DNA of 64,000 nt from Roseivirga thermotolerans (lineage in GTDB: Bacteria > Bacteroidota > Bacteroidia > Cytophagales > Cyclobacteriaceae): contig NZ_BNAG01000001.1 of NCBI RefSeq assembly GCF_014653175.1, positions 372,001 to 436,000 of the forward strand, given 5' to 3'. Below are positions 1-64,000 of the stretch, piece after piece. A program made the translations under genes and the position numbers. Numbering within the stretch: the first letter of the stretch is position 1; each line of letters opens with the position of its first letter. The notes under the pieces were generated by a model that worked only from the letters and a program-made list of their open reading frames with translations, did no database searches and had not been told where the DNA came from.

Positions 1-1152
1 TTCTCTGTATCCTTTGCGGGTCACGAAAAAGGCCGTATCTCTTAAGGAAACCTGTGTAAGGCCATCCATATTGGGTGGGGTTACCCTCACTGGTACAACC
101 AAAAGTGCCGCTCTATCGTCTCCATAATGGTTAACCACATTGATACTCTGGTTGCTTATGGAGTGGGTATCTTCAAATGCAGCTCCAGGGCCAATATTAT
201 CATAGTTCACAGCCTTAAAGTCTACCCCCGAAAGCACTGAGCCGTTCACTTTAAAGCCTACTTTGTTTTTTATAGCATTAGCATAGCGAAAGGATGCTTC
301 TCCTAAAAAGTCGGTTCCAAGGCTAATAAAGCTCTGATCGTACGGATCAGAACCTAAAGTGGCTCCTTTCACCTCAAAACTCAACCCACGATAATCAAAA
401 GGATTTCTGGTACGCATATCCAGCACACCGTTAAATGCTCCTGGACCATATTTAGAAGTGGTTGGGCCGGGAATAAGCTCTACCGACTCAATGTCCAGTC
501 CACTGGGGCCCACAATATTGCCAAGCGAAAAGCCAAGCCCCGGTGCCTGACCATCAATTCCATCAGTAAACTGTCTGAAGCGAAGATTGGTATTGGAATT
601 AAACCCTCGGGTATTAACGGTATTAATTACTATACTCTGAGTAGCCACATCCACACCTTTGAGGTTAACCACGGCATCATAAAAATTGAATGAGGCTGTA
701 TTGGTGAGCTCCTTCACGGTCAGCTTTTCAATTTGAATAGGAGACCGGAGCTCCTCTTCGGTTATTTTTTCGGCCGAAAAAACCATTTCTTGTAGCACCA
801 CATCGCCCGGCTCCAACTGAATAATGAGGTTTTGCTCGGCTTTCACCAGGTTTATCTGCTTAGGCAAATAACCTACTGAAGTAATTTCGAGAGTTACCGG
901 AAACTTAGATATGGCCAGGGTAAATAAGCCGTTCTCATCGGCCGAAACACCAACTCTTCTATTGGCATATTCCGGCCCAATTAGCTTAATACTGGCGTAG
1001 GGCACAGAAGCCTTGGTCTCTTCGCTCACTACTTTGCCCGATACCAACTGCGCCCAGCTCTGGTTTTGCATGAGCAAACCACAAAAAAAGAGCGCAATAC
1101 AAAGAGAGAAGCGAGAGGCAAACGGCAGTTTAAATTGCAGTAATTTCTTCAC
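1..1152 (-). CDS. TonB-dependent receptor, N-terminal part (3' end outside window)
   Basis: Outer-membrane, TonB/ExbB-energised uptake receptor; the gene runs off the left edge, so only 384 codons (signal peptide, regulatory domain, plug and start of the barrel) are present. The start is a GTG at 1152, since an in-frame TAA lies five codons upstream and no ATG fits. Residues 1-35 form a Sec signal peptide ending in SWA, about 36-115 are a carboxypeptidase-regulatory-like beta-sandwich (VSGKVVSEETKASVPYASI), and about 130-250 are the plug, with the typical stretches VNTRGFNSNTNLRF and IESVELIPGPTTSKYGPGAF. It lacks the SusC-type GSRGANGVVIITTKKG motif, so it is probably a general siderophore, vitamin or peptide receptor. 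The substrate cannot be told. The gene appears monocistronic at its 5' end. Confidence 0.88.
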   Translation of the reverse strand, partial: MKKLLQFKLPFASRFSLCIALFFCGLLMQNQSWAQLVSGKVVSEETKASVPYASIKLIGPEYANRRVGVSADENGLFTLAISKFPVTLEITSVGYLPKQINLVKAEQNLIIQLEPGDVVLQEMVFSAEKITEEELRSPIQIEKLTVKELTNTASFNFYDAVVNLKGVDVATQSIVINTVNTRGFNSNTNLRFRQFTDGIDGQAPGLGFSLGNIVGPSGLDIESVELIPGPTTSKYGPGAFNGVLDMRTRNPFDYRGLSFEVKGATLGSDPYDQSFISLGTDFLGEASFRYANAIKNKVGFKVNGSVLSGVDFKAVNYDNIGPGAAFEDTHSISNQSINVVNHYGDDRAALLVVPVRVTPPNMDGLTQVSLRDTAFFVTRKGYRE

Positions 1153-1485
1153 TTTAATTAGTTCTTAGTCTTAGGATAGTTGTTCAATATTGCTGAAAAT
1201 TAGCGTATTAGATAAGATTATTGATGAGTTGCCAAATTTTAATTTAGGCGGAAACAGAGCGACTTTCTCATGGCACATATTCCTGAAGTTAAGCTGAGTT
1301 TTGGTTAATAATTATAGTACACAACGCACTTTCTGTGGTTTGAAACACAGGGAGTAAAAAAATTTGATCAACGGTTACTTAAGAACTCCTTCAGACACTG
1401 GTGCATTCACAAAAAGGAAAAGGCTATCGGGAGTAAATTTCTACTTCCCAGATAGCCTTTTCTTGGATGATACAATAAGGGGTGG
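1153..1485. other. intergenic region upstream of the TonB receptor
   Basis: This 333-base gap separates the end of the ABC exporter operon from the start of the TonB receptor, both on the minus strand. It holds the hairpin terminator listed separately and presumably the receptor promoter. I see no convincing TAnnTTTG box, RNA gene or small coding frame in it. Confidence 0.5.
1418..1461 (-). terminator. rho-independent terminator of the ABC exporter operon
   Basis: An 11-bp perfect stem (AAAAGGCTATC pairs with GATAGCCTTTT) is extended inward by GGGAGTA/TACTTCCC with a small bulge. On the minus strand it is followed by TTTTCCTTTTT, and it lies 24 bases after the stop of the ABC-2 permease gene. 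It is the expected end of the transcript coming from the exporter genes. Confidence 0.8.
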
Positions 1486-2808
1486 TTACACCTTCATGGT
1501 AAACCACTTTTTCATAATCTTCCAGTTTACTTTTACTCCATACATCAGAATTCCAATTCTGTAAATTCTTCCTGCCACATAAATGGCACCTACAAAGCCG
1601 GCAATAAGCAGTACCATAGACAAAGCCAACTGCCAATCGGGAACACCAAATGGTATTCTGGCCATCATTATAATTGGTGAGGTAAACGGAATTAAAGAAA
1701 GGGTTATGGCCATTCCGCCATTGGGATCGTCTAGCACAAAGAACATGGCCATTATAGAGGCAATAATGGGTATTACTATTGGGAACATAAACTGCTGTGC
1801 ATCTTGCAGGCTATCTACAGCAGAGCCCACTGCCGCATAAAGCGCTCCGTAGAGAAAGTATGCTCCAAGAAAATAAAAAAGAAAGCACAGTAGAATCTTG
1901 GTTACGGGCACCGTGGCAATCATGGCAGTTATTTTGGCAGCCATTTCCTGCTGTTGAGTAAGGGCCTCTTGAGGAACCTGCTGCGAAGCCGCCTCCATGA
2001 GCACATCACTGTTTCCCGCCAAAATACCCAAGCCTACCGTAGAAAGTGTAGCAATGAGCACTATCCAAATGAGCAACTGAGTGAAGCCCACAGCTCCCAC
2101 TCCAAGTACCTTGCCCATCATAAGCTGAAAAGGTCTTACTGAAGAAACAATTACCTCAACAATACGGCTGGTTTTTTCATCAAGAACGGATTGCATAATC
2201 TGCGATCCGTAAACGAATATGAACATGTAAATGAGAAAGCCGGTACCATAGCCAATGGCAAAGCTTAAACCACTGTTACTTTCTTTGGCTTCCCCTTCTT
2301 CTGTAATGTTATATGTCGTAAGGTTAGCGTTTACCTGAAGCTTACTGATAATGTCCTGATCCAACCCTGATCTTTGAAGTTTCAGATCTTCCAGGCGGGT
2401 TTCAATAGAACGCTCCAGACGTTCCATGGTGCGAATGCTTGGATTGGTTTCTGAGTAAAACTGAAAACCTTCAAACCGAGTTACTGAAATGTCAGACAAA
2501 TCGAGCGATGGAATGTAGAGCAACCCAAAAGCGCCCTCCGTCTGAAAGGTTTTCTTTCGCTCTTCAAGGTCTCCGGTAACATAGGTAAAATCATAGCCAC
2601 TGGCATCGAATACCTCTGAGAAATAGCCGCTCTCATCTAATACCAAAATCTCATCGTGCCGGGAGTCTTTGTCTTTGGTTGAGAAATAGACAATGGCAAA
2701 AATTATGGTTGGCAATACCAGCGGTGTCAGAAGGGTGGCCAGAAGAAACGACTTCTTTTTAACCCGAGTTAAATACTCTCTTTTAAGTACTAAGAAAATC
2801 TGTTTCAT
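1486..2808 (-). CDS. ABC-2 type transporter permease (NatB-like)
   Basis: Membrane subunit of an ABC exporter, 440 residues. There is one membrane helix near residues 20-42, a long extracytoplasmic segment to about 180, then a cluster of about five helices to the C-terminus. The stretch DEKTSRIVEVIVSSVRPFQ is typical of the NatB/ABC-2 permease family, whose members export Na+, drugs or peptides. It overlaps the ATPase gene upstream by four bases (ATGA), so the two are translationally coupled. A strong AAAGGAGG lies six bases before its ATG, inside the end of the ATPase gene, which is unusual for this phylum. The substrate is not inferable; Na+ export is only a family name. Confidence 0.88.
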   Translation of the reverse strand: MKQIFLVLKREYLTRVKKKSFLLATLLTPLVLPTIIFAIVYFSTKDKDSRHDEILVLDESGYFSEVFDASGYDFTYVTGDLEERKKTFQTEGAFGLLYIPSLDLSDISVTRFEGFQFYSETNPSIRTMERLERSIETRLEDLKLQRSGLDQDIISKLQVNANLTTYNITEEGEAKESNSGLSFAIGYGTGFLIYMFIFVYGSQIMQSVLDEKTSRIVEVIVSSVRPFQLMMGKVLGVGAVGFTQLLIWIVLIATLSTVGLGILAGNSDVLMEAASQQVPQEALTQQQEMAAKITAMIATVPVTKILLCFLFYFLGAYFLYGALYAAVGSAVDSLQDAQQFMFPIVIPIIASIMAMFFVLDDPNGGMAITLSLIPFTSPIIMMARIPFGVPDWQLALSMVLLIAGFVGAIYVAGRIYRIGILMYGVKVNWKIMKKWFTMKV

Positions 2809-3713
2809 GATTGACCTCCTTTTACAATGTTGATGAATATATCGTTGATTGATGGAATGATTTCCACGAAGGAGTGGACTTCTATTTTGTTGATGAGCTC
2901 TTTAAGCAATTCGTTGGGCGACTCTCCATTTTTAGATTCAATTATGGCCTTATTGAGCCCCATATCTGACACCTCCTCTTTGAGTACGGAAAGGCTAACA
3001 CCCGACTGAAGGGTTCCTTTAAAGGTTACCTCATACTGATTGAGTTTATAGGAGTTTCGGATATCGTTCTTAGGACCATCCAGTATTTTCTGTGATTTAT
3101 TGATAAGCGCAATATGGTCGCACAGCTGTTCAACAGATTCCATTCGGTGGGTGGAGAAGATTACGGTAGCACCTTTTTCTCTAAGCTCAAAAATTTCGTC
3201 TTTTATGAGATTGGCATTTACCGGGTCGAAACCTGAAAAGGGCTCATCTAAAATAAGTAATTGAGGCTCGTGCAACACAGTGGCTATAAACTGAATTTTT
3301 TGTGCCATACCTTTAGATAGGTCTTCTACCTTTTTGCCGGCCCAATCGTATAATCCGAGCTTATCGAGCCAGAATTTAATTCTCCTTTTTGCTTCAGGGG
3401 TAGACAACCCTTTGAGCTGAGCCAGATAGAGTAACTGCTCCCCTACCTTCATTTTTTTGTATAGCCCTCGCTCTTCGGGCAAATATCCTATTACGCCAAT
3501 ATGTTTGGGTTCAAGCTTTTCTCCGTTGATCAAAACCTGACCTTCATCGGCCATAATTATTTGGTTAACAATACGAATGAGGGTTGTTTTTCCTGCCCCA
3601 TTGGGACCTAGCAAGCCGAATATTGACTGCTTAGGAATGCTAATGCTAACGTCATTGAGGGCAGTATGCTCTGCATACCGCTTGGTGACATGATTGGCCT
3701 CTAAGATGTTCAA
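2805..3713 (-). CDS. ABC transporter ATP-binding protein (NatA-like)
   Basis: ATPase subunit partnering the ABC-2 permease, 302 residues. Walker A is GPNGAGKT at residues 36-43, the signature is LSKGM, Walker B is LLILDEPF, and the switch histidine is in STHR. The roughly 90-residue C-terminal extension after the nucleotide-binding domain (DUF4162-like) is normal for NatA/CcmA-type ATPases. It is the first gene of a two-gene operon and shares four bases with the permease gene. Bacteroidota genomes carry several such exporters of unknown substrate. Confidence 0.9.
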   Translation of the reverse strand: MNILEANHVTKRYAEHTALNDVSISIPKQSIFGLLGPNGAGKTTLIRIVNQIIMADEGQVLINGEKLEPKHIGVIGYLPEERGLYKKMKVGEQLLYLAQLKGLSTPEAKRRIKFWLDKLGLYDWAGKKVEDLSKGMAQKIQFIATVLHEPQLLILDEPFSGFDPVNANLIKDEIFELREKGATVIFSTHRMESVEQLCDHIALINKSQKILDGPKNDIRNSYKLNQYEVTFKGTLQSGVSLSVLKEEVSDMGLNKAIIESKNGESPNELLKELINKIEVHSFVEIIPSINDIFINIVKGGQS

Positions 3714-3866
3714 AATTGTTGAGTTTTAGTTGGAATAAAAGTTAGTACCTTTTGAGTGCTTACCCTAAAAAGCCCAATCTAATTTGAACAAATAAGAAGA
3801 ACTGACACAGATGAATAGCGTAAGCGGAATATCTTACCGCTTGGTGGCATATGGTGTTTGCGAATA

Positions 3867-4754
3867 TCAGTCGTTGGTAAAGACCACACTGCCCATGGAG
3901 AGATCTATATTGAATGTAAGAATGTTTTGGGCTCCTGTATTATAGCCGGGGCTCACAAATACGTTTTCACGAACTTTTTCGTATCCTGAAGGAAGCTTAA
4001 GCTTTCTGTAGGAGGTATCTTTCATTCGAACAATTACTGGAACTTCGTTAGAAGGCAGGTTAATGGTTAGGCTTCCGGCCCCCACTCTGGCCCATATATC
4101 ACTCGAAACCTGAGGTTGTTCTTCAAAGTCCAGTACCAACGAACCAAAACCCACTTCGGCCAGAATACTTCTTGCACGAGCCAAGTCAAGGCGTTCAATT
4201 TCAACATCTCCTAAGTCTACAGACACCATGAAAGTATCCATTTCCATACGGTTTTGAACTTTGGAGAGATAGCCAACTTTTACATGGGCATTACCGGAAG
4301 TAATACGGCAGTCTTCTACGGCAATATCGGAGAGGTCTATATATGCCTTACCTACGCCATAGTTCAAATCGAGCCTGTATGGCCTGAAATCGGTAAAGTA
4401 AATGTTCCAGTAGTTTTCCTCATCGGTAGTCTTCTTACCGAATATTTTGGAGAGTTTGGCACCAAAACCTTCGTTTCCGTTGTCTTTTAAGCTAAGCCAG
4501 GTGTGCAGGGTACTGCCCTCCATGCGCTGTCCGAAATCGGAAGAAATGTAGTCTTCATTGTGATGCCCCATAATATTTATGGGTAATTCACCCAGCCGGG
4601 TTCTTATTTCGCAGGTACCGGAAGATGCTTTGAGCAGAAAGTTAACTTTCTCGCACGCTGGGTTTGCTTCTACAGTAAAGTGTTTCTTTGTCTGTGCCAG
4701 CCCTTCAATTCCAACTGCTCCTATAATGGCCAACAGAAAAAGTATTTTTTGCAT
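3867..4754 (-). CDS. secreted protein of unknown function with repetitive beta structure
   Basis: A 295-residue protein with a short Sec signal peptide (ending GLAQ near residue 21) and no further membrane helix. The body reads as repeating beta strands: acidic and hydrophobic alternation, and phrases such as GKAYIDLSDIAVEDCRITSG and GDVEIERLDLARA. This resembles the toast-rack or DUF4097-like beta-solenoid domains found in envelope-stress and adhesin-like proteins, but I do not recognise the family with certainty. Three cysteines (near residues 34, 48 and 153) are present. It stands alone, with 153 bases to the ABC operon upstream of it. No function is claimed. Confidence 0.75.
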   Translation of the reverse strand: MQKILFLLAIIGAVGIEGLAQTKKHFTVEANPACEKVNFLLKASSGTCEIRTRLGELPINIMGHHNEDYISSDFGQRMEGSTLHTWLSLKDNGNEGFGAKLSKIFGKKTTDEENYWNIYFTDFRPYRLDLNYGVGKAYIDLSDIAVEDCRITSGNAHVKVGYLSKVQNRMEMDTFMVSVDLGDVEIERLDLARARSILAEVGFGSLVLDFEEQPQVSSDIWARVGAGSLTINLPSNEVPVIVRMKDTSYRKLKLPSGYEKVRENVFVSPGYNTGAQNILTFNIDLSMGSVVFTND

Positions 4755-4902
4755 GCTCTTGCTTACGGTTTGTTTAAACGTTGGGTTGCAATCAATTACA
4801 AACCGAATAATACGGGAATTACCTGAAAATAGTTAGAAGTTTTTTGTGGGGCTAAAAAAAGCAACCTGTCATTCCTGAGTTGGAGGGAATCTACATAGAA
4901 AA

Positions 4903-4997
4903 GAGGCTGTCTCAAAAGCCGCAAAGCTCGTCATTCTGAACTTGTCTACCGACAGGCCAGTTCAGGGCGACACACACCTGGCCTTTGAGGCAGCCTC
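4903..4997. repeat. large imperfect inverted repeat between secreted-protein gene and dnaJ
   Basis: The outer arms are 18 bases (GAGGCTGTCTCAAAAGCC with GGCCTTTGAGGCAGCCTC, two mismatches). They enclose a second stem made of CTGAACT and AGTTCAG and a small TTGTC/GACAG hairpin. The core CGTCATTCTGAACTTGTC is a word I associate with dispersed intergenic repeats of Bacteroidota genomes. It lies 11 bases past the dnaJ stop and can serve as that operon's terminator, although no long T-run follows. Confidence 0.65.
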
Positions 4998-5008
4998 AAT
5001 ATAATACG

Positions 5009-6118
5009 TTAAAAGAACTCCTTAATCTTCTCGAAGAAGCCTTTTTCTCCTTTTCCCGGATTAGGCCTGAAGTTATCGGAGTGCCTTAGTTTTTCCAGAG
5101 TTTCCGTTTCCTCCTTCGATAGGTTTTTGGGAGTCCAAACATTTACATGAATGAGTTGGTCTCCTTTGCCGTAACCATTAATATCTTTTATCCCTTTGCC
5201 ACGAAGACGTAAAATTTTGCCACTCTGAGTGCCCGGGTCTATTTTAATTCTCACTTTACCGTCAATTGTGGGCACCTCCATACTGCCACCGAGGGCAGCA
5301 TCTATAAAGCTCACGTACAGGTCATAAACCACATTGTTGCCGTCTCTTTTGAGCTGCTCATCTTCTATTTCTTCAATTACAATGAGCAAGTCGCCCGGAG
5401 CTCCCCCACCGGGGGCCATATTTCCTTTGCCCGACATAGACAACTGCATGCCTTCGGCTACACCGGCCGGAATTTTAATAGGAATAACCTCCTCTTTCAT
5501 TTCCAGTCCGGTACTATCTACACCCGGAGGTCTTTTATCGATGGTTTGTCCTGAACCGTTGCAGGTATGGCAAGTGCTGGCCGACACCATTTGGCCAAGC
5601 ATAGTATTTACTACTTTCTTCATTTGGCCAGAGCCTCCACAGGTACTACAAGTTTTGTAGGTTACTCCTTCGGCATTGACCAAACGGTTTACTTTTATCT
5701 TCTTCTCAACACCGTTGGCTATTTCATCGAGGGTGAGCTTTAGTTTAATGCGCAGGTTGGTGCCTTTTCGCTGTCTTCGGCCTCCGCCTCCTCCAAAGAA
5801 ACTTTCAAATGGACTTCCCCCGCCAAAGATATCTCCAAACTGGGAGAAGATATCTTCCATATTCATGCCGCCACCGGCTCCACCAAAGCCACCACGCATA
5901 CCTTCATGGCCAAATCTGTCGTATTGAGCTCTCTTTTCTTTGTTGCTCAAGACTTCATAAGCTTCGGCAGCTTCTTTAAACTTTTCTTCCGCCTCTTTAT
6001 CGTCCGGGTTTTTATCCGGGTGATATTTTATTGCCATCTTCCGATAGGCCTTCTTTAGCTCATCGTCAGTAGCATTTTTGCTTACGCCCAGTATTTCGTA
6101 GTAGTCTCTTTTTGCCAT
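5009..6118 (-). CDS. dnaJ: chaperone DnaJ (Hsp40), with a reduced zinc domain
   Basis: Co-chaperone that delivers unfolded clients to DnaK and stimulates its ATPase in the cytoplasm. The J domain spans residues 1-70 with HPD at 33-35, followed by a Gly/Phe-rich linker (about 72-115) and the C-terminal substrate domains. It is odd in having only two CxxCxGxG motifs, CSTCGGSG at 157-164 and CHTCNGSG at 183-190; canonical DnaJ has four. The retained pair aligns with the inner repeats 2 and 3, so one zinc site would remain. The gene follows grpE by one base. No CIRCE element or hrcA gene is visible. The identity is certain; the functional effect of the missing repeats is unknown. Confidence 0.97.
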
Positions 6119-6119
6119 A

Positions 6120-6698
6120 TTAAGCTCCTATCACCACTTTAGCGAAACGAATTACCTTGTCTCCCAGATAGTATCCTTTCTCTACCGTGTCTATAATTTT
6201 ACCTTTCAATGATTCGTCTTCCACCGGAAACTGTGTTACTGCCTCATGTAAATCGGCATCGAAATCGGTTCCCTTTTCTGTCTCCATTACCTTCAACCCT
6301 TTAGACTCGAGGGCCTTAAAAAGCTTGGATGAAATAAGGTCGAAACCTTCTTTAAGCACTGCCACATCTTCCTGATTTTCGTTGGCCTTTTTCGCTCTTT
6401 CAAAATCATCTATTGTTGGCAGAAGTTCCTTAATAAGATCGGAAGAGGCCGTTGAAATTAACTCTATTCTTTCTTTGGCGCTTCTTCTTCTAAAGTTCTC
6501 GAACTCTGAATATAGCCTTAGGTATTTGTCTTTGGCTTCATCGAGTTCTATAGCGAGTTTCTCCTCTGCCGAAAGTTCTTGTTCCTGCTCATTTTCCTGT
6601 TCCTTCTCGGCTACAGCTTCTTCAGTGGCAGTTTGCTTTTCAGCTTCCAATACTTCGTTCTGTTCTTGCTTATTATTCGCTTTCTTTTCCTTTGCCAT
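6120..6698 (-). CDS. grpE: nucleotide exchange factor GrpE
   Basis: Releases ADP from DnaK, completing the DnaK-DnaJ-GrpE cycle. It is 192 residues: a highly acidic, Glu/Gln-rich N-terminal tail of about 55 residues, a long coiled coil ([22 protein letters not shown]), then the C-terminal beta domain with [13 protein letters not shown] and a final [12 protein letters not shown]. It sits one base upstream of dnaJ, so the pair is cotranscribed. It lies 107 bases downstream of obg, in a gap with neither a CIRCE box nor an obvious terminator. Confidence 0.96.
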
Positions 6699-6805
6699 TG
6701 TTTACTTTGATAAACCGCGTGCGGTGGTACAATTTTTTTGCCAAGCCCGTGAAAGGTGTCAATATGGCATAAAGCCTTTATTAGGGCAAAGACTCCGTTG
6801 TCAGG

Positions 6806-7801
6806 TTAGGCATTAAGCCTCTTCCAGATGAGGTCTTTGAGCTGCTGTAATCCTTGCTGGGCCACTGAAGAAATGAACACACTTTCTATGTCTTTGGGGA
6901 GAAGCTCCTCCATTTCATTCATCATTTGCTCATCGAGCATATCGCATTTGGAAATGGCCAGTATTCTTTCTTTATCGAGCAGTTCGGGGTTGTACTTCTT
7001 CAGTTCGCCTAGCAGAATGTCATACTCCTTTTGAATGTCAGTGGCATCGGCAGGAACAAGGAAAAGAAGGATCGAATTTCGTTCTATATGTCGAAGGAAA
7101 CGAATTCCCAGGCCTTTTCCTTCGGCTGCTCCTTCTATAATACCCGGAATGTCGGCCATCACAAAAGACTTATGGTCTCTGTAAGACACCACGCCCAGAT
7201 TGGGCACGAGGGTAGTGAAAGGATAATCGGCAATTTCCGGCTTGGCCGCAGAAAGCACCGAAAGCAGTGTTGACTTTCCGGCATTGGGGAAGCCAACCAG
7301 TCCTACATCGGCCAGAAGTTTTAGCTCCAATACACAGAGAGCCTCTTCTCCCGCTTCTCCTGGCTGAGCAAAACGGGGGGTCTGATTGGTCGCTGTTTTG
7401 AAATTTTCGTTGCCCAGGCCTCCACGACCTCCCTGAAGAAGGATTCTTTCTTCTCCATCTTCGGTAATTTCGAACAGAACCTTTTCTTCCGGTTCTACAG
7501 TCTTGGCCACAGTACCCAGCGGTACATCGAGAATTATGTCGGCTCCATCGGCACCCGTACTTCTTTGTCCTCCTCCGGGCTGACCGTGTTCGGCAAATAC
7601 ATGTTTTTGATACCGCAAGTGAAGCAGGGTCCACATTTGCTTGTTGCCACGTAAAATAATATGGCCTCCCCGGCCTCCATTGCCGCCATCGGGGCCTCCC
7701 TTAGGAACGTGCTTTTCTCGTCTGAAATGTACCGAGCCGGCACCTCCATTGCCCGACTTACAATAAAGCCGTACGTGATCGATAAAATTGGAACCTGCCA
7801 T
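6806..7801 (-). CDS. obg: GTPase Obg (CgtA), ribosome assembly and stress
   Basis: Essential GTPase that binds the 50S subunit during maturation. An Obg fold occupies residues 1-158 and is glycine-rich ([28 protein letters not shown]). It is followed by a G domain with P-loop GFPNAGKST, switch [11 protein letters not shown] and SKCD specificity motif. The length of 331 residues is normal. I start at ATG 7801 ([10 protein letters not shown]); the frame is open 19 codons further, but those residues do not belong to the family. It follows adk in the hpt-adk-obg series, an arrangement I recall as common in this phylum. Confidence 0.96.
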
Positions 7802-7895
7802 TGATTGATTTATTCTAATATACAGACTTACTCTCAGATGCTCTAGGGGTACCTGCATTGCCCCTCATCACCCAAACGAGTAAGGTCTTTACTGC

Positions 7896-8471
7896 CTATC
7901 GAAGGGCCTCTATGGCTGACGATATCTCTTCAAAGATTCCGTCAATGGTGCCTACCCCATTTATTTTGCTGGCCTTACCTTGTTTTTCGTAGAATTCTGC
8001 AACCGGTAAAGTTTTGTTGAGATATTCCTGAATTCTTACGTTTATCTTTTCTTCATTCTGGTCGTCTGCCCGGCCAGAGGTTTTTCCTCTTTCCAACAAT
8101 CTTCTCTTTAACTCATCTTCAGGCACATTCAGCATGATCATCTGATCGATCTTTGTGTTGCGGTTTTTCAAAAGCTCGTCAAGAGCCTCGGCCTGAGCCA
8201 CAGTTCGGGGAAATCCATCAAAAATAAAGCCCTTAGCATCGCTATTGGCATTTAAGAAGTCATCGACCATACCAATTACAACCTCATCGGGCACAAGTTT
8301 TCCATTGTCCATATAAGACTGTGCTTTCTTACCAAGATCGGTCCCCTCGCCCAGATGTTTTCTGAATAAATCGCCTGTAGATATATGTTTAAGTTGGAAA
8401 GTATCAATGATTTTCTGACTCTGCGTTCCCTTACCCGCGCCCGGAGGGCCAAACAAAACTATGTTAATCAT
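7896..8471 (-). CDS. adk: adenylate kinase
   Basis: Interconverts ATP + AMP and 2 ADP in the cytoplasm. The 191 residues begin MINIVLFGPPGAGKGTQ, with the P-loop at the very N-terminus; ATG 8471 is chosen because the upstream in-frame codons add nine residues unlike the family. FDGFPRT and RADDQNEEKINVR are the AMP-binding and LID-flanking motifs. The LID is the short, zinc-free form. A TATATTTG box lies 25-32 bases upstream of the start, at the end of hpt, so adk may have its own promoter. Confidence 0.97.
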   Translation of the reverse strand: MINIVLFGPPGAGKGTQSQKIIDTFQLKHISTGDLFRKHLGEGTDLGKKAQSYMDNGKLVPDEVVIGMVDDFLNANSDAKGFIFDGFPRTVAQAEALDELLKNRNTKIDQMIMLNVPEDELKRRLLERGKTSGRADDQNEEKINVRIQEYLNKTLPVAEFYEKQGKASKINGVGTIDGIFEEISSAIEALR

Positions 8472-8495
8472 GAAGATTGGTTTTTTAGAAAGGCA

Positions 8496-8503
8496 CAAAT
8501 ATA
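8496..8503 (-). promoter_or_regulatory. candidate -7 box (TATATTTG) upstream of adk
   Basis: The minus strand reads TATATTTG, matching the Bacteroidota sigma-A -7 consensus TAnnTTTG, and would give a short leader for adk. No clear TTTG -33 box was found at the right distance, so this remains a weak call. Confidence 0.35.
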
Positions 8504-8514
8504 AAGCATAATCA

Positions 8515-9045
8515 CTAGTCGAGCCTCAATTGATAGATATCTTTGAGATTTCTCCCTAAACCATCATAGTCGAGTCCGTAGCCAACCACAAATTTCTCAG
8601 GAATCTCAAACCCAACGTATTTAACGTCTACTTCTCTTTGTAAACATTCGGGTTTCAGTAAAAGCGATGCCACCTCTACACTGGCCACTCCGGCTTGCTC
8701 AAGTTGATGAATAATGCCTTCCATGGTAATACCGGAGTCTACAATATCTTCTACCACCACCACGTGTCGATCTTTTACGGACTGACTTAAGCCCAAAAGC
8801 TCTCTGGCTTTTCCGGTACTTTGCATACCGGCATAAGAGGCTACCTTTATAAAGGTGATTTCGGCCGGAATATTTACTTCTTTGAGCAAATCGGAGGCAA
8901 ACATAAACGAGCCGTTTAACACTCCTATAAACAGGGGACATTTATCGGCATAGTCGGCCGATATGCGCTCTGCTAAATCGGCAATTTGACTTTGAATTTG
9001 ATTGGAAGAAATAAACAGCTCAAACTGTTTGTCGTGAATGATCAT
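8515..9045 (-). CDS. hpt: hypoxanthine phosphoribosyltransferase
   Basis: Purine salvage enzyme converting hypoxanthine (and probably guanine) plus PRPP to IMP or GMP. It has 176 residues, the usual size. The PRPP-binding signature VVVVEDIVDSGIT lies at residues 95-107, and the flexible-loop region SYAGMQSTGKAREL precedes it. It lies 14 bases downstream of the M42 peptidase and 43 bases upstream of adk, which supports cotranscription of purine-nucleotide genes. Confidence 0.95.
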   Translation of the reverse strand: MIIHDKQFELFISSNQIQSQIADLAERISADYADKCPLFIGVLNGSFMFASDLLKEVNIPAEITFIKVASYAGMQSTGKARELLGLSQSVKDRHVVVVEDIVDSGITMEGIIHQLEQAGVASVEVASLLLKPECLQREVDVKYVGFEIPEKFVVGYGLDYDGLGRNLKDIYQLRLD

Positions 9046-9059
9046 TCGGGTGGTGGGTT

Positions 9060-9983
9060 TTACAGGCGTTTCATTAAAGTTGAATATAACTGAATCATGC
9101 TCACAATATCGCTTTTATGTACCAGTTCATCGGGACTGTGTACATTATCTTCTGGTGCGCCTACAAAGCACCAGTCGATGGGATAAGGCGAGGCTTGGAG
9201 CTCTTTGCCATCGCTGCCCCCGGCTCCTTCTACCTCTAACTGGTATGGAATACCCGATTCTTCGGCCAACTCGATGATACGATTGACAAAAGACCTTCTG
9301 GGAATACTGCGGTCTCGCATAGATATAGCCACTCCCTGGCCATGCTCTACTCCTTCGGTTATCCAGGTAATGTCTGAAATAAGGGCCTGAGTAACCCCCC
9401 ACTTTTCAACCATATGCCTGGCCAAATAAGACACCGAACCTCCTCCGTGTTCTTCCCAACAGCTAAAAATTATGAGTCCGTCTTCTAGTGTTTCGGCAAC
9501 CTTGAGTGCATTGAACACCCCGAGCCGGTTATCGAGATAGCACGATTGTACATATTCTTCTGACTCTCTAAAGTCGCACTTAAATACGAGTTCTGTACCG
9601 CGCTGTATACCCCTGGCAAATTTATAGTGCAGGTCTCCATCATTTTCTACCAGCTCACACTCAATTGGGCCAAGTGCATCTTCTCCAACCAGCTTATAGC
9701 CTGTTTCGGCCTTAGGCCCCCCAATAGGCACTAGCTGGTCTTGATAGCGAACCGTAAAGCCAATGCTATCCATATGGGCATATATGGCTGTTCTTGGTTT
9801 TCCAAACTTTAGAATAAGGCAATCTTGAAATTCCGGACCATGAATTATCTCCGGCTCTACTTTCCAGAAAGATTTATTTTTCTTCACGTATTTGAGAAGA
9901 AAGTCTTTCATGGCTATCTCATTGCCTGAAGGGGCATGTATCCGGCAGAGTTGGTGAAGCAAGGAATAATCGAGCTTATGCAT
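9060..9983 (-). CDS. M42-family metallo-aminopeptidase
   Basis: Cytoplasmic dinuclear-metal aminopeptidase (glutamyl aminopeptidase/cellulase M-like), 307 residues. The expected ligands can be placed: H70 and D72 in AHMDSIGF, D151 in YLDNRLG, E177/E178 in CWEEHGGG, D204 in ISDITW and H282 in EDNVHSPDE. The protein is slightly shorter than typical M42 enzymes (340-360), mainly in the dimerisation subdomain. It heads the minus-strand series before hpt and is divergent from upp. A TAATTTTG box ends four bases before the ATG. Confidence 0.88.
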   Translation of the reverse strand: MHKLDYSLLHQLCRIHAPSGNEIAMKDFLLKYVKKNKSFWKVEPEIIHGPEFQDCLILKFGKPRTAIYAHMDSIGFTVRYQDQLVPIGGPKAETGYKLVGEDALGPIECELVENDGDLHYKFARGIQRGTELVFKCDFRESEEYVQSCYLDNRLGVFNALKVAETLEDGLIIFSCWEEHGGGSVSYLARHMVEKWGVTQALISDITWITEGVEHGQGVAISMRDRSIPRRSFVNRIIELAEESGIPYQLEVEGAGGSDGKELQASPYPIDWCFVGAPEDNVHSPDELVHKSDIVSMIQLYSTLMKRL

Positions 9984-9987
9984 GGTG

Positions 9988-9995
9988 CAAAATTA
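9988..9995 (-). promoter_or_regulatory. candidate -7 box (TAATTTTG) immediately before the M42 peptidase start
   Basis: TAATTTTG on the minus strand fits TAnnTTTG and is followed by only CACC before the ATG, so transcription would start at or next to the initiation codon. I found no clear -33 TTTG. Confidence 0.35.
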
Positions 9996-10061
9996 GGACT
10001 AGCCGTAAGATTATTGGTCTGACGCTGAATAAAAGTATAAATTGCCGCAGATTTTAGGCTC

Positions 10062-10709
10062 ATGTTTATTCTAGACAGGCAAAACTCTATCGCCAACCAA
10101 TATTTAGCCGAGATACGCCATGTAGGGAGTCAGAGCGATATGCTCCGCTTTCGCCATAACATGAAGCGCCTGGGGCAACTGCTGGCTTACGAAATTTCTA
10201 AAACACTTCTTTACGAAACCCGCCCCATTGAAACTCCTTTGGTGAAAAGCCAAGCTCATTTTTTGGCCGATCAGGTGGTGGTGATAAGCATTCTGAGGGC
10301 AGCCCTCCCCTTTAGCCAGGGTTTTCAAGATGTATTTGATTCGGCTGAATTTGGTTTTATTGGCGCGGCCCGAAAACCTCATTTGGCCAATGAACCGGTT
10401 GAGGTAGCTCTGGACTATTTGGCGGCTCCCGACCTCAACAATAAAGTAGTGGTAGTGGTTGATCCTATGTTGGCCACCGGAAAATCGATTGTAAAAAGCA
10501 TAGACCATTTGTTGCAAAATGGCACACCTAAAAAGCTACACATTGCCACTATTATTGCAGCACCAGAAGGAGTGGACTATCTGCAGAGGGAACTCAACAC
10601 TCCATACGACCTATGGTCATGTGCCCTTGATGAAAAACTCAACGAAAAGTATTATATCGTGCCCGGATTAGGAGATGCCGGAGACCTGGCCTTTGGCCGG
10701 AAACTGTGA
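10062..10709 (+). CDS. upp: uracil phosphoribosyltransferase
   Basis: Pyrimidine salvage enzyme making UMP from uracil and PRPP. It has 215 residues with the PRPP loop VVVVDPMLATGKS at about 130-142 and the uracil-binding C-terminal region YIVPGLGDAGDLAFG. It is divergent from the M42 peptidase across 78 bases and is followed after five bases by the antiporter gene, so it leads a three-gene plus-strand operon. No uracil-responsive leader is visible in the short upstream gap. Confidence 0.95.
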   Translation: MFILDRQNSIANQYLAEIRHVGSQSDMLRFRHNMKRLGQLLAYEISKTLLYETRPIETPLVKSQAHFLADQVVVISILRAALPFSQGFQDVFDSAEFGFIGAARKPHLANEPVEVALDYLAAPDLNNKVVVVVDPMLATGKSIVKSIDHLLQNGTPKKLHIATIIAAPEGVDYLQRELNTPYDLWSCALDEKLNEKYYIVPGLGDAGDLAFGRKL

Positions 10710-10714
10710 GTTGA

Positions 10715-11653
10715 ATGCTGTTGGATATTATTGTACTTGTTCTTGGTTTGGTACTGCTGATTGCGGGCGGAGACTTTCTGGTAAAGGGAGCATCGAGAAT
10801 CGCACTCAGGTTTAACGTGAGTGCCATGGTTATTGGGCTCACTATTGTGGCCTTTAGCACTTCTGCCCCTGAGTTGCTGGTGAGTCTTAATGCTGCTCTC
10901 AAAGAGGCTCCTGATTTTGCCATGGGCAACGTGGTAGGCTCCAACATTTCTAACCTTGCCTTGGTGCTGGGCGTTGCCTGTCTGTTTGGCTATATACCCA
11001 TTCACCGAGGAACAGCCACCAGAGACTGGCTCACAACCATGGTTGCCAGCATTTTACTCTATCTGTTTGTACTCGATCAGAAATTAACCTCATGGGAGGG
11101 TGGAATACTCTTTGGTTGCCTGGTGATTTACCTTATTGTTCTACTCATCAAAACCAAGAAAGATCAGGTGAAGCTGGATTATACCATTGAGCCGGACAAA
11201 GACACGACTTTTGAGAAATTTAAAGACCTTCTTTTATTAGCCATTGGAGGAGCCTGCCTCTACTTCGGCTCCAACTGGTTTATTGATGGTGCGGCAGACA
11301 TAGCCACTGATCTTGGGGTTTCTCAGCGTATTATAGGACTCACCATATTGGCTATTGGCACAAGTTTACCGGAGCTTTTTACCTCGGTAATTGCTGCCAA
11401 AAAAGGAGAAACGGACTTGGCTCTGGGCAATTTACTTGGGTCCAATATCTTTAATATACTCTCCATTCTTGGTATCACAAGCATGATTCATCCGCTGGAT
11501 GTTAACCAAATCATTATTTCTAGCGACATGCTGTGGATGCTCGCAATAAGCTTGGGTATTTTGCCGCTTATGCTACTTCGCAAAAGACTGGGAACACCTT
11601 CCGGCATCATCTTGTTGCTCTTTTACGTTACTTACCTGGTGACGATTTTGTAG
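10715..11653 (+). CDS. calcium/sodium antiporter, CaCA family (YrbG-like)
   Basis: Inner-membrane cation exchanger of 312 residues with about ten membrane helices. It carries the two inverted alpha repeats that define the family: GLTIVAFSTSAPELLVS plus GNVVGSNISN at residues 41-80, and GLTILAIGTSLPELFTS plus GNLLGSNIFN at about 195-235. The acidic residues (E53 and its partner) coordinate Ca2+ in characterised members. It lies five bases after upp and one base before the next gene. Confidence 0.92.
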   Translation: MLLDIIVLVLGLVLLIAGGDFLVKGASRIALRFNVSAMVIGLTIVAFSTSAPELLVSLNAALKEAPDFAMGNVVGSNISNLALVLGVACLFGYIPIHRGTATRDWLTTMVASILLYLFVLDQKLTSWEGGILFGCLVIYLIVLLIKTKKDQVKLDYTIEPDKDTTFEKFKDLLLLAIGGACLYFGSNWFIDGAADIATDLGVSQRIIGLTILAIGTSLPELFTSVIAAKKGETDLALGNLLGSNIFNILSILGITSMIHPLDVNQIIISSDMLWMLAISLGILPLMLLRKRLGTPSGIILLLFYVTYLVTIL

Positions 11654-11654
11654 T

Positions 11655-12107
11655 ATGTTGGCAACCCTTATCAATTATTTGTGGCTTTACTTTCTGGCCT
11701 GCCTAAAATCCATTCTGCCCCCTTTGCTCGGGCCAGCCTTTGGGCTTAGCAACCTGGAAATTATTGTAATTACGGTAGCCGGATTGATGACCAGTGTGGT
11801 GCTTTTCAACTTTTTAGGAGAGCGGATTAAAGCTCAGGTTATCCCCATCTTTATTAAAAAGCCTAAGAAGTTTTCGCCAAAGAGCCGTAGAATGGTCAGA
11901 ATATGGAGAAAGTATGGTATAGTTGGGGTGTGCTTTCTTACCCCACTTGTTCTTTCCCCACCGGGTGGGGCACTTCTTGTGGCCACGGTTGGAGCGCCAC
12001 GCAGACAAGTATTTCTCTATATGCTAATCTTTGGGATTTTTTGGGCGGTTGTCTGGACCTTCTCGGTAGACTGGTTAATCCAAATTGGTTTGGTGGGTAA
12101 ACGTTGA
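11655..12107 (+). CDS. small integral membrane protein, possibly of the small multidrug export family
   Basis: A 150-residue protein with about four membrane helices (near 5-25, 33-52, 88-110 and 120-143) and a central basic cytoplasmic loop (KKPKKFSPKSRRMVRIWRK). The phrase FLTPLVLSPPGGALLVATVGAPR resembles the small multidrug export or DedA-neighbour proteins, but I would not assign a substrate. It begins one base after the antiporter stop and ends the upp operon, just ahead of two hairpins. Confidence 0.75.
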   Translation: MLATLINYLWLYFLACLKSILPPLLGPAFGLSNLEIIVITVAGLMTSVVLFNFLGERIKAQVIPIFIKKPKKFSPKSRRMVRIWRKYGIVGVCFLTPLVLSPPGGALLVATVGAPRRQVFLYMLIFGIFWAVVWTFSVDWLIQIGLVGKR

Positions 12108-12200
12108 AAGGTTGCACGGTTGAGAAGCAATGAAATAGAGGGTTTAAAATAACCTGAGTTCGATGTAAGGAAGTAGTAAAATATTCCCTCTTAGGACGTC

Positions 12201-12254
12201 ATTGCGGAATTTTCCTCTGAAAACTTCACATACGCAAAGGAAAATATCCGCAAT
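12201..12254. repeat. degenerate CGTCATTGCG-type inverted repeat, possible terminator
   Basis: ATTGCGGAATTTTCCTCTG pairs with CAAAGGAAAATATCCGCAAT apart from one mismatch and one extra base. Together with flanking CGTC and CTC, it reads CGTCATTGCG...CGCAATCTC. I recognise this as the frame of a dispersed palindromic repeat in many Bacteroidota genomes. It lies between convergent genes and may stop transcription from either side. Confidence 0.6.
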
Positions 12255-12277
12255 CTCATTTGGGCTCTGTTCAGATA

Positions 12278-12323
12278 CCGGATAAAACAGGCCTTTTTGA
12301 GAGCTTAAGACCTGTTTTTCCGG
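12278..12323. terminator. hairpin between convergent upp operon and sdaAA
   Basis: CCGGATAAAACAGG pairs with CCTGTTTTTCCGG (one bulged base). The stem is followed by a moderately T-rich stretch on the plus strand (TTCTTTTCTT). It sits between convergent transcription units, so it probably serves as a bidirectional terminator alongside the preceding repeat. Confidence 0.5.
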
Positions 12324-12392
12324 CATGACGTTCTTTTCTTACGTCAAATTCAGGTTAAAATAACAACCAAACAGATCTTACCCCTTGCAACT

Positions 12393-13298
12393 CTATTCCT
12401 GGTCTTCGTCAGGAAGCATCTCAATGTCTTGAATGAGTACTCTTTTGGAAATTGCCTGTCCGGTTGTTGTGGCCGCCAAGCCGCCCAAAGCGGTTTCCTT
12501 ATAGCGGGTTTCCATGCTTTGCCCCACTTCCCCCATTGCTTCCACGCACTCATCTACAGGAATTACTCCGCTTACATCGGCCAAGGCTATTTGTGCCGAG
12601 CTATTGGCAATAGCAGCCGCACTGGCATTTCGAACCACACAAGGCACCTCAACAAGCCCCGCCACCGGATCGCAAATAAGGCCCAACATACACTGAATAG
12701 TAATGGCCACTGCATTGAACACCTGATCTACCGAACCACCCAGGCAATATACCATGGCTCCGGCCGCCATGGCGGCCGCACTACCGGTTTCGGCCTGGCA
12801 CCCCCCCACCGCTCCGGCAATAGAGGCTCGCTTTTCCATAATGAGGGCAATTCCTGCACTCACCAGCAGCCCCTCGTGAATCTTACGATCATCTACTCCA
12901 TGAAGCTCCTGAAAAGTGACCATAACCCCGGGTATTATACCAGAAGCTCCTGCTGTTGGGGCTGCAACAACGCGTCCCATGCAAGAGTTTACCTCTTTGG
13001 CCGCCAGAGCTCGTGAAATAAGTACCTGAAACTCTTTAGAAAGGAGAGGCTTAGGATAGTTGAAAACCTTCTTTGCACCATTGTTGATCATTCCCGAGCG
13101 AGAAGTCATGTCTTGAGTGAGACCGGTTTGCACGGCCTCTTTCATTACGGTATAGGCGTTGGCCAGGCCATCCCAAATTTTCTCTTCGCTGGCTTCTTTT
13201 TCAGATACTTCATACTCTATAACAGCCTGATGCAAGGGCATTTGGTGTTGCTCACAATACTGTTTCCAGCCTTTAAAATCTTCAAACAAAAAGCACAT
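12393..13298 (-). CDS. sdaAA: L-serine dehydratase, iron-sulfur-dependent, alpha subunit
   Basis: Converts L-serine to pyruvate and ammonia using a [4Fe-4S] cluster. Three conserved cysteine regions are present: SCMGRVVAAPTAGASG, GGCQAETGSA and LICDPVAG. I choose ATG 13298 (MCFLFEDFKGW), giving 301 residues, because a perfect AAAGGAGG lies five bases upstream; the frame is open 39 codons further, but those residues are not family-like. Only the alpha part is here. The beta subunit, normally adjacent or fused, is not in the window, so it must be encoded elsewhere or be absent. Confidence 0.92.
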   Translation of the reverse strand: MCFLFEDFKGWKQYCEQHQMPLHQAVIEYEVSEKEASEEKIWDGLANAYTVMKEAVQTGLTQDMTSRSGMINNGAKKVFNYPKPLLSKEFQVLISRALAAKEVNSCMGRVVAAPTAGASGIIPGVMVTFQELHGVDDRKIHEGLLVSAGIALIMEKRASIAGAVGGCQAETGSAAAMAAGAMVYCLGGSVDQVFNAVAITIQCMLGLICDPVAGLVEVPCVVRNASAAAIANSSAQIALADVSGVIPVDECVEAMGEVGQSMETRYKETALGGLAATTTGQAISKRVLIQDIEMLPDEDQE

Positions 13299-13606
13299 GG
13301 TTTCCTCCTTTGTCACAAAGCTAACGAATAGATAGCAAACGATTGAATAATGGGCACCCAGTCGGTCCCGGAGATTGTTCGCTAGCCGTCTTCCATAAGA
13401 AAAGATACAGTTCATTCACCAGCCCAACTGAGTATGACAGCAGGGGCTACTTACTATCGGAAACAGAGCATCCTTTTGGTTTTCCGTAAACCCATTCTCA
13501 AACACTGCCAACCAGACGCAACCCTATGGAAACGGTAAGCTCTACCAAGCATTGAAGAATTGAAAAACGCGGCTTTACTAGCGGAAACAATTTCTATCTT
13601 TGCGGC
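13299..13606. other. divergent intergenic region between sdaAA and hemE
   Basis: This 308-base gap carries the Shine-Dalgarno-like AAAGGAGG of sdaAA at 13304-13311 (minus) and an overlapping TAGCTTTG box at 13316-13323 (minus). Next to hemE is TATCTTTG at 13595-13602 (plus). No RNA gene, hairpin of note or small reading frame is evident in the rest. Confidence 0.5.
13595..13602 (+). promoter_or_regulatory. candidate -7 box (TATCTTTG) just before hemE
   Basis: TATCTTTG fits TAnnTTTG and ends four bases before the hemE ATG, so the transcript would start at or very near the start codon. A loose TTTAC lies 17 bases upstream in place of the -33 box. Confidence 0.4.
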
Positions 13607-14656
13607 ATGGAATTACAGAACGATCTACTGATCAGAGCGGCAAAGGGTGAAAAAGTTGAGCGGACACCGGTTTGGTTGATGCGTCAGGCAGGTAGAATCT
13701 TACCGGAATACAGAGCAGTACGCAACAAACTTAGCGGATTTATTGAGCTGGCTCAAACGCCCGAGCTCGCTGCGGAGGTAACCATTCAACCAGTAGATAT
13801 TCTTGGTGTTGATGCTGCTATTATTTTCTCCGACATTCTGGTAATTCCGGAGGCCATGGGACTACCCTACGAAATGGTGGAAAAAAAGGGACCAAGGTTC
13901 CCCAAAACCATCTCTACCGATGAAGATCTAAAGGCGCTCAAAAAAGCTGATGCCAAAAGCGACTTAGGTTATGTGCTGGAAGCCATTAAAATCACCAAAA
14001 AAGAACTTAATGGCAGAGTGCCTTTAATCGGCTTTGCCGGTGCTCCATGGACAATTTTTTGTTACATGGTAGAAGGACACGGAAGTAAAACCTTCTCCAA
14101 AGCAAGGAGAATGCTCTATAACGATCCGCTAATGGCTGATCAGTTGTTGAAGCTAATAACCGACTCTACCATTGAATATTTGAAAGCCCAGATTGAAGCC
14201 GGGGCCGACCTTGTGCAGGTGTTCGACTCTTGGGCAGGCATACTGGGGCCAGAACAATACCAACGCTTCTCCATGAAGTACATTGCTGAAATTTGCGATG
14301 CGATTACCGAAGTGCCGGTTACGGTGTTTAGCAAAGGAGCGTACTTTGCCAGGTCTGAAATGCGTCACCTGAATTGTGAAACTATTGGGCTAGACTGGAA
14401 CATGGACATTCAAAGCTCTCGCAGATTAATTGGCGAAAACAAAACCTTACAAGGTAACCTCGATCCGTGTGCTCTCTACGCTCCTGATATTGAGATTGAA
14501 AAGGCTACTAAGAAAATGCTCGATGAGTTTGGTACGGGCAGACACATTGCCAATCTAGGTCATGGGGTATATCCTGATATCGATCCGAACAAGGTAAAAG
14601 TCTTCATTAATACAGTGAAGGAATACAGTGCCAAGCTTAGGTCGGCTGAAATATGA
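13607..14656 (+). CDS. hemE: uroporphyrinogen decarboxylase
   Basis: Heme pathway enzyme that removes four acetate carboxyl groups from uroporphyrinogen III to give coproporphyrinogen III. The 349 residues contain the N-terminal signature [16 protein letters not shown] with the essential arginines, and the second signature [33 protein letters not shown] carries the catalytic aspartate. It appears monocistronic. hemC lies 20 kb away in an unrelated operon, so the heme genes are dispersed. Confidence 0.97.
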
Positions 14657-14896
14657 GTGTCCTGAGCCTTCTGTTCATTACGATCCGTTAGCTTCTTCTG
14701 CCCAATTATTGAGCAGATAGAAGTCTCTGAATTAATTTCTGTCTTAGGCTTACTTGATTGTGGTAGTTGAATATGGTGCTTATGACGGCCGGAAAACCAT
14801 CAACTATAAAATAACCCTAGACGAGGTATCAGTCCTCAATCCATAGTTTTCATCATCGAGAATTAAGTCCTATCTTCCTCATCAAAATTCCTTTTT

Positions 14897-16216
14897 ATGA
14901 AGAAGATAATACCAGTCCTACTTTGCCTTTTAAGCTTATTCGCTACTTCAAATTCATTCTCTAACAACAACCCTGAGGAAAACGCTTTAGCCGATAAAGT
15001 ACTGGAACTAGCAAAAAATGTTGAGCCTAAAGTGATTGAATGGAGACACTGGCTACACGAAAATGCAGAGCTTTCAAATCGTGAATTTAAAACCGCGGCT
15101 TATGTAGCCACACACCTCAAAAGCCTTGGGTTAGAGGTGCAAGAAGGGGTTGCCAAAACCGGAGTAATAGGTATTCTCAAAGGAGGAAAGCCCGGTCCGG
15201 TGATAGGGTTACGTGCCGACATGGATGGCCTTCCTGTAAAAGAACGGGTGGATTTGCCATGGGCTTCCAAGCAAATAGGAGAATATAATGGAGTGGAAGT
15301 TCCGGTAATGCATGCTTGCGGACATGATACCCATGTGGCTATTTTAATGGGAGTTGCAGAAGTGCTAAGCCAAGTGAAGAAAGATATTAAAGGCACTATC
15401 AAATTCATTTTTCAGCCTGCTGAAGAAGGAGCCCCTGCCGGAGAAGAAGGGGGTGCCGAACTCATGGTTAAAGAGGGCGTAGTCCAGGGTATGGATGTTA
15501 TCTTTGGGTTACACATTAATGCACAAACCGAAGTAGGCAAAGTAAATTATCGCCCAAATGGAATTATGGCAGCCGTCAACAGTTTCGACTTACACATCAA
15601 AGGAAAACAAACTCATGGCTCCACTCCCTGGACAGGAGTTGATCCGATAGTAACGGCAGCACAAATCATTAATAATGCCCAAACTGTGGTGAGCCGAAGC
15701 CTGCCTCTTACCAAAGCAGCCGCAGTACTTAGCTTTGGCAAAATTGAAGGAGGTGTTAGAAATAACATTATTCCTGAAGAGGTGCATATGGTGGGTACTA
15801 TTCGAACGCTCGATGCCCAAATGAGAGAAACACTGTTTGCTACCTTTGAGCGCATAGTAAAGAACACTGCAGCCAGCAATGGTGCTGAAGCTATCCTTAC
15901 TATTAACAAAGGCTATCCGGTTACCTTCAACGACCCGGACTTAACGGCCCTTATGGCCGACACGTTTGTAGAAGTAGCCGGTGCCGAAAATGTGAATGCT
16001 TCTATGGATGCCATTACCGGAGCTGAAGACTTTTCTTTCTTTCAGGAACAAATACCGGGTTTGTACTTCTTTATTGGAGGAATGCCCAAAGGGCAAGATC
16101 CGGCCAAATCGGCACCTCACCATACACCGGACTTTTATGTAGACGACTCAGGTATGCTCACAGGCATACGACTTATGAGCCGTTTGGTGGTGGATTATGC
16201 GGAAAAGCAAAAGTAG
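14897..16216 (+). CDS. secreted M20-family amidohydrolase (N-acyl amino acid or hippurate hydrolase-like)
   Basis: A 439-residue metallopeptidase of the M20D group, exported by a Sec signal peptide (residues 1 to about 22). Metal and catalytic motifs are in order: GLRADMDGLPV, HACGHDTHVA, PAEEG, and a late HHTPDFYVDD. The dimerisation (lid) domain lies around residues 210-320. Characterised relatives cleave N-acylated amino acids or aminobenzoyl-glutamate; the periplasmic location suggests scavenging of exogenous amides. It stands alone, 240 bases after hemE. Confidence 0.9.
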   Translation: MKKIIPVLLCLLSLFATSNSFSNNNPEENALADKVLELAKNVEPKVIEWRHWLHENAELSNREFKTAAYVATHLKSLGLEVQEGVAKTGVIGILKGGKPGPVIGLRADMDGLPVKERVDLPWASKQIGEYNGVEVPVMHACGHDTHVAILMGVAEVLSQVKKDIKGTIKFIFQPAEEGAPAGEEGGAELMVKEGVVQGMDVIFGLHINAQTEVGKVNYRPNGIMAAVNSFDLHIKGKQTHGSTPWTGVDPIVTAAQIINNAQTVVSRSLPLTKAAAVLSFGKIEGGVRNNIIPEEVHMVGTIRTLDAQMRETLFATFERIVKNTAASNGAEAILTINKGYPVTFNDPDLTALMADTFVEVAGAENVNASMDAITGAEDFSFFQEQIPGLYFFIGGMPKGQDPAKSAPHHTPDFYVDDSGMLTGIRLMSRLVVDYAEKQK

Positions 16217-16224
16217 CTTAGGGC

Positions 16225-17451
16225 TTACTTTTTACCCGTAACGCCCACTAAAGACTCTAAGTCGGCCAGCAGGCCAATGGTCAGGTTGCTATCGTCCAGA
16301 TTGTTCACATCAACCTGGCCGTCACGATACTTGAACAAAGTCTTGAATGGCGATTTTGGTAACTCTACACCCAGGGCAACGCTGTAGTTGAGTCTGATTT
16401 TCTGCTCGGGATTGATTTTTTCGCTAAAGTCATAATAGGCGTTTGACTCCAGTATAATGGAATAATTGTCGAACACGGGAATGTTGTAATAAAGGTTGGC
16501 ATAAACCTGACCAGAGAATTCATTTTCGCCATCGGCACCAATTCTCATGTTATCAAATTCCTTATAAATCTTTCCACCCACATTAAGCACAGGCTTCAGG
16601 CGTAATCGATTACTTCCGTAAGTCAGGTCTACCAAATTGTCGATTAGCTTTTCATAAGAAAAATTAAAGGCCATTCTCCCGCTTGTAAAGGTCTGGTTGC
16701 CCTCTACCCCAAACCGGGCCATCATTTGGGCATCGCTGGCTCCGGAAATATTGAAGTTGATCGGGTAAACATACAGGTAGTTCAACGAGTCTTTTGAGTT
16801 GGTACTTACTCTACCCTTTGCGTAAAAAACCAATGGTTTCTTATCGTTTCCTTTGCCTGAGCCAAGAGCATAACTCTGATGAAAACTGAAGTCGGCATTG
16901 AGTTCCAGCTTACCAATATCGCTTTCACTTTTAGGCGTAAAACTCCAGTTAAATGAGTTATTGGCATAGGCATATTCACCTCCCGAAGCAGCAAAGTACA
17001 TATCCATAATACTCTCATTCATCTCGATTTTGCCTAATGATTGCTTCTCCAAATCGGGCTTGCTGATGGTATGCACACCGTTGGTCAGAATTAGTTTTAT
17101 ATCTGCTTTAGAACTCAGATACACATTGGCCTGAGTATTTTGAAGCAGAACGAGTTCATATTTGGAAATACCCGATATCTCTACTTGTATGTTTTTGTTC
17201 TGAAATCGTGTTTTCACCGCAATATCCGGATTCTGAAAAAGCTCCTTGCCATTGGCGTAGAATGCAAAGCTATTCTGAGTAGAATCGAAGTAGTGCAGCG
17301 TTTTTATTTGGTTGATATTAGCATCGATACCCAGATTGCCAATGAGAATATTGATTTTAGGTGGATTTGGAGTATCTACCACGGTTTGGAAAGTGTATTG
17401 TGCATGCGCCTGTACACACACAAACAACAGAAGTGCTATAAGCTTTTTCAT
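16225..17451 (-). CDS. secreted protein of unknown function, probably outer-membrane associated
   Basis: A 408-residue protein with a clear Sec signal peptide (MKKLIALLLF...AHAQ, cleavage near 17). The body is rich in alternating beta strands and aromatic residues. The last 200 residues (for example QVYANLYYNIPVFDNYSIILE) read like amphipathic barrel strands, but the end (VTGKK) lacks the usual terminal aromatic. I recognise no named family. It is the last gene of a three-gene minus-strand cluster with a 99-residue protein and a membrane hydrolase-like protein, so a shared envelope role is plausible but unproven. Confidence 0.75.
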   Translation of the reverse strand: MKKLIALLLFVCVQAHAQYTFQTVVDTPNPPKINILIGNLGIDANINQIKTLHYFDSTQNSFAFYANGKELFQNPDIAVKTRFQNKNIQVEISGISKYELVLLQNTQANVYLSSKADIKLILTNGVHTISKPDLEKQSLGKIEMNESIMDMYFAASGGEYAYANNSFNWSFTPKSESDIGKLELNADFSFHQSYALGSGKGNDKKPLVFYAKGRVSTNSKDSLNYLYVYPINFNISGASDAQMMARFGVEGNQTFTSGRMAFNFSYEKLIDNLVDLTYGSNRLRLKPVLNVGGKIYKEFDNMRIGADGENEFSGQVYANLYYNIPVFDNYSIILESNAYYDFSEKINPEQKIRLNYSVALGVELPKSPFKTLFKYRDGQVDVNNLDDSNLTIGLLADLESLVGVTGKK

Positions 17452-17454
17452 GAT

Positions 17455-17754
17455 TTACCTGGGGCCTGTGCTGTAATTATTAGAAACGTAGTCGATACAA
17501 TCTTTCACCACAGACCAGCTTGCAAAGATGGTTGGGTTTAAGATGACATCGTACATGTATTGATGGTAGGTGGTGCCATCGTCCGTTACCGGAATAGCCT
17601 GAATATTGGACTTTATTTTATTGAGAAAGACACTTCTGTGAGTTGGCTGAAACCCATTGAAGCTAAAGTTTTCGAAATCACCGTCAAAGTCGCTCACAGC
17701 TTCCAATGCCGGCTTCACCACCTGGGATTTTACGATATCGCGTGTTAATGACAT
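17455..17754 (-). CDS. small cytoplasmic protein of unknown function
   Basis: A 99-residue protein without signal peptide or membrane helix, in the middle of a minus-strand cluster and three bases upstream of the secreted 408-residue protein gene. It has a mixed, slightly acidic N-terminal half (ALEAVSDFDGDFENFSF) and an aromatic C-terminal half (YHQYMYDVILNPTIFASW). I do not recognise it. Tight spacing to its neighbour argues that it is real and cotranscribed. Confidence 0.6.
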   Translation of the reverse strand: MSLTRDIVKSQVVKPALEAVSDFDGDFENFSFNGFQPTHRSVFLNKIKSNIQAIPVTDDGTTYHQYMYDVILNPTIFASWSVVKDCIDYVSNNYSTGPR

Positions 17755-17840
17755 ATGGTTGAAGTTTAATATTCTTTCAATTTAAGAAATAAAAGCAGAG
17801 TTATTGGCACAAGTTCTATACTCTCCAATGAAGCAGGAGG

Positions 17841-19094
17841 CTATATGGCTGCAGCTTCATTTTCCATGCGCCTGGCCACCAGGGTAGTCAGGCAACTGGC
17901 GCTGTTGAGCTGATCTTCCCAATACATACCATGTGCCCGAATGCCCGAAAGCATAATAAATCCAAGCAAGTTGAATCGCTTTTTAGGCAATACATTGAAG
18001 GGCAAGTTTTGTGGCAACAAGGCCTCAGCAGTTACCGATTGTTCGGCTTCTCCTTCCTGGTGGTCTTTTCTAAAATTTGAAGAGAGAATATCGGCTTGAG
18101 AATATATATTGTACCAGTGCCGAAGCGTAGTAGATTTAAACTCACGTTCTTGGTAATAGCTCTTCCAATAAAGCCTCACAAAATCGAAAGGACAGCCTAT
18201 GGTTACCAAATGGGTCACCTTATCGGCAACTCTGAAGCTAGTAGCGCCCTTCATTGGAAAAAGTGTGTCCAAAGCCACCATAGTTCCAAAGCTATAGGCC
18301 ATTACCGTCACCTGATCGTAGTTTTTATCTTCTTCGGCTACCTTTTCGAGAAGTTCTTCAAATTTACCCGTAAGGTTGAGCCGGTTATGTCCTGTGCTAA
18401 AGTATCGGATCATACACACCAGCTCGGTAGCCATTTCGGTTATGAACAATTTAAAATCGGGCATTACCAGATAAAAAAGTGCAAAAAACCCGATCAGGTA
18501 TTCGGCTTTGCCGCGCATAACACCATATACCGAGTCTATAAACTGACCAAGCCTATTGTTCTCTATAAAGTCGTTGAATTGAGGTAGGGCTTTCAAGTCC
18601 ACCATATCGCCAATGGCTACAGGAAATGAAGCCACCAACAGCAACCCAAAAGAGGCCAACAGGGCCAATATTGAAGCTGCATACAGAAATTGACCCGAGC
18701 TCCCTTCCGAAATACCACCTCTCCTTTTTACTATTCGCCTCAGTGTGTAATAAAACACTTTCGGCACATTTAAAAAGAGAATTGCGCTGAGTACAAAGGT
18801 TTTATGAATAAGACTGGTTTTCTTAAAACTGGCTGTTAGCTCTTCGATATAACTGAACTCGTAGATATCGATGACATGCCTACTTTCTTGTCCAAGTTGT
18901 TCGTGCACCGCAGCCACCTGCGCTTTGAGTCCACCATCAATACCAAAAGATTCTTCCCGAATTTTGATGGAGTACTTCTTTTTCTCGTTGGGCTCATTGA
19001 TATCTACCGCTTTCACATATCGATGGGCAAAGCTTGCAAGTGACTGGTCGGTAAAGCTGGAACCCAAGCCCGGCATGTATATAATGGCCTCCAT
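17841..19094 (-). CDS. membrane protein with alpha/beta-hydrolase (lipase-like) fold
   Basis: A 417-residue protein that starts with an alpha/beta-hydrolase first strand and oxyanion region (IIYMPGLGSSF). It is then interrupted by about 130 residues with three membrane segments (about 98-118, 137-162 and 198-220). The hydrolase then resumes with a nucleophile elbow AYSFG (Ser268). D335 in YNIYSQADILSS and H388 in RAHGMYW complete a plausible triad. The elbow is A-x-S-x-G rather than G-x-S-x-G. The layout suggests a membrane-anchored esterase or lipase acting at the inner membrane. It is the first gene of the three-gene cluster; substrate unknown. Confidence 0.75.
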   Translation of the reverse strand: MEAIIYMPGLGSSFTDQSLASFAHRYVKAVDINEPNEKKKYSIKIREESFGIDGGLKAQVAAVHEQLGQESRHVIDIYEFSYIEELTASFKKTSLIHKTFVLSAILFLNVPKVFYYTLRRIVKRRGGISEGSSGQFLYAASILALLASFGLLLVASFPVAIGDMVDLKALPQFNDFIENNRLGQFIDSVYGVMRGKAEYLIGFFALFYLVMPDFKLFITEMATELVCMIRYFSTGHNRLNLTGKFEELLEKVAEEDKNYDQVTVMAYSFGTMVALDTLFPMKGATSFRVADKVTHLVTIGCPFDFVRLYWKSYYQEREFKSTTLRHWYNIYSQADILSSNFRKDHQEGEAEQSVTAEALLPQNLPFNVLPKKRFNLLGFIMLSGIRAHGMYWEDQLNSASCLTTLVARRMENEAAAI

Positions 19095-19227
19095 AATGAA
19101 AAAATTAGACCATAAATTAGGAAATTACCGTCAGGAAATACGCTGCGCCACCTTTATATTTTCGCACTTATCTACTGAAAATCAAAAGATTACCCGAATT
19201 AGGGTAGCGCTTACTATTTTAAAGCAA

Positions 19228-19551
19228 CTACTGGTAGTCTTCTCTGGCCGGGCTAAAGACATCCAGTAATTGGCAGTCGGTTATGGCCCTTCCCGAATGT
19301 GTAGCATTAGAAGGTATAATGGCTACATCGCCTGCTTTCATTAGCTTGGTTTCCCCCTCAAGAGTTAGTTCAAACTCTCCTGAAATAACTTGTGCCGCCA
19401 CTTGCTCGTGAACGTGTGAGTGTTCGGGCAATTCGCTCCCGGCCTTTATCTCCCAATAGGCCAAGGTCATGTTTTGAGTATGAATCATCTTGCCGGAAAA
19501 GCCGGGCAATAGTTCTTTAGATGGGATATCTTTTAGATTAATGAAGGGCAT
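19228..19551 (-). CDS. cupin-domain protein
   Basis: A 107-residue single-domain cupin. Motif 1 is PEHSHVHEQVAAQVISGEFELTLEG, with a histidine pair and glutamate for metal; motif 2 is GDVAIIPSNATHSGRA. The role is undetermined: many such small cupins bind sugars or act as metal-dependent isomerases. Its start overlaps the rfaE1 stop by one base, so it is translationally coupled to the heptose kinase. A job in sugar or LPS-core metabolism is an inference from context only. Confidence 0.8.
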   Translation of the reverse strand: MPFINLKDIPSKELLPGFSGKMIHTQNMTLAYWEIKAGSELPEHSHVHEQVAAQVISGEFELTLEGETKLMKAGDVAIIPSNATHSGRAITDCQLLDVFSPAREDYQ

Positions 19552-20546
19552 TAGCTGAAGATATTTTGTTCATTGGCCTCTTCCAGCAAATCGTCTTTAT
19601 TGATTGGCACAACCCCTACATGTTCGCAAACCAAACCACCTCCAAGGTTGGCCAATGCGGCTGTTCTCCTGGCGTCTAATCCGGCTGCCAAGCCACAGGC
19701 CACAATGCTTATTACGGTGTCTCCGGCACCTGAAACATCCGATATCTGCCTAACATGGGCGGGTATCAGGTGGTTTTCTCCATTGTCTTTAATAAAAACT
19801 CCATGTTCTGAAAGGGTAACCATAATCATGTGTGCATTTAAGGCACTTTGGAGAGCCTGAGCGGCTGATTTAATGGAGTCAATGTCTTTGGGGTCTACAT
19901 CTACTTTGAGCCCTTCTCTCAACTCCTTTAGGTTGGGTTTAAAGAGGGTAGCGCCCTTATAATCCAGAAAATTGCGCTTTTTAGGATCTACCACCGTTGG
20001 AATTCCCAACCGGTTGGCCTCACTAATGGTTTCGGCTATAATGGTCTTGTTAATGACTCCTTTGTCATAATCCTCAAAAATGACCACCTGGCACTCGGGC
20101 AAGAGATTTTTAATATGAGCTAAAAGGCTCTTCTGCTCAATCTCGCTCATGTCTTTGTCAGATTCCGTGTCTACCCGGAGCATTTGGTGAGAGCCGGCCA
20201 AAATTCGTTCTTTCACTGTAGTCACTCGTTCAGAACTGGTAATTACCCCTTTGTCGGGAATTCCCCTTTCCCGAAGTCGTTCTAAAAAGAACTCTCCATC
20301 GGGGTCATCTCCCACAATAGCGCAGGGAATGGGGGTGGCTCCTAAAGACTGCACGTTCAACGCTACATTGGCCGCGCCACCCAGTCGCTTTTCCTTACTT
20401 TTGGCCAATACCACCGGCACAGGTGCTTCAGGCGAAATGCGGCTTACCGAGCCCCAGATGTAGGAGTCTACCATAACATCGCCAATTACCAGTACCTTCA
20501 GTTTGCTGAAAGCTTCGAAAAGAGATTCTGCGCTATTAAAAGTCAT
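19551..20546 (-). CDS. rfaE1: D-glycero-beta-D-manno-heptose-7-phosphate kinase (RfaE domain I)
   Basis: Phosphorylates heptose 7-phosphate at C1 in the ADP-heptose route for LPS inner core. It is a 331-residue PfkB-family kinase with the family-specific N-terminus VLVIGDVMVDSYIWGSVSRISPEAPVPV, the RLGGAANVA loop, and the catalytic DVSGAGDTV. Only the kinase domain is present; the cytidylyltransferase half (RfaE2) fused in enterobacteria is missing, so it is a separate gene elsewhere. The matching isomerase gmhA is 29 kb away. The gene abuts the aminotransferase with no gap. Confidence 0.92.
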   Translation of the reverse strand: MTFNSAESLFEAFSKLKVLVIGDVMVDSYIWGSVSRISPEAPVPVVLAKSKEKRLGGAANVALNVQSLGATPIPCAIVGDDPDGEFFLERLRERGIPDKGVITSSERVTTVKERILAGSHQMLRVDTESDKDMSEIEQKSLLAHIKNLLPECQVVIFEDYDKGVINKTIIAETISEANRLGIPTVVDPKKRNFLDYKGATLFKPNLKELREGLKVDVDPKDIDSIKSAAQALQSALNAHMIMVTLSEHGVFIKDNGENHLIPAHVRQISDVSGAGDTVISIVACGLAAGLDARRTAALANLGGGLVCEHVGVVPINKDDLLEEANEQNIFS

Positions 20547-21743
20547 TTATTGCAATTTAGCTAAAGTGGTTTTCATTCGGCTAATGGCCTCACGCAGCTC
20601 TTCTTCAGAAGCTGCATAGGAAAGTCGTATACAGTCAGGGTCGCCAAAGGCGCCTCCCGTTACCACAGAAACATGAGCATTTTCCAGAATGTACATGGCC
20701 AAATCATCGGCATCTTTTACCGTAGTTGTACCATCGCTCTTCCCAAAGTAGGCACTCACATCGGGAAAGAAGTAGAATGCTCCTTGCGGCATATTGGTTT
20801 TAAAGCCCGGTATTTGGTCTAAAAGTTCCTTCACCAGGTTTCTTCTTCTCAAATACTCTTTGGTCATTTGGCGGGTTGGCTCCAAATCGCTGGTAAGGGC
20901 AGTGAGTGCCGCACGCTGGGCTATTGAACAGTTGGCCGAGGTAAACTGCCCCTGGATTTTGTTACATGCTTTGGCCAGCCAGGTGGGAGCACCAATATAG
21001 CCCACTCTCCAGCCGGTCATGGCAAAACCTTTGGCCATACCATTTACTGTGGCGGTTCTCTCCAGCATTCCGGGCAGAGCTCCTATACTGGCATGGGCAC
21101 CGGTATAGTTGATGTGTTCATAAATTTCGTCAGACACTACAACGAGGTTCTCGTGCTTGAGCACCACTTTGGCTATGGCCTCTAACTCGGGCTTGGTAAA
21201 CACTGAGCCGGTGGGGTTGCAAGGCGAAGAAAAAATCATGGCCTTAGTTTTAGAGGTAATGGCTGCCTCGAATTGTTCGGCAGTTACCTTAAAATCGTTT
21301 TCTATTCCTCCTTTTACTAATACCGGCACACCTCCTGCCAGCTCAATCAGAGCCGAGTAACTTACCCAAAAGGGTGAAAAAACTACCACCTCATCGCCTT
21401 CATTGATGATGGCCTGAAAAATATTGGCTATAGACTGCTTGGCTCCATTGGAAACCACAATTTGGTCGGGCGTATAATTCAGTCCGTTTTCCTTCTTGAA
21501 TTTCTCGGCAATTGCTTCGCGAAGATCCAGGTATCCATTTACGGGGGGGTATGCAAAATACTTTCCTTCATCGATGGCCTTTTTGGCTCCATCCTGAATA
21601 TGCTGTGGTGTTTTAAAATCTGGCTCTCCCAAGCTAAGGCTAATTACATTGATACCCTTTGCTTTGTATTCTCTGGCCTTGGCTGCCATGGCCAACGTGG
21701 CCGACTCGGCCATGTTTTTAATGCGGTCTGAAACAATGTTCAT
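20547..21743 (-). CDS. class I/II pyridoxal-phosphate aminotransferase, aspartate aminotransferase-like
   Basis: Transfers the amino group between aspartate and 2-oxoglutarate (aminotransferase I-gamma type), 398 residues. PLP-binding features are SNGAKQSI near residue 100, SSPCNPTGSVF with the conserved asparagine, VVSDEIYEHI, and the Schiff-base lysine in NGMAKGFAMTGWRVGY (about 236). The C-terminal arginine is in CIRLSYA. It is placed between recR (8 bases upstream) and rfaE1. Prephenate aminotransferase activity is an alternative for this subfamily. Confidence 0.9.
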   Translation of the reverse strand: MNIVSDRIKNMAESATLAMAAKAREYKAKGINVISLSLGEPDFKTPQHIQDGAKKAIDEGKYFAYPPVNGYLDLREAIAEKFKKENGLNYTPDQIVVSNGAKQSIANIFQAIINEGDEVVVFSPFWVSYSALIELAGGVPVLVKGGIENDFKVTAEQFEAAITSKTKAMIFSSPCNPTGSVFTKPELEAIAKVVLKHENLVVVSDEIYEHINYTGAHASIGALPGMLERTATVNGMAKGFAMTGWRVGYIGAPTWLAKACNKIQGQFTSANCSIAQRAALTALTSDLEPTRQMTKEYLRRRNLVKELLDQIPGFKTNMPQGAFYFFPDVSAYFGKSDGTTTVKDADDLAMYILENAHVSVVTGGAFGDPDCIRLSYAASEEELREAISRMKTTLAKLQ

Positions 21744-21751
21744 GTCCTGTT

Positions 21752-22372
21752 CTAATCGTAAATGGTTCTTGTTAATATGCTGCGGCCCAGAGTTACCTCA
21801 TCGGCATACTCCAGTTCGCCACCAATTGGTATTCCTCGTGCAATAGTAGTGACTTTTATGCCCAAAGCCTTCAACTTTTTGGTGATATAGAAGGCTGTTG
21901 TGTCTCCTTCCATAGTAGGACTCAATGCCAGTATTACTTCCTCCACTTTAGGATCGCTTTTTTCAATACGGGAAAAGAGGGAGTCTATGTGTAAATCTTC
22001 CGGCCCAATACCTTCGATTGGTGAAATTACCCCTCCCAAAACGTGGTACAGTCCCTTATATTGGTGGGTATTTTCTATGGCCATTACATCTGGCGTATCT
22101 TGTACCACACAAATAGTGGTAAGGTCGCGAGTAACGGTGCGACAGGTGCAATCGGTAGTATCTGAGATTATATGGCAGGTGCCGCAGTACTGAATATCTT
22201 CTCTAAGCTGCGTGAGGGCCGTAGTAAGGTTTTCGGTAGATTCTTTTTCTTGTTTCAGTAAATACAATACCAACCTCAAAGCTGTCTTTCTACCGATTCC
22301 GGGCAGCTTGGAGATTTCTTCTATGGCATTTTCTACAATTTTTGGGGGGAAGTTCAAGATAGTAGCGGGCAA
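21752..22372 (-). CDS. recR: recombination protein RecR
   Basis: Works with RecF and RecO to load RecA at gaps. It has 206 residues in the family order: helix-hairpin-helix (LPGIGRKTALRLVLYLL), zinc motif, Toprim domain (ICVVQDTPDVMAIE...YHVLGGVISPIEGIGPEDLHI) and the C-terminal Walker-B-like region. The zinc motif is unusual: CGTCHIISDTTDCTC ends in C-x-C, whereas the standard motif ends in C-x-x-C, so one residue appears deleted. It follows clpS by three bases. Confidence 0.95.
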   Translation of the reverse strand: MPATILNFPPKIVENAIEEISKLPGIGRKTALRLVLYLLKQEKESTENLTTALTQLREDIQYCGTCHIISDTTDCTCRTVTRDLTTICVVQDTPDVMAIENTHQYKGLYHVLGGVISPIEGIGPEDLHIDSLFSRIEKSDPKVEEVILALSPTMEGDTTAFYITKKLKALGIKVTTIARGIPIGGELEYADEVTLGRSILTRTIYD

Positions 22373-22375
22373 AAA

Positions 22376-22657
22376 TTACATAACTGTTGCGGTAATCCCC
22401 GCCTCTAAAATACTTTCACACATGGGTCTTAACTCTTTGAAGGTGCCATGTTTTACCGTGCACTTACCCTTGTAGTGAATCAGGAGTGTACACTGTTCGG
22501 CCTGTTCGGCAGAGTGCTTACACACCTTCATTAAGATATTGATTACATGCTCAAAAGTATTCACATCGTCATTGAAGACCACCAAATCGCACAGGTCTTC
22601 TTCAATCACCTCATCCAATACCTCTACGCTTTCTTGCTCTTGGTAGCTTAATCGCAT
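22376..22657 (-). CDS. clpS: ClpS-family ATP-dependent protease adaptor
   Basis: Adaptor that recognises N-degron substrates and hands them to ClpAP. The 93 residues contain the core CDLVVFNDDVNTFEHVINIL and the helix KVCKHSAEQAEQCTLLIHYKGK. The residues that bind N-terminal amino groups (N-D-D and the following H) are conserved. I start at ATG 22657 because the frame upstream (69 more codons) passes through low-quality sequence and a repeat. A TAAATTTG box lies 18 bases before this ATG. It is the first gene of clpS-recR-aminotransferase-rfaE1-cupin. Confidence 0.9.
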   Translation of the reverse strand: MRLSYQEQESVEVLDEVIEEDLCDLVVFNDDVNTFEHVINILMKVCKHSAEQAEQCTLLIHYKGKCTVKHGTFKELRPMCESILEAGITATVM

Positions 22658-22674
22658 ATCTCTAAAATTTGGAA

Positions 22675-22682
22675 CAAATTTA
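22675..22682 (-). promoter_or_regulatory. candidate -7 box (TAAATTTG) for the clpS operon
   Basis: TAAATTTG on the minus strand fits TAnnTTTG and lies 18 bases ahead of the chosen clpS ATG, giving a leader of roughly a dozen bases. It supports the short clpS start. The -33 element is not clear. Confidence 0.4.
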
Positions 22683-22750
22683 ATGAAAATCATCTGCATA
22701 ACCAGTTGGTGGCGATTGGTTAATCGGAAATCAGTAGTCTGGTTCTTCTC

Positions 22751-22785
22751 CGTCATTGCGTGGCAAGTGCGGCTGCGGCAGTCTC
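22751..22785. repeat. degenerate CGTCATTGCG...GCGGCAGTCTC repeat
   Basis: CGTCATTGCGTGG followed by GCGGCAGTCTC matches the frame of dispersed Bacteroidota intergenic palindromes; the 12.2 kb element has the same frame. It is followed at 22816-22835 by a small perfect hairpin (AGGTTGC-TTTGTC-GCAACCT). It sits in the divergent gap between clpS and the symporter and has decayed, since the arms no longer pair fully. Confidence 0.5.
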
Positions 22786-22942
22786 TACCATAAAGGTGCA
22801 CCGTGTAAAACAAGTAGGTTGCTTTGTCGCAACCTGCTGCCAGTGCAAAGTTTGTTTCTCGCAACGATGCAACGGTTACAGCAATACCCCCGATTTCTGA
22901 TGAACTGTTTTCTCATCACTGATATACTGATATCTTTACCCC

Positions 22943-24367
22943 ATGAGTCCTACGCTTGTCATTGCCCTAATTGGTGGCTATTTTCTGATGTTGATCGTGA
23001 TTGCCCGATTGACTTCCAGAGGTGCCAATACACAGACTTTCTTTACGGCCAACCGACAAAGCCCCTGGTATTTAGTGGCTTTCGGTATGATTGGAGCCTC
23101 ACTTTCAGGAGTTACGTTTATCTCCGTTCCGGGGGAGGTGGGTAATAGTTTCTTCTCTTACTTTCAGGTGGTAATCGGTTACTTGCTGGGCTATTTTGTT
23201 ATTGCCACAGTGCTTATGCCATTGTACTATCGCCTCAACCTGGTTTCTATTTATGGCTATTTGGAGCAACGCTTTGGCTTCTGGTCGTATAAAACCGGGT
23301 CAGGATTCTTCTTGCTTTCGAGGGTAGTAGGTGCAAGTTTTAGGCTGTTTCTGGTAGCTATAGTATTACAAACGGCCTTGTTCGATGCCTTTGGTGTACC
23401 TTTCTGGGTGAGTGTTATGGTGACCATACTGCTCATTTGGGTCTACACTTTCAAGGGTGGGATAAAGACTATTGTATGGACAGATACTCTGCAAACGCTG
23501 TTTATGCTCACCGCAGTGGTTGTTACCATTTTCATCATTACCAAAGAACTGGGCTGGTCTATTGGCGATGCCATTGCCCAAATTGAGGCAAGCGAAATGT
23601 CCAAAATCTTTTATTGGGACTGGAGTAGCGCCAGGTTCTTCCCTAAGCAGTTTATTTCGGGTGCCCTTATTGCTATTGTAATGACAGGGCTCGATCAGGA
23701 CATGATGCAAAAGAATTTGACTTGTCGCAATCTTAAAGAGGCTCAAAAAAACGTATTTGGTTTTAGCGTGGTACTCATTTTTGCCAACCTACTCTTTCTT
23801 GGTATGGGCGCATTACTATTTATGTATGCCAATAACAAGGGAATTGAAATTCCTGCCAGGACCGACACCCTCTACCCACTTTTGGCCTTAAACCATTTAG
23901 GCACTTTTGCCGGAGTGGTCTTTTTACTTGGAATTATTGCCGCAGCATATTCCAGTGCAGACTCTGCACTCACTGCCCTTACCACGGCTTTTTGCGTAGA
24001 CTTTCTGAACTTCAAAAAGAAGGAGGAAGAGGAGAAGAAAAGAACCCGCCTTAAGGTTCACATTGGTTTCTCGGTGCTTCTGTTTCTGGTCATTCTCATT
24101 TTCAACGCCATTAACGATGACAGTGTCATTAATTCCATTTTCAAAGCTGCTGGCTACACCTATGGCCCACTTCTAGGCCTTTTTAGCTTTGGACTTCTTA
24201 CCAAAAGACAGGTGATAGATAAATATGTGCTTCCGGTTTGCCTGGCGGCTCCCTTGCTTTCTTACTTTATAGATTTAGCTAGCGGAAGCTGGTTTGGTTT
24301 CTTTATTCTGGCATTGAATGGAGCACTGACTTTCATTGGGTTGTTCTTCATTTCGAAAAAACCTTAG
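22943..24367 (+). CDS. sodium:solute symporter family transporter
   Basis: Inner-membrane Na+-coupled symporter (SSS family), 474 residues with about 13 membrane helices. Family hallmarks are GMIGASLSGVTFISVPGEV in the first core helices and LLGIIAAAYSSADSALTALTTAFCVDFL, where small Ser/Ala residues form a sodium site. A charged cytoplasmic loop (KKKEEEEKKRTR) follows. Relatives carry sugars, amino acids, proline or sialic acid; the substrate is not predictable here. It appears to be a single-gene unit. Confidence 0.9.
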   Translation: MSPTLVIALIGGYFLMLIVIARLTSRGANTQTFFTANRQSPWYLVAFGMIGASLSGVTFISVPGEVGNSFFSYFQVVIGYLLGYFVIATVLMPLYYRLNLVSIYGYLEQRFGFWSYKTGSGFFLLSRVVGASFRLFLVAIVLQTALFDAFGVPFWVSVMVTILLIWVYTFKGGIKTIVWTDTLQTLFMLTAVVVTIFIITKELGWSIGDAIAQIEASEMSKIFYWDWSSARFFPKQFISGALIAIVMTGLDQDMMQKNLTCRNLKEAQKNVFGFSVVLIFANLLFLGMGALLFMYANNKGIEIPARTDTLYPLLALNHLGTFAGVVFLLGIIAAAYSSADSALTALTTAFCVDFLNFKKKEEEEKKRTRLKVHIGFSVLLFLVILIFNAINDDSVINSIFKAAGYTYGPLLGLFSFGLLTKRQVIDKYVLPVCLAAPLLSYFIDLASGSWFGFFILALNGALTFIGLFFISKKP

Positions 24368-24544
24368 TGCCCCTGGTGGCCATTTGCCGCCAAGATAGGG
24401 CCAGCAATAGCCTACAGACTCATACCACTTCGGCCAATCACCCCAACCTGATCTGGAACAGGCAGATATTCCTTTAATCTAAGGCACAAACCTCTTATGC
24501 ATGTATTGAAATTCTTAGACTCTAATGCTTTAACTTAAAGCCAT

Positions 24545-25546
24545 ATGAGAACTGCAGCACTAAGAATACCCGCCTTCCTTTTAGTTGCTTCGGGCATTAT
24601 CTTCATTAGCCTATGGCTCATGACATCTCCGAATTTCATTAGCAACCGTTCTTTGCTGGCCGTTGGCAGTTCGATAGACATAGCTCTTATTATTCCTTTG
24701 ATCTACTTTCTTTTTATCAGAAACAGTTCCTTTCCGAAAATCACGGTCGTCCCTGTTTTTATATTAAGTCTTATCATGGCCTTTCAGGTTATTCCAGACG
24801 ACTACCATGCTACTCTCAATAGAATTAAAATGTTGGTAGCGCCTATTGAGTTGGGTGTTATTGGTTTTCTTATTTACAAAGTCATTCAGTTAAATAAGAA
24901 CCTCAGCCAAACAAAGGGTGGACTTCGTAATTTTCCTGAACGAATGAAGGCAGTTTTGCTCGATATGAAGGCCAAACCGGTTCTTGCTAATATAGCCAGT
25001 TCAGAATGTTCACTTTTCTATTACACTTTTGCAGGATGGGCGAAACCCCAAGCATTGGCTTCCAATGAGTTTAGCTATTATCTCGAGTCAGGATACAAGT
25101 CGGTTTTTGTTTTGGTACTCTTTCTTTTGCCGGTAGAGACTTTCGTTTTGCATTATTGGTTAATGATCATAAGCCCAACACTGGCCTGGATTCTCACAGG
25201 CATAAGCATTTACAGCCTGTTCTTCATTTTCGGTGATAGAAACGCGATGAGACACAGACCCATTGTTTTGGATCAAGATTCGCTTTCAATCAACATTGGA
25301 ATACGCTGGAGTTTTGAGCTACCCTATCACCTAATAGATAAAATTGAACTTAGAGAGGGCGATGCACACAGTGAAAAATTTGTCAACCTTAGTTCATTTG
25401 GACATGGCAATGTGGTTATCTCTTTAAGAGAAAAGCTACACGTTCAGGGAATCTACGGCATCAAAAAAAGCACCGATAAACTGGTGCTTTCTATAGATAG
25501 TGAAGACAAATTCTTTGCGTCTCTTTCCAAGAGAATTACTGCGTAA
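24545..25546 (+). CDS. integral membrane protein of unknown function
   Basis: A 333-residue protein with about six membrane helices: four in the first 115 residues and two at about 183-228. A soluble loop lies between them (115-180), and a beta-rich C-terminal domain of about 100 residues follows (IVLDQDSLSINIGIRWSFELPYHLIDKIELREG). The C-terminal part resembles the PH-like domains attached to membrane proteins, which is only an impression. It ends inside the convergent TerC gene, sharing 11 bases with it. No family recognised. Confidence 0.7.
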   Translation: MRTAALRIPAFLLVASGIIFISLWLMTSPNFISNRSLLAVGSSIDIALIIPLIYFLFIRNSSFPKITVVPVFILSLIMAFQVIPDDYHATLNRIKMLVAPIELGVIGFLIYKVIQLNKNLSQTKGGLRNFPERMKAVLLDMKAKPVLANIASSECSLFYYTFAGWAKPQALASNEFSYYLESGYKSVFVLVLFLLPVETFVLHYWLMIISPTLAWILTGISIYSLFFIFGDRNAMRHRPIVLDQDSLSINIGIRWSFELPYHLIDKIELREGDAHSEKFVNLSSFGHGNVVISLREKLHVQGIYGIKKSTDKLVLSIDSEDKFFASLSKRITA

Positions 25547-26273
25547 TTTTCTTCCTCAGCTTAATTTTGGCTGCGTTTCTCCTTCTTCTCATGTTCAGTA
25601 TTTCAACAGTAAGCGAGAAGAACACGGCAAAATAGATATAGCCCTTTTCTATGTGTTTGCCTATACCTTCCAACACCAGCATAAAGCCTATGAGAATGAG
25701 GAAAGACATGGCCAACATCTGAAGTGTTGGATGTTTGTTAATAAAGGCACTGATTTTACCGGCAAAGGTCATCATTACAATCATGGCCAACACCACGGCC
25801 ACAATCATAATAATGATGTGTTCCGTAAGCCCTACAGCGGTGAGAATAGAGTCGAAAGAAAACACCATGTCAAGGGCCACTATTTGTAAAATAACCTTGC
25901 TCATAGTAGTAACGGTTTTGGTTTCCGACTCATGATCGGCTACCTCCAGCGACTCATGAATTTCAGTAGTACTTTTACCAATTAGAAAGAGACCACCCAC
26001 AATTAGAATAATATCTTTTACGCTCACGGGGTGCTCCATTACGGTAAGCACGGGCTCGGTGAAACCAATAATCCAACTAATACCCAAAAGTAAACCCACG
26101 CGCATAAGAAGCGCCAGGGCCAAACCAAGGTTCCTGGCGGTTGCCTGCTGTTTCTCGGGCAATCGGTTAGAAATTATGGAAATAAAAATGATGTTATCGA
26201 CCCCCAACACGATCTCCAAAAAGGTGAGGGTTAAAAGCGCTACTATTCCTTCAGAGCTTAAGAGTACTTCCAT
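25536..26273 (-). CDS. TerC-family integral membrane protein
   Basis: A seven-helix membrane protein of 245 residues. The family's acidic intramembrane motifs are present: EIVLGVDNIIFISI near the N-terminus and ALDMVFSFDSILTAVGL in the middle. TerC/Alx proteins are linked to metal efflux, chiefly Mn2+ or Ca2+ loading of exported proteins, and to tellurite resistance. It is third in a minus-strand operon after an alkyltransferase-like gene and an MscS-type channel, with five bases between it and the latter. Confidence 0.92.
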   Translation of the reverse strand: MEVLLSSEGIVALLTLTFLEIVLGVDNIIFISIISNRLPEKQQATARNLGLALALLMRVGLLLGISWIIGFTEPVLTVMEHPVSVKDIILIVGGLFLIGKSTTEIHESLEVADHESETKTVTTMSKVILQIVALDMVFSFDSILTAVGLTEHIIIMIVAVVLAMIVMMTFAGKISAFINKHPTLQMLAMSFLILIGFMLVLEGIGKHIEKGYIYFAVFFSLTVEILNMRRRRNAAKIKLRKKITQ

Positions 26274-26278
26274 TGCGT

Positions 26279-27199
26279 TTATTCTTCTTTCTTAAATTTA
26301 CTATCGCTGGCATAGGCCAGAATTGATTTATTAATGAATCGCCTAACCGGCTTTTCCAGGTCTTTCTGCCGCCTATCCAGTGTTACATGGAGTTTTATGA
26401 CAATGGCATCTTTTTTTATGGAGTCTACTTTCAGGCTAAACTTCTCCAGGTTAATGTTCTTAAACTGTGCTTTTAGTGCCTCAATAAGGTAGCTTTCGAA
26501 ATGGTCTATGTTGGGTAAGGCTTCCGGTAACAGCTCAAAATCAAAGCTCAGTTTTTTGAAATTTTTCTTTGAGCTATTGATAACATGCGATGAGGCCATG
26601 GTAGAATTGGGAATGTACACGATCTCATCATCATCGTTGAGCAACACAACATTCATAAGGGTAATGTCTGTTATGCGCCCGCTATCTTCGCCCACTTTAA
26701 TGTAATCATTGATTGAAAACTGATTGGAAAACATCAGAATGAACCCATTAATCATATTTACCAGATACTCTCTAGAAATAATGGCAATAGCGGCTGCTAC
26801 TATGCTAATGGAGGTAAAAAACTCATTTACCTCTATGTTGAAATAATATGGAATGGAAATAATAAGTATAACCCCATACAAAATGGACGCTATACGGTTG
26901 ATACCCACAATATAATTGTCGCGAAAATCGCTCTCTTTGTTCTGTCGTTTTAGGTAAAGATATACCAGAGAGATTCGCCCAAAAGACACTAACAGCACAC
27001 TGGTAAGATAAAAGAAGAGAGTAGGTAAAATACGTCCATCCAGTTTCAGTTGGTCATAACTATCAGGAAACCTGTATCGCCAAACCAAGCCAACCACAAC
27101 CAGAATAAGCTTAATGAGAAAAAACAATCGCTTTTTCCCTTCTTGCCTGGCCCTGTCAAGGGGTCTGTTAATCTTACTTGCCTTTTTCAACAACTTCAT
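26279..27199 (-). CDS. MscS-type mechanosensitive ion channel
   Basis: Small-conductance mechanosensitive channel homologue of 306 residues. There are about four helices (near 25-45, 57-80, 104-125 and 132-155), with the pore helix region ISIVAAAIAIISREYLVNMINGFILMFSNQFSINDYIKV, then the beta domain (GRITDITLMNVVLLNDDDEIVYIPN) and a cytoplasmic alpha/beta domain. I use ATG 27199; a TTG at 27238 in the same frame would add 13 residues and overlap the upstream gene by four bases. It likely vents solutes on osmotic downshock. Confidence 0.88.
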   Translation of the reverse strand: MKLLKKASKINRPLDRARQEGKKRLFFLIKLILVVVGLVWRYRFPDSYDQLKLDGRILPTLFFYLTSVLLVSFGRISLVYLYLKRQNKESDFRDNYIVGINRIASILYGVILIISIPYYFNIEVNEFFTSISIVAAAIAIISREYLVNMINGFILMFSNQFSINDYIKVGEDSGRITDITLMNVVLLNDDDEIVYIPNSTMASSHVINSSKKNFKKLSFDFELLPEALPNIDHFESYLIEALKAQFKNINLEKFSLKVDSIKKDAIVIKLHVTLDRRQKDLEKPVRRFINKSILAYASDSKFKKEE

Positions 27200-27234
27200 G
27201 CTTACACGGGGCGAAATTACCGAATTTCGGCTAA

Positions 27235-27573
27235 TCAAAGAGACAATTCAGCAGAGGGATCCCAAAACACCCTATCGAATTGCTGTATCTTATCGCCAAT
27301 CACTTCTACGCCTTCGGCTTCCAGCCGTTCCTGCATTAGGCTAGGCGTTTCAAAATGATGCTTTCCGGTCAATATTCCTGTTCGATTCACCACCCTGTGA
27401 GCGGGCACATCGCTGAGCCCATGTGCTGCATTCATAGCCCATCCCACCATTCGGGCACTGCCTTTAGTCCCCAGGTAGTTGGCAATGGCTCCATAGCTGG
27501 TTACCCGGCCTCTGGGTATAAGCCTTACCACCTCATATACATCATTGAAAAAATTTGAATGGTCCTTTGCCAT
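27235..27573 (-). CDS. alkyltransferase-like protein (MGMT-fold without catalytic cysteine)
   Basis: A 112-residue protein with only the DNA-binding domain of O6-alkylguanine transferases: IPRGRVTSYGAIANYLG, SARMVGWAMNA and the active-site segment PAHRVVNRTG. In true transferases this last segment is PCHRV. Alanine replaces the cysteine that accepts the alkyl group, so it cannot repair directly. Characterised ATL proteins bind O6-alkylguanine, flip it and recruit nucleotide excision repair. It is the first gene of the ATL-MscS-TerC operon. Confidence 0.92.
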   Translation of the reverse strand: MAKDHSNFFNDVYEVVRLIPRGRVTSYGAIANYLGTKGSARMVGWAMNAAHGLSDVPAHRVVNRTGILTGKHHFETPSLMQERLEAEGVEVIGDKIQQFDRVFWDPSAELSL

Positions 27574-27589
27574 GGTTTGAAACTACAAA

Positions 27590-27618
27590 AAAGTCCTGCA
27601 CATTGAGCACAGGACTTT
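27590..27618 (-). terminator. terminator of the first NSS transporter gene
   Basis: AAAGTCCTG and CAGGACTTT pair perfectly around a short loop. On the minus strand the hairpin is followed by seven T residues. It lies 26 bases after the stop of the sodium-dependent transporter gene on that strand. Confidence 0.85.
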
Positions 27619-27644
27619 CAAATTCGTAGGTATCAGTCTATGGG

Positions 27645-29036
27645 CTACCCTCCTCCGGCAAAAAAGCCCAAAAGGCCCATCATGTTGAGCAACACCAGTA
27701 AAATGGTGATGGGACAAACATAGCGGATAAAAAACACAAAGATGCTGGAAGCCAACGAGCCGGCCTTCCAGGTTGGAGACCCTGTATCCAGCTCGCTCAC
27801 AATTTTATTCACAGGCATTTTCCAGGCCACATAAATGCAGGTAACCAAGGCTACCAACACTATAAAGAAAGTGCCAAAGAAAAAGTCTAGTATGTCTTGA
27901 AATCCCGTATACTGGTGTCCAAACATTACTATCTGCATTTTACTAAAGAAAGCGGAGCCGCCTTGAGAAAGTGCGGAAGGAATACCCACAATAAATAGCA
28001 GGATACCCACCACCCAAGCCGATTTGTTTCGGCTCCATTTCTTTTCATCCATAAAGTAAGAGGCGGGCACCTCAAGCATAGAAATGGAAGATGTAAGAGC
28101 CGCTACAGTGAGTAACAAAAAGAAAAAGGCTCCAATAATGGCACCACCGGGCATACTATTGAAAATCTCAGGCAATACCTGAAACACCAGTGTGGGCCCG
28201 GCTGCAGGGTCTTTTCCAAAAGCGAAAACGGCAGGGAAAATCATAAAGCCCGCCAACAAAGCCACTCCTGCATCCATTAGTCCCACCCATAGGCCTGAAC
28301 TAATAATACTGGTCTGTTTTGGAAGGTACGAACCGTATGTAATCATAATTCCCCAACCAATGCTCATAGAAAAGAAGGCTTGCCCCAGTGCTACCAAAAA
28401 GGTATTGGCGCTTATTTTTGAGAAGTCAGGGTTTAGGTAAAAGTCTACGCCCTTCATGGCTCCCTCTAAAGTAAGCGACCGAATGGCCACTACTGCAATG
28501 AGCAAAAACAACATAGGCATAAGCACTTTAGCGGCTTTTTCTATGCCTCCGGAAATACCTCCCTTTACTATAAAAATGGTGACCAAAGTAAATAACCCCA
28601 TCAGTGGAATGGTGTTCATTGGGTTAGAAGCAAACTCCTGAAAACTACCCGTATCGCCACTAACAGACTTGAAAATATAGCCTATGGTCCAACCGGCTAT
28701 GTTTCCATAATAAGAAAGCACAAAGAAGCTGACGCAAAGTGCCAAAATAGCTCCAAGCCCCATAAACAGAGGGTTGGCCCCAGTGTCTTTAAACGCACCA
28801 ATAGTGCCTTTTTTTGTCATTCGCCCAAACCCCATTTCTGTAAATAGCAAGGGCACGCCAATGAGCACTACGCAAAGCAAGTAAACCAAAACAAAGGCTC
28901 CGCCTCCATTTTGGCCCGTGATGAACGGAAAACGCCAAATATTACCCAAACCTACTGCCGAACCGGCAGCTGCCATGATAAATCCGAACTTGGATCCCCA
29001 CTGACCGCGATTTCCATCGCTTAAATTAACGGCCAT
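27645..29036 (-). CDS. sodium-dependent transporter, NSS family
   Basis: Na+-coupled amino-acid-type transporter (LeuT fold), 463 residues and 11-12 helices. The N-terminus RGQWGSKFGFIMAAAGSAVGLGNIWRFPF is the family signature, with the conserved W-R-F-P in helix 1 and the unwound G-x-G. I start at ATG 29036 (MAVNLSDGNRGQW); an upstream in-frame ATG adds 20 residues unlike the family. A second NSS transporter is divergent from it 247 bases away but is not a close copy. The substrate is unknown. Confidence 0.92.
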   Translation of the reverse strand: MAVNLSDGNRGQWGSKFGFIMAAAGSAVGLGNIWRFPFITGQNGGGAFVLVYLLCVVLIGVPLLFTEMGFGRMTKKGTIGAFKDTGANPLFMGLGAILALCVSFFVLSYYGNIAGWTIGYIFKSVSGDTGSFQEFASNPMNTIPLMGLFTLVTIFIVKGGISGGIEKAAKVLMPMLFLLIAVVAIRSLTLEGAMKGVDFYLNPDFSKISANTFLVALGQAFFSMSIGWGIMITYGSYLPKQTSIISSGLWVGLMDAGVALLAGFMIFPAVFAFGKDPAAGPTLVFQVLPEIFNSMPGGAIIGAFFFLLLTVAALTSSISMLEVPASYFMDEKKWSRNKSAWVVGILLFIVGIPSALSQGGSAFFSKMQIVMFGHQYTGFQDILDFFFGTFFIVLVALVTCIYVAWKMPVNKIVSELDTGSPTWKAGSLASSIFVFFIRYVCPITILLVLLNMMGLLGFFAGGG

Positions 29037-29283
29037 ATAAAAAAGTTTACGTTGAGAATAGAAAAGTTTTAACAAAGAATATTCTCCATTTTCCACCTAA
29101 AAACCAAGCATATTTTATAGTAAGCCCTAAAACCAAAGAGAAAACTGTTTAAGACGACTGCAAACGGTTGCACATTATGACACCGATTCAATTAAAACTT
29201 GAGTTTCTGCTTAAAAAAATTAGTTTGTCCGGCTTCATAAGAATCAAAACTGAACAATCGCAAATACTAACAGTCAATTATAT

Positions 29284-30792
29284 ATGGCAGAAAAAAGAGA
29301 AGAATTTAGTAACCGGTGGGGAATAATTCTAGCCGCCCTGGGTATGGCTATTGGTGCCGGAAACCTCTGGCGGTTTCCAAGAATAGCCGGAGAACATGGG
29401 GGTACCTTCATTATTTTATGGATGTTTTTCCTGGTGATATGGTCTATTCCCTTGCTGATGGCCGAACTGGCCATTGGTAAGCACTACCGAAAAGGAACAC
29501 TAGGGTCGCTGGGTTCTTTAAGCGGAAAAAAATTCAATTGGATGGGCACCTTCGTTACCCTGGTAACAGTAGGTATTGCCTTTTACTATTCGGTGGTTAC
29601 AGGCTGGTCGTTGCGTTACTTTTTGCTCAATACACAAAACCTGGTAGACTACCTCTTTGGATCGGGCGCTATGAACGAAAAGTTTGCCGACCCCAGCGTA
29701 AACTTTATGGACAACTTCTGGGCAAGTCTTTCCAACTCCAGCTGGGAGGCAGTTTTATGCTATATGCTCACCATTACTATAGCCATTTGGGTTTTGGGCA
29801 AAGGCATTAAGAAAGGGCTCGAAAGAACCAATAAAATATTAATACCAACCTTATTTATTCTTTTGCTGGTGGTTGCTGCCTTTGCCATTCAAATGCCAGG
29901 TGGAGTGCAAGGCCTGGAATACCTCTTTACCATTGATGTAGAGAAGTTTAAAGATCCAATCATTTGGATTGAAGCCATTACCGACTCGGCCTGGAGTACC
30001 GGAGCCGGCTGGGGTCTGATGATTACCATTGGCTCTTTCTCGAGACAGAAAGAAGATGTAACCTTGAACACCTTCTTAGGTGCTTTTGGCAACAACACAG
30101 CCGCTCTTTTGGCAGCTATGGCCATTTTGCCGGCCGTTTTTGCCATGGCAGCTACGCCTACTGAAGCCATTGATTTCTTACATGGTGGAAATACAGCTTT
30201 GGTATTTACCATCTTACCACAGCTGTTTGCCCAAATGCCAGGAGGCCCATTCCTTTCATGGATATTCTTTGGGGCCTTTGCTATGGCCGCTTTCAGTTCC
30301 ATTTTGCCAATGATGCAACTGATTATAAAAAACCTGACCGACTACGAAATACCCAAAAAGAAAGCGGCCATTATTGCTGGTGCGGCATGTTTTATTGTTG
30401 GATTCCCTTCGGCCTGGTGGCTCGACTTCTTCGAGAATCAGGATTGGGTTTGGGGCGTTGGCCTTTTGGTGAGTGGCATTTTTATATCCTTCCTCATTAT
30501 CAGATATGGCCCCATGAAGTTCAAGAAAGACTTCATCGATCAGAATTCCGACTTCAAGGTATCTAAGCTATACTTTGCTGGCATGATCTACTTCAACTTT
30601 ATAGCTGGCCTCTTTCTGGTTTATTGGTGGATGGATCAGGGCTACAGCGAATACCCGTGGTTTGATGCCGAAGGCAACTGGAACTTGTTCGACAGATTTA
30701 GCAATGCAACCATAGTTACGCAATGGGGAATAGCCCTGCTTATTGCTGTGGTGTTTAATGGATGGTTTTACAGAAAATTCGTGAAAAAATGA
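29284..30792 (+). CDS. sodium-dependent transporter, NSS family, large subunit (MetP-like)
   Basis: LeuT-fold Na+ symporter of 502 residues. The helix 1 motif is GNLWRFPRIAGEHGG, and there are about 12 helices. What sets it apart is the gene directly after it: a 40-residue one-helix protein overlapping its stop by four bases. This matches the two-component methionine/alanine importer arrangement (MetP with MetS) known in actinobacteria. By that analogy it probably takes up hydrophobic amino acids, though that rests on context and not on binding-site residues. Confidence 0.9.
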   Translation: MAEKREEFSNRWGIILAALGMAIGAGNLWRFPRIAGEHGGTFIILWMFFLVIWSIPLLMAELAIGKHYRKGTLGSLGSLSGKKFNWMGTFVTLVTVGIAFYYSVVTGWSLRYFLLNTQNLVDYLFGSGAMNEKFADPSVNFMDNFWASLSNSSWEAVLCYMLTITIAIWVLGKGIKKGLERTNKILIPTLFILLLVVAAFAIQMPGGVQGLEYLFTIDVEKFKDPIIWIEAITDSAWSTGAGWGLMITIGSFSRQKEDVTLNTFLGAFGNNTAALLAAMAILPAVFAMAATPTEAIDFLHGGNTALVFTILPQLFAQMPGGPFLSWIFFGAFAMAAFSSILPMMQLIIKNLTDYEIPKKKAAIIAGAACFIVGFPSAWWLDFFENQDWVWGVGLLVSGIFISFLIIRYGPMKFKKDFIDQNSDFKVSKLYFAGMIYFNFIAGLFLVYWWMDQGYSEYPWFDAEGNWNLFDRFSNATIVTQWGIALLIAVVFNGWFYRKFVKK

Positions 30793-30911
30793 GTGGAGAA
30801 GCAATAATAGGAATGATTATATGCCTTTCGATTACCCTGGGGGGATTTTTAGTTTTTTTAAAAATTGCGCTCAGTGCCGATAAGAAAGAGAACGTTAAAA
30901 ACGAAAATTGA
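30789..30911 (+). CDS. MetS-like small subunit of the NSS transporter
   Basis: A 40-codon gene starting MSGEAIIGMIICLSIT, with one hydrophobic helix (residues 5-28) and a charged C-terminal tail (SADKKENVKNEN). Its ATG overlaps the transporter stop (ATGA), so it is translationally coupled. Size, topology and position fit the MetS / methionine-alanine importer small-subunit family, which is needed for transport by its partner in characterised cases. It is short enough to be missed by gene finders. Confidence 0.8.
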   Translation: MSGEAIIGMIICLSITLGGFLVFLKIALSADKKENVKNEN

Positions 30912-30916
30912 CGTTA

Positions 30917-30937
30917 ACCCTGAATGCATTTCAGGGT
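30917..30937 (+). terminator. hairpin after the NSS transporter operon
   Basis: ACCCTGAA and TTCAGGGT pair around TGCAT five bases after the small-subunit stop. There is no T-run after it, so termination strength is uncertain; it may be a fragment of a dispersed repeat. Confidence 0.45.
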
Positions 30938-30983
30938 CTACTAAGAAGATGCTGAAACAAATTCGGCCTGACAACGAAATGTT

Positions 30984-31886
30984 TTAATTCTTGATTTGAT
31001 CGGCCACAATGGCAATCCCTTCATCGAAAGAATGAGGCTCGTACCCAAGCACGGTGCGGGCCTTTTCTATGAGCAGCCCGGTTTTTGGGGGCCTTTTGGC
31101 TGTTTGACTGAAGCTGCTGGCATCGGCACGCTGCATAGTACGCATATCGAGGTTAAAAAACTGTGCTGTTTTTACGGCCATTTCATAAGGATTGAGCAGA
31201 TCTTTTCCACAAATGTTGAATATTCCGGAAGCTTTCTTTTTGGCAATAAGATAGCAGCCCATCGCTAAGTCCTCTGCAAGTGTAGGGCTCCGCAATTGGT
31301 CATCTACCACCTTAATCTCCTTGCCTTCTTCCAGGCTCTTTTTTACCCATAGAATAATATTGCTACGGCTCATATCGTGGGCAATACCATACACTAAAAC
31401 GGTTCGGGCAATAGCATAGTCAATGGTAGAGTTCTCCAATAATTTTTCGGCTGCCAGTTTACTTTCGCCATAGTAGCTCACCGGATTGGGCACAGCCTCC
31501 TCATCATAGGGTCCATTTTCACCATCAAAGATAAAGTCGGTCGACAGGTGTAGTAAAAAGGCATTGTTATCTGCGCAAGCTTCAATTAGATATTTTACAG
31601 CATTTACATTCTGATCCCAGCAAGCCTCTTTTTCCAGTTCACATTGGTCTACGTTGGTCATGGCGGCCGTGTGAATAACTACCTCGGGGCGGTGCCTGGC
31701 TACAACTTCCCGTACTTGCTCACGGTTAGTTATATCCATTACATCAAACTGGTAGTCATCTTGTGCATAGGGAAGCCGATTGGCCCCGCGAGCAGTCGCA
31801 ATAAGCTCATCTTCTCCACGGTCGAGTATCAGTTTTACGAGTTTTTGACCTAGCAACCCATTGGAACCGGTGATGAGTATTTTCAT
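30984..31886 (-). CDS. dTDP-4-dehydrorhamnose reductase-like SDR (RmlD family)
   Basis: NAD(P)-dependent extended short-chain reductase, 300 residues. The Rossmann motif GSNGLLGQKL is at residues 7-16, STDFIFDGENGPYDEE is typical of RmlD, and YGESKLAAEK provides the catalytic Tyr/Lys pair. RmlD makes dTDP-L-rhamnose, but no other rml genes are present here. A related sugar reductase, or the MAT2B/SDR-like branch, is therefore possible. It is the last gene of an eight-gene minus-strand operon, three bases after a cyclophilin gene. Confidence 0.85.
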   Translation of the reverse strand: MKILITGSNGLLGQKLVKLILDRGEDELIATARGANRLPYAQDDYQFDVMDITNREQVREVVARHRPEVVIHTAAMTNVDQCELEKEACWDQNVNAVKYLIEACADNNAFLLHLSTDFIFDGENGPYDEEAVPNPVSYYGESKLAAEKLLENSTIDYAIARTVLVYGIAHDMSRSNIILWVKKSLEEGKEIKVVDDQLRSPTLAEDLAMGCYLIAKKKASGIFNICGKDLLNPYEMAVKTAQFFNLDMRTMQRADASSFSQTAKRPPKTGLLIEKARTVLGYEPHSFDEGIAIVADQIKN

Positions 31887-31889
31887 GAT

Positions 31890-32801
31890 TTAATCTTTTT
31901 GTGGATATTCTATGCCGTATTTTTTGGTAACCTCCCTCTTGGGTAGTGTTATTACTTTCACATGCATGCGAATATCTTCCAGCGGCTTATCGCGCAAATT
32001 GGTTTTGGTAGCAGCAATTTTATCAATCACTTCCAACCCTTCTACCACCTGACCAAACACGGTATATTGTCCGTCAAGGTGAGGAGCCCCTCCTTCGGTA
32101 GCATACACTTCTTTGGCCCAGGCCGGATAACCCGGGTCAGTCTGGTCGCCAAATTCCTTCTCAATTACATCGATAGAATTGAAGATTAGTCGCTTATAGG
32201 CCAGTCCAAAATCATAGGTAGAATCGGTTTCGCTCAAACCTCTGTGATACTCCACCTTTTCCGTTAGTTCCGGAAAACGTTCCGAGCGTAGCATTCGCGC
32301 AAACAACCCACTGAGCTTAAGCTCCTGCCTTCGCTCTGCCCGGGCTTTCAACCCTTCTTCATCGAATATTTCGCCATCTACAATGTAAAACTGAGAGCCG
32401 CTCGATTTTTTCTCAGGGTTTACGGCATCGCCTGTTCGGGCAGCCGCCAAAGCACCTTTTCGGTGAATATATTTTTCAGGAAGAAATTCAGCCTCGAGTG
32501 AATAGTCTACCGATTCACCTGCTACTCCGGTCGAAACATCACCTGTTTGAATCATGAAGTTTTCAATAACCCTGTGAAAAATCACGGAGTCGTACTGACC
32601 GTTCTTAGCCAGCTTCAGAAAGTTTTGCTTGTGAATGGGGGTATCATCGTACAACACGGCCGTCATATCGCCATATGGTGTAGAAATAACCACCAGTTCA
32701 TCTACTTCTTTGGGGGAGCACGCCAGAACGCTCAAAAGCAACAGACTTGCCCAAAAAGCTTTAATACTTGTTTTATTGTTGGTTGCTGTAGTCATAGCCA
32801 T
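31890..32801 (-). CDS. cyclophilin-type peptidyl-prolyl isomerase lipoprotein (second of two)
   Basis: Envelope prolyl isomerase of 303 residues. The N-terminus has a lipoprotein signal (LLLLSVLACSPK), so it is lipid-anchored. The cyclophilin core starts VISTPYGDMTAVLYDDTPIHKQNF, with FHRVIENFMIQTGD and GSQFYIVDG. An insert of about 70 residues follows before the core resumes with GQYTVFGQVVEGLEVID. I use ATG 32801 (32795 is equally possible). The start lies inside the end of its paralogue upstream, overlapping by about 29 bases. The two genes are a tandem duplication. Confidence 0.88.
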   Translation of the reverse strand: MAMTTATNNKTSIKAFWASLLLLSVLACSPKEVDELVVISTPYGDMTAVLYDDTPIHKQNFLKLAKNGQYDSVIFHRVIENFMIQTGDVSTGVAGESVDYSLEAEFLPEKYIHRKGALAAARTGDAVNPEKKSSGSQFYIVDGEIFDEEGLKARAERRQELKLSGLFARMLRSERFPELTEKVEYHRGLSETDSTYDFGLAYKRLIFNSIDVIEKEFGDQTDPGYPAWAKEVYATEGGAPHLDGQYTVFGQVVEGLEVIDKIAATKTNLRDKPLEDIRMHVKVITLPKREVTKKYGIEYPQKD

Positions 32802-33702
32802 ACTTTTCTGCAATTTCTTTCTTGGGCATTTCTTCCACCGATACGTACATCCGAACGTCATCTACCGGTCGGTCTCCGGGCTTGGTTTGAACCCCCGCAA
32901 TGGAGTCGATTATGTCTAAACCGGAAATTACCTCGCCAAACACGGTATAGTCTCCATCCAGAAAAGGCGTACCTCCAATGGTTTTGTAGGCTCTCTTCTG
33001 TTCTTCAGACATTTCAGGTCTATTGAGTTTTCGGCCGGTGGCTTCTTCGAGTTGGTCTATGGTGGCCAATAGCTTCTTTTTCAACTCAGCGTCTCCTCCT
33101 TGCTCATAGGCCTGCTGATACTCTCTGTTCAGGTCGTGATCGGGTAAGGCAGAACGCAAGTATTGAGCTGCGCTGCCAATGGCTTGCAAGTTGGGGCCGC
33201 TAAATTGCCCGAGAGAGGCATCGTCTAGCACTTGTCCCTGAACCACAAAGAACTGGCTTCCGCTGGAGGCTTTTTCGGGGTTCACAAAATCGGGTTGCCT
33301 GGCGGCAGAAAGGGCTCCCTTCTTGTGAAAAAACTGAGGAACAAATTCGGCCGGAATAGTATAGCCGGGGCCGCCACTTCCCAAATTCTGGTCGGGAGCC
33401 GCATTTTTCGATTCGGGGTCTCCACACTGAATCATGAAGCCCTGAATAACCCGGTGAAATAAGAGGCTATCGTAGAATTTTTCTTGTGCGAGCTTAATAA
33501 AGTTTTCTTTGTGCTTGGGTGTTTTGTCATACAAAACAGCCTTCATTTCGCCAAAATTGGTTTTAATAGTCACCAGGTAGTCATTGCCTGAAAGGTCTGC
33601 GGCTTTGGTAGTTTCACTGCCCGACTTTTCTCCTGAAGAATCGCAGGCCATTGTCAATAGAAAAACGGCCACTACGGCTAAAAAAATCTTCTGTCTAATC
33701 AT
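32773..33702 (-). CDS. cyclophilin-type peptidyl-prolyl isomerase lipoprotein (first of two)
   Basis: A 309-residue paralogue of the following gene, also with a lipoprotein signal (VFLLTMACDSSG). Core motifs are TNFGEMKAVLYDKTPKHKENF, FHRVIQGFMIQCGDPESK and GSQFFVVQG, with a similar inserted helical segment (KKLLATIDQLEEATGRKLN) ahead of GDYTVFGEVISGLDIID. It likely helps fold envelope proteins. The start overlaps the end of hemC by eight bases. Confidence 0.9.
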   Translation of the reverse strand: MIRQKIFLAVVAVFLLTMACDSSGEKSGSETTKAADLSGNDYLVTIKTNFGEMKAVLYDKTPKHKENFIKLAQEKFYDSLLFHRVIQGFMIQCGDPESKNAAPDQNLGSGGPGYTIPAEFVPQFFHKKGALSAARQPDFVNPEKASSGSQFFVVQGQVLDDASLGQFSGPNLQAIGSAAQYLRSALPDHDLNREYQQAYEQGGDAELKKKLLATIDQLEEATGRKLNRPEMSEEQKRAYKTIGGTPFLDGDYTVFGEVISGLDIIDSIAGVQTKPGDRPVDDVRMYVSVEEMPKKEIAEKYGYDYSNQQ

Positions 33703-34624
33703 GGTTCATTGTTCGTTTAATCTCCTCTAAAATGGCTTTCCCTCCCGAAGATAATACTTCATTGGCAAGTTCGGAACCTAGCCTCTCGGGAGTAGAAGCG
33801 TGTGTTTGGTGTTGTTTCACAATTCTCTTTTGGCCATCGAGGCTGATTATGCCTCCGGACATTTTCAGGGAATTATTCTCCAAGGTTGCGTATCCGTAAA
33901 CCGGTATGCTACACCCTCCGTCCATGGTTTTTAAATAAGCTCTTTCGGCCAATAGGCAAGTTTCTGTGTCTGGGTGGTTGAGCACCTCCCTTACCTTGGC
34001 GCGTTTTTCGGCAGACAGGGTACTGTGAATTTCTATGGCAACACTACCCTGACCCACCGCGGGAATAAACTCATTGACCGATAGCTTGTGCTTTATTTTA
34101 TCGTCATACCCCATCCGATGCACTCCTGCATAGGCCAACAAAAGGGCATCGCAGGCACCTTCTTCCATCTTTCGGATTCTCGTTTGTAAATTTCCTCGAA
34201 CGGCCACCGTTTCGATGCCCGGGTAAAAATGACGAAGAGTGGCTACTCTCCTTGTGCTGGAGGTTCCCAAAACCAACCCCGGACTACTCAGATCAACTGA
34301 GGGCTTGTGACTAATGATCACATCGTTCACTTCTTCTCGCTCCATAAAGGCAATGAGTTCAAAACCTGACGGGAGCTTTGATTGCATGTCTTTAGCACTA
34401 TGAACGGCTATATCGATTCGGCCATCGGCCAATTGCTCTTCAATCTCTTCAGTGAACACCCCCTTGCTGCCAATCTTGGCAATGGAAACATCGAGTATTT
34501 TATCGCCTTTGGTTTCAATGGTCACTATTTCTGTTTCGAGCCCTGCAGCCTGAAGTTTTTCTTCCACGTGGTAGGCCTGCCAAAGTGCCAGTCTGCTTCC
34601 CCTCGTTCCTATCTTAATTTTCAT
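33695..34624 (-). CDS. hemC: hydroxymethylbilane synthase (porphobilinogen deaminase)
   Basis: Condenses four porphobilinogens into hydroxymethylbilane in heme synthesis. It has 309 residues. The start [17 protein letters not shown], the catalytic aspartate in HSAKDM, and the dipyrromethane-carrying Cys238 in MDGGCSIPVYGY are all present. The gene is sandwiched between rimK (sharing one base, TGATG) and a cyclophilin gene, away from any other hem gene. This is an unusual place for it. Confidence 0.95.
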   Translation of the reverse strand: MKIKIGTRGSRLALWQAYHVEEKLQAAGLETEIVTIETKGDKILDVSIAKIGSKGVFTEEIEEQLADGRIDIAVHSAKDMQSKLPSGFELIAFMEREEVNDVIISHKPSVDLSSPGLVLGTSSTRRVATLRHFYPGIETVAVRGNLQTRIRKMEEGACDALLLAYAGVHRMGYDDKIKHKLSVNEFIPAVGQGSVAIEIHSTLSAEKRAKVREVLNHPDTETCLLAERAYLKTMDGGCSIPVYGYATLENNSLKMSGGIISLDGQKRIVKQHQTHASTPERLGSELANEVLSSGGKAILEEIKRTMNHD

Positions 34625-35532
34625 CAGGCCTTGAGTTTAGAAATGGTGCCTTTCTTTTTGGGTTGGTTTCTTTCGATGTAAGCCACTATTTGCTCGGCAA
34701 TGTCTACACCGGTTGCTCTTTCTATACCTTCGAGGCCGGGAGAACTGTTGACTTCCAAAATAAGTGGTCCGCGGCTCGACTGTAAAATATCTACTCCGGC
34801 TACGGAAAGCCCCATGGCATTGGCGGCTTTTACAGCTACCGATTTTTCTAAACGGCTAAGTTTCACCACCTCGGCTTTGCCACCCCGGTGCAAGTTGCTC
34901 CTAAATTCACCTTCCTGACCTGTGCGCTTCATGGCTCCTACTACCTTACCATCGACTACGAAAACGCGTAGGTCTGAGGCCTTGGCCTCTTTAATAAATT
35001 CTTGCACAATAATACGTGCTTTAAGTCCGTGGAAAGCTTCTATAACCGACTGAGCAGCTTTTCGGGTTTCGGCCAAAACTACACCCAGCCCCTGGGTTCC
35101 TTCCAGAAGTTTAATAATCACAGGTGCTCCGCCTACATGATCTACAAGGCTGCGTTCTTCTTTGGAGTAGTTGGTAAAAGCGGTACGAGGCATGGGCAAA
35201 CCTGCTCCACTGAGCAACTGTAAGCTTCTTAGCTTATCGCGAGAGCGAACAATGGACTGGGAGTAGGTGGTACTGAAAACTCCCATCATTTCGAACTGAC
35301 GAACAACAGCAGTACCGTAAAAGGTTACAGAAGCCCCAATTCGGGGTATTACGGCATCAATATCGTCCAGAACCTCACCCATATAGTGTACTTTTGGACC
35401 TGTGGGTTCAATGGTAAGGTCGCACTTGAGGTGGTCAATAACCCTGGCCTCATGCCCTTTTGCTTTGATAGCCTCCACCAGCCTGCGTGTGGAATACAGG
35501 TGGCTATTTCTTGAGAGTACTGCTATCTTCAT
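34624..35532 (-). CDS. rimK: RimK-family alpha-L-glutamate ligase
   Basis: ATP-grasp enzyme of 302 residues that adds glutamate to a protein C-terminus; in E. coli the target is ribosomal protein S6. It shows the N-terminal pre-ATP-grasp domain (MKIAVLSRN...), the nucleotide-binding loop [17 protein letters not shown], the metal-binding [15 protein letters not shown], and FRSNLHRGG. The upstream neighbour is a retropepsin-like protease whose gene overlaps it by 29 bases. These two families pair recurrently. Whether S6 is the target here is not shown. Confidence 0.92.
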
Positions 35533-35974
35533 TTTTGTATTTCTTTTGGTACGAAAGATTCTTTTTTCTTACATCTACAACAAACCCCATTCTCAGTAGT
35601 TTTCGGCCCAAAAGCACTGGATACTTCATTTTACTTCGGTCCGAAAGGGAAAACTCGGTTTGTATTTTATGGCCAAAAAGCTCTACCAGGGTAGTTACTA
35701 CAAAGCGCTCTTCCATGGTGCCATTGGAGCTTCTGATCTTCTTCTTCTTAAAATTGGTGGTTGAAAATGTTCTTGCTCTCTTTTCCTGAAGCCTGTTACC
35801 CTGAATATTAAAGGTGAGAACTTTTTCTCCATTAATGGTTTTCACCTTCACCTTAGAACAGTTAATGGCCGATGTGTAGGCTCCGGTATCAACCTTGGCG
35901 TCTACATCAAACAGGCCAAAATCGGGTAAATCGATCTTATCGACACGGCCAATGGTCACCGAACGTTTGAACAT
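35504..35974 (-). CDS. RimK-associated retropepsin-like protease (ATP-dependent zinc protease family)
   Basis: A 156-residue single-domain protein of the family commonly annotated as ATP-dependent zinc protease. The aspartic-protease-like motif [11 protein letters not shown] (DTGA at residues 29-32) and the later [20 protein letters not shown] match retropepsin folds. The partner gene rimK starts within its last nine codons. A protease that trims what RimK adds, or otherwise regulates it, is a reasonable inference from this repeated pairing. It starts directly after the holB stop. Confidence 0.85.
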
Positions 35975-37108
35975 TTAAAGATTTTTGGCTCTCGCAATTT
36001 GGGCAATGGAAAGCGATAAATCAAGGAAGAGAATTTTCGGATTGGCATTTCGCTCCACATGATACTGCGCTTCATCGAGCTTAGGGCTTAGTATGGCTAT
36101 TTTCGGGGGTACAAATACAGCCGAAAACTTTTCTACAAAGCCGCGCTCGGTTTCGGGCAATCTGGAAATGGCCTCTGCGCTAACCCCTTTAAGGAGCGTT
36201 TCGCGCATAAAGCGACTGGCCACCGCAAAAAGGCCCACCTGAAATTCCTTGCCTTTTTTCTGAAAATCATCGGCCAACTGTATGAGCGACTCAAAGTTGT
36301 ATGAAAAACACTGGCGCATCCAGTCTTTAAAGTAATCGGCCACTTCATTGCCGGTTCCGCCAATCTCCAGGAGGGCCTTGCGCATATTGCCTTCGGCTCT
36401 GTAAGCCAATTGGGCAATCTCCTCTTCCGAAAGGTCTGTTTTTTGAGCTAATACCTGCTTTATATCCTCATCGTCAAAGGCAGGAATACGTAGCTGCTGA
36501 GCCCTGGAAAGTATGGTGGTTAAGAGCTTGTTGGCATCGTTAGAGACGAGAAGGAAAAGCGTATTTTCAGGGGGTTCTTCCAGTATTTTCAGAATACCGT
36601 TGGCGGCATTCACGTTCATTAGTTCGGGCAACCAAATGATCATTACTTTGTACTTTCCCTCAAATGACTTTAAGGATAGGGCCCTGACTATATTGCGGCT
36701 TTCCTGTCGGGGAATCATGAGCAGCTTGTTTTCCCAACCAAAGTGATTGCTCCAGTCACTCACATTGCCGTAGGGATTTTGCTGCAAAAAGGCCCTCCAC
36801 TCTACCAGAAACTTTTCGCTTGTAGCATCTTCTCTTTTCAGTTTTGGTGTGGCTGCCGAAGGGAATACAAAGTTTACATCGGGGTGAATGTATTTACTAT
36901 TTTTTATGCATGAGGGGCAGTTACCGCAGGCGTCTTCGGCCCCAGAGTTTTCGCAGTTGACATAGGTGGTGAAGGCAAGTGCCATGGCTAAATTGGCAGA
37001 ACCTTCGGCCCCTACAAATAACTGGGCATGTGCCACGTGGTTGCCCTGAACTGCCTCAATGAGCTGTTGTTTAGTATGCTTTAAGCCGGGTATGTCTTGA
37101 AACCTCAT
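35975..37108 (-). CDS. holB: DNA polymerase III delta-prime subunit
   Basis: Clamp-loader subunit of 377 residues. The AAA+ N-terminus has a degenerate P-loop (VGAEGSANLAMALAF), normal for delta-prime, which does not hydrolyse ATP. A zinc module CENSGAEDACGNCPSC follows, as does IIWLPELMNVNAANGILKILEEPPENTLF, a hallmark of the family. The C-terminal collar domain fills the last third. The start overlaps the GlmU-like gene stop by four bases. Confidence 0.92.
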   Translation of the reverse strand: MRFQDIPGLKHTKQQLIEAVQGNHVAHAQLFVGAEGSANLAMALAFTTYVNCENSGAEDACGNCPSCIKNSKYIHPDVNFVFPSAATPKLKREDATSEKFLVEWRAFLQQNPYGNVSDWSNHFGWENKLLMIPRQESRNIVRALSLKSFEGKYKVMIIWLPELMNVNAANGILKILEEPPENTLFLLVSNDANKLLTTILSRAQQLRIPAFDDEDIKQVLAQKTDLSEEEIAQLAYRAEGNMRKALLEIGGTGNEVADYFKDWMRQCFSYNFESLIQLADDFQKKGKEFQVGLFAVASRFMRETLLKGVSAEAISRLPETERGFVEKFSAVFVPPKIAILSPKLDEAQYHVERNANPKILFLDLSLSIAQIARAKNL

Positions 37109-38259
37109 GATTTATCCCAGGTTCTATATGGTGCTGTTTCTTCAAAAACGTGAGCAATAATGGCCTGCTCAGTGGCATCGTAGGTTTTGCCGCGTCTTTG
37201 CATGGCAGCTTCGGCCACCTCGGCAAATTTATTGAGTCTGAAGGTAACTAAACCTCCGGTTCCGCCCCATGAAAATGAAGGAATGAAATTTTTGGGGAAC
37301 CCCGCACCAAAAACATTGGCTCCAACACCAACCACTGTGCCGGTATTAAACATGGTGTTGATTCCGCACTTGGCATGGTCGGCCATCATTAAACCACAGA
37401 ATTGGAGCCCTGTATCATCGAACCGGCCGGAACCATAATTCCAAAGCCGCACCTTTGCGTAATTGTTCTTAAGATTGGAGGTGTTGGTATCTGCCCCAAG
37501 GTTGCACCACTCACCAATAACAGAATTGCCCAAAAAGCCATCGTGCCCCTTGTTGCTGTAGCCAAAGATTACTGAGTTGCTCACCTCTCCGCCTACCTTA
37601 GAATATGGGCCAATGGTAGAGTCGCCTTTTATTTTGGCCCCCATATTTACGTGAGACCCTTCACAAAGGGCAAAAGCTCCGCTAATAATGGCCCCCTCGT
37701 GCACTTGTGCATTCTTACCAATATATACCGGCCCATTTTCAGCATTGATAATAGCCGCTTTTATGGAAGCTCCTTTTTCGATGAACAGGTTCGGAGGGTT
37801 ATAGACTATGGTGTGCGGATCGGTCACCGGCTCGGAGTTGCGGCCCGAAGTGAGTAGCTCGAAATCGGCAATTATTTCATTTCGGTTTTCTGCAAAGATT
37901 TTCCAGGTACGATCGATGAGAGTGAACTCTCCTTCAAATTCTACCGGGCGGCCTCCGTCTCCGTTTCTGGCCAATACTTGTTTATTTGCCACCAATTCTT
38001 CACCGGGCTGCAGGGCACTTATGGCTTCAATAAGGGCCTTGTTGGCACATAAAGCACCGTTTACCTGCACAGCAGAGGAGGCTTGCGCAAATTTAGCGCC
38101 CAGGTACGGCAGTGTTGAGTAGCTGCAAGTAAAGCCTTGCACTCGCCACTTGTCGGCAAGGGTTAAAATTCCTACCCTTATTTCGGCCACCGGGCGAGTA
38201 AAGGTAAAGGGAAGTAATTGGGTTCTTATTTCGGGTGAATCGAAAAGCGCAATGTCCAT
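37105..38259 (-). CDS. GlmU-like sugar-phosphate nucleotidyltransferase with left-handed beta-helix
   Basis: A 384-residue protein with a short N-terminal nucleotidyltransferase-like region (ALFDSPEIRTQLLPFTFTRPVAEIRVGILTLADKW) and a C-terminal left-handed beta-helix made of hexapeptide repeats. Bacteroidota genomes carry this shortened GlmU-like protein in addition to canonical GlmU, and its exact reaction is not established. I start at ATG 38259; an upstream in-frame ATG adds 15 residues that lie in the preceding terminator. It is the first gene of the eight-gene operon running to the RmlD-like gene. Confidence 0.82.
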   Translation of the reverse strand: MDIALFDSPEIRTQLLPFTFTRPVAEIRVGILTLADKWRVQGFTCSYSTLPYLGAKFAQASSAVQVNGALCANKALIEAISALQPGEELVANKQVLARNGDGGRPVEFEGEFTLIDRTWKIFAENRNEIIADFELLTSGRNSEPVTDPHTIVYNPPNLFIEKGASIKAAIINAENGPVYIGKNAQVHEGAIISGAFALCEGSHVNMGAKIKGDSTIGPYSKVGGEVSNSVIFGYSNKGHDGFLGNSVIGEWCNLGADTNTSNLKNNYAKVRLWNYGSGRFDDTGLQFCGLMMADHAKCGINTMFNTGTVVGVGANVFGAGFPKNFIPSFSWGGTGGLVTFRLNKFAEVAEAAMQRRGKTYDATEQAIIAHVFEETAPYRTWDKS

Positions 38260-38274
38260 GCACAAAAATAAAAA

Positions 38275-38300
38275 AGTCTCCATCTGAAAAAATGGAGACT
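38275..38300 (-). terminator. terminator of rpmE2
   Basis: AGTCTCCAT and ATGGAGACT pair perfectly around a short loop. On the minus strand the hairpin is followed by TTTTTTATTTTTG. It lies 30 bases past the L31 stop and separates that gene from the GlmU-like operon. Confidence 0.88.
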
Positions 38301-38330
38301 CCAAATAATGCTTTATGTATTTTTAGCCGA

Positions 38331-38573
38331 CTACTTTTTGTAACGCTTGTTGAATTTCTCAACACGTCCTGCAGTATCAACAAATAGCTTCTTACCGGTG
38401 TAGAAAGGGTGCGAAGCAGAAGAAACTTCCACTTTAATAACTGGGTAAGTGTTACCATCTTCCCACTCAATGGTTTCACTAGAGGTCATTGTAGACTTAG
38501 TCAAAAACTTGTGCTCACTAGATGTATCGTAAAATACAACGGTGTTATAATCAGGATGAATGTCTTTCTTCAT
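38331..38573 (-). CDS. rpmE2: 50S ribosomal protein L31, type B (zinc-free)
   Basis: Large-subunit ribosomal protein of 80 residues, starting [16 protein letters not shown]. It has no cysteine at all, so it is the type B form that lacks the zinc ribbon and is typically favoured under zinc limitation; many Bacteroidota have only this form. The gene is a single unit with its own promoter and terminator. No Zur-like site was recognised. Confidence 0.96.
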
Positions 38574-38607
38574 GGCTTCAAAATTATATCTCCCTCAAAA
38601 AGGACTG

Positions 38608-38639
38608 CAAATGTAGCGACTTGCCATTTATTTCACAAA
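38608..38639 (-). promoter_or_regulatory. promoter of rpmE2 (Bacteroidota -33/-7 type)
   Basis: On the minus strand TTTG and TACATTTG are separated by 20 bases. This is the canonical Bacteroidota housekeeping arrangement (TTTG, about 20 bases, TAnnTTTG). The expected transcript start would leave a leader of roughly 30 bases before the L31 ATG. It is the best-formed vegetative promoter I found in the window. Confidence 0.7.
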
Positions 38640-38734
38640 CTTTTCAATTTAATAATCAGGCAGTTATTTACAACTTTTTAAAACAAAGCCCTGATAGTCT
38701 TACAACAAGGCCCGGGGTTTTGGGCTCAAAGGTC

Positions 38735-39394
38735 TTAAATTTTATTCATTACGGCCGATACTACCCGGTCGCAACGGCTATTGCCAAATTCAAAAACCGC
38801 GCTAGTCATAGACTGTTTGAGTAGGTCGTCTTTGAGCATTTTTTTAGCACGGTGCAAACGCACCTTCACATTACTGTCGCTCAAATCGAGCAAACGAGCA
38901 ATTTCTTGCCTGGGAGTTCCCTCCAGTTCATGTAAAATAAACACCAGCCGATACTTCTCCGGCAATCTGTCTATTGTTTGTTCTAAAATAGCCCTGGTTT
39001 CTCCTCCAATTACCTTCTTTTCAGGGCCGGGTTCAGGGGCAACTATTTTGTGGGTATGATCTGTAGTACCAGCAGCCTCCATAAACATGGCCTGCTTCCT
39101 TTTTCTGAGTTTTTGAAGCGCTTCATTCATTCCAATTCTGATTAGCCAGGTAGAAAAAGCTGAGTTTCCTCTAAATTCATCGAGTTTTAGGTAGGCCTTC
39201 AGGTAAGCTTCCTGCATAATGTCTTCCACCTCACTTTCGGAGACTATATAGCCTCTTACCACCCGATAAAGAGTCTGATTGTACCTGCGCATGAGTATCT
39301 CAAACAATTCTTTTTCTCCGCTAAGTATTCTCCCTATTACTTCCGTGTCCGTCAGCTTTGCGGTGGTCTGTCGAGAAAAGGATATAGCTCTCAT
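38735..39394 (-). CDS. ECF-family RNA polymerase sigma factor
   Basis: Sigma-70 family factor with only regions 2 and 4, 219 residues. Region 2 includes LFEILMRRYNQTLYRVVRGYIVSESEVEDIMQEAYLKAY and FSTWLIRIGMNEAL. A linker follows, then region 4, the helix-turn-helix LPEKYRLVFILHELEGTPRQEIARLLDLSDSNVKVRLHRAK. The C-terminal tail (FEFGNSRCDRVVSAVMNKI) resembles tails I have seen in a Bacteroidota ECF group. No anti-sigma gene is adjacent. It is divergent from a DoxX-like gene across a symmetric double promoter, which strongly suggests that it controls itself and that gene. Confidence 0.92.
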   Translation of the reverse strand: MRAISFSRQTTAKLTDTEVIGRILSGEKELFEILMRRYNQTLYRVVRGYIVSESEVEDIMQEAYLKAYLKLDEFRGNSAFSTWLIRIGMNEALQKLRKRKQAMFMEAAGTTDHTHKIVAPEPGPEKKVIGGETRAILEQTIDRLPEKYRLVFILHELEGTPRQEIARLLDLSDSNVKVRLHRAKKMLKDDLLKQSMTSAVFEFGNSRCDRVVSAVMNKI

Positions 39395-39420
39395 GGCTCT
39401 TTTGGGTTGTTTTCGGCCAT

Positions 39421-39448
39421 TAGATGCCGGCAGTACAACTTGGTTACA
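39421..39448 (-). promoter_or_regulatory. candidate ECF-type promoter of the sigma factor gene (left half of a symmetric pair)
   Basis: Minus strand: TGTAAC, 16 bases, CATCTA, then the ECF sigma ATG about 26 bases further. The -35-like box is one half of an 18-bp perfect palindrome (GTTACAAAATTTTGTAAC, 39443-39460) whose other half serves the opposite strand. TGTAAC/GTAAC -35 boxes with a TC-containing -10 fit known ECF promoter styles. Autoregulation is the natural inference. Confidence 0.65.
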
Positions 39449-39454
39449 AAATTT

Positions 39455-39482
39455 TGTAACGGATTAGTTCCTTTTTCATCTA
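39455..39482 (+). promoter_or_regulatory. candidate ECF-type promoter of the DoxX-like gene (right half of a symmetric pair)
   Basis: Plus strand: TGTAAC, 16 bases, CATCTA, then 25 bases to the DoxX-like ATG. Boxes and spacing are identical to those on the other strand, so the two promoters mirror each other around the palindrome centre. Both flanking genes would therefore respond to the same sigma factor. Confidence 0.65.
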
Positions 39483-39507
39483 AAAGGAAACTTCAAACAA
39501 AATTGAA

Positions 39508-39912
39508 ATGACAACCCATCAAAATTTGAACTCCTTTGTAAAGATTCAACAATGGCTCAAATACACCTTTGGACTGGTGCCCATAGCTGCCGGAGCCGAC
39601 AAGTTTGTAAACATACTGACCGACTGGACCCAATATGTGTCGGGAGGACTAGCCGATATACTGCCTGTGAGTGCCTCCACTTTTATGGTTGTTGTGGGTG
39701 TAATAGAGATAGTTGCAGGCTTGGTGGTACTTACCAAAACCGAAATTGGCAGCTATGTGGTAGCCGCCTGGCTAACACTTATTGCTTTGAGCCTCATTTT
39801 TTCAGGGCATTATATAGATGTGGCCGTGCGCGATATAGTGATGGCCATTGCAGCACTTTGCCTGGGCCAACTAACTCAAACCCTTGAACAAACGAAACAA
39901 CAGGCTACCTAA
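39508..39912 (+). CDS. DoxX-like four-helix membrane protein
   Basis: A 134-residue inner-membrane protein with about four helices (near 17-33, 55-75, 82-101 and 106-124). KYTFGLVPIAAGADKFVNILTDW is typical of DoxX-like proteins (a conserved G-x-DKF near helix 1). Family members occur in quinone- or redox-stress contexts, but the activity is not defined. It is divergent from the ECF sigma gene and has the same promoter boxes, so it is the best candidate target of that factor. Confidence 0.75.
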   Translation: MTTHQNLNSFVKIQQWLKYTFGLVPIAAGADKFVNILTDWTQYVSGGLADILPVSASTFMVVVGVIEIVAGLVVLTKTEIGSYVVAAWLTLIALSLIFSGHYIDVAVRDIVMAIAALCLGQLTQTLEQTKQQAT

Positions 39913-40125
39913 AATACTCTCTCTAAGTGGTAGGTTCCGAAGGCTGTTTCGTGCACCGGAAGGCATGGTTCTGCTTTAGTCACAAATTATGGATAGCATG
40001 TTTCCGGTTTTACAGTTCTGCCAACAATTCCGATAATCTATGTAAGAATTGTATGCATTGAGACAGCCTTCTTACCTCCAACACTCACTAATCCCGAAAT
40101 GACAAATCAAATGAAAATAATTTCG

Positions 40126-40137
40126 GACAAAATTGTC
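40126..40137. promoter_or_regulatory. inverted repeat GACAA-AA-TTGTC upstream of the Rrf2 gene, candidate operator
   Basis: A short dyad 46 bases ahead of the chosen Rrf2-family start. Rrf2 regulators usually autoregulate through AT-rich dyads close to their promoter, so this is a candidate site. It is short and could be chance. Confidence 0.35.
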
Positions 40138-40182
40138 TTAAATAAAAACAGCCATTACATTTGGGCTAAAAGTAAGTCGCGA

Positions 40183-40617
40183 ATGTTTTCAAAAGCATGT
40201 GAATACGGAATAAGGGCAACTCTATACATTGCTCAAAAGTCGCTAAACGGTCAAAGAGCAAGCCTTAAGGCCATAACTCACGAGATAGATTCACCAGAAG
40301 CTTTCACGGCCAAAATCCTTCAGCAACTCGCCAAAGCGCAGGTAGTTCGTTCGGTAAAAGGCCCACATGGTGGCTTCGAAATAGCGAGAGAAGACATTGA
40401 TAGCATGCGGCTCAGCGAGATTGTTAATGCCATAGATGGCGACAACATTTACAAAGGCTGTGGCTTGGGCCTAAAGGCTTGTAATGCTCAAAAACCCTGC
40501 CCTGTACACCACAAGTTTACGGCCATTAGAAATGACCTTAAAACTATGTTGCAAGAAACACGCCTCCTGGAGTTAGCCACCAGCCTGGAAACCGGACTTA
40601 CATTTTTGAAACGATAA
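40183..40617 (+). CDS. Rrf2-family transcriptional regulator with Fe-S cysteines (NsrR/IscR type)
   Basis: A 144-residue winged-helix regulator starting MFSKACEYGIRATLYIAQ, the family's standard beginning. The frame is open for 28 more codons to an ATG at 40099, but those residues are not family-like. Three cysteines at 93, 100 and 106 (CGLGLKACNAQKPC) are spaced like the cluster ligands of IscR and NsrR. The genes behind it encode a globin and a hemerythrin, so sensing NO or oxygen through an Fe-S cluster is the likely role. The actual signal is not shown. Confidence 0.88.
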   Translation: MFSKACEYGIRATLYIAQKSLNGQRASLKAITHEIDSPEAFTAKILQQLAKAQVVRSVKGPHGGFEIAREDIDSMRLSEIVNAIDGDNIYKGCGLGLKACNAQKPCPVHHKFTAIRNDLKTMLQETRLLELATSLETGLTFLKR

Positions 40618-40735
40618 AATTTAATTCAATAAAAGATATAAAGGTCTTAATATCTAAAATATGATTACATATGACTTATTATCAACTAACTGAAACCGCA
40701 AACGGCAAAGGCCTAATTCATCAATATCTGACTCC

Positions 40736-41122
40736 ATGAGAACCATCATCAGCCTCATAGATATTCAGCTACTGGTAGATAGCTTCTATGAGAAAGTGCG
40801 TAAAGACACGCTTCTTGGGCCCATTTTCAACCGGCAGATTGAAGACCGCTGGCCTCAACATTTAGAACGGATGTATACTTTCTGGCAAACTGTGCTGTTG
40901 CAAGAACATACTTACCACGGCAGCCCATTTGCTCCACATATGCGTTTGCCCATTGGTGAACCACATTTTACCCGGTGGCTCCAATTATTTTACAAAACCA
41001 TTGACGAGAATTTTGAAGGAAGCAAAGCCGAAGAGGCCAAATGGCGCGCTCAAAAAATGGCCGAGATGTTTGTGGTGAAAATAGATTACTATCAAACGAG
41101 AAACTCAAAACCCTTGCTATGA
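40736..41122 (+). CDS. truncated hemoglobin, group III
   Basis: A 128-residue 2-on-2 globin. DSFYEKVRKDTLLGPIFN (Tyr18, the B10-type residue) and the proximal His77 in PHFTRWLQLFY match the group III pattern, and the size is normal. Such globins bind O2 and NO and often protect against nitrosative stress. It lies 118 bases after the Rrf2 regulator and overlaps the next gene by four bases (ATGA), so it starts a globin, membrane-protein, hemerythrin operon. Confidence 0.9.
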   Translation: MRTIISLIDIQLLVDSFYEKVRKDTLLGPIFNRQIEDRWPQHLERMYTFWQTVLLQEHTYHGSPFAPHMRLPIGEPHFTRWLQLFYKTIDENFEGSKAEEAKWRAQKMAEMFVVKIDYYQTRNSKPLL

Positions 41123-41601
41123 GTAGCAAAGTACAATCACCCGTTTCGGTAGCATCAGTCTTTCTGTGGATTGGTTTTGTCTGTGCCATCAGCTTTATGG
41201 AGGCCTGGCTCAAGTTTAGGGCACCGGGAATTACGCTGCCATTGGGTCTTGGTATAGGACGTCTGGTATTTGGCGCCCTCAACAAAGTGGAGTGGGTATT
41301 TGCTCTTTCGCTACTTTTCCCGCTCCTGTCAGGGCGCAAATTCATGAAAGCGAGCACCCTTTTGTATCTGCTAGCCATTATTATTCTCATTGTCCAAAGC
41401 CTATGGATGCTTCCTACCCTCGATGCCCGGGCAGAGATGTACATACAAGGAATTACCCCACCACGCTCTAACATACACTTTTACTACGTGGGAGCGGAGT
41501 TTGTAAAAGTGGCCTCTCTATTTATATATGCTATAACACTCTTTAAACAAAACCACTCAAGAACGCCTTTTACTCAGGAGAGTACTCAACGAACCTATTG
41601 A
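41119..41601 (+). CDS. four-helix membrane protein of unknown function in the globin operon
   Basis: A 160-residue protein with about four helices (near 10-28, 55-72, 82-101 and 122-143) and the conserved-looking phrase FMEAWLKFRAPGITLPLGLGIGRLVFGALNKVEW after helix 1. I do not know its function. I start at ATG 41119, which overlaps the globin stop. The frame is open 26 codons further upstream, but that part lies within the globin gene. Its position between a globin and a hemerythrin suggests a membrane partner in NO or O2 handling, perhaps electron supply; this is speculation. Confidence 0.78.
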   Translation: MSSKVQSPVSVASVFLWIGFVCAISFMEAWLKFRAPGITLPLGLGIGRLVFGALNKVEWVFALSLLFPLLSGRKFMKASTLLYLLAIIILIVQSLWMLPTLDARAEMYIQGITPPRSNIHFYYVGAEFVKVASLFIYAITLFKQNHSRTPFTQESTQRTY

Positions 41602-42063
41602 ATGAAAAGAAAACCATTGAAGCGAACCCAGGCCCTACAGCCCCTTAGCCGGGAGCATCATCAAGGGCTATTGCTCTGTTGGAAGATTAGAAAAGGTCTT
41701 GGCACCGGAGTAGACCCTTGTCGAATAAAGGCCTACGTAGACTGGTTTTATGAAAATTACCTGTTCACTCATTTTCATCAGGAAGAGCAATTCGTTTTCC
41801 CACTACTGGGCAATGAACACGAGCTTGTAAGAAAGGCTCTGACCGAACACCGAAGGCTCAATCGGCTATTTTCGCAAAAGGAAGACCTTACAAGAAACCT
41901 TAGCCGTATAGAAGAAGAACTTGAACAACACATTCGATTTGAAGAACGAGTGCTCTTTGAAGAAATACAACGCACCGTTAGCACAGAGCAATTGCAATCG
42001 CTTGAACTAAGCCATCAAGAAACCGGATTTCAGGAAAATAACTCCGACCCCTTTTGGCTTTAA
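41602..42063 (+). CDS. hemerythrin HHE-domain protein
   Basis: A 153-residue four-helix-bundle protein with the diiron-binding histidine and glutamate pattern: REHHQGLLL in helix 1, HFHQEEQFVFPLL in helix 2, EHRRLNRLF in helix 3 and LEQHIRFEERVLFEEI in helix 4. HHE proteins store or sense O2 or NO, or repair Fe-S centres (RIC/YtfE group). It starts directly after the stop of the membrane-protein gene and closes the operon. Confidence 0.85.
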   Translation: MKRKPLKRTQALQPLSREHHQGLLLCWKIRKGLGTGVDPCRIKAYVDWFYENYLFTHFHQEEQFVFPLLGNEHELVRKALTEHRRLNRLFSQKEDLTRNLSRIEEELEQHIRFEERVLFEEIQRTVSTEQLQSLELSHQETGFQENNSDPFWL

Positions 42064-42122
42064 GGCCACGCTGTATTACAGCTGCACAAAGTCGGCCATC
42101 CAACACTTTTGCCATTCAATGC

Positions 42123-42151
42123 TGTAACCAAAACCTACTTTCTGTATCCAA
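42123..42151 (+). promoter_or_regulatory. candidate ECF-type promoter of the DUF4142 gene
   Basis: TGTAACC, 16 bases, ATCCAA; the DUF4142 ATG lies 30 bases further. Boxes and spacing closely match the pair at 39.4 kb (TGTAAC[C/G]-N16-ATCTAA). It is a single match with one base different in the -10 box, so it is weaker than the paired examples. Confidence 0.4.
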
Positions 42152-42181
42152 TGGTCACTTATAATAACAGAACAGACCATT

Positions 42182-42718
42182 ATGAAAACACTTCTCAGAT
42201 CACAAACAAGACTGCTGGCCATAGCCATTTTTCTCTGCATTGGTTTTGGCCTGAAGGCACAGGAAACACCAAAGCTAAACGACACTGAAATAGCCCATGT
42301 GGGTGTTGTGGCTAACCAAATTGACATTAGCTATGCAGAAATAGCCAAATCCAGATCCAGAAATAAAGCCATAGTGAACTTTGCTGAAACTATGGTTCGA
42401 GACCATAAGGCCTTCATTGAACAGGCCGAAAAGCTGGTTACTCGATTAGGGGTAAGCCCTCAAGACAATGCAGTAAGCCAGTCTCTGCTTGAAGGAGCCA
42501 AACAAACCCGCGAAATGCTGATGACCAAAAGCGGAAAAGCCTTCGACAAAGCCTACATCGATAATGAAGTGGCCTATCACAAAATTGTTATTGATGCCCT
42601 CAAAAACCTACTAGCCGCTCAGGCAAGCAACGATGAGCTTCGCTCTTTTCTTGAGGGCATAGTTCCTGCCCTTGAGGGGCACTTGAAGCATGCCGAAATG
42701 GTACAAAAGTCTATTTAA
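42182..42718 (+). CDS. DUF4142-family exported protein (ferritin-like fold)
   Basis: A 178-residue protein with a Sec signal peptide (cleavage near residue 26, GLKAQ) and a long-helix body (FAETMVRDHKAFIEQAEKLVTRLG, VAYHKIVIDALKNLL, LEGHLKHAEMV). This matches the DUF4142 family, predicted to form a ferritin-like four-helix bundle in the periplasm. Its role is unknown; it is often linked with envelope or oxidative stress. A TGTAACC-type promoter ahead of it suggests ECF control. Confidence 0.85.
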   Translation: MKTLLRSQTRLLAIAIFLCIGFGLKAQETPKLNDTEIAHVGVVANQIDISYAEIAKSRSRNKAIVNFAETMVRDHKAFIEQAEKLVTRLGVSPQDNAVSQSLLEGAKQTREMLMTKSGKAFDKAYIDNEVAYHKIVIDALKNLLAAQASNDELRSFLEGIVPALEGHLKHAEMVQKSI

Positions 42719-42891
42719 GACCCACTACTAACTGCTGGGGCTTCTCAGCCCATTGATTTCCAAGACCCGGTTCAGCTCCCAACCAACTACTCATCAAGTA
42801 GTTGTTCATTGAGAAAAGTGTCAACGAACCGCGTCCGCTTATCATAGCTGAGAGCCCCTCTTTTCTTTCTTAATCATAAACTCATATTTGC

Positions 42892-43230
42892 ATGAAAACT
42901 TTGTTCAGCCTGGCAGCTATTGCCTTAATTAGCTATTGTAGCCTTTGGCCACAGGCCTCCCTAAAAAAGGGACAAACTCCTCAAAATCATACCGTTGAAA
43001 TAAAGCAACTCAAATTCATACCTGATTATATTGAGGTTAATAAAGGAGATACTGTTACCTTTATTAACAGAGATTATGTTCAACACGATGTTACTGAAGA
43101 GAAAGCTAAGCGGTGGACTTCCGGGATTCTTAAAAAAGATGAAAGCTGGAAAACAGTTGTAAAAGGCGATGAAGACTACTTTTGCACTCTTCATGTCATC
43201 ATGAAAGGGAAAATAAGAATTAAGAAATAG
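42892..43230 (+). CDS. small exported cupredoxin (plastocyanin/amicyanin-like)
   Basis: A 112-residue blue-copper-type protein with an N-terminal signal peptide (about 1-22). The type 1 copper ligands can be placed at H65 (YVQHDV), C98, H101 and M104 (YFCTLHVIMKG), in the order H...C-x2-H-x2-M. It probably shuttles electrons in the periplasm. It lies 13 bases ahead of the PLP decarboxylase gene and downstream of the globin/hemerythrin cluster. Confidence 0.85.
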   Translation: MKTLFSLAAIALISYCSLWPQASLKKGQTPQNHTVEIKQLKFIPDYIEVNKGDTVTFINRDYVQHDVTEEKAKRWTSGILKKDESWKTVVKGDEDYFCTLHVIMKGKIRIKK

Positions 43231-43243
43231 CACCAACTCACCC

Positions 43244-44704
43244 ATGGAGCACGGTCGGACTGACACTTTTGACATAGAAGCCCAACCCTCACTTCACCTG
43301 CTGGAGACTGATTCTACAAGCAGGTCAGAACTATTGAGTGCCATAGTCAATTATGGAGAGGTTTTTCTAAACACGCTTCAAGAACGTAAGGCCTACGAGC
43401 ACTCTGCTCACGAGCGTAAGGGAACGGACGACTTCTTTGAAATAGATCAGGCCAGATATTCTATAGAAGATATTTTGCCTTTTTTGGCTCAACGCCTCGA
43501 TGTTCCCGGTATTAACACTGCCTCCGGGGGCCATATGGGTTACATTCCGGGGGGAGGTATTTACGAATCGGCCTTGGGAGATTATCTGGCGGCAGTAACC
43601 AACCGCTATGCGGGAGTATTTTTTGCATCGCCCGGAGCTGTGCGCATGGAAAACGCCCTAATTCGCTGGGCTGCAAGATTAATTGGCTATACGGACAGCT
43701 TTGCAGGTAACCTGACTTCTGGCGGAAGCATGGCCAACCTTATTGCCGTTTCTACCGCCCGAGAGGCTCAAAACATTAAAAGCCGACAGGTAGATCAGTC
43801 GGTTATTTACACCACCCAGCAGGCTCATCACAGCCTGCAAAAAGCCATTAGACTTTGCGGCTTAGAGGAATGTGTACTTCGCTTTGTTGAGCAAGATCTC
43901 CAATATAAAATGGTACCTCAGGCTCTTGAGGCACAAATTCAAGAAGATATAACCAACGGGCTGAAGCCATTTTTAATTATTGCCAATGCCGGTTCCACCG
44001 ATATTGGTACCGTAGACCCACTAGACGATATTGCCCACATAGCTCGCAAATACAGCCTGTGGTTTCATGTAGATGCGGCTTATGGTGGCTTCTTTATGCT
44101 CACCGACTACGGCAGGCAAATTATGAAGGGTATAGAAAAAGCCGATTCGGTTATTCTCGACCCACATAAAGGACTATTCCTTCCATATGGTTCTGGAATT
44201 GTATTGGTTAAAGAACAGCGACACCTTGCTCAAGCCAACCGCTACGAGGCCAATTACATGCAAGACACCAAGGATTATCATGAAGAAACTTCTCCGGCAG
44301 AACTCTCACCAGAATTGAGCAAGCACTTTAGAGGTATGCGAATGTGGCTACCCCTAAAGCTGCATGGTACAGCCCCTTTTCGTAGCTGCCTTGAAGAAAA
44401 GCTGGATTTGGCACGTTACCTTCACGCTCGGCTAAAAGACCTCGGTTTTGAGGTAGGTCCTTATCCAACCCTTACCACCGTCATTTTCAGGCATGTTCCC
44501 AATGAGCAAAATGCCAATGCCTGTAACACTGCTCTGGTGAAGGCCATTCACAAAGACGGTCGTATTTTTGTTTCCTCAACTAGCCTGAAGGGCCATGTTT
44601 ATCTCAGAGCTTCCATTCTCTCGTTCCGAACTCACCGAAGAGAGGTAGATCTTCTGATCCAAATTCTGGAAAAAGAAAGAGCGCTTCTTGAAACACAGCC
44701 TTAA
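43244..44704 (+). CDS. PLP-dependent group II decarboxylase (aromatic or other L-amino acid)
   Basis: A 486-residue cytoplasmic enzyme of the DOPA/tryptophan/glutamate decarboxylase family. Marks are GNLTSGGSMANLIAVSTAR, the PLP-stacking H-HSLQKA region, HVDAAYGGFFML with the ring-nitrogen aspartate, and the Schiff-base lysine in DSVILDPHKGLF. Substrate choice cannot be read reliably; aromatic amino acids are most common. It follows the cupredoxin by 13 bases and may be cotranscribed with it. Confidence 0.88.
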   Translation: MEHGRTDTFDIEAQPSLHLLETDSTSRSELLSAIVNYGEVFLNTLQERKAYEHSAHERKGTDDFFEIDQARYSIEDILPFLAQRLDVPGINTASGGHMGYIPGGGIYESALGDYLAAVTNRYAGVFFASPGAVRMENALIRWAARLIGYTDSFAGNLTSGGSMANLIAVSTAREAQNIKSRQVDQSVIYTTQQAHHSLQKAIRLCGLEECVLRFVEQDLQYKMVPQALEAQIQEDITNGLKPFLIIANAGSTDIGTVDPLDDIAHIARKYSLWFHVDAAYGGFFMLTDYGRQIMKGIEKADSVILDPHKGLFLPYGSGIVLVKEQRHLAQANRYEANYMQDTKDYHEETSPAELSPELSKHFRGMRMWLPLKLHGTAPFRSCLEEKLDLARYLHARLKDLGFEVGPYPTLTTVIFRHVPNEQNANACNTALVKAIHKDGRIFVSSTSLKGHVYLRASILSFRTHRREVDLLIQILEKERALLETQP

Positions 44705-44853
44705 TTGAGAGCTTTATTCATTCAAAGCACTCCGCTTTGGTATATATCTTATATTTAGGTTGAATAGCAGTCGCAGGCCAGAATAGTGGACGAATTACCA
44801 TTTTTGTGCTGTTTCGATTGGCTATACACCTAACTTCGCATCGATTATACGAT

Positions 44854-46518
44854 ATGAAAAAAACTCTTCTTTCAGCACTGTTCCTTTTTTTGGGCACCAC
44901 CCTTTGGGCTCAGAACAATTATATTCCCTACAACCGCGATTACTACCACCTGATTGACCGGTTTCAAATTAAGTATGCTGAAAAGGGCAATCTGTTGCAA
45001 ACAAGCTTTAAGCCCATTCGCAGAGCAGAACTGGCCACATTTCTAAAAAACATTAGCCCAAATGTGGAAGAAATGTCTTTGCAAGACCGGTTCAACTACG
45101 AATTTTTAATGAACGACAACTGGAGCCTTACGGCATCTGAATACAATGAAAACGATAAGCATTGGTGGAACCTGGCCTATGAACGAAAATCCGACCTGTA
45201 TGTATTAAAGAGTCAGGACTTTACTCTTCGTATTAACCCCGCTCTTACCTTTAGCCTGGGCAAGGATTCTGAAGAAGACCAGACACTCTTTACAAACACT
45301 CGTGGTATTGAGGTACAGGGCGATATTGACGGGCGGCTAAGCTTTTACACCATGCTCACTACAACCCAGGCCCGCTTTCCGGACTATGTCTACGATTATA
45401 TAAGGGGGAATAGGGCTTTTCCCAACGAGGGTTTTTGGAAAGATGGAGAAGGCAATACCCGAACCTGGGATTTTTTTCATGGTAGAGGATACCTCAACTT
45501 TAACCTGACTAAGAGTATTCACTTGCAGGCCGGCTACGACAAACAGTTTATCGGCAATGGCATACGGTCTATGGTATTGTCCGATTTTTCTAGCCCTTTC
45601 CTCTTTGGTAAAATAACAACCCGCCTGGGGCCTGTTAGGTACACCAACCTTTTCGCTGAACTCACAGAAGATATTGTTTTTGCCAACGCAAACCCCGGAG
45701 ACGGTAGCTACCCAAAAAAATTCATGGCTTCACACAGGCTCGATGTAAACCTATTGCCCAACCTGGAGATTGGTGTGTTTGAAACTATTATGGCCGACAG
45801 TGCCAATATTAACTACTTCAATCCGGTAATTTTTTATCGCTATATAGAACAACAGCAAGGTAGCCCTGACAACTCTTTGGTAGGTCTGGATTTTAAACTG
45901 AACCTAAAGGGGCAATATCAACTCTATGGGCAGTTCATTCTCGATGAATTTGTAATCAGTGAACTACGTTCTGGCGATGGTAGCTGGCGAAACAAATTTG
46001 GTATTCAGTTGGGAGCTAAATACATCGATGCGTTCAACATTAGTAACCTGGACCTGCAAGCAGAGTACAACGTAGCTCGCCCTTATTTCTACGCCTACGA
46101 GCGCCCGGCACTCAGCTACTCGAACTATCGCAACCCATTGGCACACCCCCTGGGAGCCAATTTTAAGGAGATTATTTTGGCGGGTAGATATCAACCCCTG
46201 CCCCGGTTGTACGTGAGTGGAAAACTCATTTACAGCCAATATGGCGAAGACGGAAATGGCATGAACTATGGAGGAAACGTATTGGCCGACACGGACGATC
46301 GTATTGGAAACAACAACATTCGTATTGGCCAGGGTATTGGTACTAACCAAACCTACATAGACCTCACCGGAAGCTACATGCTATTGCATAATGTATTTGT
46401 TGACTTAAAAACCATTTACCGCAACAAGACCAGCGACCTGGCCTCGCGCTCATCCAATAGCTTCATAAGCTTGCTTTCTTTGCGCTGGAACCTGCCTCAA
46501 AGAGAACATGAGTTCTGA
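44854..46518 (+). CDS. exported outer-membrane beta-barrel protein, Wzi/RemB-like
   Basis: A 554-residue protein with signal peptide (MKKTLLSALFLFL...LWAQ; ATG 44854 chosen because the upstream in-frame codons spoil the signal). A small helical domain (YYHLIDRFQIKYAEKG, IRRAELATFLKNI) precedes a long run of barrel-like strands. Phrases such as QAGYDKQFIGNGIRSMVLSDFSSPFLFG resemble capsule-assembly Wzi and the Flavobacterium gliding-related RemB group. Surface polysaccharide anchoring or gliding support is possible, not established. The end (LRWNLPQREHEF) finishes in phenylalanine, as barrels do. Confidence 0.7.
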   Translation: MKKTLLSALFLFLGTTLWAQNNYIPYNRDYYHLIDRFQIKYAEKGNLLQTSFKPIRRAELATFLKNISPNVEEMSLQDRFNYEFLMNDNWSLTASEYNENDKHWWNLAYERKSDLYVLKSQDFTLRINPALTFSLGKDSEEDQTLFTNTRGIEVQGDIDGRLSFYTMLTTTQARFPDYVYDYIRGNRAFPNEGFWKDGEGNTRTWDFFHGRGYLNFNLTKSIHLQAGYDKQFIGNGIRSMVLSDFSSPFLFGKITTRLGPVRYTNLFAELTEDIVFANANPGDGSYPKKFMASHRLDVNLLPNLEIGVFETIMADSANINYFNPVIFYRYIEQQQGSPDNSLVGLDFKLNLKGQYQLYGQFILDEFVISELRSGDGSWRNKFGIQLGAKYIDAFNISNLDLQAEYNVARPYFYAYERPALSYSNYRNPLAHPLGANFKEIILAGRYQPLPRLYVSGKLIYSQYGEDGNGMNYGGNVLADTDDRIGNNNIRIGQGIGTNQTYIDLTGSYMLLHNVFVDLKTIYRNKTSDLASRSSNSFISLLSLRWNLPQREHEF

Positions 46519-46557
46519 GAATGTCATTTATTGCCTAACTTGCCCGCCAATTAGCGC

Positions 46558-48390
46558 ATGAGTACATACGGACGCATTATTTCATTTGCCAAACCCTACC
46601 ATCGGTACTTTCCGCAGTATGTGGTACTGGCTCTTTTGGCTATTATTTTCAGTCTTACTAACCTGGCTCTTCTGGAGCCGCTGTTTATTGTAATCTTCGA
46701 TACCAAAGGGGCAGAAGCAATGCAGGCTTTGGCAACGGTCGGAGAGTTTGAGGTAAGCATAAATTATGTTAAAAGCCTTTTCTACCATAAGCTTCTGGAA
46801 GTGAGAGAAGCTTATGGTAAAAGTAGTATGCTCATTTATGTGAGTATTGTTATTGGCATCTCTGCTTTTCTGTCCAACCTCTTCACATACCTTTCCAATG
46901 TAATTATGGGCTACCTCAGGGCAGAGGTCATCCAAAAAATTAGAGACAAGGTATTTCTGAACACTTCCGGTTTGCACATGGGCTTTTTTGCCGGTGAACG
47001 AAAGGGAGACATAATGTCGCGCATGACCAACGATGTGCAGGAAATTGAAGTCACTCTGGTGAGCTCCATTAAAGTATTTTTTAGAGAGCCAGCCACCATT
47101 ATCGTCTATCTCATCTTCTTATTTGTCACCTCTGTAAAGCTTACTCTGTTCACACTGGTCTTTTTTCCGGTAATGGGTTTTGTGATCTCAGAAATAGTAA
47201 AAAAACTCAAAAAGAAAGCCATTATGAGCCAGGAGTCTCTGGCCCGAATTGTGAATCTAATGGATGAGGTTTTTGGAGGCATGCGGGTTATCAAAGCCTT
47301 TAATGCCAAGGCTTATGTGAATGACCTTTTTAATAAAGAAACCCACCAATACAAGCGCATTAGCATGTCTATGGCGCGCAAAAACGAATTGGCCTCTCCC
47401 ATATCACAGTTTTTGGGCATTATTGTAGTAGCTACTTTGCTGGTAGTAGGCGGTAACCTCGTGCTCAGTGAAAAAAGCGATCTTGAGCCAGAGCAACTCC
47501 TTACCTATATTATAGTCTTTAGCCAAATTCTTAACCCGGCCAAAAGCATTTCTCAAAGCATAAGCAATATTCAAAGAGGCCTTGCTTCGGCAGAAAGGAT
47601 TTTTAGGCTTATCGATGAAAAACCAAAAATTCAGAACCATCCGCAAGCCAAAATCCTCAACAGCTTCAACCAGGAAATCAGGTTTGACAATGTGAGCTTC
47701 ACCTATGAAAAGGAGCCCGTACTTAAGAACATCAACCTAACCATTAAAAAAGGGGAAACTGTGGCACTGGTGGGCTCTTCTGGAGCCGGAAAATCTACGC
47801 TAGCCGATTTGGTACCGCGGTTCTACGACCCAACCGATGGGCAAATTACCATAGATGGTGTGCCGGTAAGTGAAATAAATATTAACTCGCTGAGAGACCT
47901 AATGGGTATTGTTACCCAGGAGTCTATACTCTTCAACGACTCAGTGGCCAAAAACATAGCTTTTGCCAAGCCCAATGCTCGCGAAGAAGATATTGTGCAG
48001 GCCGCTAAAATTGCCAATGCCCATCAATTCATTACGGAATTGGACGAAGGTTACCAAACCAGCATTGGTGAACGAGGTGGTAAGCTTTCAGGAGGCCAAA
48101 GGCAACGCATTAGCATTGCCCGGGCCATTATGAAAAATCCGCCCATTCTAATTTTGGACGAAGCTACTTCAGCACTCGATACTGAATCGGAAAAGCTGGT
48201 ACAAGAGGCACTAACCAACCTCATGAAAAACCGAACGTCTTTGGTAATTGCTCACAGGTTAAGCACCATTCAACATGCCGATAAAATAGTGGTAATGGAT
48301 AAAGGCCGTATTGTAGAACAAGGAACCCATCAGGAACTTATTGCTTTAAAGGGCATTTATCATAAGCTGATCAACATGCAGTCAGTTTAG
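46558..48390 (+). CDS. ABC transporter with fused membrane and ATPase domains (MsbA-like)
   Basis: A 610-residue half-transporter exporter with six helices in the first 340 residues and a nucleotide-binding domain after that. Walker A is VGSSGAGKST, the signature is LSGGQRQRISIARAI, Walker B is ILILDEATSALD and the H-loop is VIAHRLSTI. Such homodimers in Bacteroidota export lipid A-core or other lipids. The neighbour gmhA (heptose synthesis) 65 bases downstream makes the lipid A flippase role attractive. Confidence 0.9.
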   Translation: MSTYGRIISFAKPYHRYFPQYVVLALLAIIFSLTNLALLEPLFIVIFDTKGAEAMQALATVGEFEVSINYVKSLFYHKLLEVREAYGKSSMLIYVSIVIGISAFLSNLFTYLSNVIMGYLRAEVIQKIRDKVFLNTSGLHMGFFAGERKGDIMSRMTNDVQEIEVTLVSSIKVFFREPATIIVYLIFLFVTSVKLTLFTLVFFPVMGFVISEIVKKLKKKAIMSQESLARIVNLMDEVFGGMRVIKAFNAKAYVNDLFNKETHQYKRISMSMARKNELASPISQFLGIIVVATLLVVGGNLVLSEKSDLEPEQLLTYIIVFSQILNPAKSISQSISNIQRGLASAERIFRLIDEKPKIQNHPQAKILNSFNQEIRFDNVSFTYEKEPVLKNINLTIKKGETVALVGSSGAGKSTLADLVPRFYDPTDGQITIDGVPVSEININSLRDLMGIVTQESILFNDSVAKNIAFAKPNAREEDIVQAAKIANAHQFITELDEGYQTSIGERGGKLSGGQRQRISIARAIMKNPPILILDEATSALDTESEKLVQEALTNLMKNRTSLVIAHRLSTIQHADKIVVMDKGRIVEQGTHQELIALKGIYHKLINMQSV

Positions 48391-48455
48391 ATTAATTCAA
48401 GCATTTATTGGCTTATTATTGGCCAATTAAACTATATTAGAGAACCTTACACGAA

Positions 48456-49043
48456 ATGGAGAATCAGGAACTTATTGTTAATGAGTTAAAGGAAGCCGCC
48501 AAAGTGCTGGACCAGTTTCTTTCTAACTCAACCAACATTGAGGCTATAGAAACGGCCGCACAACTCATGGCCGATGCTATATTGGAAGAAGGAAAAATAT
48601 TTAGCTGTGGAAACGGAGGCTCTCACTGCGATGCCATGCATTTTGCCGAAGAGCTTACCGGACGGTATCGGGAAGACCGCAAGGCCCTTCCGGCCATTGC
48701 CATTTCAGACCCCAGCCACATATCATGCGTTTCTAATGATTTTGGCTATGACGCAATTTTCTCGCGCTATATAGAAGGCCTGGGCAAACCGGGCGATGTA
48801 CTCTTAGCCATAAGCACCAGCGGCAACTCCAATAATATTTTACGGGCTGCCGCCATGGCCAAACAAAAGAAAATGAAAATTGTAGCCCTAACAGGCAAAA
48901 ATGGAGGCGAACTGGCTGAACTGGCCGATGTGGAAATACGGGTTCCGCATTTTGGCTATGCCGATAGAATACAAGAAGTACACATTAAGGTAATACACAT
49001 AATCATTCAGTTAATAGAAAAACACACCGTTGGAGTTATCTAA
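48456..49043 (+). CDS. gmhA: phosphoheptose isomerase (sedoheptulose 7-phosphate isomerase)
   Basis: SIS-domain enzyme making D-glycero-D-manno-heptose 7-phosphate, the first step of ADP-heptose and LPS core synthesis. It has 195 residues with [37 protein letters not shown] and the C-terminal [13 protein letters not shown] carrying catalytic histidine. The product is the substrate of RfaE1, whose gene is 29 kb away. Its last 14 bases overlap comM. Confidence 0.94.
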
Positions 49044-50568
49044 AGGATATGGAAGTGCCGTTTTCGGGGTCGATGCGCAAATCATTACCATCGAAGTTAA
49101 TATAGTTGATGGCACTAAATTCTTTTTATCGGGTTTACCAGATAGTGCGGTTAAAGAAAGTGAACACCGTATAGAATCCGTATTTAAATACTTTGACTAC
49201 CGCATGCCTCGCAAAAAGGTGGTGGTAAACATGGCTCCTGCCGACATTCGTAAAGAAGGCTCGTCTTACGATTTACCCATAGCCCTAGGGGTCCTTAAAT
49301 CGTCAGGACAAATTGTAGCCGATGATCTGGAAAAGTATGTGGTTATGGGAGAACTCGCCCTCGATGGTACTCTACGCCCCATCAAAGGAGCCCTTCCTAT
49401 AGCCATTGAGGCACGTAAACATGGCTTTAAGGGCTTTATTCTTCCTCAAGAAAACGCCAACGAAGCAGCTATAGTTAATAACTTGGATGTGATAGGTGTC
49501 CACAATCTTGTAGAAGCCATAGAGTTTCTGGACGGATCGCGGCCCATAGCCCCCATTATTTACGACACACGCGAGCACTTTTTTAATCAGCTTAACGACT
49601 ATGAAGCAGACTTTGCTCATGTGCAGGGGCAAGAAAACATAAAGAGAGCCTTGGAAATTGCCGCTGCCGGGGGTCATAATGTAATAATGATTGGCCCTCC
49701 GGGAGCTGGTAAAACCATGCTTGCCAAGCGATTGCCTTCCATTCTACCTCCCTTAAATCTTCAAGAGGCACTGGAAACCACCAAAATCCATAGCGTGGCC
49801 GGAAAGTTAGGATCGAATGCTCAGCTAATCACTCAACGCCCTTTCAGAAGCCCTCACCATACGGTTTCTGATGTGGCTCTGGTGGGTGGCGGTGGAGTAC
49901 CTCAGCCAGGAGAAATATCGTTGGCACACAACGGGGTGCTATTTCTGGACGAACTTCCTGAGTTTAAACGTACGGTTTTGGAAGTAATGCGTCAGCCCTT
50001 GGAAGAGCGAAGAGTAACCATTAGCCGGGCCAAGCTGTCAGTTGACTTTCCTGCCAATTTCATGCTCATAGCCAGTATGAACCCTTGCCCTTGTGGCTAC
50101 TATAACCATCCGGAAAAAGAGTGTGTTTGTGGTTCTGGCCAGGTACAGCGCTACCTCAATAAAGTAAGCGGCCCCTTACTGGATCGCATAGATCTCCATG
50201 TTGAAGTAACTCCTGTCTCTTTCGATCAGATGACCCAAAATCGGAAATCAGAAAGTAGCGAAGAAATTCGACAACGTGTGATTGCCGCCAGAGACATACA
50301 ACGTGAGCGGTTCAAAACCCTGGGTATTCACTCCAATGCCATGATGGGCAGCCAGATGGTTAAAGAAGTCTGCCAAATTAATGAGGCCGGAAAAACCCTG
50401 CTCAAAACAGCTATGGAAAGACTAGGCCTTTCGGCAAGAGCTTATGACAGAATATTGAAAGTGAGCCGCACTATTGCCGACCTTGACGGAAAAGAAAGCA
50501 TTGGTATTGAACATTTGGCAGAAGCCATTCAATACCGCAGCCTCGACAGAGAAGGCTGGGCCGGGTAA
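49030..50568 (+). CDS. comM: YifB/ComM-family Mg chelatase-like AAA+ ATPase
   Basis: A 512-residue cytoplasmic protein in the family order: N-terminal S5-like domain ([21 protein letters not shown]), AAA+ domain with [22 protein letters not shown], and C-terminal Mg-chelatase subdomain with cysteines in [20 protein letters not shown]. ComM proteins are helicases that extend branch migration during natural transformation. The start is a TTG inside the end of gmhA, since the family sequence begins there and no ATG exists in the right place. Confidence 0.92.
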
Positions 50569-50652
50569 CCTAGCAAGCCAGGGAAGATACTGCTACAACG
50601 TATTTCAGGTTTCTTTGTACGGCCTTATTTGGAAATAAGCAATTAGAAAGCA

Positions 50653-50697
50653 AACAGTCTTCTTAAACCAGGCAAGACCTAAGTTAAGAAGACTGTT
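50653..50697. terminator. bidirectional hairpin between convergent comM and DUF6249-like gene
   Basis: A perfect 14-bp stem (AACAGTCTTCTTAA with TTAAGAAGACTGTT) with a 17-base loop lies between convergent genes. The T-runs outside are weak, so the stem strength must do most of the work. Confidence 0.65.
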
Positions 50698-50714
50698 ATC
50701 CAAATCGGCCCCAA

Positions 50715-51086
50715 CTAACCTTGATTTATTTTCTTATTGAGAAAATAAGAAAATAGAAATCCTGACCCAAGCATTAAAAACAAACTTACAAAGTATGGTC
50801 CGGGATTATCTCCCCTTTTATCCATCCATCCTAAATCGTTCATCAGGGCTTCGAGGCCAAAACCTAACATAATACCCAAGGCTATACATATACACACAAT
50901 ACCCAACACTACTATAAAGAAGTAGTTTTTCTTTCTGGGTTCAATGTTAAACAGCTTGGCATCTGCCCCCTTTTCTATAAGTAGTACTCTCTCCTTATGC
51001 CGGGTGTGATAGTAGTAATAGATTAGAGCCACTGCCCCACCGATGGTTAATATCAGAAATACCGCAAACACTGTACTTGCTTCCAT
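50715..51086 (-). CDS. DUF6249-like small membrane protein
   Basis: A 123-residue protein with three helices (near 5-23, 55-77 and 97-115) and a short cytoplasmic loop after the first (YYYYHTRHKERVLLIEKGADAKLF). It matches my recollection of a family (annotated DUF6249) that sits beside ECF sigma genes in Bacteroidota. It is divergent from the ECF sigma operon, and both have TGTAACC-type promoter elements. The function is unknown. Confidence 0.75.
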   Translation of the reverse strand: MEASTVFAVFLILTIGGAVALIYYYYHTRHKERVLLIEKGADAKLFNIEPRKKNYFFIVVLGIVCICIALGIMLGFGLEALMNDLGWMDKRGDNPGPYFVSLFLMLGSGFLFSYFLNKKINQG

Positions 51087-51110
51087 AATTGTTATTTTTC
51101 GTTCTGCCAG

Positions 51111-51141
51111 CTTTGATGCCGCTTCCGCTGAGTAGGTTACA
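51111..51141 (-). promoter_or_regulatory. candidate ECF-type promoter of the DUF6249-like gene
   Basis: On the minus strand TGTAACC, 17 bases, ATCAAAG, followed by 24 bases to the ATG. The boxes and spacing match the element on the opposite strand ahead of the sigma gene. Confidence 0.55.
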
Positions 51142-51313
51142 GTTTGGGCCGGTATTTCTGCTCATGAAATAATTCGTAACTTCCACTTGTTCTGCCTGCA
51201 AACCTTATGGTGATTTCTTTTTAAATCGTAATGCACCCCCTGCTATCCCAGGGCTTATTTACCCAACTGTGTCAGGCAAACTTTTTAAAGAAACCCTAAA
51301 AATCTACTAGGCC

Positions 51314-51343
51314 TGTAACCTTATTCTTTCAAATGTAGTCAAA
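51314..51343 (+). promoter_or_regulatory. candidate ECF-type promoter of the second sigma factor operon
   Basis: TGTAACC, 17 bases, GTCAAA. The expected start is near 51350, just ahead of the GTG at 51353 and 30 bases ahead of the alternative ATG at 51380. The element mirrors the one facing the DUF6249-like gene in the same gap. Confidence 0.55.
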
Positions 51344-51352
51344 CGCAGTAAA

Positions 51353-51943
51353 GTGAAAAGCCACAATGAATTATACGCAATGGAACTAATCATCGCTAGG
51401 GTAAAACAGGGCGATATGGTTGCATTCAATGCACTCATTGATGAGCACAAGGCAATGGCTTTTACTTTAGCTATAAAGCTTTTGAAAAACCGGGAAGATG
51501 CTGAGGAAGTAACTCAAGACGCATTTGTCAAAGCATATAAGAACATATCCCAGTTCGAAGGAAAATCTAAGTTTTCTACCTGGTTATATACCATAGTATA
51601 CAACACTGCTCTTACAAGGCTGCGTAAAAAACAGATCAGCATACAAGAATTAGACTCGCATACCGTAGAAAATTCGGCTGAAGCCAGTGAATCATCTGCT
51701 TCCTGGAATACCTTACGAAAAGATGAAAGAAGCAGCTACATTCAGCAAGCGCTACACCGACTGGTTGAAGAGGATCAGGTGGTGATCACCTTGTTTTACC
51801 TTAATGAAAATTCACTGGTAGAGATTTGCGAAATCACAGGTTGGGAATTATCCAACGTTAAAGTTAGATTGCACAGAGCAAGAAAAAGGCTACTTGCTCA
51901 ACTCGAAAAGCTATTAGATACAGAGGTTAGGTCATTATTATGA
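51353..51943 (+). CDS. ECF-family RNA polymerase sigma factor
   Basis: Sigma factor with regions 2 and 4 only, 196 residues. Region 2 reads LLKNREDAEEVTQDAFVKAYKNISQFEG and KFSTWLYTIVYNTAL; region 4 reads LVEEDQVVITLFYLNENSLVEICEITGWELSNVKVRLHRARKRL. The GTG at 51353 is the longest start. ATG 51380 (MELIIARVKQGD) is a real alternative, because the predicted promoter would leave almost no leader for the GTG. Its stop overlaps the next gene by four bases, and that gene encodes a candidate anti-sigma. Confidence 0.92.
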   Translation: MKSHNELYAMELIIARVKQGDMVAFNALIDEHKAMAFTLAIKLLKNREDAEEVTQDAFVKAYKNISQFEGKSKFSTWLYTIVYNTALTRLRKKQISIQELDSHTVENSAEASESSASWNTLRKDERSSYIQQALHRLVEEDQVVITLFYLNENSLVEICEITGWELSNVKVRLHRARKRLLAQLEKLLDTEVRSLL

Positions 51944-52323
51944 GTAAGTTCGAACTTTCAGATGAGCAGCTAAAGCAACTTCTTAGAAGCGAAGGGTTAG
52001 AAGAGCCTTCACTGAGCTTTAACCGTAAAGTATTGGAGCAAGTGCAGGTCTATGAGCGCGCCCGATCCATTCGTACGCCTATGTGGGTTAAGGTTCTCTT
52101 TGCCCTATTTATTGTTGTGCCAGTTGTACTCATCATTACAGTTGGCGGTGTTAATTACCAGCTAGGAGAAGGTAGCTTTTCGTTCAATACAATTCAACTA
52201 CCCAGAATAAACATAGACCTAAATTATCTCTACTATTTTGCACTTCTTGTGGCTGCCTTGTGGTTATCGGTGGTCTTCTACAAAATTCTGGACAAGTCGA
52301 ATCACAGGGTTAAAAACGGTTAA
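51940..52323 (+). CDS. small membrane protein, candidate anti-sigma factor
   Basis: A 127-residue protein with a soluble N-terminus of about 45 residues (MSKFELSDEQLKQLLRSEGLEEPSLSFNRKVLEQV), a helix near 47-67, a short external segment and a second helix near 90-112. It shows no zinc-binding anti-sigma motif. The position overlapping the ECF sigma gene, plus a cytoplasmic N-terminus with a membrane anchor, fits an anti-sigma role; this is inference. I recognise no named family. Confidence 0.72.
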   Translation: MSKFELSDEQLKQLLRSEGLEEPSLSFNRKVLEQVQVYERARSIRTPMWVKVLFALFIVVPVVLIITVGGVNYQLGEGSFSFNTIQLPRINIDLNYLYYFALLVAALWLSVVFYKILDKSNHRVKNG

Positions 52324-52373
52324 TAGTTTTTCAGGAACAGGTCAATTATACAACTTGTGGTATTGTTCATGCC

Positions 52374-53120
52374 ATGAGAACCTGCTACTCCCTAATTGTC
52401 ATGTTGGCCACAACCCTGTTATTACAAGCACAGGAGAGCCAACCCTTGAGCGGTGTAGTATTAGATTCTAAAACTGGTTTCCCTGTGCCATACGCCAGTA
52501 TTCTCATCAAGAATAAGCAGCAGGGAATGGGAGCCACAGGCAAGGGTACTTTTAGACTACATCTCTCGCTGGGAGATACCCTTCAAATATCTTCAATAGG
52601 CTATGAAACTCTCACTATTGGCCTCGACTCTTCAAACACCAATTTTTCGGAGGTAAGTATATTCAAACTCAACCCGGCAGTGTATGATCTTGACTCTTTA
52701 GAAATTTTTGAGCTAAGCGATCATTTCTACCTAAAGCGTCCAAAACGCGACACTTTAGACATTGGAGTGAGTCTACCCGCTGTACCAAGAGACTGGAGCC
52801 GCCCTCAAACACTACCTCTCACCACTGGTGAAGCAGGAGTTATTATTACCGGTTTTCTCAACAGTTTTGACAAAACACTTAAACAAAAACAGATTCTCAA
52901 CGAGTTTAGCAAGGCCGATGCCTTTAGGAAACAAAGAGCAGCCGAAAGAGAAAAATACTTCAATAAAGAACTTGTAAAACGAGTAACACGCATAGACGAC
53001 CGTGTAATTGACGAGTTTATGGAGTTTTGCAATTTTCTGGATGGGCAAATCATTGGTAAAACCGAATATGAAATTACACTTCTTATATTAGAAAGGTACA
53101 AGGCTTTTTTAAGAAGGTAA
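52374..53120 (+). CDS. exported protein with carboxypeptidase-regulatory-like domain
   Basis: A 248-residue protein with signal peptide (about 1-19), then a CarboxypepD_reg-like beta-sandwich (about 20-95: LSGVVLDSKTGFPVPYASILIKNKQQGMGATGKGTFRLHL). A helical, charged C-terminal part follows (FSKADAFRKQRAAEREKYFNKELVKRV). The first domain is the same type found at the N-terminus of TonB receptors, but no receptor is attached. It lies 50 bases behind the candidate anti-sigma gene and may be the last gene of that operon. Function unknown. Confidence 0.75.
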   Translation: MRTCYSLIVMLATTLLLQAQESQPLSGVVLDSKTGFPVPYASILIKNKQQGMGATGKGTFRLHLSLGDTLQISSIGYETLTIGLDSSNTNFSEVSIFKLNPAVYDLDSLEIFELSDHFYLKRPKRDTLDIGVSLPAVPRDWSRPQTLPLTTGEAGVIITGFLNSFDKTLKQKQILNEFSKADAFRKQRAAEREKYFNKELVKRVTRIDDRVIDEFMEFCNFLDGQIIGKTEYEITLLILERYKAFLRR

Positions 53121-53247
53121 TTAAAACAAAAGGCATTGCACTATAGTCAGCTTTAAGTTGCGTTCAGGTCACTCAGATTCCTCTAGCCTTATTTACCCCT
53201 TGGCTTTGGTACAATTTTCGTAATATCGAACATTAAAGAAAGAGCTT

Positions 53248-53616
53248 ATGAAAGTTTTAATGTCTATGCTTTTCGGATTTCTGATGGTTTTGCCGCAGAG
53301 CAACGAATTGAACAAAGCAGCCGGAAATTGGGAAGGAACTATCACAGCACCTGGTGTAAGCCTCAAGATAGTCTTCCATATTGTCAATAGCGAAGGAAAG
53401 CTTAGTGCTACTATGGATAGCCCCGATCAGGATACCTACGGACTTAAAATGGATGAGGTAGTCTTTGCCAATAATAAAATTAAAATGACGATTCAACAGT
53501 ATGGAGGCCAGTATGAAGGCGAGTTGAAGGACGACAAGTTTGTTGGAAAATGGTCTCAGGGAGGTCAATCCATAGACCTAAACTTAACCCGAATTAAAAA
53601 GAAGGGATCGAGCTGA
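53248..53616 (+). CDS. small exported beta-barrel-like protein (hydrolase-associated N-terminal domain as a stand-alone)
   Basis: A 122-residue protein with a short signal peptide (about 1-16) and a single beta-rich domain (GNWEGTITAPGVSLKIVFHI, ATMDSPDQDTYGLKMDEVVFAN, YEGELKDDKFVGKWSQGGQS). In Bacteroidota this domain is usually the N-terminal part of larger exported alpha/beta-hydrolases, and here the hydrolase is missing. It may be a degenerate remnant or a binding domain in its own right. It is a single-gene unit ending in a good hairpin. Confidence 0.75.
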   Translation: MKVLMSMLFGFLMVLPQSNELNKAAGNWEGTITAPGVSLKIVFHIVNSEGKLSATMDSPDQDTYGLKMDEVVFANNKIKMTIQQYGGQYEGELKDDKFVGKWSQGGQSIDLNLTRIKKKGSS

Positions 53617-53643
53617 TACTCAGCTTAAATAAACAGTATTGTT

Positions 53644-53683
53644 AAAGGTTGGCGAAATCAATAAATTGAAATCGTCAACCTTT
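53644..53683 (+). terminator. terminator-like hairpin just ahead of the amidohydrolase start
   Basis: AAAGGTTG pairs with CAACCTTT (loop of 24 bases) and is followed by TTATTTTA. It ends six bases before the amidohydrolase ATG. It can terminate the upstream small gene. Because it covers the likely amidohydrolase leader, that gene must either read through it or start inside it. Confidence 0.6.
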
Positions 53684-53689
53684 TATTTT

Positions 53690-55273
53690 ATGAAGAAACT
53701 TACCTATGGGCTCACCTTTCTGGTTTTTGCCCTCTTTATTGCGCAACCACTTTTCTCCCAGATTGAGAAAGCTCCTCCCAGAGCGGAAGGAGAAGGCCCA
53801 TTCAACAAACTTATCATTAGGGGTGTAACGCTCATCAATGGCAACGGAGCTCCTCCCACGGGACCGGTAGATATAGTAGTGGAGAAGAACATAATCAAGG
53901 GTATTTACAATGTAGGTTACCCTGGTCTGCCCATCAATGAGCGTGGTCGTCCTAAAGCAGCTCCGGGCGATAAAGAACTGGATGCCGAAGGCATGTACCT
54001 TCTTCCAGGGCTTATTGATATGCACGGACATATTGGTGGCACCGGACAGGGAACACCAGCCGAATATGTATTTAAGCTATGGCTCGCTCATGGCATTACA
54101 ACCATTCGAGACCCTTCTGCAGGAAACGGATTAGATTGGGTGCTGGAGCACAAAAAGAAAAGCGCCAACAATGAAATAACCGCTCCTCGCATTTTTGCCT
54201 ATACGGGCTTTGGCCAGGGAGCAAAAGAACCCATATCGACCCCCCAGCAAGCCAGAGAGTGGGTGCGGCAAAACGCTGCCAACGGAGCTGATGGCATTAA
54301 ATTCTTTGGTGCTGCTCCAGACATTATGCAAGCTGCATTGGAAGAAAATAAAAAACTTGGGCTTCGGTCGGCCATGCATCATGCACAAATGGATGTAGTG
54401 CGTTGGAATGTCCTTAATTCTGCCAGGGCCGGACTTACCTCTATGGAACATTGGTATGGACTGCCCGAAGCGATGTTTACGGATAGGAAAATTCAGAATT
54501 ACAGCCTGGATTATAACTACCGAAACGAGCAAGATCGTTTTGGAGAAGCGGGCAGGCTATGGAAACAAGCCGCTCCCCCGTATTCTGAAAAATGGAATGA
54601 GGTAATGAATGAACTTATTGCTTTGGACTTTACCCTGGATCCTACATTCAACATATATGAAGCCAGCCGTGATCTCATGAGAGCATATACGGCCGAGTGG
54701 CACCAGACCTACACTTTACCTTCGTTGTGGGATTTCTACCGCCCCAGCCGCAGGTCGCATGGTTCTTACTGGTTCTCATGGGGTACGGAACAGGAAGTGG
54801 CCTGGAAAGAAAATTACAGGCTTTGGATGACCTTTGTGAACGAATATAAAAATCGAGGTGGAAGGGTTACAGCCGGATCAGACTCAGGGTTCATTTACCA
54901 ACTCTATGGCTTTGGCTTCATTCGCGAATTAGAGCTCCTGAGAGAAGCAGGTTTTCATCCTCTCGAAGTAATCATGTCGGCCACACTTAATGGAGCCGAA
55001 GCCTTAGGCGCAGACGATATGCTGGGTTCAGTAGAAATTGGAAAGTATGCCGACTTTGTGATTCTGGAAGAAAACCCACTCGAAAACCTGAAGATGCTCT
55101 ATGGAACAGGCTTTATTAGGTTAAATGATAACAATGAGGTTGAAAGAGCCGGTGGAGTTAAATACACCATTAAAGACGGAATTATATACGATGCCAAGCA
55201 ACTTCTGGAAGATGTAAAACGCATGGTAGATGAAAAAAAGAATGGAATGACCTTTAAACTTACTCACAAATAG
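53690..55273 (+). CDS. exported metal-dependent amidohydrolase
   Basis: A 527-residue periplasmic enzyme of the amidohydrolase superfamily (imidazolonepropionase/prolidase-like branch). There is a signal peptide (MKKLTYGLTFLVFALF...LFSQ), then the metal motif DMHGHIGG, a histidine in SAMHHAQMD, the segment LTSMEHWYG, and TAGSDSGFIYQLYGFGFIREL with the catalytic aspartate. A C-terminal beta-sandwich half holds EIGKYADFVILEENPLENL. I use ATG 53690, not the longer frame that starts in the terminator. The lipoprotein gene starts directly after its stop. Substrate unknown. Confidence 0.88.
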   Translation: MKKLTYGLTFLVFALFIAQPLFSQIEKAPPRAEGEGPFNKLIIRGVTLINGNGAPPTGPVDIVVEKNIIKGIYNVGYPGLPINERGRPKAAPGDKELDAEGMYLLPGLIDMHGHIGGTGQGTPAEYVFKLWLAHGITTIRDPSAGNGLDWVLEHKKKSANNEITAPRIFAYTGFGQGAKEPISTPQQAREWVRQNAANGADGIKFFGAAPDIMQAALEENKKLGLRSAMHHAQMDVVRWNVLNSARAGLTSMEHWYGLPEAMFTDRKIQNYSLDYNYRNEQDRFGEAGRLWKQAAPPYSEKWNEVMNELIALDFTLDPTFNIYEASRDLMRAYTAEWHQTYTLPSLWDFYRPSRRSHGSYWFSWGTEQEVAWKENYRLWMTFVNEYKNRGGRVTAGSDSGFIYQLYGFGFIRELELLREAGFHPLEVIMSATLNGAEALGADDMLGSVEIGKYADFVILEENPLENLKMLYGTGFIRLNDNNEVERAGGVKYTIKDGIIYDAKQLLEDVKRMVDEKKNGMTFKLTHK

Positions 55274-56218
55274 ATGAAAAAATATATTTCTACAGGGCTG
55301 ATTGTATCAGCCTTTTTTTGTCTGGCATCCTGTAAACAATCCAAGCCGGAGGTTTACACTCCCGAACACTTTCAGGCTCTATCATTATTGGGAGACTCTC
55401 TCAAAATTCCTGAAAGGTCTGTAGAAGCAGAAGCCCGGCTCATGGCCAATTTAGATGAAGCCAAGGCCAATTACCTTGCAAATCCAACGGAAATGAATAC
55501 CATTTGGCTTGGCCGAAGATATGCCTACCTGTCGGACTATAGAAAAGCCATAGAAGTGTTTAGTGAGGGTATCGAAGCTTTTCCTTCCTCTTATAAAATG
55601 TATCGTCATCGTGGCCACCGGTATGTGAGTCTTCGTGAGTTCGACAAAGCCATTAGTGATTTTGCCAAAGCTTATGAACTTATGCCCAAAGACACCATGG
55701 AAACGGAACCCGATGGGGCACCTAATGCGCTCAATATCCCGCTTTCTAATACACAGTTCAATATTTTATATCACTATGGCCTGGCCCACTATTTAAAAGG
55801 TGAGTTCGATAAAGCAGAGCCTATTTATAAAGAGTGTATGGAATACTCCGATAATCCTGACCTGAAAGTGGCTACTATGGATTGGCTTTACATGACCTTG
55901 AGAAGACAGGGTAAAACAGAAGAAGCCAATACCCTTTTGAATTCGCTGAACAGCGATTGGGAGATTATCGAAAATGACAGCTATATGAAAAGGCTGCTCA
56001 TGTACAAAGGAGAGCTAAAGACAGAAGAACTATTTAAAACAGACAATGCCGATGTGGCTTTGAGTCTGGCTACTCAAGGGTACGGTGTTGCCAATTGGTA
56101 TCTTTATGAAGGTGATACTGCTACTGCTAAGCGCATTTTTAAAGACGTTGTTAATGGTACAAGCTGGGCTGCGTTTGGCTATATAGCAGCAGAGGCCGAT
56201 TTGAGCCGGTTGCAATAG
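55274..56218 (+). CDS. TPR-repeat lipoprotein
   Basis: A 314-residue protein with a lipoprotein signal (SAFFCLASCKQ, lipidated Cys near residue 20) and at least three tetratricopeptide-like repeats. The clearest are RKAIEVFSEGIEAFPSSYKMYRHRGHRYVSLREFDKAISDFAKAYELMPK and FDKAEPIYKECMEYSDNPDLK. TPRs mediate protein contacts. It starts directly at the stop of the amidohydrolase gene, so it is probably that enzyme's partner in the envelope. No catalytic motif is seen. Confidence 0.82.
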   Translation: MKKYISTGLIVSAFFCLASCKQSKPEVYTPEHFQALSLLGDSLKIPERSVEAEARLMANLDEAKANYLANPTEMNTIWLGRRYAYLSDYRKAIEVFSEGIEAFPSSYKMYRHRGHRYVSLREFDKAISDFAKAYELMPKDTMETEPDGAPNALNIPLSNTQFNILYHYGLAHYLKGEFDKAEPIYKECMEYSDNPDLKVATMDWLYMTLRRQGKTEEANTLLNSLNSDWEIIENDSYMKRLLMYKGELKTEELFKTDNADVALSLATQGYGVANWYLYEGDTATAKRIFKDVVNGTSWAAFGYIAAEADLSRLQ

Positions 56219-56240
56219 TTATTATTGTAAAGAAGTGATA

Positions 56241-56274
56241 AAAAAGGAGGGTGTATTAACACCCTCCTTTTTTT
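56241..56274. terminator. strong bidirectional terminator
   Basis: A perfect 14-bp stem (AAAAAGGAGGGTGT with ACACCCTCCTTTTT), a 4-base loop and T-runs on both strands. It sits between the convergent TPR lipoprotein and SusD-like genes and can terminate both. Confidence 0.93.
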
Positions 56275-56299
56275 ATATCTAAAGTTTTAAGACTCAATT

Positions 56300-57649
56300 C
56301 TAGTTGCCATAACCGGTGTTCTGCACAAGACTAGGGTTTGCATCCATCTCTCGCTGTGGTATCGGGTATACCATTTCAGGAGCGTTATAGGCAAAGCCAT
56401 CGGCTGTTCCTTGTAGTCTTTTCAAGTCGTGAATAGCCTGTCCTTCATGAGCCAATTCCAGCTTTCTTTCCAACAGAATATCTGGCAAAGTAACTACCAA
56501 CAAACTAGGCAGGTTTACTCTGTTTCTGATTCTGTTAATATCAGCCAATGGAGTTGCACCTACATTGGTACCTTCTCTGAAGTTCGCTTCTGCACGGGTT
56601 AGGTACATTTCTGCCAATCTTACCATGGTTACATTACCAAACTGGTTGTTCCACTTACCACTTCGCATGGCTCCGTTACCCATATAGAATAAGTCAAGGC
56701 GATCATCTAGCGGATCGTACAAGTCTAAGTGGGCCTGTAGTATATCTACATCACCATCTCTACCACCAAAAGAAGGAATAGAGAAGAATGTATTCATACT
56801 GTTCACCCCATCCTGATTATTCACTTGAATAGCAAAAATATCTTCGCTGGAGTTATTGTCATTGTTAAATGCACCCGCATAGGTGTTGGTGAGCGAGTAG
56901 TTACCGCTGGTTATTACTCTATGCGCAGCATCTCTTGCATTCGCATAATCTCCCATTTGAAGATATACTCTCGAAAGTATGGCTGCAGCCGCAGCATCGG
57001 TAGCGTAAATGCCATTAGAAGAAGGCAACAGGCTTTCGGCCGTTGTAAGGTCACTTATTACCTGATTGTACACCTCCTGAACCGTGTTTCTAGGTACCTG
57101 GCTATCTTCACTGATGGCCCTTGTTGGCTCTAAAACCAGCGGAACACCAAGGTTGCTGTTCACATTACCGGCCGAGTAAGGCTGTGCATAAAACTTCACT
57201 AGTTCAAAGTATAGCACTCCTCTGATAAAGAGAGCCTCTCCCCGAACTCTGTCTCTATCGGCAGCATTTACCACATCAATAGCCGATAACACGTTGTTGG
57301 CGATGTTAATGGCGCTGTAAGCCTGAAGCCACTCACCTGTAACATCGGCATTATTCACGGTCATAGACTTGTTAAAGATTTCTCTTGGTCCGTTAAAAGT
57401 ACCGGCCCATCTAATCTCTCCATTGGCCGCTAGCAATTCTGAATCTCTCAGAATATTGCCACCAAACAAACTTCCGTTACCCAGGTCGTTGTATGCACCC
57501 ACGAGCACGGATTTCACGTTGCTATCAGTGGTAAGTGCCTGTCCTTCATCTATACTCTGTGCAGGAGACAAATCAAGTTTGTCATCGCACGAGGCCAGGC
57601 CAATAGCAATTACCAGTGCTAAAAATTTATGTATAACTGTCTTTTTCAT
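56300..57649 (-). CDS. SusD/RagB-family nutrient-binding outer-membrane lipoprotein
   Basis: Surface-exposed lid and binding partner of the SusC-like channel, 449 residues. The lipoprotein signal is ALVIAIGLASCDDKLDLSP (Cys near residue 22), and the body has the helical TPR-like family pattern, with DAAAAAILSRVYLQMGDYANARDAAHRVI and the C-terminal RNRVNLP...ILLERKLELAHEGQAIHDLKR. I start at ATG 57649. The frame is open 13 codons further into the end of the SusC-like gene. It lies 25 bases behind that gene. The glycan or peptide substrate is unknown, as no degrading enzyme is next to it. Confidence 0.93.
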   Translation of the reverse strand: MKKTVIHKFLALVIAIGLASCDDKLDLSPAQSIDEGQALTTDSNVKSVLVGAYNDLGNGSLFGGNILRDSELLAANGEIRWAGTFNGPREIFNKSMTVNNADVTGEWLQAYSAINIANNVLSAIDVVNAADRDRVRGEALFIRGVLYFELVKFYAQPYSAGNVNSNLGVPLVLEPTRAISEDSQVPRNTVQEVYNQVISDLTTAESLLPSSNGIYATDAAAAAILSRVYLQMGDYANARDAAHRVITSGNYSLTNTYAGAFNNDNNSSEDIFAIQVNNQDGVNSMNTFFSIPSFGGRDGDVDILQAHLDLYDPLDDRLDLFYMGNGAMRSGKWNNQFGNVTMVRLAEMYLTRAEANFREGTNVGATPLADINRIRNRVNLPSLLVVTLPDILLERKLELAHEGQAIHDLKRLQGTADGFAYNAPEMVYPIPQREMDANPSLVQNTGYGN

Positions 57650-57674
57650 TTTGTTTCTCTTTACGTCCATCATC

Positions 57675-60600
57675 TTAGAATCCAACATTAAGACCGAAAG
57701 TAAGTGTCTTAGCCTGAGGCGCAGAGTAGAAATCGTTACCCTGGTTGATGTTACTAGATCTGTAATCTGTGTTTACCTCTGGATCCCAACCGGAATAGTT
57801 GGTAAATGTAGCCAGGTTGATTCCTGTCATGTAAATTCTCAAGCTTCTGAGGTTAGCTTTCTCCAACACGCTTGAAGGCACATTGTAACCAAGTGTCACG
57901 TTTTTCAGGCGGAGATAATCACCGTCTTCCAAATAACGGCTTGAGGCCTGTACACCATTACCATACGCCAATCTGGCTTGTGGTACCATGGTGATGTCTC
58001 CCGGCTGTTGCCATCTGTTCAGCTGATCTCTGGTTTGGTTATCGAACCAGTCTCCATTAGCAGACTGGAACCCTCCACCACCATTATATATCTGGTTTCC
58101 GGTTACAAACTGAAGCAGAATGCTCAGATCGAAGTCTTTGAAGCGGAAGTTGTTGGTTAAACCACCAATCCAGTCTGGGTTAGGATCTCCCAAAACAACA
58201 CGTGCTGCAGCGTTGAAGTCGTTGGTTGTTTCTCTTTCAGAACCCGGGGTATTGAGATACCAAAGGGCATCCCCATTGTCTGGGTCAGCACCGGCAAACT
58301 CTCTTCCATAGAACACACCAATTGACTCACCAACCTTTACAACGTTCAACCATCTTGAGCTACCTGAGTCAATCAGTTCCTGATCTCCATCGAGTGCTTT
58401 TACTCTGTTTCTGTTTCGGGCAATGTTGAAGCTGGTATTCCACTCAAAGTCAGTTGTTCTCACATTGGAGGTGTTCAATACAAACTCGAATCCTTTATTT
58501 TCCATTTCACCAATGTTCTGCAACTGGCTATTGAAACCTGAAGTACCAGGAACCGGTACGTTCAACAGAAGGTCTTCTGTGTTCTTCACGTAGTAATCAA
58601 TCTCTCCCGAGATTCTATCTTCGAACAAACCGAAGTCGATACCTACGTTGAATTGTTTGGTAGTTTCCCAGGTAAGGTCAGGGTTAGGAATTTGGGTAGG
58701 CTGCAAGCCTGAATCGCCTGCATAGGCCGATCCTCCATAAAGACCCAAGTGACCAAAGTTACCGATACCGGCATTACCTGTAGCCCCATAACTGGCTCTC
58801 AATTTCATGAAACTAACGGCTGAAACATCACTTAAGAAAGACTCTTCAGAGAGTATCCATCCGGCCGAGGCTGCAGGGAAGAAACCGTATCTCTCGTTCT
58901 CACCAAATCGCGAAGAACCATCAACACGACCACTTACTGAGAAGAGGTATTTATTGTTGATTTTATAGTTTACTCTGGCAAAATAAGAGAGGAATGAGAA
59001 CTGAGTTAGTGTTGAAGTACCGCCTGTAATTTCGGCCGCACTAGCCACTTTTTTCAGATCGTCTACGGCAAAACCTGTTCCGGTTACGCTGGTCACATCG
59101 GTACTTGAATACTGATACTCCGAACCTGCTGTTACACTTAGGTCGTGGCCATTGCTCAAAGATTTATCAAAATTGGCATAAACCTTAGAGGTATTGTTGA
59201 GCACTCGCACCCAACGAGAGAAGCCTTGACCATCTACCGATTGGCCGGTAAATGTTCTTTTTCCCCAGAATCTATCTTCGTTTTGATCCAGGAGGTCAAT
59301 GCCATATTCGGCAGTCACCTTAAGACCCGGCATTACATTGTATGTGGCATACACGGCACCGATGTTTCTGAAAACAGTGGTAATAAACTCAGCGTCTTCG
59401 TTCTCAATTAACCCATTGTAATAGGTTGTGGTTGGCCTGTCGTATAATTGACCATTGAGGTCTCTTACAGGAGTAATTGGTGCCAAAGCAACCAACTGAA
59501 GCGGAGTGGCAAAAGCGTTGTCATCGGCAACCCTGTCGTTAATGGTTCTGGCCAAAGACAAGTTCATACCAAACTTAAGCTTATCGGTAGCCTGATGGTC
59601 CAGGTTAATTCGGCCAGAGGTTCTCTGGAAGTTGTTTCCTATAAGAATACCATCCTGATCTGAGTAGCTTCCGCTAATATAGAATGAGGTTTTGTCTGAT
59701 CCTCCACTAGCCGACACATCGATGAGCGTGCTAGTAGCATCCTGGAAGGCAAGGTCTTGCCAATCTGTATCGGTTTCATTGTTTCTCCAGTCAGACCAAC
59801 CGGAATAGCGGTCAAATCTACCTTCCGCAAATTGCAACCATGATCCGGGATAATCAGCCGGATTATTAATCGGGTCGAAGCCTTCCAACAAATCAGAATT
59901 ATATGCTGCCTCGGTGAATAGCTCAATATACTCTTCAGCATTGAGCCAGTCCTTTTTACCGGTGGGGCGGCTAAACCCTTGTTGAATATTGAGGTTCACT
60001 CTTGTATTTCCGGCCTTACCTTTTTTGGTTGTAATAATTACTACTCCATTGGCACCTCTGGAACCATAAATTGCTGCTGCAGAAGCATCTTTCAGGATTT
60101 CAAGAGACTCGATATCATTGAAGTTGATATCGGCCAGCGGGCTGGTTTGAGAAGAAGATGAGGATTGGCTCTGGGTAGTTACTGGCACACCGTCAATTAC
60201 ATATAGCGGCTCGTTCGAACCTGTAATGGAGGTAGCCCCACGAATTCTCATCTTAATGCCCTGGCCTACTTTACCGTTTTCGCTTTCAATAAAAACGCCT
60301 GCGGTACGGCCCTGAATGGCCTGTTGAAAGTTGGGTACTGGTGTGTTTTCAATTTGCTCGGCCTTTAGAGATACAATGTTACCCGTAAGGTCTTGCTTAA
60401 TTTGCGAACCATAACCCACTACAACCAGCTCACCGGCAGATGTTACACTTGGCATTAGCTGTATGTTAATGTTGGTTCTGTTTCCCACTTGGCTTTCTTG
60501 AGTAACAAAGCCCACAAAGCTGTAGACAAGAATTGACTCTGCACTTGGAACTGTTATACGGTATTGCCCATCGGCATCAGTAAATACCCCTTGGGACGTT

Positions 60601-60737
60601 CCCTTGATTTGAATGGTTACGCCAGGTAACCCTTCCCCCGTTTCATCGGTCACCTTTCCGGTGATCGCCCTACTCTGTGCCCAAAGCCCGGAGGCTATAA
60701 ACACGAGAGCAAAAAACATCAGTAGTTTTCTCTTCAT
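57675..60737 (-). CDS. SusC/RagA-family TonB-linked outer-membrane protein
   Basis: TonB-dependent import channel of 1020 residues. The order is signal peptide (about 1-20), carboxypeptidase-regulatory domain (ITGKVTDETGEGLPGVTIQIKG), a TonB-box-like VVVGYG near residue 107, a plug containing GSRGANGVVIITTKKG (the SusC hallmark) and a 22-strand barrel. The serine-rich loop SQSSSSSQTSP in the plug is unusual. It pairs with the SusD-like lipoprotein directly downstream. Oligosaccharides or peptides are the usual cargo. No neighbouring sigma/anti-sigma pair or hybrid sensor is present on this strand. Confidence 0.95.
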   Translation of the reverse strand: MKRKLLMFFALVFIASGLWAQSRAITGKVTDETGEGLPGVTIQIKGTSQGVFTDADGQYRITVPSAESILVYSFVGFVTQESQVGNRTNINIQLMPSVTSAGELVVVGYGSQIKQDLTGNIVSLKAEQIENTPVPNFQQAIQGRTAGVFIESENGKVGQGIKMRIRGATSITGSNEPLYVIDGVPVTTQSQSSSSSQTSPLADINFNDIESLEILKDASAAAIYGSRGANGVVIITTKKGKAGNTRVNLNIQQGFSRPTGKKDWLNAEEYIELFTEAAYNSDLLEGFDPINNPADYPGSWLQFAEGRFDRYSGWSDWRNNETDTDWQDLAFQDATSTLIDVSASGGSDKTSFYISGSYSDQDGILIGNNFQRTSGRINLDHQATDKLKFGMNLSLARTINDRVADDNAFATPLQLVALAPITPVRDLNGQLYDRPTTTYYNGLIENEDAEFITTVFRNIGAVYATYNVMPGLKVTAEYGIDLLDQNEDRFWGKRTFTGQSVDGQGFSRWVRVLNNTSKVYANFDKSLSNGHDLSVTAGSEYQYSSTDVTSVTGTGFAVDDLKKVASAAEITGGTSTLTQFSFLSYFARVNYKINNKYLFSVSGRVDGSSRFGENERYGFFPAASAGWILSEESFLSDVSAVSFMKLRASYGATGNAGIGNFGHLGLYGGSAYAGDSGLQPTQIPNPDLTWETTKQFNVGIDFGLFEDRISGEIDYYVKNTEDLLLNVPVPGTSGFNSQLQNIGEMENKGFEFVLNTSNVRTTDFEWNTSFNIARNRNRVKALDGDQELIDSGSSRWLNVVKVGESIGVFYGREFAGADPDNGDALWYLNTPGSERETTNDFNAAARVVLGDPNPDWIGGLTNNFRFKDFDLSILLQFVTGNQIYNGGGGFQSANGDWFDNQTRDQLNRWQQPGDITMVPQARLAYGNGVQASSRYLEDGDYLRLKNVTLGYNVPSSVLEKANLRSLRIYMTGINLATFTNYSGWDPEVNTDYRSSNINQGNDFYSAPQAKTLTFGLNVGF

Positions 60738-60950
60738 AATTCAGTGGTTAGTTTACATAAATGGTAAAGGCATCAGAACACTCTAGAAAAAAATGCCCTG
60801 AGGCGTTGTTCCATAACCTACAAGATTACAGAATTTTAAATAATTAGACATTGAAATAACAATTAATTTCCAATGTCCCCCGACTGGAATGTAAAATAAA
60901 ATTTTATAAAAAAAATTAATGCAAACGGTTCCTTCTTGCTATAAACAAAA

Positions 60951-60971
60951 AAAGCGCCCTTCAGGCGCTTT
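60951..60971 (-). terminator. terminator of the prc protease gene
   Basis: AAAGCGCC and GGCGCTTT form an 8-bp GC-rich stem with a 5-base loop. On the minus strand it is followed by TTTTGTTT. It lies 21 bases beyond the protease stop and upstream of the SusC-like gene. Confidence 0.9.
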
Positions 60972-60992
60972 ATTTAAGTGGTTGGAAATTGT

Positions 60993-63047
60993 TTATCCTT
61001 TGCGTTTGGCCGCCTGAATTTGGTCGGCTAAAAGTCTTATGCTCTCTTTCAGATAGGGGTCTTTGATATCGTCCAACGAACGATCTTTTACCTTGTTGGC
61101 CTCCAGCTCGGTAAGAGAAGCACCAATCTTTACCTGGGAAGCTCTGCGTTTATCCAGATCTTCCTGTTCCTTCTTTCGCACCTCATAATTCAATGATACT
61201 TCAGTGCGTTTTCTATTCTTTTGAAGCTCCTGAATGTCGAACTGAAGATCGACCAGGGTTTGCTCTTCTTTGAGTCTCTTTTGATGTTGTCTTTTCAGAG
61301 CGGCTATCATGGCATCATTTACATAATTCATGGGCTTGTAATTGGCCGCTTCTATTTTATCCCACGGCAAGGCACTGGGTTGAGAGCTTTCTCCAAAGTC
61401 TTCAGCACTGTAGAGCGATGGAAACTCAATATCAGGAGTAACACCTCTGTGCTGTGTACTGCTACCTGTAACCCTATAAAACTTGGCAATCGTGAATTTT
61501 ATAAGGCCCAGCTCCTCGTCTTCAGCTCCACGAATAAAATCGTTGAGACCGCGTACGTTTTGCACGGTTCCTTTTCCATAGCTCTGCTCACCTACTATTA
61601 TACCTCGCTTATAGTCTTGAATGGCTCCTGCAAAAATCTCAGAAGCTGAAGCTGAAAAGCGGTTGATCATCACATTAAGAGGGCCATCATAGAACAATTC
61701 CGGATTTTCATCGTCCATTACCTCTTTACGGTTTTGAGGGTATTTAACCTGTACTACGGGGCCTTCCGGAATGAAAAGACCGGAAAGGTTTATGGCTTCG
61801 AACAGGGCTCCTCCTCCGTTGTTTCTCAAATCGAGCATTACACCATCTACTCCCTCCGCTTGTAGTTCTTTAATGAGGCGCTTTACATCGTTGGTGGTAC
61901 TAGTGTAGTTATCAGGATTATCCGCCATTTCATCGGCATTCAGGTAGAAATCTGGTACAGTAATAATTCCCAGCGTAAATTTTTCTCCGTTTTCTGTGAG
62001 TTGAACTACCTGGCTTTTGGCCCTGGCATCGTCTAGATTTATCTTGTCCCTCACCAGGCTCACCACTTTGGTTTCGGCTCCGGGGCTGGCTCCGGCCGGA
62101 AGTAGTTCAAGTCTAACCAAGGTTCCTTTTGGTCCTCTTATCTGACCGGCCACTTCATCAGACCTCCAGCCAATTACATCAATCATTTCGCCATCGGCAC
62201 CCTGGGCCACGCCAACCACACGATCGTCTTTGTTGACCTGGCCACTTAGAAACGCAGGGCCTCCTGGTCTCAGCTCTACAATCTTGGTGTAATCATTATC
62301 TTGCTGCAATGTGGCTCCAATACCCTCCAACGACTTTTTGCTCTGCATCTCAAAATCTTCGGCATTAAGGGGTGTATAGTAGTTGGTGTGCGGATCGAAC
62401 GACTCGGTCACCGAGTTCATGAATATTTCAAACACATCATTACTGTTATACTTTTCTACATTGCTTTTAAAGCGTTCGTAGCGTGTTTTAAGTACTTCGG
62501 CAATTTTGGCATTGTCAGAACCCGAAAGTTTAAGGTTTAGGGCCTGATTTTTAAGTGTTTTTCTCCAAAGCTCGTCTAACTCGGCCTCCGTTTTGGCATA
62601 AGGCATATCGCTTCTGTCGAAGTGAAAAATTTCATTCTTCGAGAAGTCGAACTCATAACCGGTATTGGCCAAGGCATATTTAAGTCTTGACTCAACCCTA
62701 TTCTTATATATATTGAATATGTAAAAGGCAGGAACGAGATTTCCTCTTTTCAGGTCGTCATCCAAGCTAAACCGGTATTTTTCAAACGATTTAATATCGC
62801 TGGCCAGAAAGTAATTTTTATTGCCATCGAGAGCCTCCAAATAGTTATCAAAAATGACTGACGAAAGGGAATCGTTAAGGTCTACATCGCGGTAGTGAAG
62901 GTAATCGAGAATCTGTATTATGATTCTCGCTTCTTTCATGTGCGACTGAGTAGGTTGTAAATACTTGGTGGAATCTATTTTTGCCCATGACACCTGGAGC
63001 AGTAAAAGCATTAGGCCGGACATCATCATCTTTCTCATCATCTTCAT
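60993..63047 (-). CDS. prc: tail-specific (C-terminal processing) protease Prc
   Basis: Periplasmic S41 serine protease of 684 residues that trims protein C-termini. It has a signal peptide (about 1-22), a helical N-terminal domain (to about 215), a PDZ domain (EGIGATLQQDNDYTKIVELRPGGPAFLSGQVNKDD, about 235-320) and the protease core. The catalytic serine is in NRFSASASEIFAG and the lysine in GEQSYGKGTVQ. A basic coiled region near the C-terminus (LQKNRKRTEVSLNYEVRKKEQEDLDKR) is normal for Prc. I use ATG 63047; the longer frame adds 15 codons that spoil the signal peptide. Confidence 0.92.
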   Translation of the reverse strand: MKMMRKMMMSGLMLLLLQVSWAKIDSTKYLQPTQSHMKEARIIIQILDYLHYRDVDLNDSLSSVIFDNYLEALDGNKNYFLASDIKSFEKYRFSLDDDLKRGNLVPAFYIFNIYKNRVESRLKYALANTGYEFDFSKNEIFHFDRSDMPYAKTEAELDELWRKTLKNQALNLKLSGSDNAKIAEVLKTRYERFKSNVEKYNSNDVFEIFMNSVTESFDPHTNYYTPLNAEDFEMQSKKSLEGIGATLQQDNDYTKIVELRPGGPAFLSGQVNKDDRVVGVAQGADGEMIDVIGWRSDEVAGQIRGPKGTLVRLELLPAGASPGAETKVVSLVRDKINLDDARAKSQVVQLTENGEKFTLGIITVPDFYLNADEMADNPDNYTSTTNDVKRLIKELQAEGVDGVMLDLRNNGGGALFEAINLSGLFIPEGPVVQVKYPQNRKEVMDDENPELFYDGPLNVMINRFSASASEIFAGAIQDYKRGIIVGEQSYGKGTVQNVRGLNDFIRGAEDEELGLIKFTIAKFYRVTGSSTQHRGVTPDIEFPSLYSAEDFGESSQPSALPWDKIEAANYKPMNYVNDAMIAALKRQHQKRLKEEQTLVDLQFDIQELQKNRKRTEVSLNYEVRKKEQEDLDKRRASQVKIGASLTELEANKVKDRSLDDIKDPYLKESIRLLADQIQAAKRKG

Positions 63048-63156
63048 ATCAACGCAGTTAGGTTTCAAACGTTTCCAAAGGCTTCCGTACAATGTATGAA
63101 TTTCAACCGAAAACTAGGATTCATTTTTATGGAGTAGTACAATTATAATACCATTG

Positions 63157-63195
63157 AACATCTTAGGAGTTTCAGTGGAGAACTCCTAAGATGTT
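63157..63195 (-). terminator. perfect inverted repeat after the MacB-like permease gene
   Basis: A 15-bp perfect stem (AACATCTTAGGAGTT with AACTCCTAAGATGTT) with a 9-base loop, 14 bases past the permease stop on the minus strand. A T-run is weak, but the stem is long and stable enough to mark the end of that transcript. Confidence 0.7.
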
Positions 63196-63208
63196 AAAAT
63201 TTCTAAAC

Positions 63209-64000
63209 TTACTGGCAACGAAGCGATTTAGAGGGGTTAACTGTCGCAGCCCTTACCGACTGGAAGGTAACTGTGAGCAGAGCAATGAGCAGGGCGGTTA
63301 CTGCCGAGAGCACAAACCACATCCAATGAATGTCTACTCTATACTCAAAGTCTTTGAGCCACTCGTTCATCAAATAATAGGCGACTGGAATGGCCAGAAC
63401 TATGGCTACTAAAATAAGTTGAGAAAACTGTCTGGATAGCAGCAGAACAATACCACCAACACTGGCTCCCAGTACTTTTCTAACTCCAATCTCCTTGGTT
63501 TTTTGCTCGGCAGTAAAGGCCGAAAGACCAAAAAGGCCAAGACAGGCAATAAATATGGCCAACCAGGTGAAGCTAAACACCAGGCGACCAAACTTTTCAT
63601 CGGAGGCAAACTGCTGCCCGAATTCTTCATCGAAAAACTGATATTCGAGAGGGCTGTTGGGAAATACCTCTTCCCAAGCCGAACGAATGGCCCCTACAGC
63701 ATCGCTGGTTTGGCTGGCATTGAATTTTATGGCCAGATTGCCTCCACTGTTAGGATTATAGAACATGGCCAGGGGCTCAATCTTATGCCGCATACCGGCA
63801 AAGTGAAAATCTTTGACGACTCCGATTACGGTTCTCTCCGTTTGGCCAAACGTTATTTTCTTACCGACCGGGTTGTCCCAGGCCAATTCTTTGGCCATGG
63901 CTTCATTAATAAGAATGGATTGTTGTTGGTCTGATGGCATCTCTCGGTTATATCCTCTGCCGCTTACTATTTCCATGCCCATTAACTCCATATACTTATC
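63209..64000 (-). CDS. MacB/FtsX-type ABC transporter permease, C-terminal part (5' end outside window)
   Basis: The 3' 264 codons of a longer gene that enters from the right edge. They contain part of the MacB-type periplasmic domain (GVVKDFHFAGMRHKIEPLAMFYNPNSGG) and the FtsX-like membrane domain, with about three helices and the signature FGLSAFTAEQKTKEIGVRKVLGASVGGIVLLL. Full-length relatives in Bacteroidota have about 800 residues with two FtsX halves and export peptides or other compounds in tripartite systems. The reading frame continues without a start to base 64000. Confidence 0.88.
   Translation of the reverse strand, partial: DKYMELMGMEIVSGRGYNREMPSDQQQSILINEAMAKELAWDNPVGKKITFGQTERTVIGVVKDFHFAGMRHKIEPLAMFYNPNSGGNLAIKFNASQTSDAVGAIRSAWEEVFPNSPLEYQFFDEEFGQQFASDEKFGRLVFSFTWLAIFIACLGLFGLSAFTAEQKTKEIGVRKVLGASVGGIVLLLSRQFSQLILVAIVLAIPVAYYLMNEWLKDFEYRVDIHWMWFVLSAVTALLIALLTVTFQSVRAATVNPSKSLRCQ

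Follow-up and report, generated by a model that had tools for sequence, protein, structure and literature searches.

An ECF sigma factor gene and a divergently oriented gene for a DoxX/MauE-like membrane protein are separated, in the 64-kb stretch of DNA analysed here (hereafter the window), by a gap that carries the promoter-like unit TGTAAC-N16-CATCTA twice, once on each strand and in mirror image. The unit keeps its 16-base spacing, is conserved in front of both genes and varies together with the neighbouring sigma factor. Judging from the sequences, we consider it very likely that the adjacent sigma factor is positively autoregulated and co-expressed with its DoxX-like partner from this back-to-back promoter pair, and that a third copy at 42123 serves a DUF4142 protein gene. 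Many Bacteroidota relatives keep the back-to-back layout, and in them the sigma factor probably switches on its own gene and its membrane-protein neighbour together.

A probable mirror-image promoter pair between two start codons

Read directly, the gap (39395-39507) has the form TAGATG-N16-GTTACAAAATTTTGTAAC-N16-CATCTA, with the sigma gene on its left and the DoxX-like gene on its right (Table 1). The layout of hexamer, 16 bases, palindrome, 16 bases and inverted hexamer that the original prediction placed at 39421-39482 is exact, and the 18-bp palindrome sits between the two start codons. Each putative -10 box had been put about 25 bases from the ATG that it faces, and the sequence agrees, the left hexamer being separated by 26 bases from the sigma ATG (39392-39394, minus strand) and the right one by 25 bases from the DoxX-like ATG (39508). 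The two -10 boxes (39421 and 39477) are 50 bp apart. What has to be given up is the description of the -35 boxes as overlapping: the two TGTAAC boxes (39443-39448 and 39455-39460) are adjacent and lie 6 bp (AAATTT) apart.

Table 1. Features of the intergenic element and of the genes it is predicted to serve (window coordinates; promoter boxes as predicted)
Feature	Position	Strand	Basis
Left hexamer TAGATG (CATCTA on the minus strand), putative -10 box of the sigma gene promoter	39421-39426	-	direct reading; kept in relatives
Left spacer, 16 bases	39427-39442		direct reading
GTTACAAAATTTTGTAAC, perfect 18-bp palindrome	39443-39460		direct reading
TGTAAC, putative -35 box of the sigma gene promoter	39443-39448	-	direct reading; kept in relatives
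AAATTT, centre separating both -35 boxes	39449-39454	no strand	comparison of mirror loci
TGTAAC, putative -35 box of the DoxX-like gene promoter	39455-39460	+	direct reading; kept in relatives
Right spacer, 16 bases	39461-39476		direct reading
CATCTA, putative -10 box of the DoxX-like gene promoter	39477-39482	+	direct reading; kept in relatives
Third, single copy of the promoter, TGTAAC-N16-TATCCAA	42123-42151	+	half-site search
DUF4142 protein gene behind the third copy	42182-42718	+	Pfam; cupredoxin gene then at 42892
ECF sigma factor, 219 aa, with C-terminal FEFGNSRCD tail	38735-39394	-	Pfam Sigma70_r2 and Sigma70_r4_2
DoxX/MauE-like membrane protein, 134 aa	39508-39912	+	Pfam MauE below cut-off; AlphaFold2 model

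The palindrome GTTACAAAATTTTGTAAC occurs once in the 4.2-Mb genome, and at 3 mismatches it finds 4 further places, compared with 2 for a reversed control. As a chance model we used 150 sequences of 64 kb, generated by a first-order Markov process with the dinucleotide frequencies of the window. Perfect palindromes of at least 18 bp number 3 in the window against a simulated mean of 0.28; with three present, palindromes alone are not rare here, and it is the mirrored hexamers that stand out. A palindrome flanked by a mirrored hexamer within 40 bp was found once in the window and in 0 of the 150 simulations, in line with the earlier view that such symmetry is improbable by chance. When the order was surveyed for the mirror with a centre of 6 bp, it was recorded in 1 of 291 genomes, namely the window's own; this count bears on chance and not on spread, because two known carriers, G006 and G011, are absent from the resulting list. 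On the strength of the simulations, the count across the order and the enrichment at a single spacer length described below, we reject a chance origin of the mirror.

The half-site is a promoter-like unit with a fixed spacer

We compared 105 loci picked via the DoxX-like gene: the window itself, 4 stretches, 21 loci from the family and, out of 461 Bacteroidota-type matches, the best 80 less L073, which duplicates G006. In this set, the half-site TGTA[A/T]C-N16-NATC[T/A/C]AA is enriched at a spacer of 16 only, among spacers from 10 to 24 bases. The 105 loci, with the best 80 of 461 matches among them, hold 148 N16 half-sites shortly upstream of the two genes, with 22 more in other places, whereas each of the other 14 spacers yields 0-2 near the two genes and 0-6 elsewhere. 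Removal of redundancy leaves 20 of the matches elsewhere, which include arms of rearranged mirrors and a few sites without an obvious gene. The arms had been proposed as plausible ECF promoters, and this reading is strengthened both by the N16-specific enrichment and by a promoter class that follows the sigma clade (see below). In two genomes, G033 and G132, the best sigma match (43% identical) is found on another contig than the DoxX-like gene, and each of the two genes is preceded by TGTAAC-N16-NATCTA.

Half-sites also occur singly. Besides the copy at 42123, single copies precede DUF4142 genes in four loci according to Pfam (L026, L058, L060 and L061) and in a fifth by eye (L072, where the gene is cut by the locus end), and they precede FAD/NAD oxidoreductase genes in L058, L060 and L061; the target of the single copy in L021 shows a weak DUF7282 match only. 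The window's own genome contains four half-sites, three of which fall within 2.8 kb; contig C6 carries the fourth, which is followed by an ATG after only a few bases and was given no weight. A genome-wide regulon defined by the strict pattern was considered and dropped: since a reversed control pattern also occurs four times in this genome, the pattern by itself gives no ground for claiming a wider regulon. A pair of DUF4142 and cupredoxin genes is also seen beside the sigma gene in L136 (Pfam) and L140 (by eye).

Both arms are kept in relatives while the centre varies

Within the genus, the sigma factor, at E 1e-40 or better, is encoded by 3 of 19 genomes, the window's own included, and the DoxX-like gene is found in the same three. 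The divergent gene pair of G011 encloses TAGATG-N16-GTTACAGCCTTTGTAAC-N16-CATCTA, in which the arms and N16 spacers are intact on both sides and the centre, now 5 bp long, has lost its palindromic symmetry. In G006 the mirror is kept before doxX as TGGATG-N16-GTTACAAATTTTGTAAC-N16-GATCTA, with one-base changes in the arms and intact N16 spacers; the sigma gene lies ~5.4 kb away (locus L014) and has a single copy of its own, TGTAAC-N16-TATCTAA, whose -10 box starts 26 bases before the sigma ATG. Loss of the hexamers and spacings in relatives had been named beforehand as grounds for abandoning the promoter reading; in both same-genus carriers, the hexamers and the two 16-base spacers are kept. 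Between the mirror and the distant sigma gene, L014 holds two more half-sites in tandem (7298-7340), with -10 boxes ~230-250 bases before a gene for a 441-aa lipoprotein-like protein.

At the level of the family, a search of 390 genomes found the DoxX-like gene in 24; 23 of these also have the sigma factor, and in the 24th a piece of it is found where a contig ends. In the 105 loci, a set built around the best 80 of 461 matches, the sigma gene is adjacent to the DoxX-like gene in 92; the pair is divergent within 600 bp in 76, doxX precedes a co-directional sigma gene in 16, and 13 loci have another arrangement or no sigma gene. Taking out 7 further redundant loci left 98 (70 divergent, 16 co-directional and 12 other). 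Our strict pattern, TGTA[AT]C-N16-NATC[ACT]A, was derived from the first relatives and widened at variable positions after the larger set had been seen. It occurs on both arms in 56 of the 70 non-redundant divergent loci (same set, with the best 80 of 461 matches), which carries the conservation of both arms beyond the genus; given how the pattern was obtained, this and the other locus counts are a description with an internal control and not an independent test, nor do they count independent events, since many loci come from related Flavobacteriaceae. For the same set of mirrors we also computed an information profile, whose rows were selected by the pattern and which is not counted as evidence for the boxes. 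The 14 divergent loci that fail match on the DoxX side only (8), on the sigma side only (1) or on neither (5), and several of them carry CTC or TGTATC variants. Both sides match in 2 of the 12 other loci, the DoxX side in 8 and neither in 2. ATC-type sites are found in 0 of the 16 co-directional loci, 14 of which have TGTAAC-N17-NC[T/C]CTA.

In the 56 strict mirrors, the -35 boxes are separated by 6 bp in 48 cases, by 5 bp in 5, and by 7, 4 and 34 bp in one case each, such that 55 of the 56 fall within 4-7 bp. Looser scoring added three loci with gaps of 21-23 bp and CTC-type -10 boxes (L112, L114 and L115) and one, L108, in which both arms are kept ~295 bp apart. The 98 loci contain 60 mirrored patterns, 57 of them within 200 bp of the doxX start; the remaining three (L026, L072 and L093) stand before the sigma gene, with doxX located elsewhere, and in L093 the other arm faces a FAD/NAD oxidoreductase gene. 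Frequently it is the DoxX-side boxes that are the variant ones: TGTATC is found on the DoxX side only in 20 of the 56 strict mirrors, on both sides in 6 and on the sigma side only in none, and 27 of the 56 combine ATCTA before the sigma gene with ATCAA before doxX.

This series of centres bears on whether the palindrome could instead be the operator of a dimeric regulator, for instance the Rrf2 protein encoded at 40099, with the flanking hexamers being incidental. The dyad is perfect and unique in the genome, an Rrf2 gene is a close neighbour in the window and is also found behind doxX in L014, and 29 of the 49 mirrors with a gap of 6 have exactly AAATTT as their centre, which lies outside the search pattern. 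However, the fixed distance between half-site centres that such an operator implies is not seen (4-7 bp, 34 bp in one locus), G011 retains both arms around a non-palindromic centre, and single half-sites of the same spacing precede other genes and unlinked doxX. With centres of 4, 5, 6, 7 and 34 bp against arm spacers that are constant at 16, we regard the operator as extremely improbable. A mixed arrangement, in which the sigma factor uses both promoters while another protein binds the palindrome as well and thereby sets how the two are balanced, draws on the same recurrence of AAATTT in 29 of 49 gap-6 mirrors despite its position outside the pattern, and we hold it to be unlikely. T-rich bases often precede TGTAAC at single copies too, the window's copy at 42123 being an exception, so the palindrome is largely explained by two promoters placed head to head; moreover, the tight centre is not obligatory, as gaps of 21-34 bp in a few loci and of ~295 bp in L108 demonstrate.

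The promoter type follows the clade of the adjacent sigma factor

The sigma factor scores 230 bits against NCBIfam NF008888/PRK11922, above the cut-off of 204, and thus belongs to the ECF (group IV) factors. The sequence mark of an autoregulated ECF factor, a -35/-10 pair at fixed spacing before the sigma factor's own gene that is kept in relatives, is found as well. In a tree of 89 sigma factors, all 69 from ATC-type N16 loci, four co-directional ones among them, fall on one side of a 100/99 branch, whereas the opposite side comprises 15 with N17 CTC-type promoters, all on the doxX strand, 3 with CTC-type N16 promoters and 2 without a match. The -10 type thus goes with the sigma clade, which strongly supports recognition of the promoter by the neighbouring factor but falls short of a proof, because long branches meet at this point, as the program warns, and near copies inflate the clustering.

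The tree also weighs on the idea that the arms are promoters of a different sigma factor and that the adjacent ECF gene is just one of its targets. The genome does encode other ECF sigma factors, one of them at window position 51353, but the promoter class tracks the clade of the adjacent factor, and the motif stands before 4 of 10 sigma genes from genomes without the DoxX-like gene, so that we rate this alternative as very unlikely. The sigma gene at 51353-51943 is directly followed by a gene for a 127-aa protein (the pair spans 51353-52323), which may be its anti-sigma factor.

The DoxX-like gene is missing from 14 of 37 sigma-bearing genomes of the family, and 10 of these 14 were seen as loci (L136, L138, L140, L142, L144, L148, L149, L150, L152 and L153). 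An N16 ATC-type site lies directly before the sigma gene in four of the ten (L136, L142, L144 and L149). In L136 this site forms one half of a mirror whose centre measures 5 bp; no gene lies in front of the opposite arm, and the spacer of that arm is 17 bases long. L138 and L144 have a gene for a small hydrophobic protein that is divergent from the sigma gene and carries an N16 site, followed in L138 by one for a DUF2231 protein (Pfam). Three loci (L140, L150 and L153) have CTC-type sites only, before neighbouring genes; in L152 the CTC-type site lies away from the sigma gene, and there is one distant ATC-type match; and in L148, one of the ten, the search found no site. Small hydrophobic proteins adjoin sigma relatives that have no such DoxX-like gene beside them, with the same kind of promoter, at L138 2285-3087, L144 2292-2621 and L146 677-1474, and by eye a DUF2231 membrane protein is seen beside the sigma relative in L146. 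Possibly, the small hydrophobic and DUF2231 proteins represent an exchangeable membrane partner of these sigma factors.

Residues 201-216 of the sigma factor form a C-terminal FEFGNSRCD..VM motif, and Cys208 in this tail is present in 88 of the 89 aligned sigma factors, the exception (L113) being interrupted by undetermined bases. As the tail has a pLDDT below 50 in a model with a pTM of 0.43, we draw no conclusion on its fold. That the conserved cysteine has a sensing role is a guess on our part.

The DoxX-like protein and its gene neighbourhood

The DoxX-like protein reaches 22.8 bits against Pfam MauE, below the cut-off of 27. Its AlphaFold2 model (mean pLDDT 89.4) consists of four long helices with no separate soluble domain, and the best fold match in the PDB is TMEM35A/NACHO, with a TM-score of 0.68 and a probability of 1.00 but a Foldseek E-value of 0.11; we take TMEM35A to be DoxX-like itself. 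Beside the sigma gene in the window, no anti-sigma gene was recognised, and the sigma gene is followed by a short ORF that presumably resembles ribosomal protein L31. A classical anti-sigma role of the DoxX-like protein was considered and rejected, as the protein has no Pfam anti-sigma match and spends its 134 residues on four helices without a separate domain; it may act as an anti-sigma factor of a non-classical kind. Further along, the window holds a gene cluster (40099-44704) for Rrf2, a bacterial globin, hemerythrin, DUF4142, cupredoxin and a PLP-dependent decarboxylase (Pfam), parts of which recur near the sigma gene in other Bacteroidota. In the vicinity of relatives there are genes for cbb3-type oxidase subunits, a cytochrome assembly protein and GTP cyclohydrolase. 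These gene neighbours suggest redox or nitrosative stress.

A model for coupled expression

In the arrangement that we favour, RNA polymerase carrying the adjacent sigma factor would bind both arms. Reading TGTAAC-N16-CATCTA leftward, it would produce more of its own sigma factor and thereby establish positive feedback, and reading the same unit rightward, it would co-express the DoxX-like membrane protein. The single copy at 42123 should turn on the DUF4142 gene and perhaps also the cupredoxin gene that follows. The presumed start sites, placed from the -10 positions, are ~75 bp apart, and because the boxes are so close, we consider it likely that polymerases on the two sides would hinder each other, with one side loading at a time. 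A more elaborate version is conceivable and, in our view, rather doubtful: the ECF factor, devoid of a classical anti-sigma factor, would sense through its own C-terminal cysteine tail, and the mirror pair would load one polymerase at a time, the DNA itself fixing the ratio of the sigma factor (feedback) to its DoxX-like partner (brake or effector). If so, variant DoxX-side boxes would set the ratio of the sigma factor to the DoxX-like protein.

The comparison provides this Bacteroidota ECF family with a promoter consensus that can be tested and with a small set of candidate regulon members. It also provides a natural series of loci in which near-identical promoters lie 4, 5, 6, 7, more than 20 or almost 300 bp apart, with which polymerase interference at back-to-back promoters becomes directly testable.

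Comparison with known systems

Among the matches listed in a search of titles and abstracts of open-licence literature, we found no description of this promoter pair, and likewise, among the matches listed from the open-licence literature, no described promoter for this Bacteroidota ECF family. In a transcription start map of Flavobacterium psychrophilum, one ECF motif is reported; its -10 box is CGT, and it is a different motif (PMC9723704). For the -35 box alone there is a likeness to Bacillus SigW, whose consensus is given as TGAAACxTTT (PMC6713349), close to the TGTAAC[C/T]TTT of many relatives, while the window itself is without the T run; the relationship is distant, the window's sigma factor scoring 126 bits against a SigW family cut-off of 209. 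With regard to the partner gene, the regulons of Haemophilus influenzae RpoE2, an ECF sigma factor for hypochlorite and envelope oxidative stress, and of Neisseria SigE each include a DoxX-like gene (PMC7907618); there, in H. influenzae, doxX belongs to another gene cluster and a small anti-sigma factor is encoded beside the sigma gene.

The bidirectional sigma70 promoters of Escherichia coli share with the element pseudo-symmetric DNA, divergent transcription and possible polymerase competition, and in them parts of the -10 element are shared between strands (PMC12825309). The element under study does not fit this type, as its -10 boxes (at 39421 and 39477) are not shared and lie 50 bp apart, its -35 boxes face each other and it would depend on an ECF sigma factor. 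In the same study, the basal activity of five E. coli promoters was too low for competition, which appeared in most of the five once one side had been strengthened (PMC12825309).

The ecfG-nepR / phyR locus of Alphaproteobacteria is an autoregulated ECF sigma locus with a divergent partner, with sigma-dependent promoters on both divergent units and positive feedback (PMC8103513), as we predict here. The difference lies in the divergent partner, a DoxX-like membrane protein in our case with no anti-sigma gene recognised beside the sigma gene; the -35 boxes of the Bacteroidota loci stand in mirror image, 4-7 bp apart. Most likely, the element described here is a variant of the already known autoregulated ECF sigma factor with a divergent partner, in which that partner is DoxX-like and the -35 boxes are mirror images.
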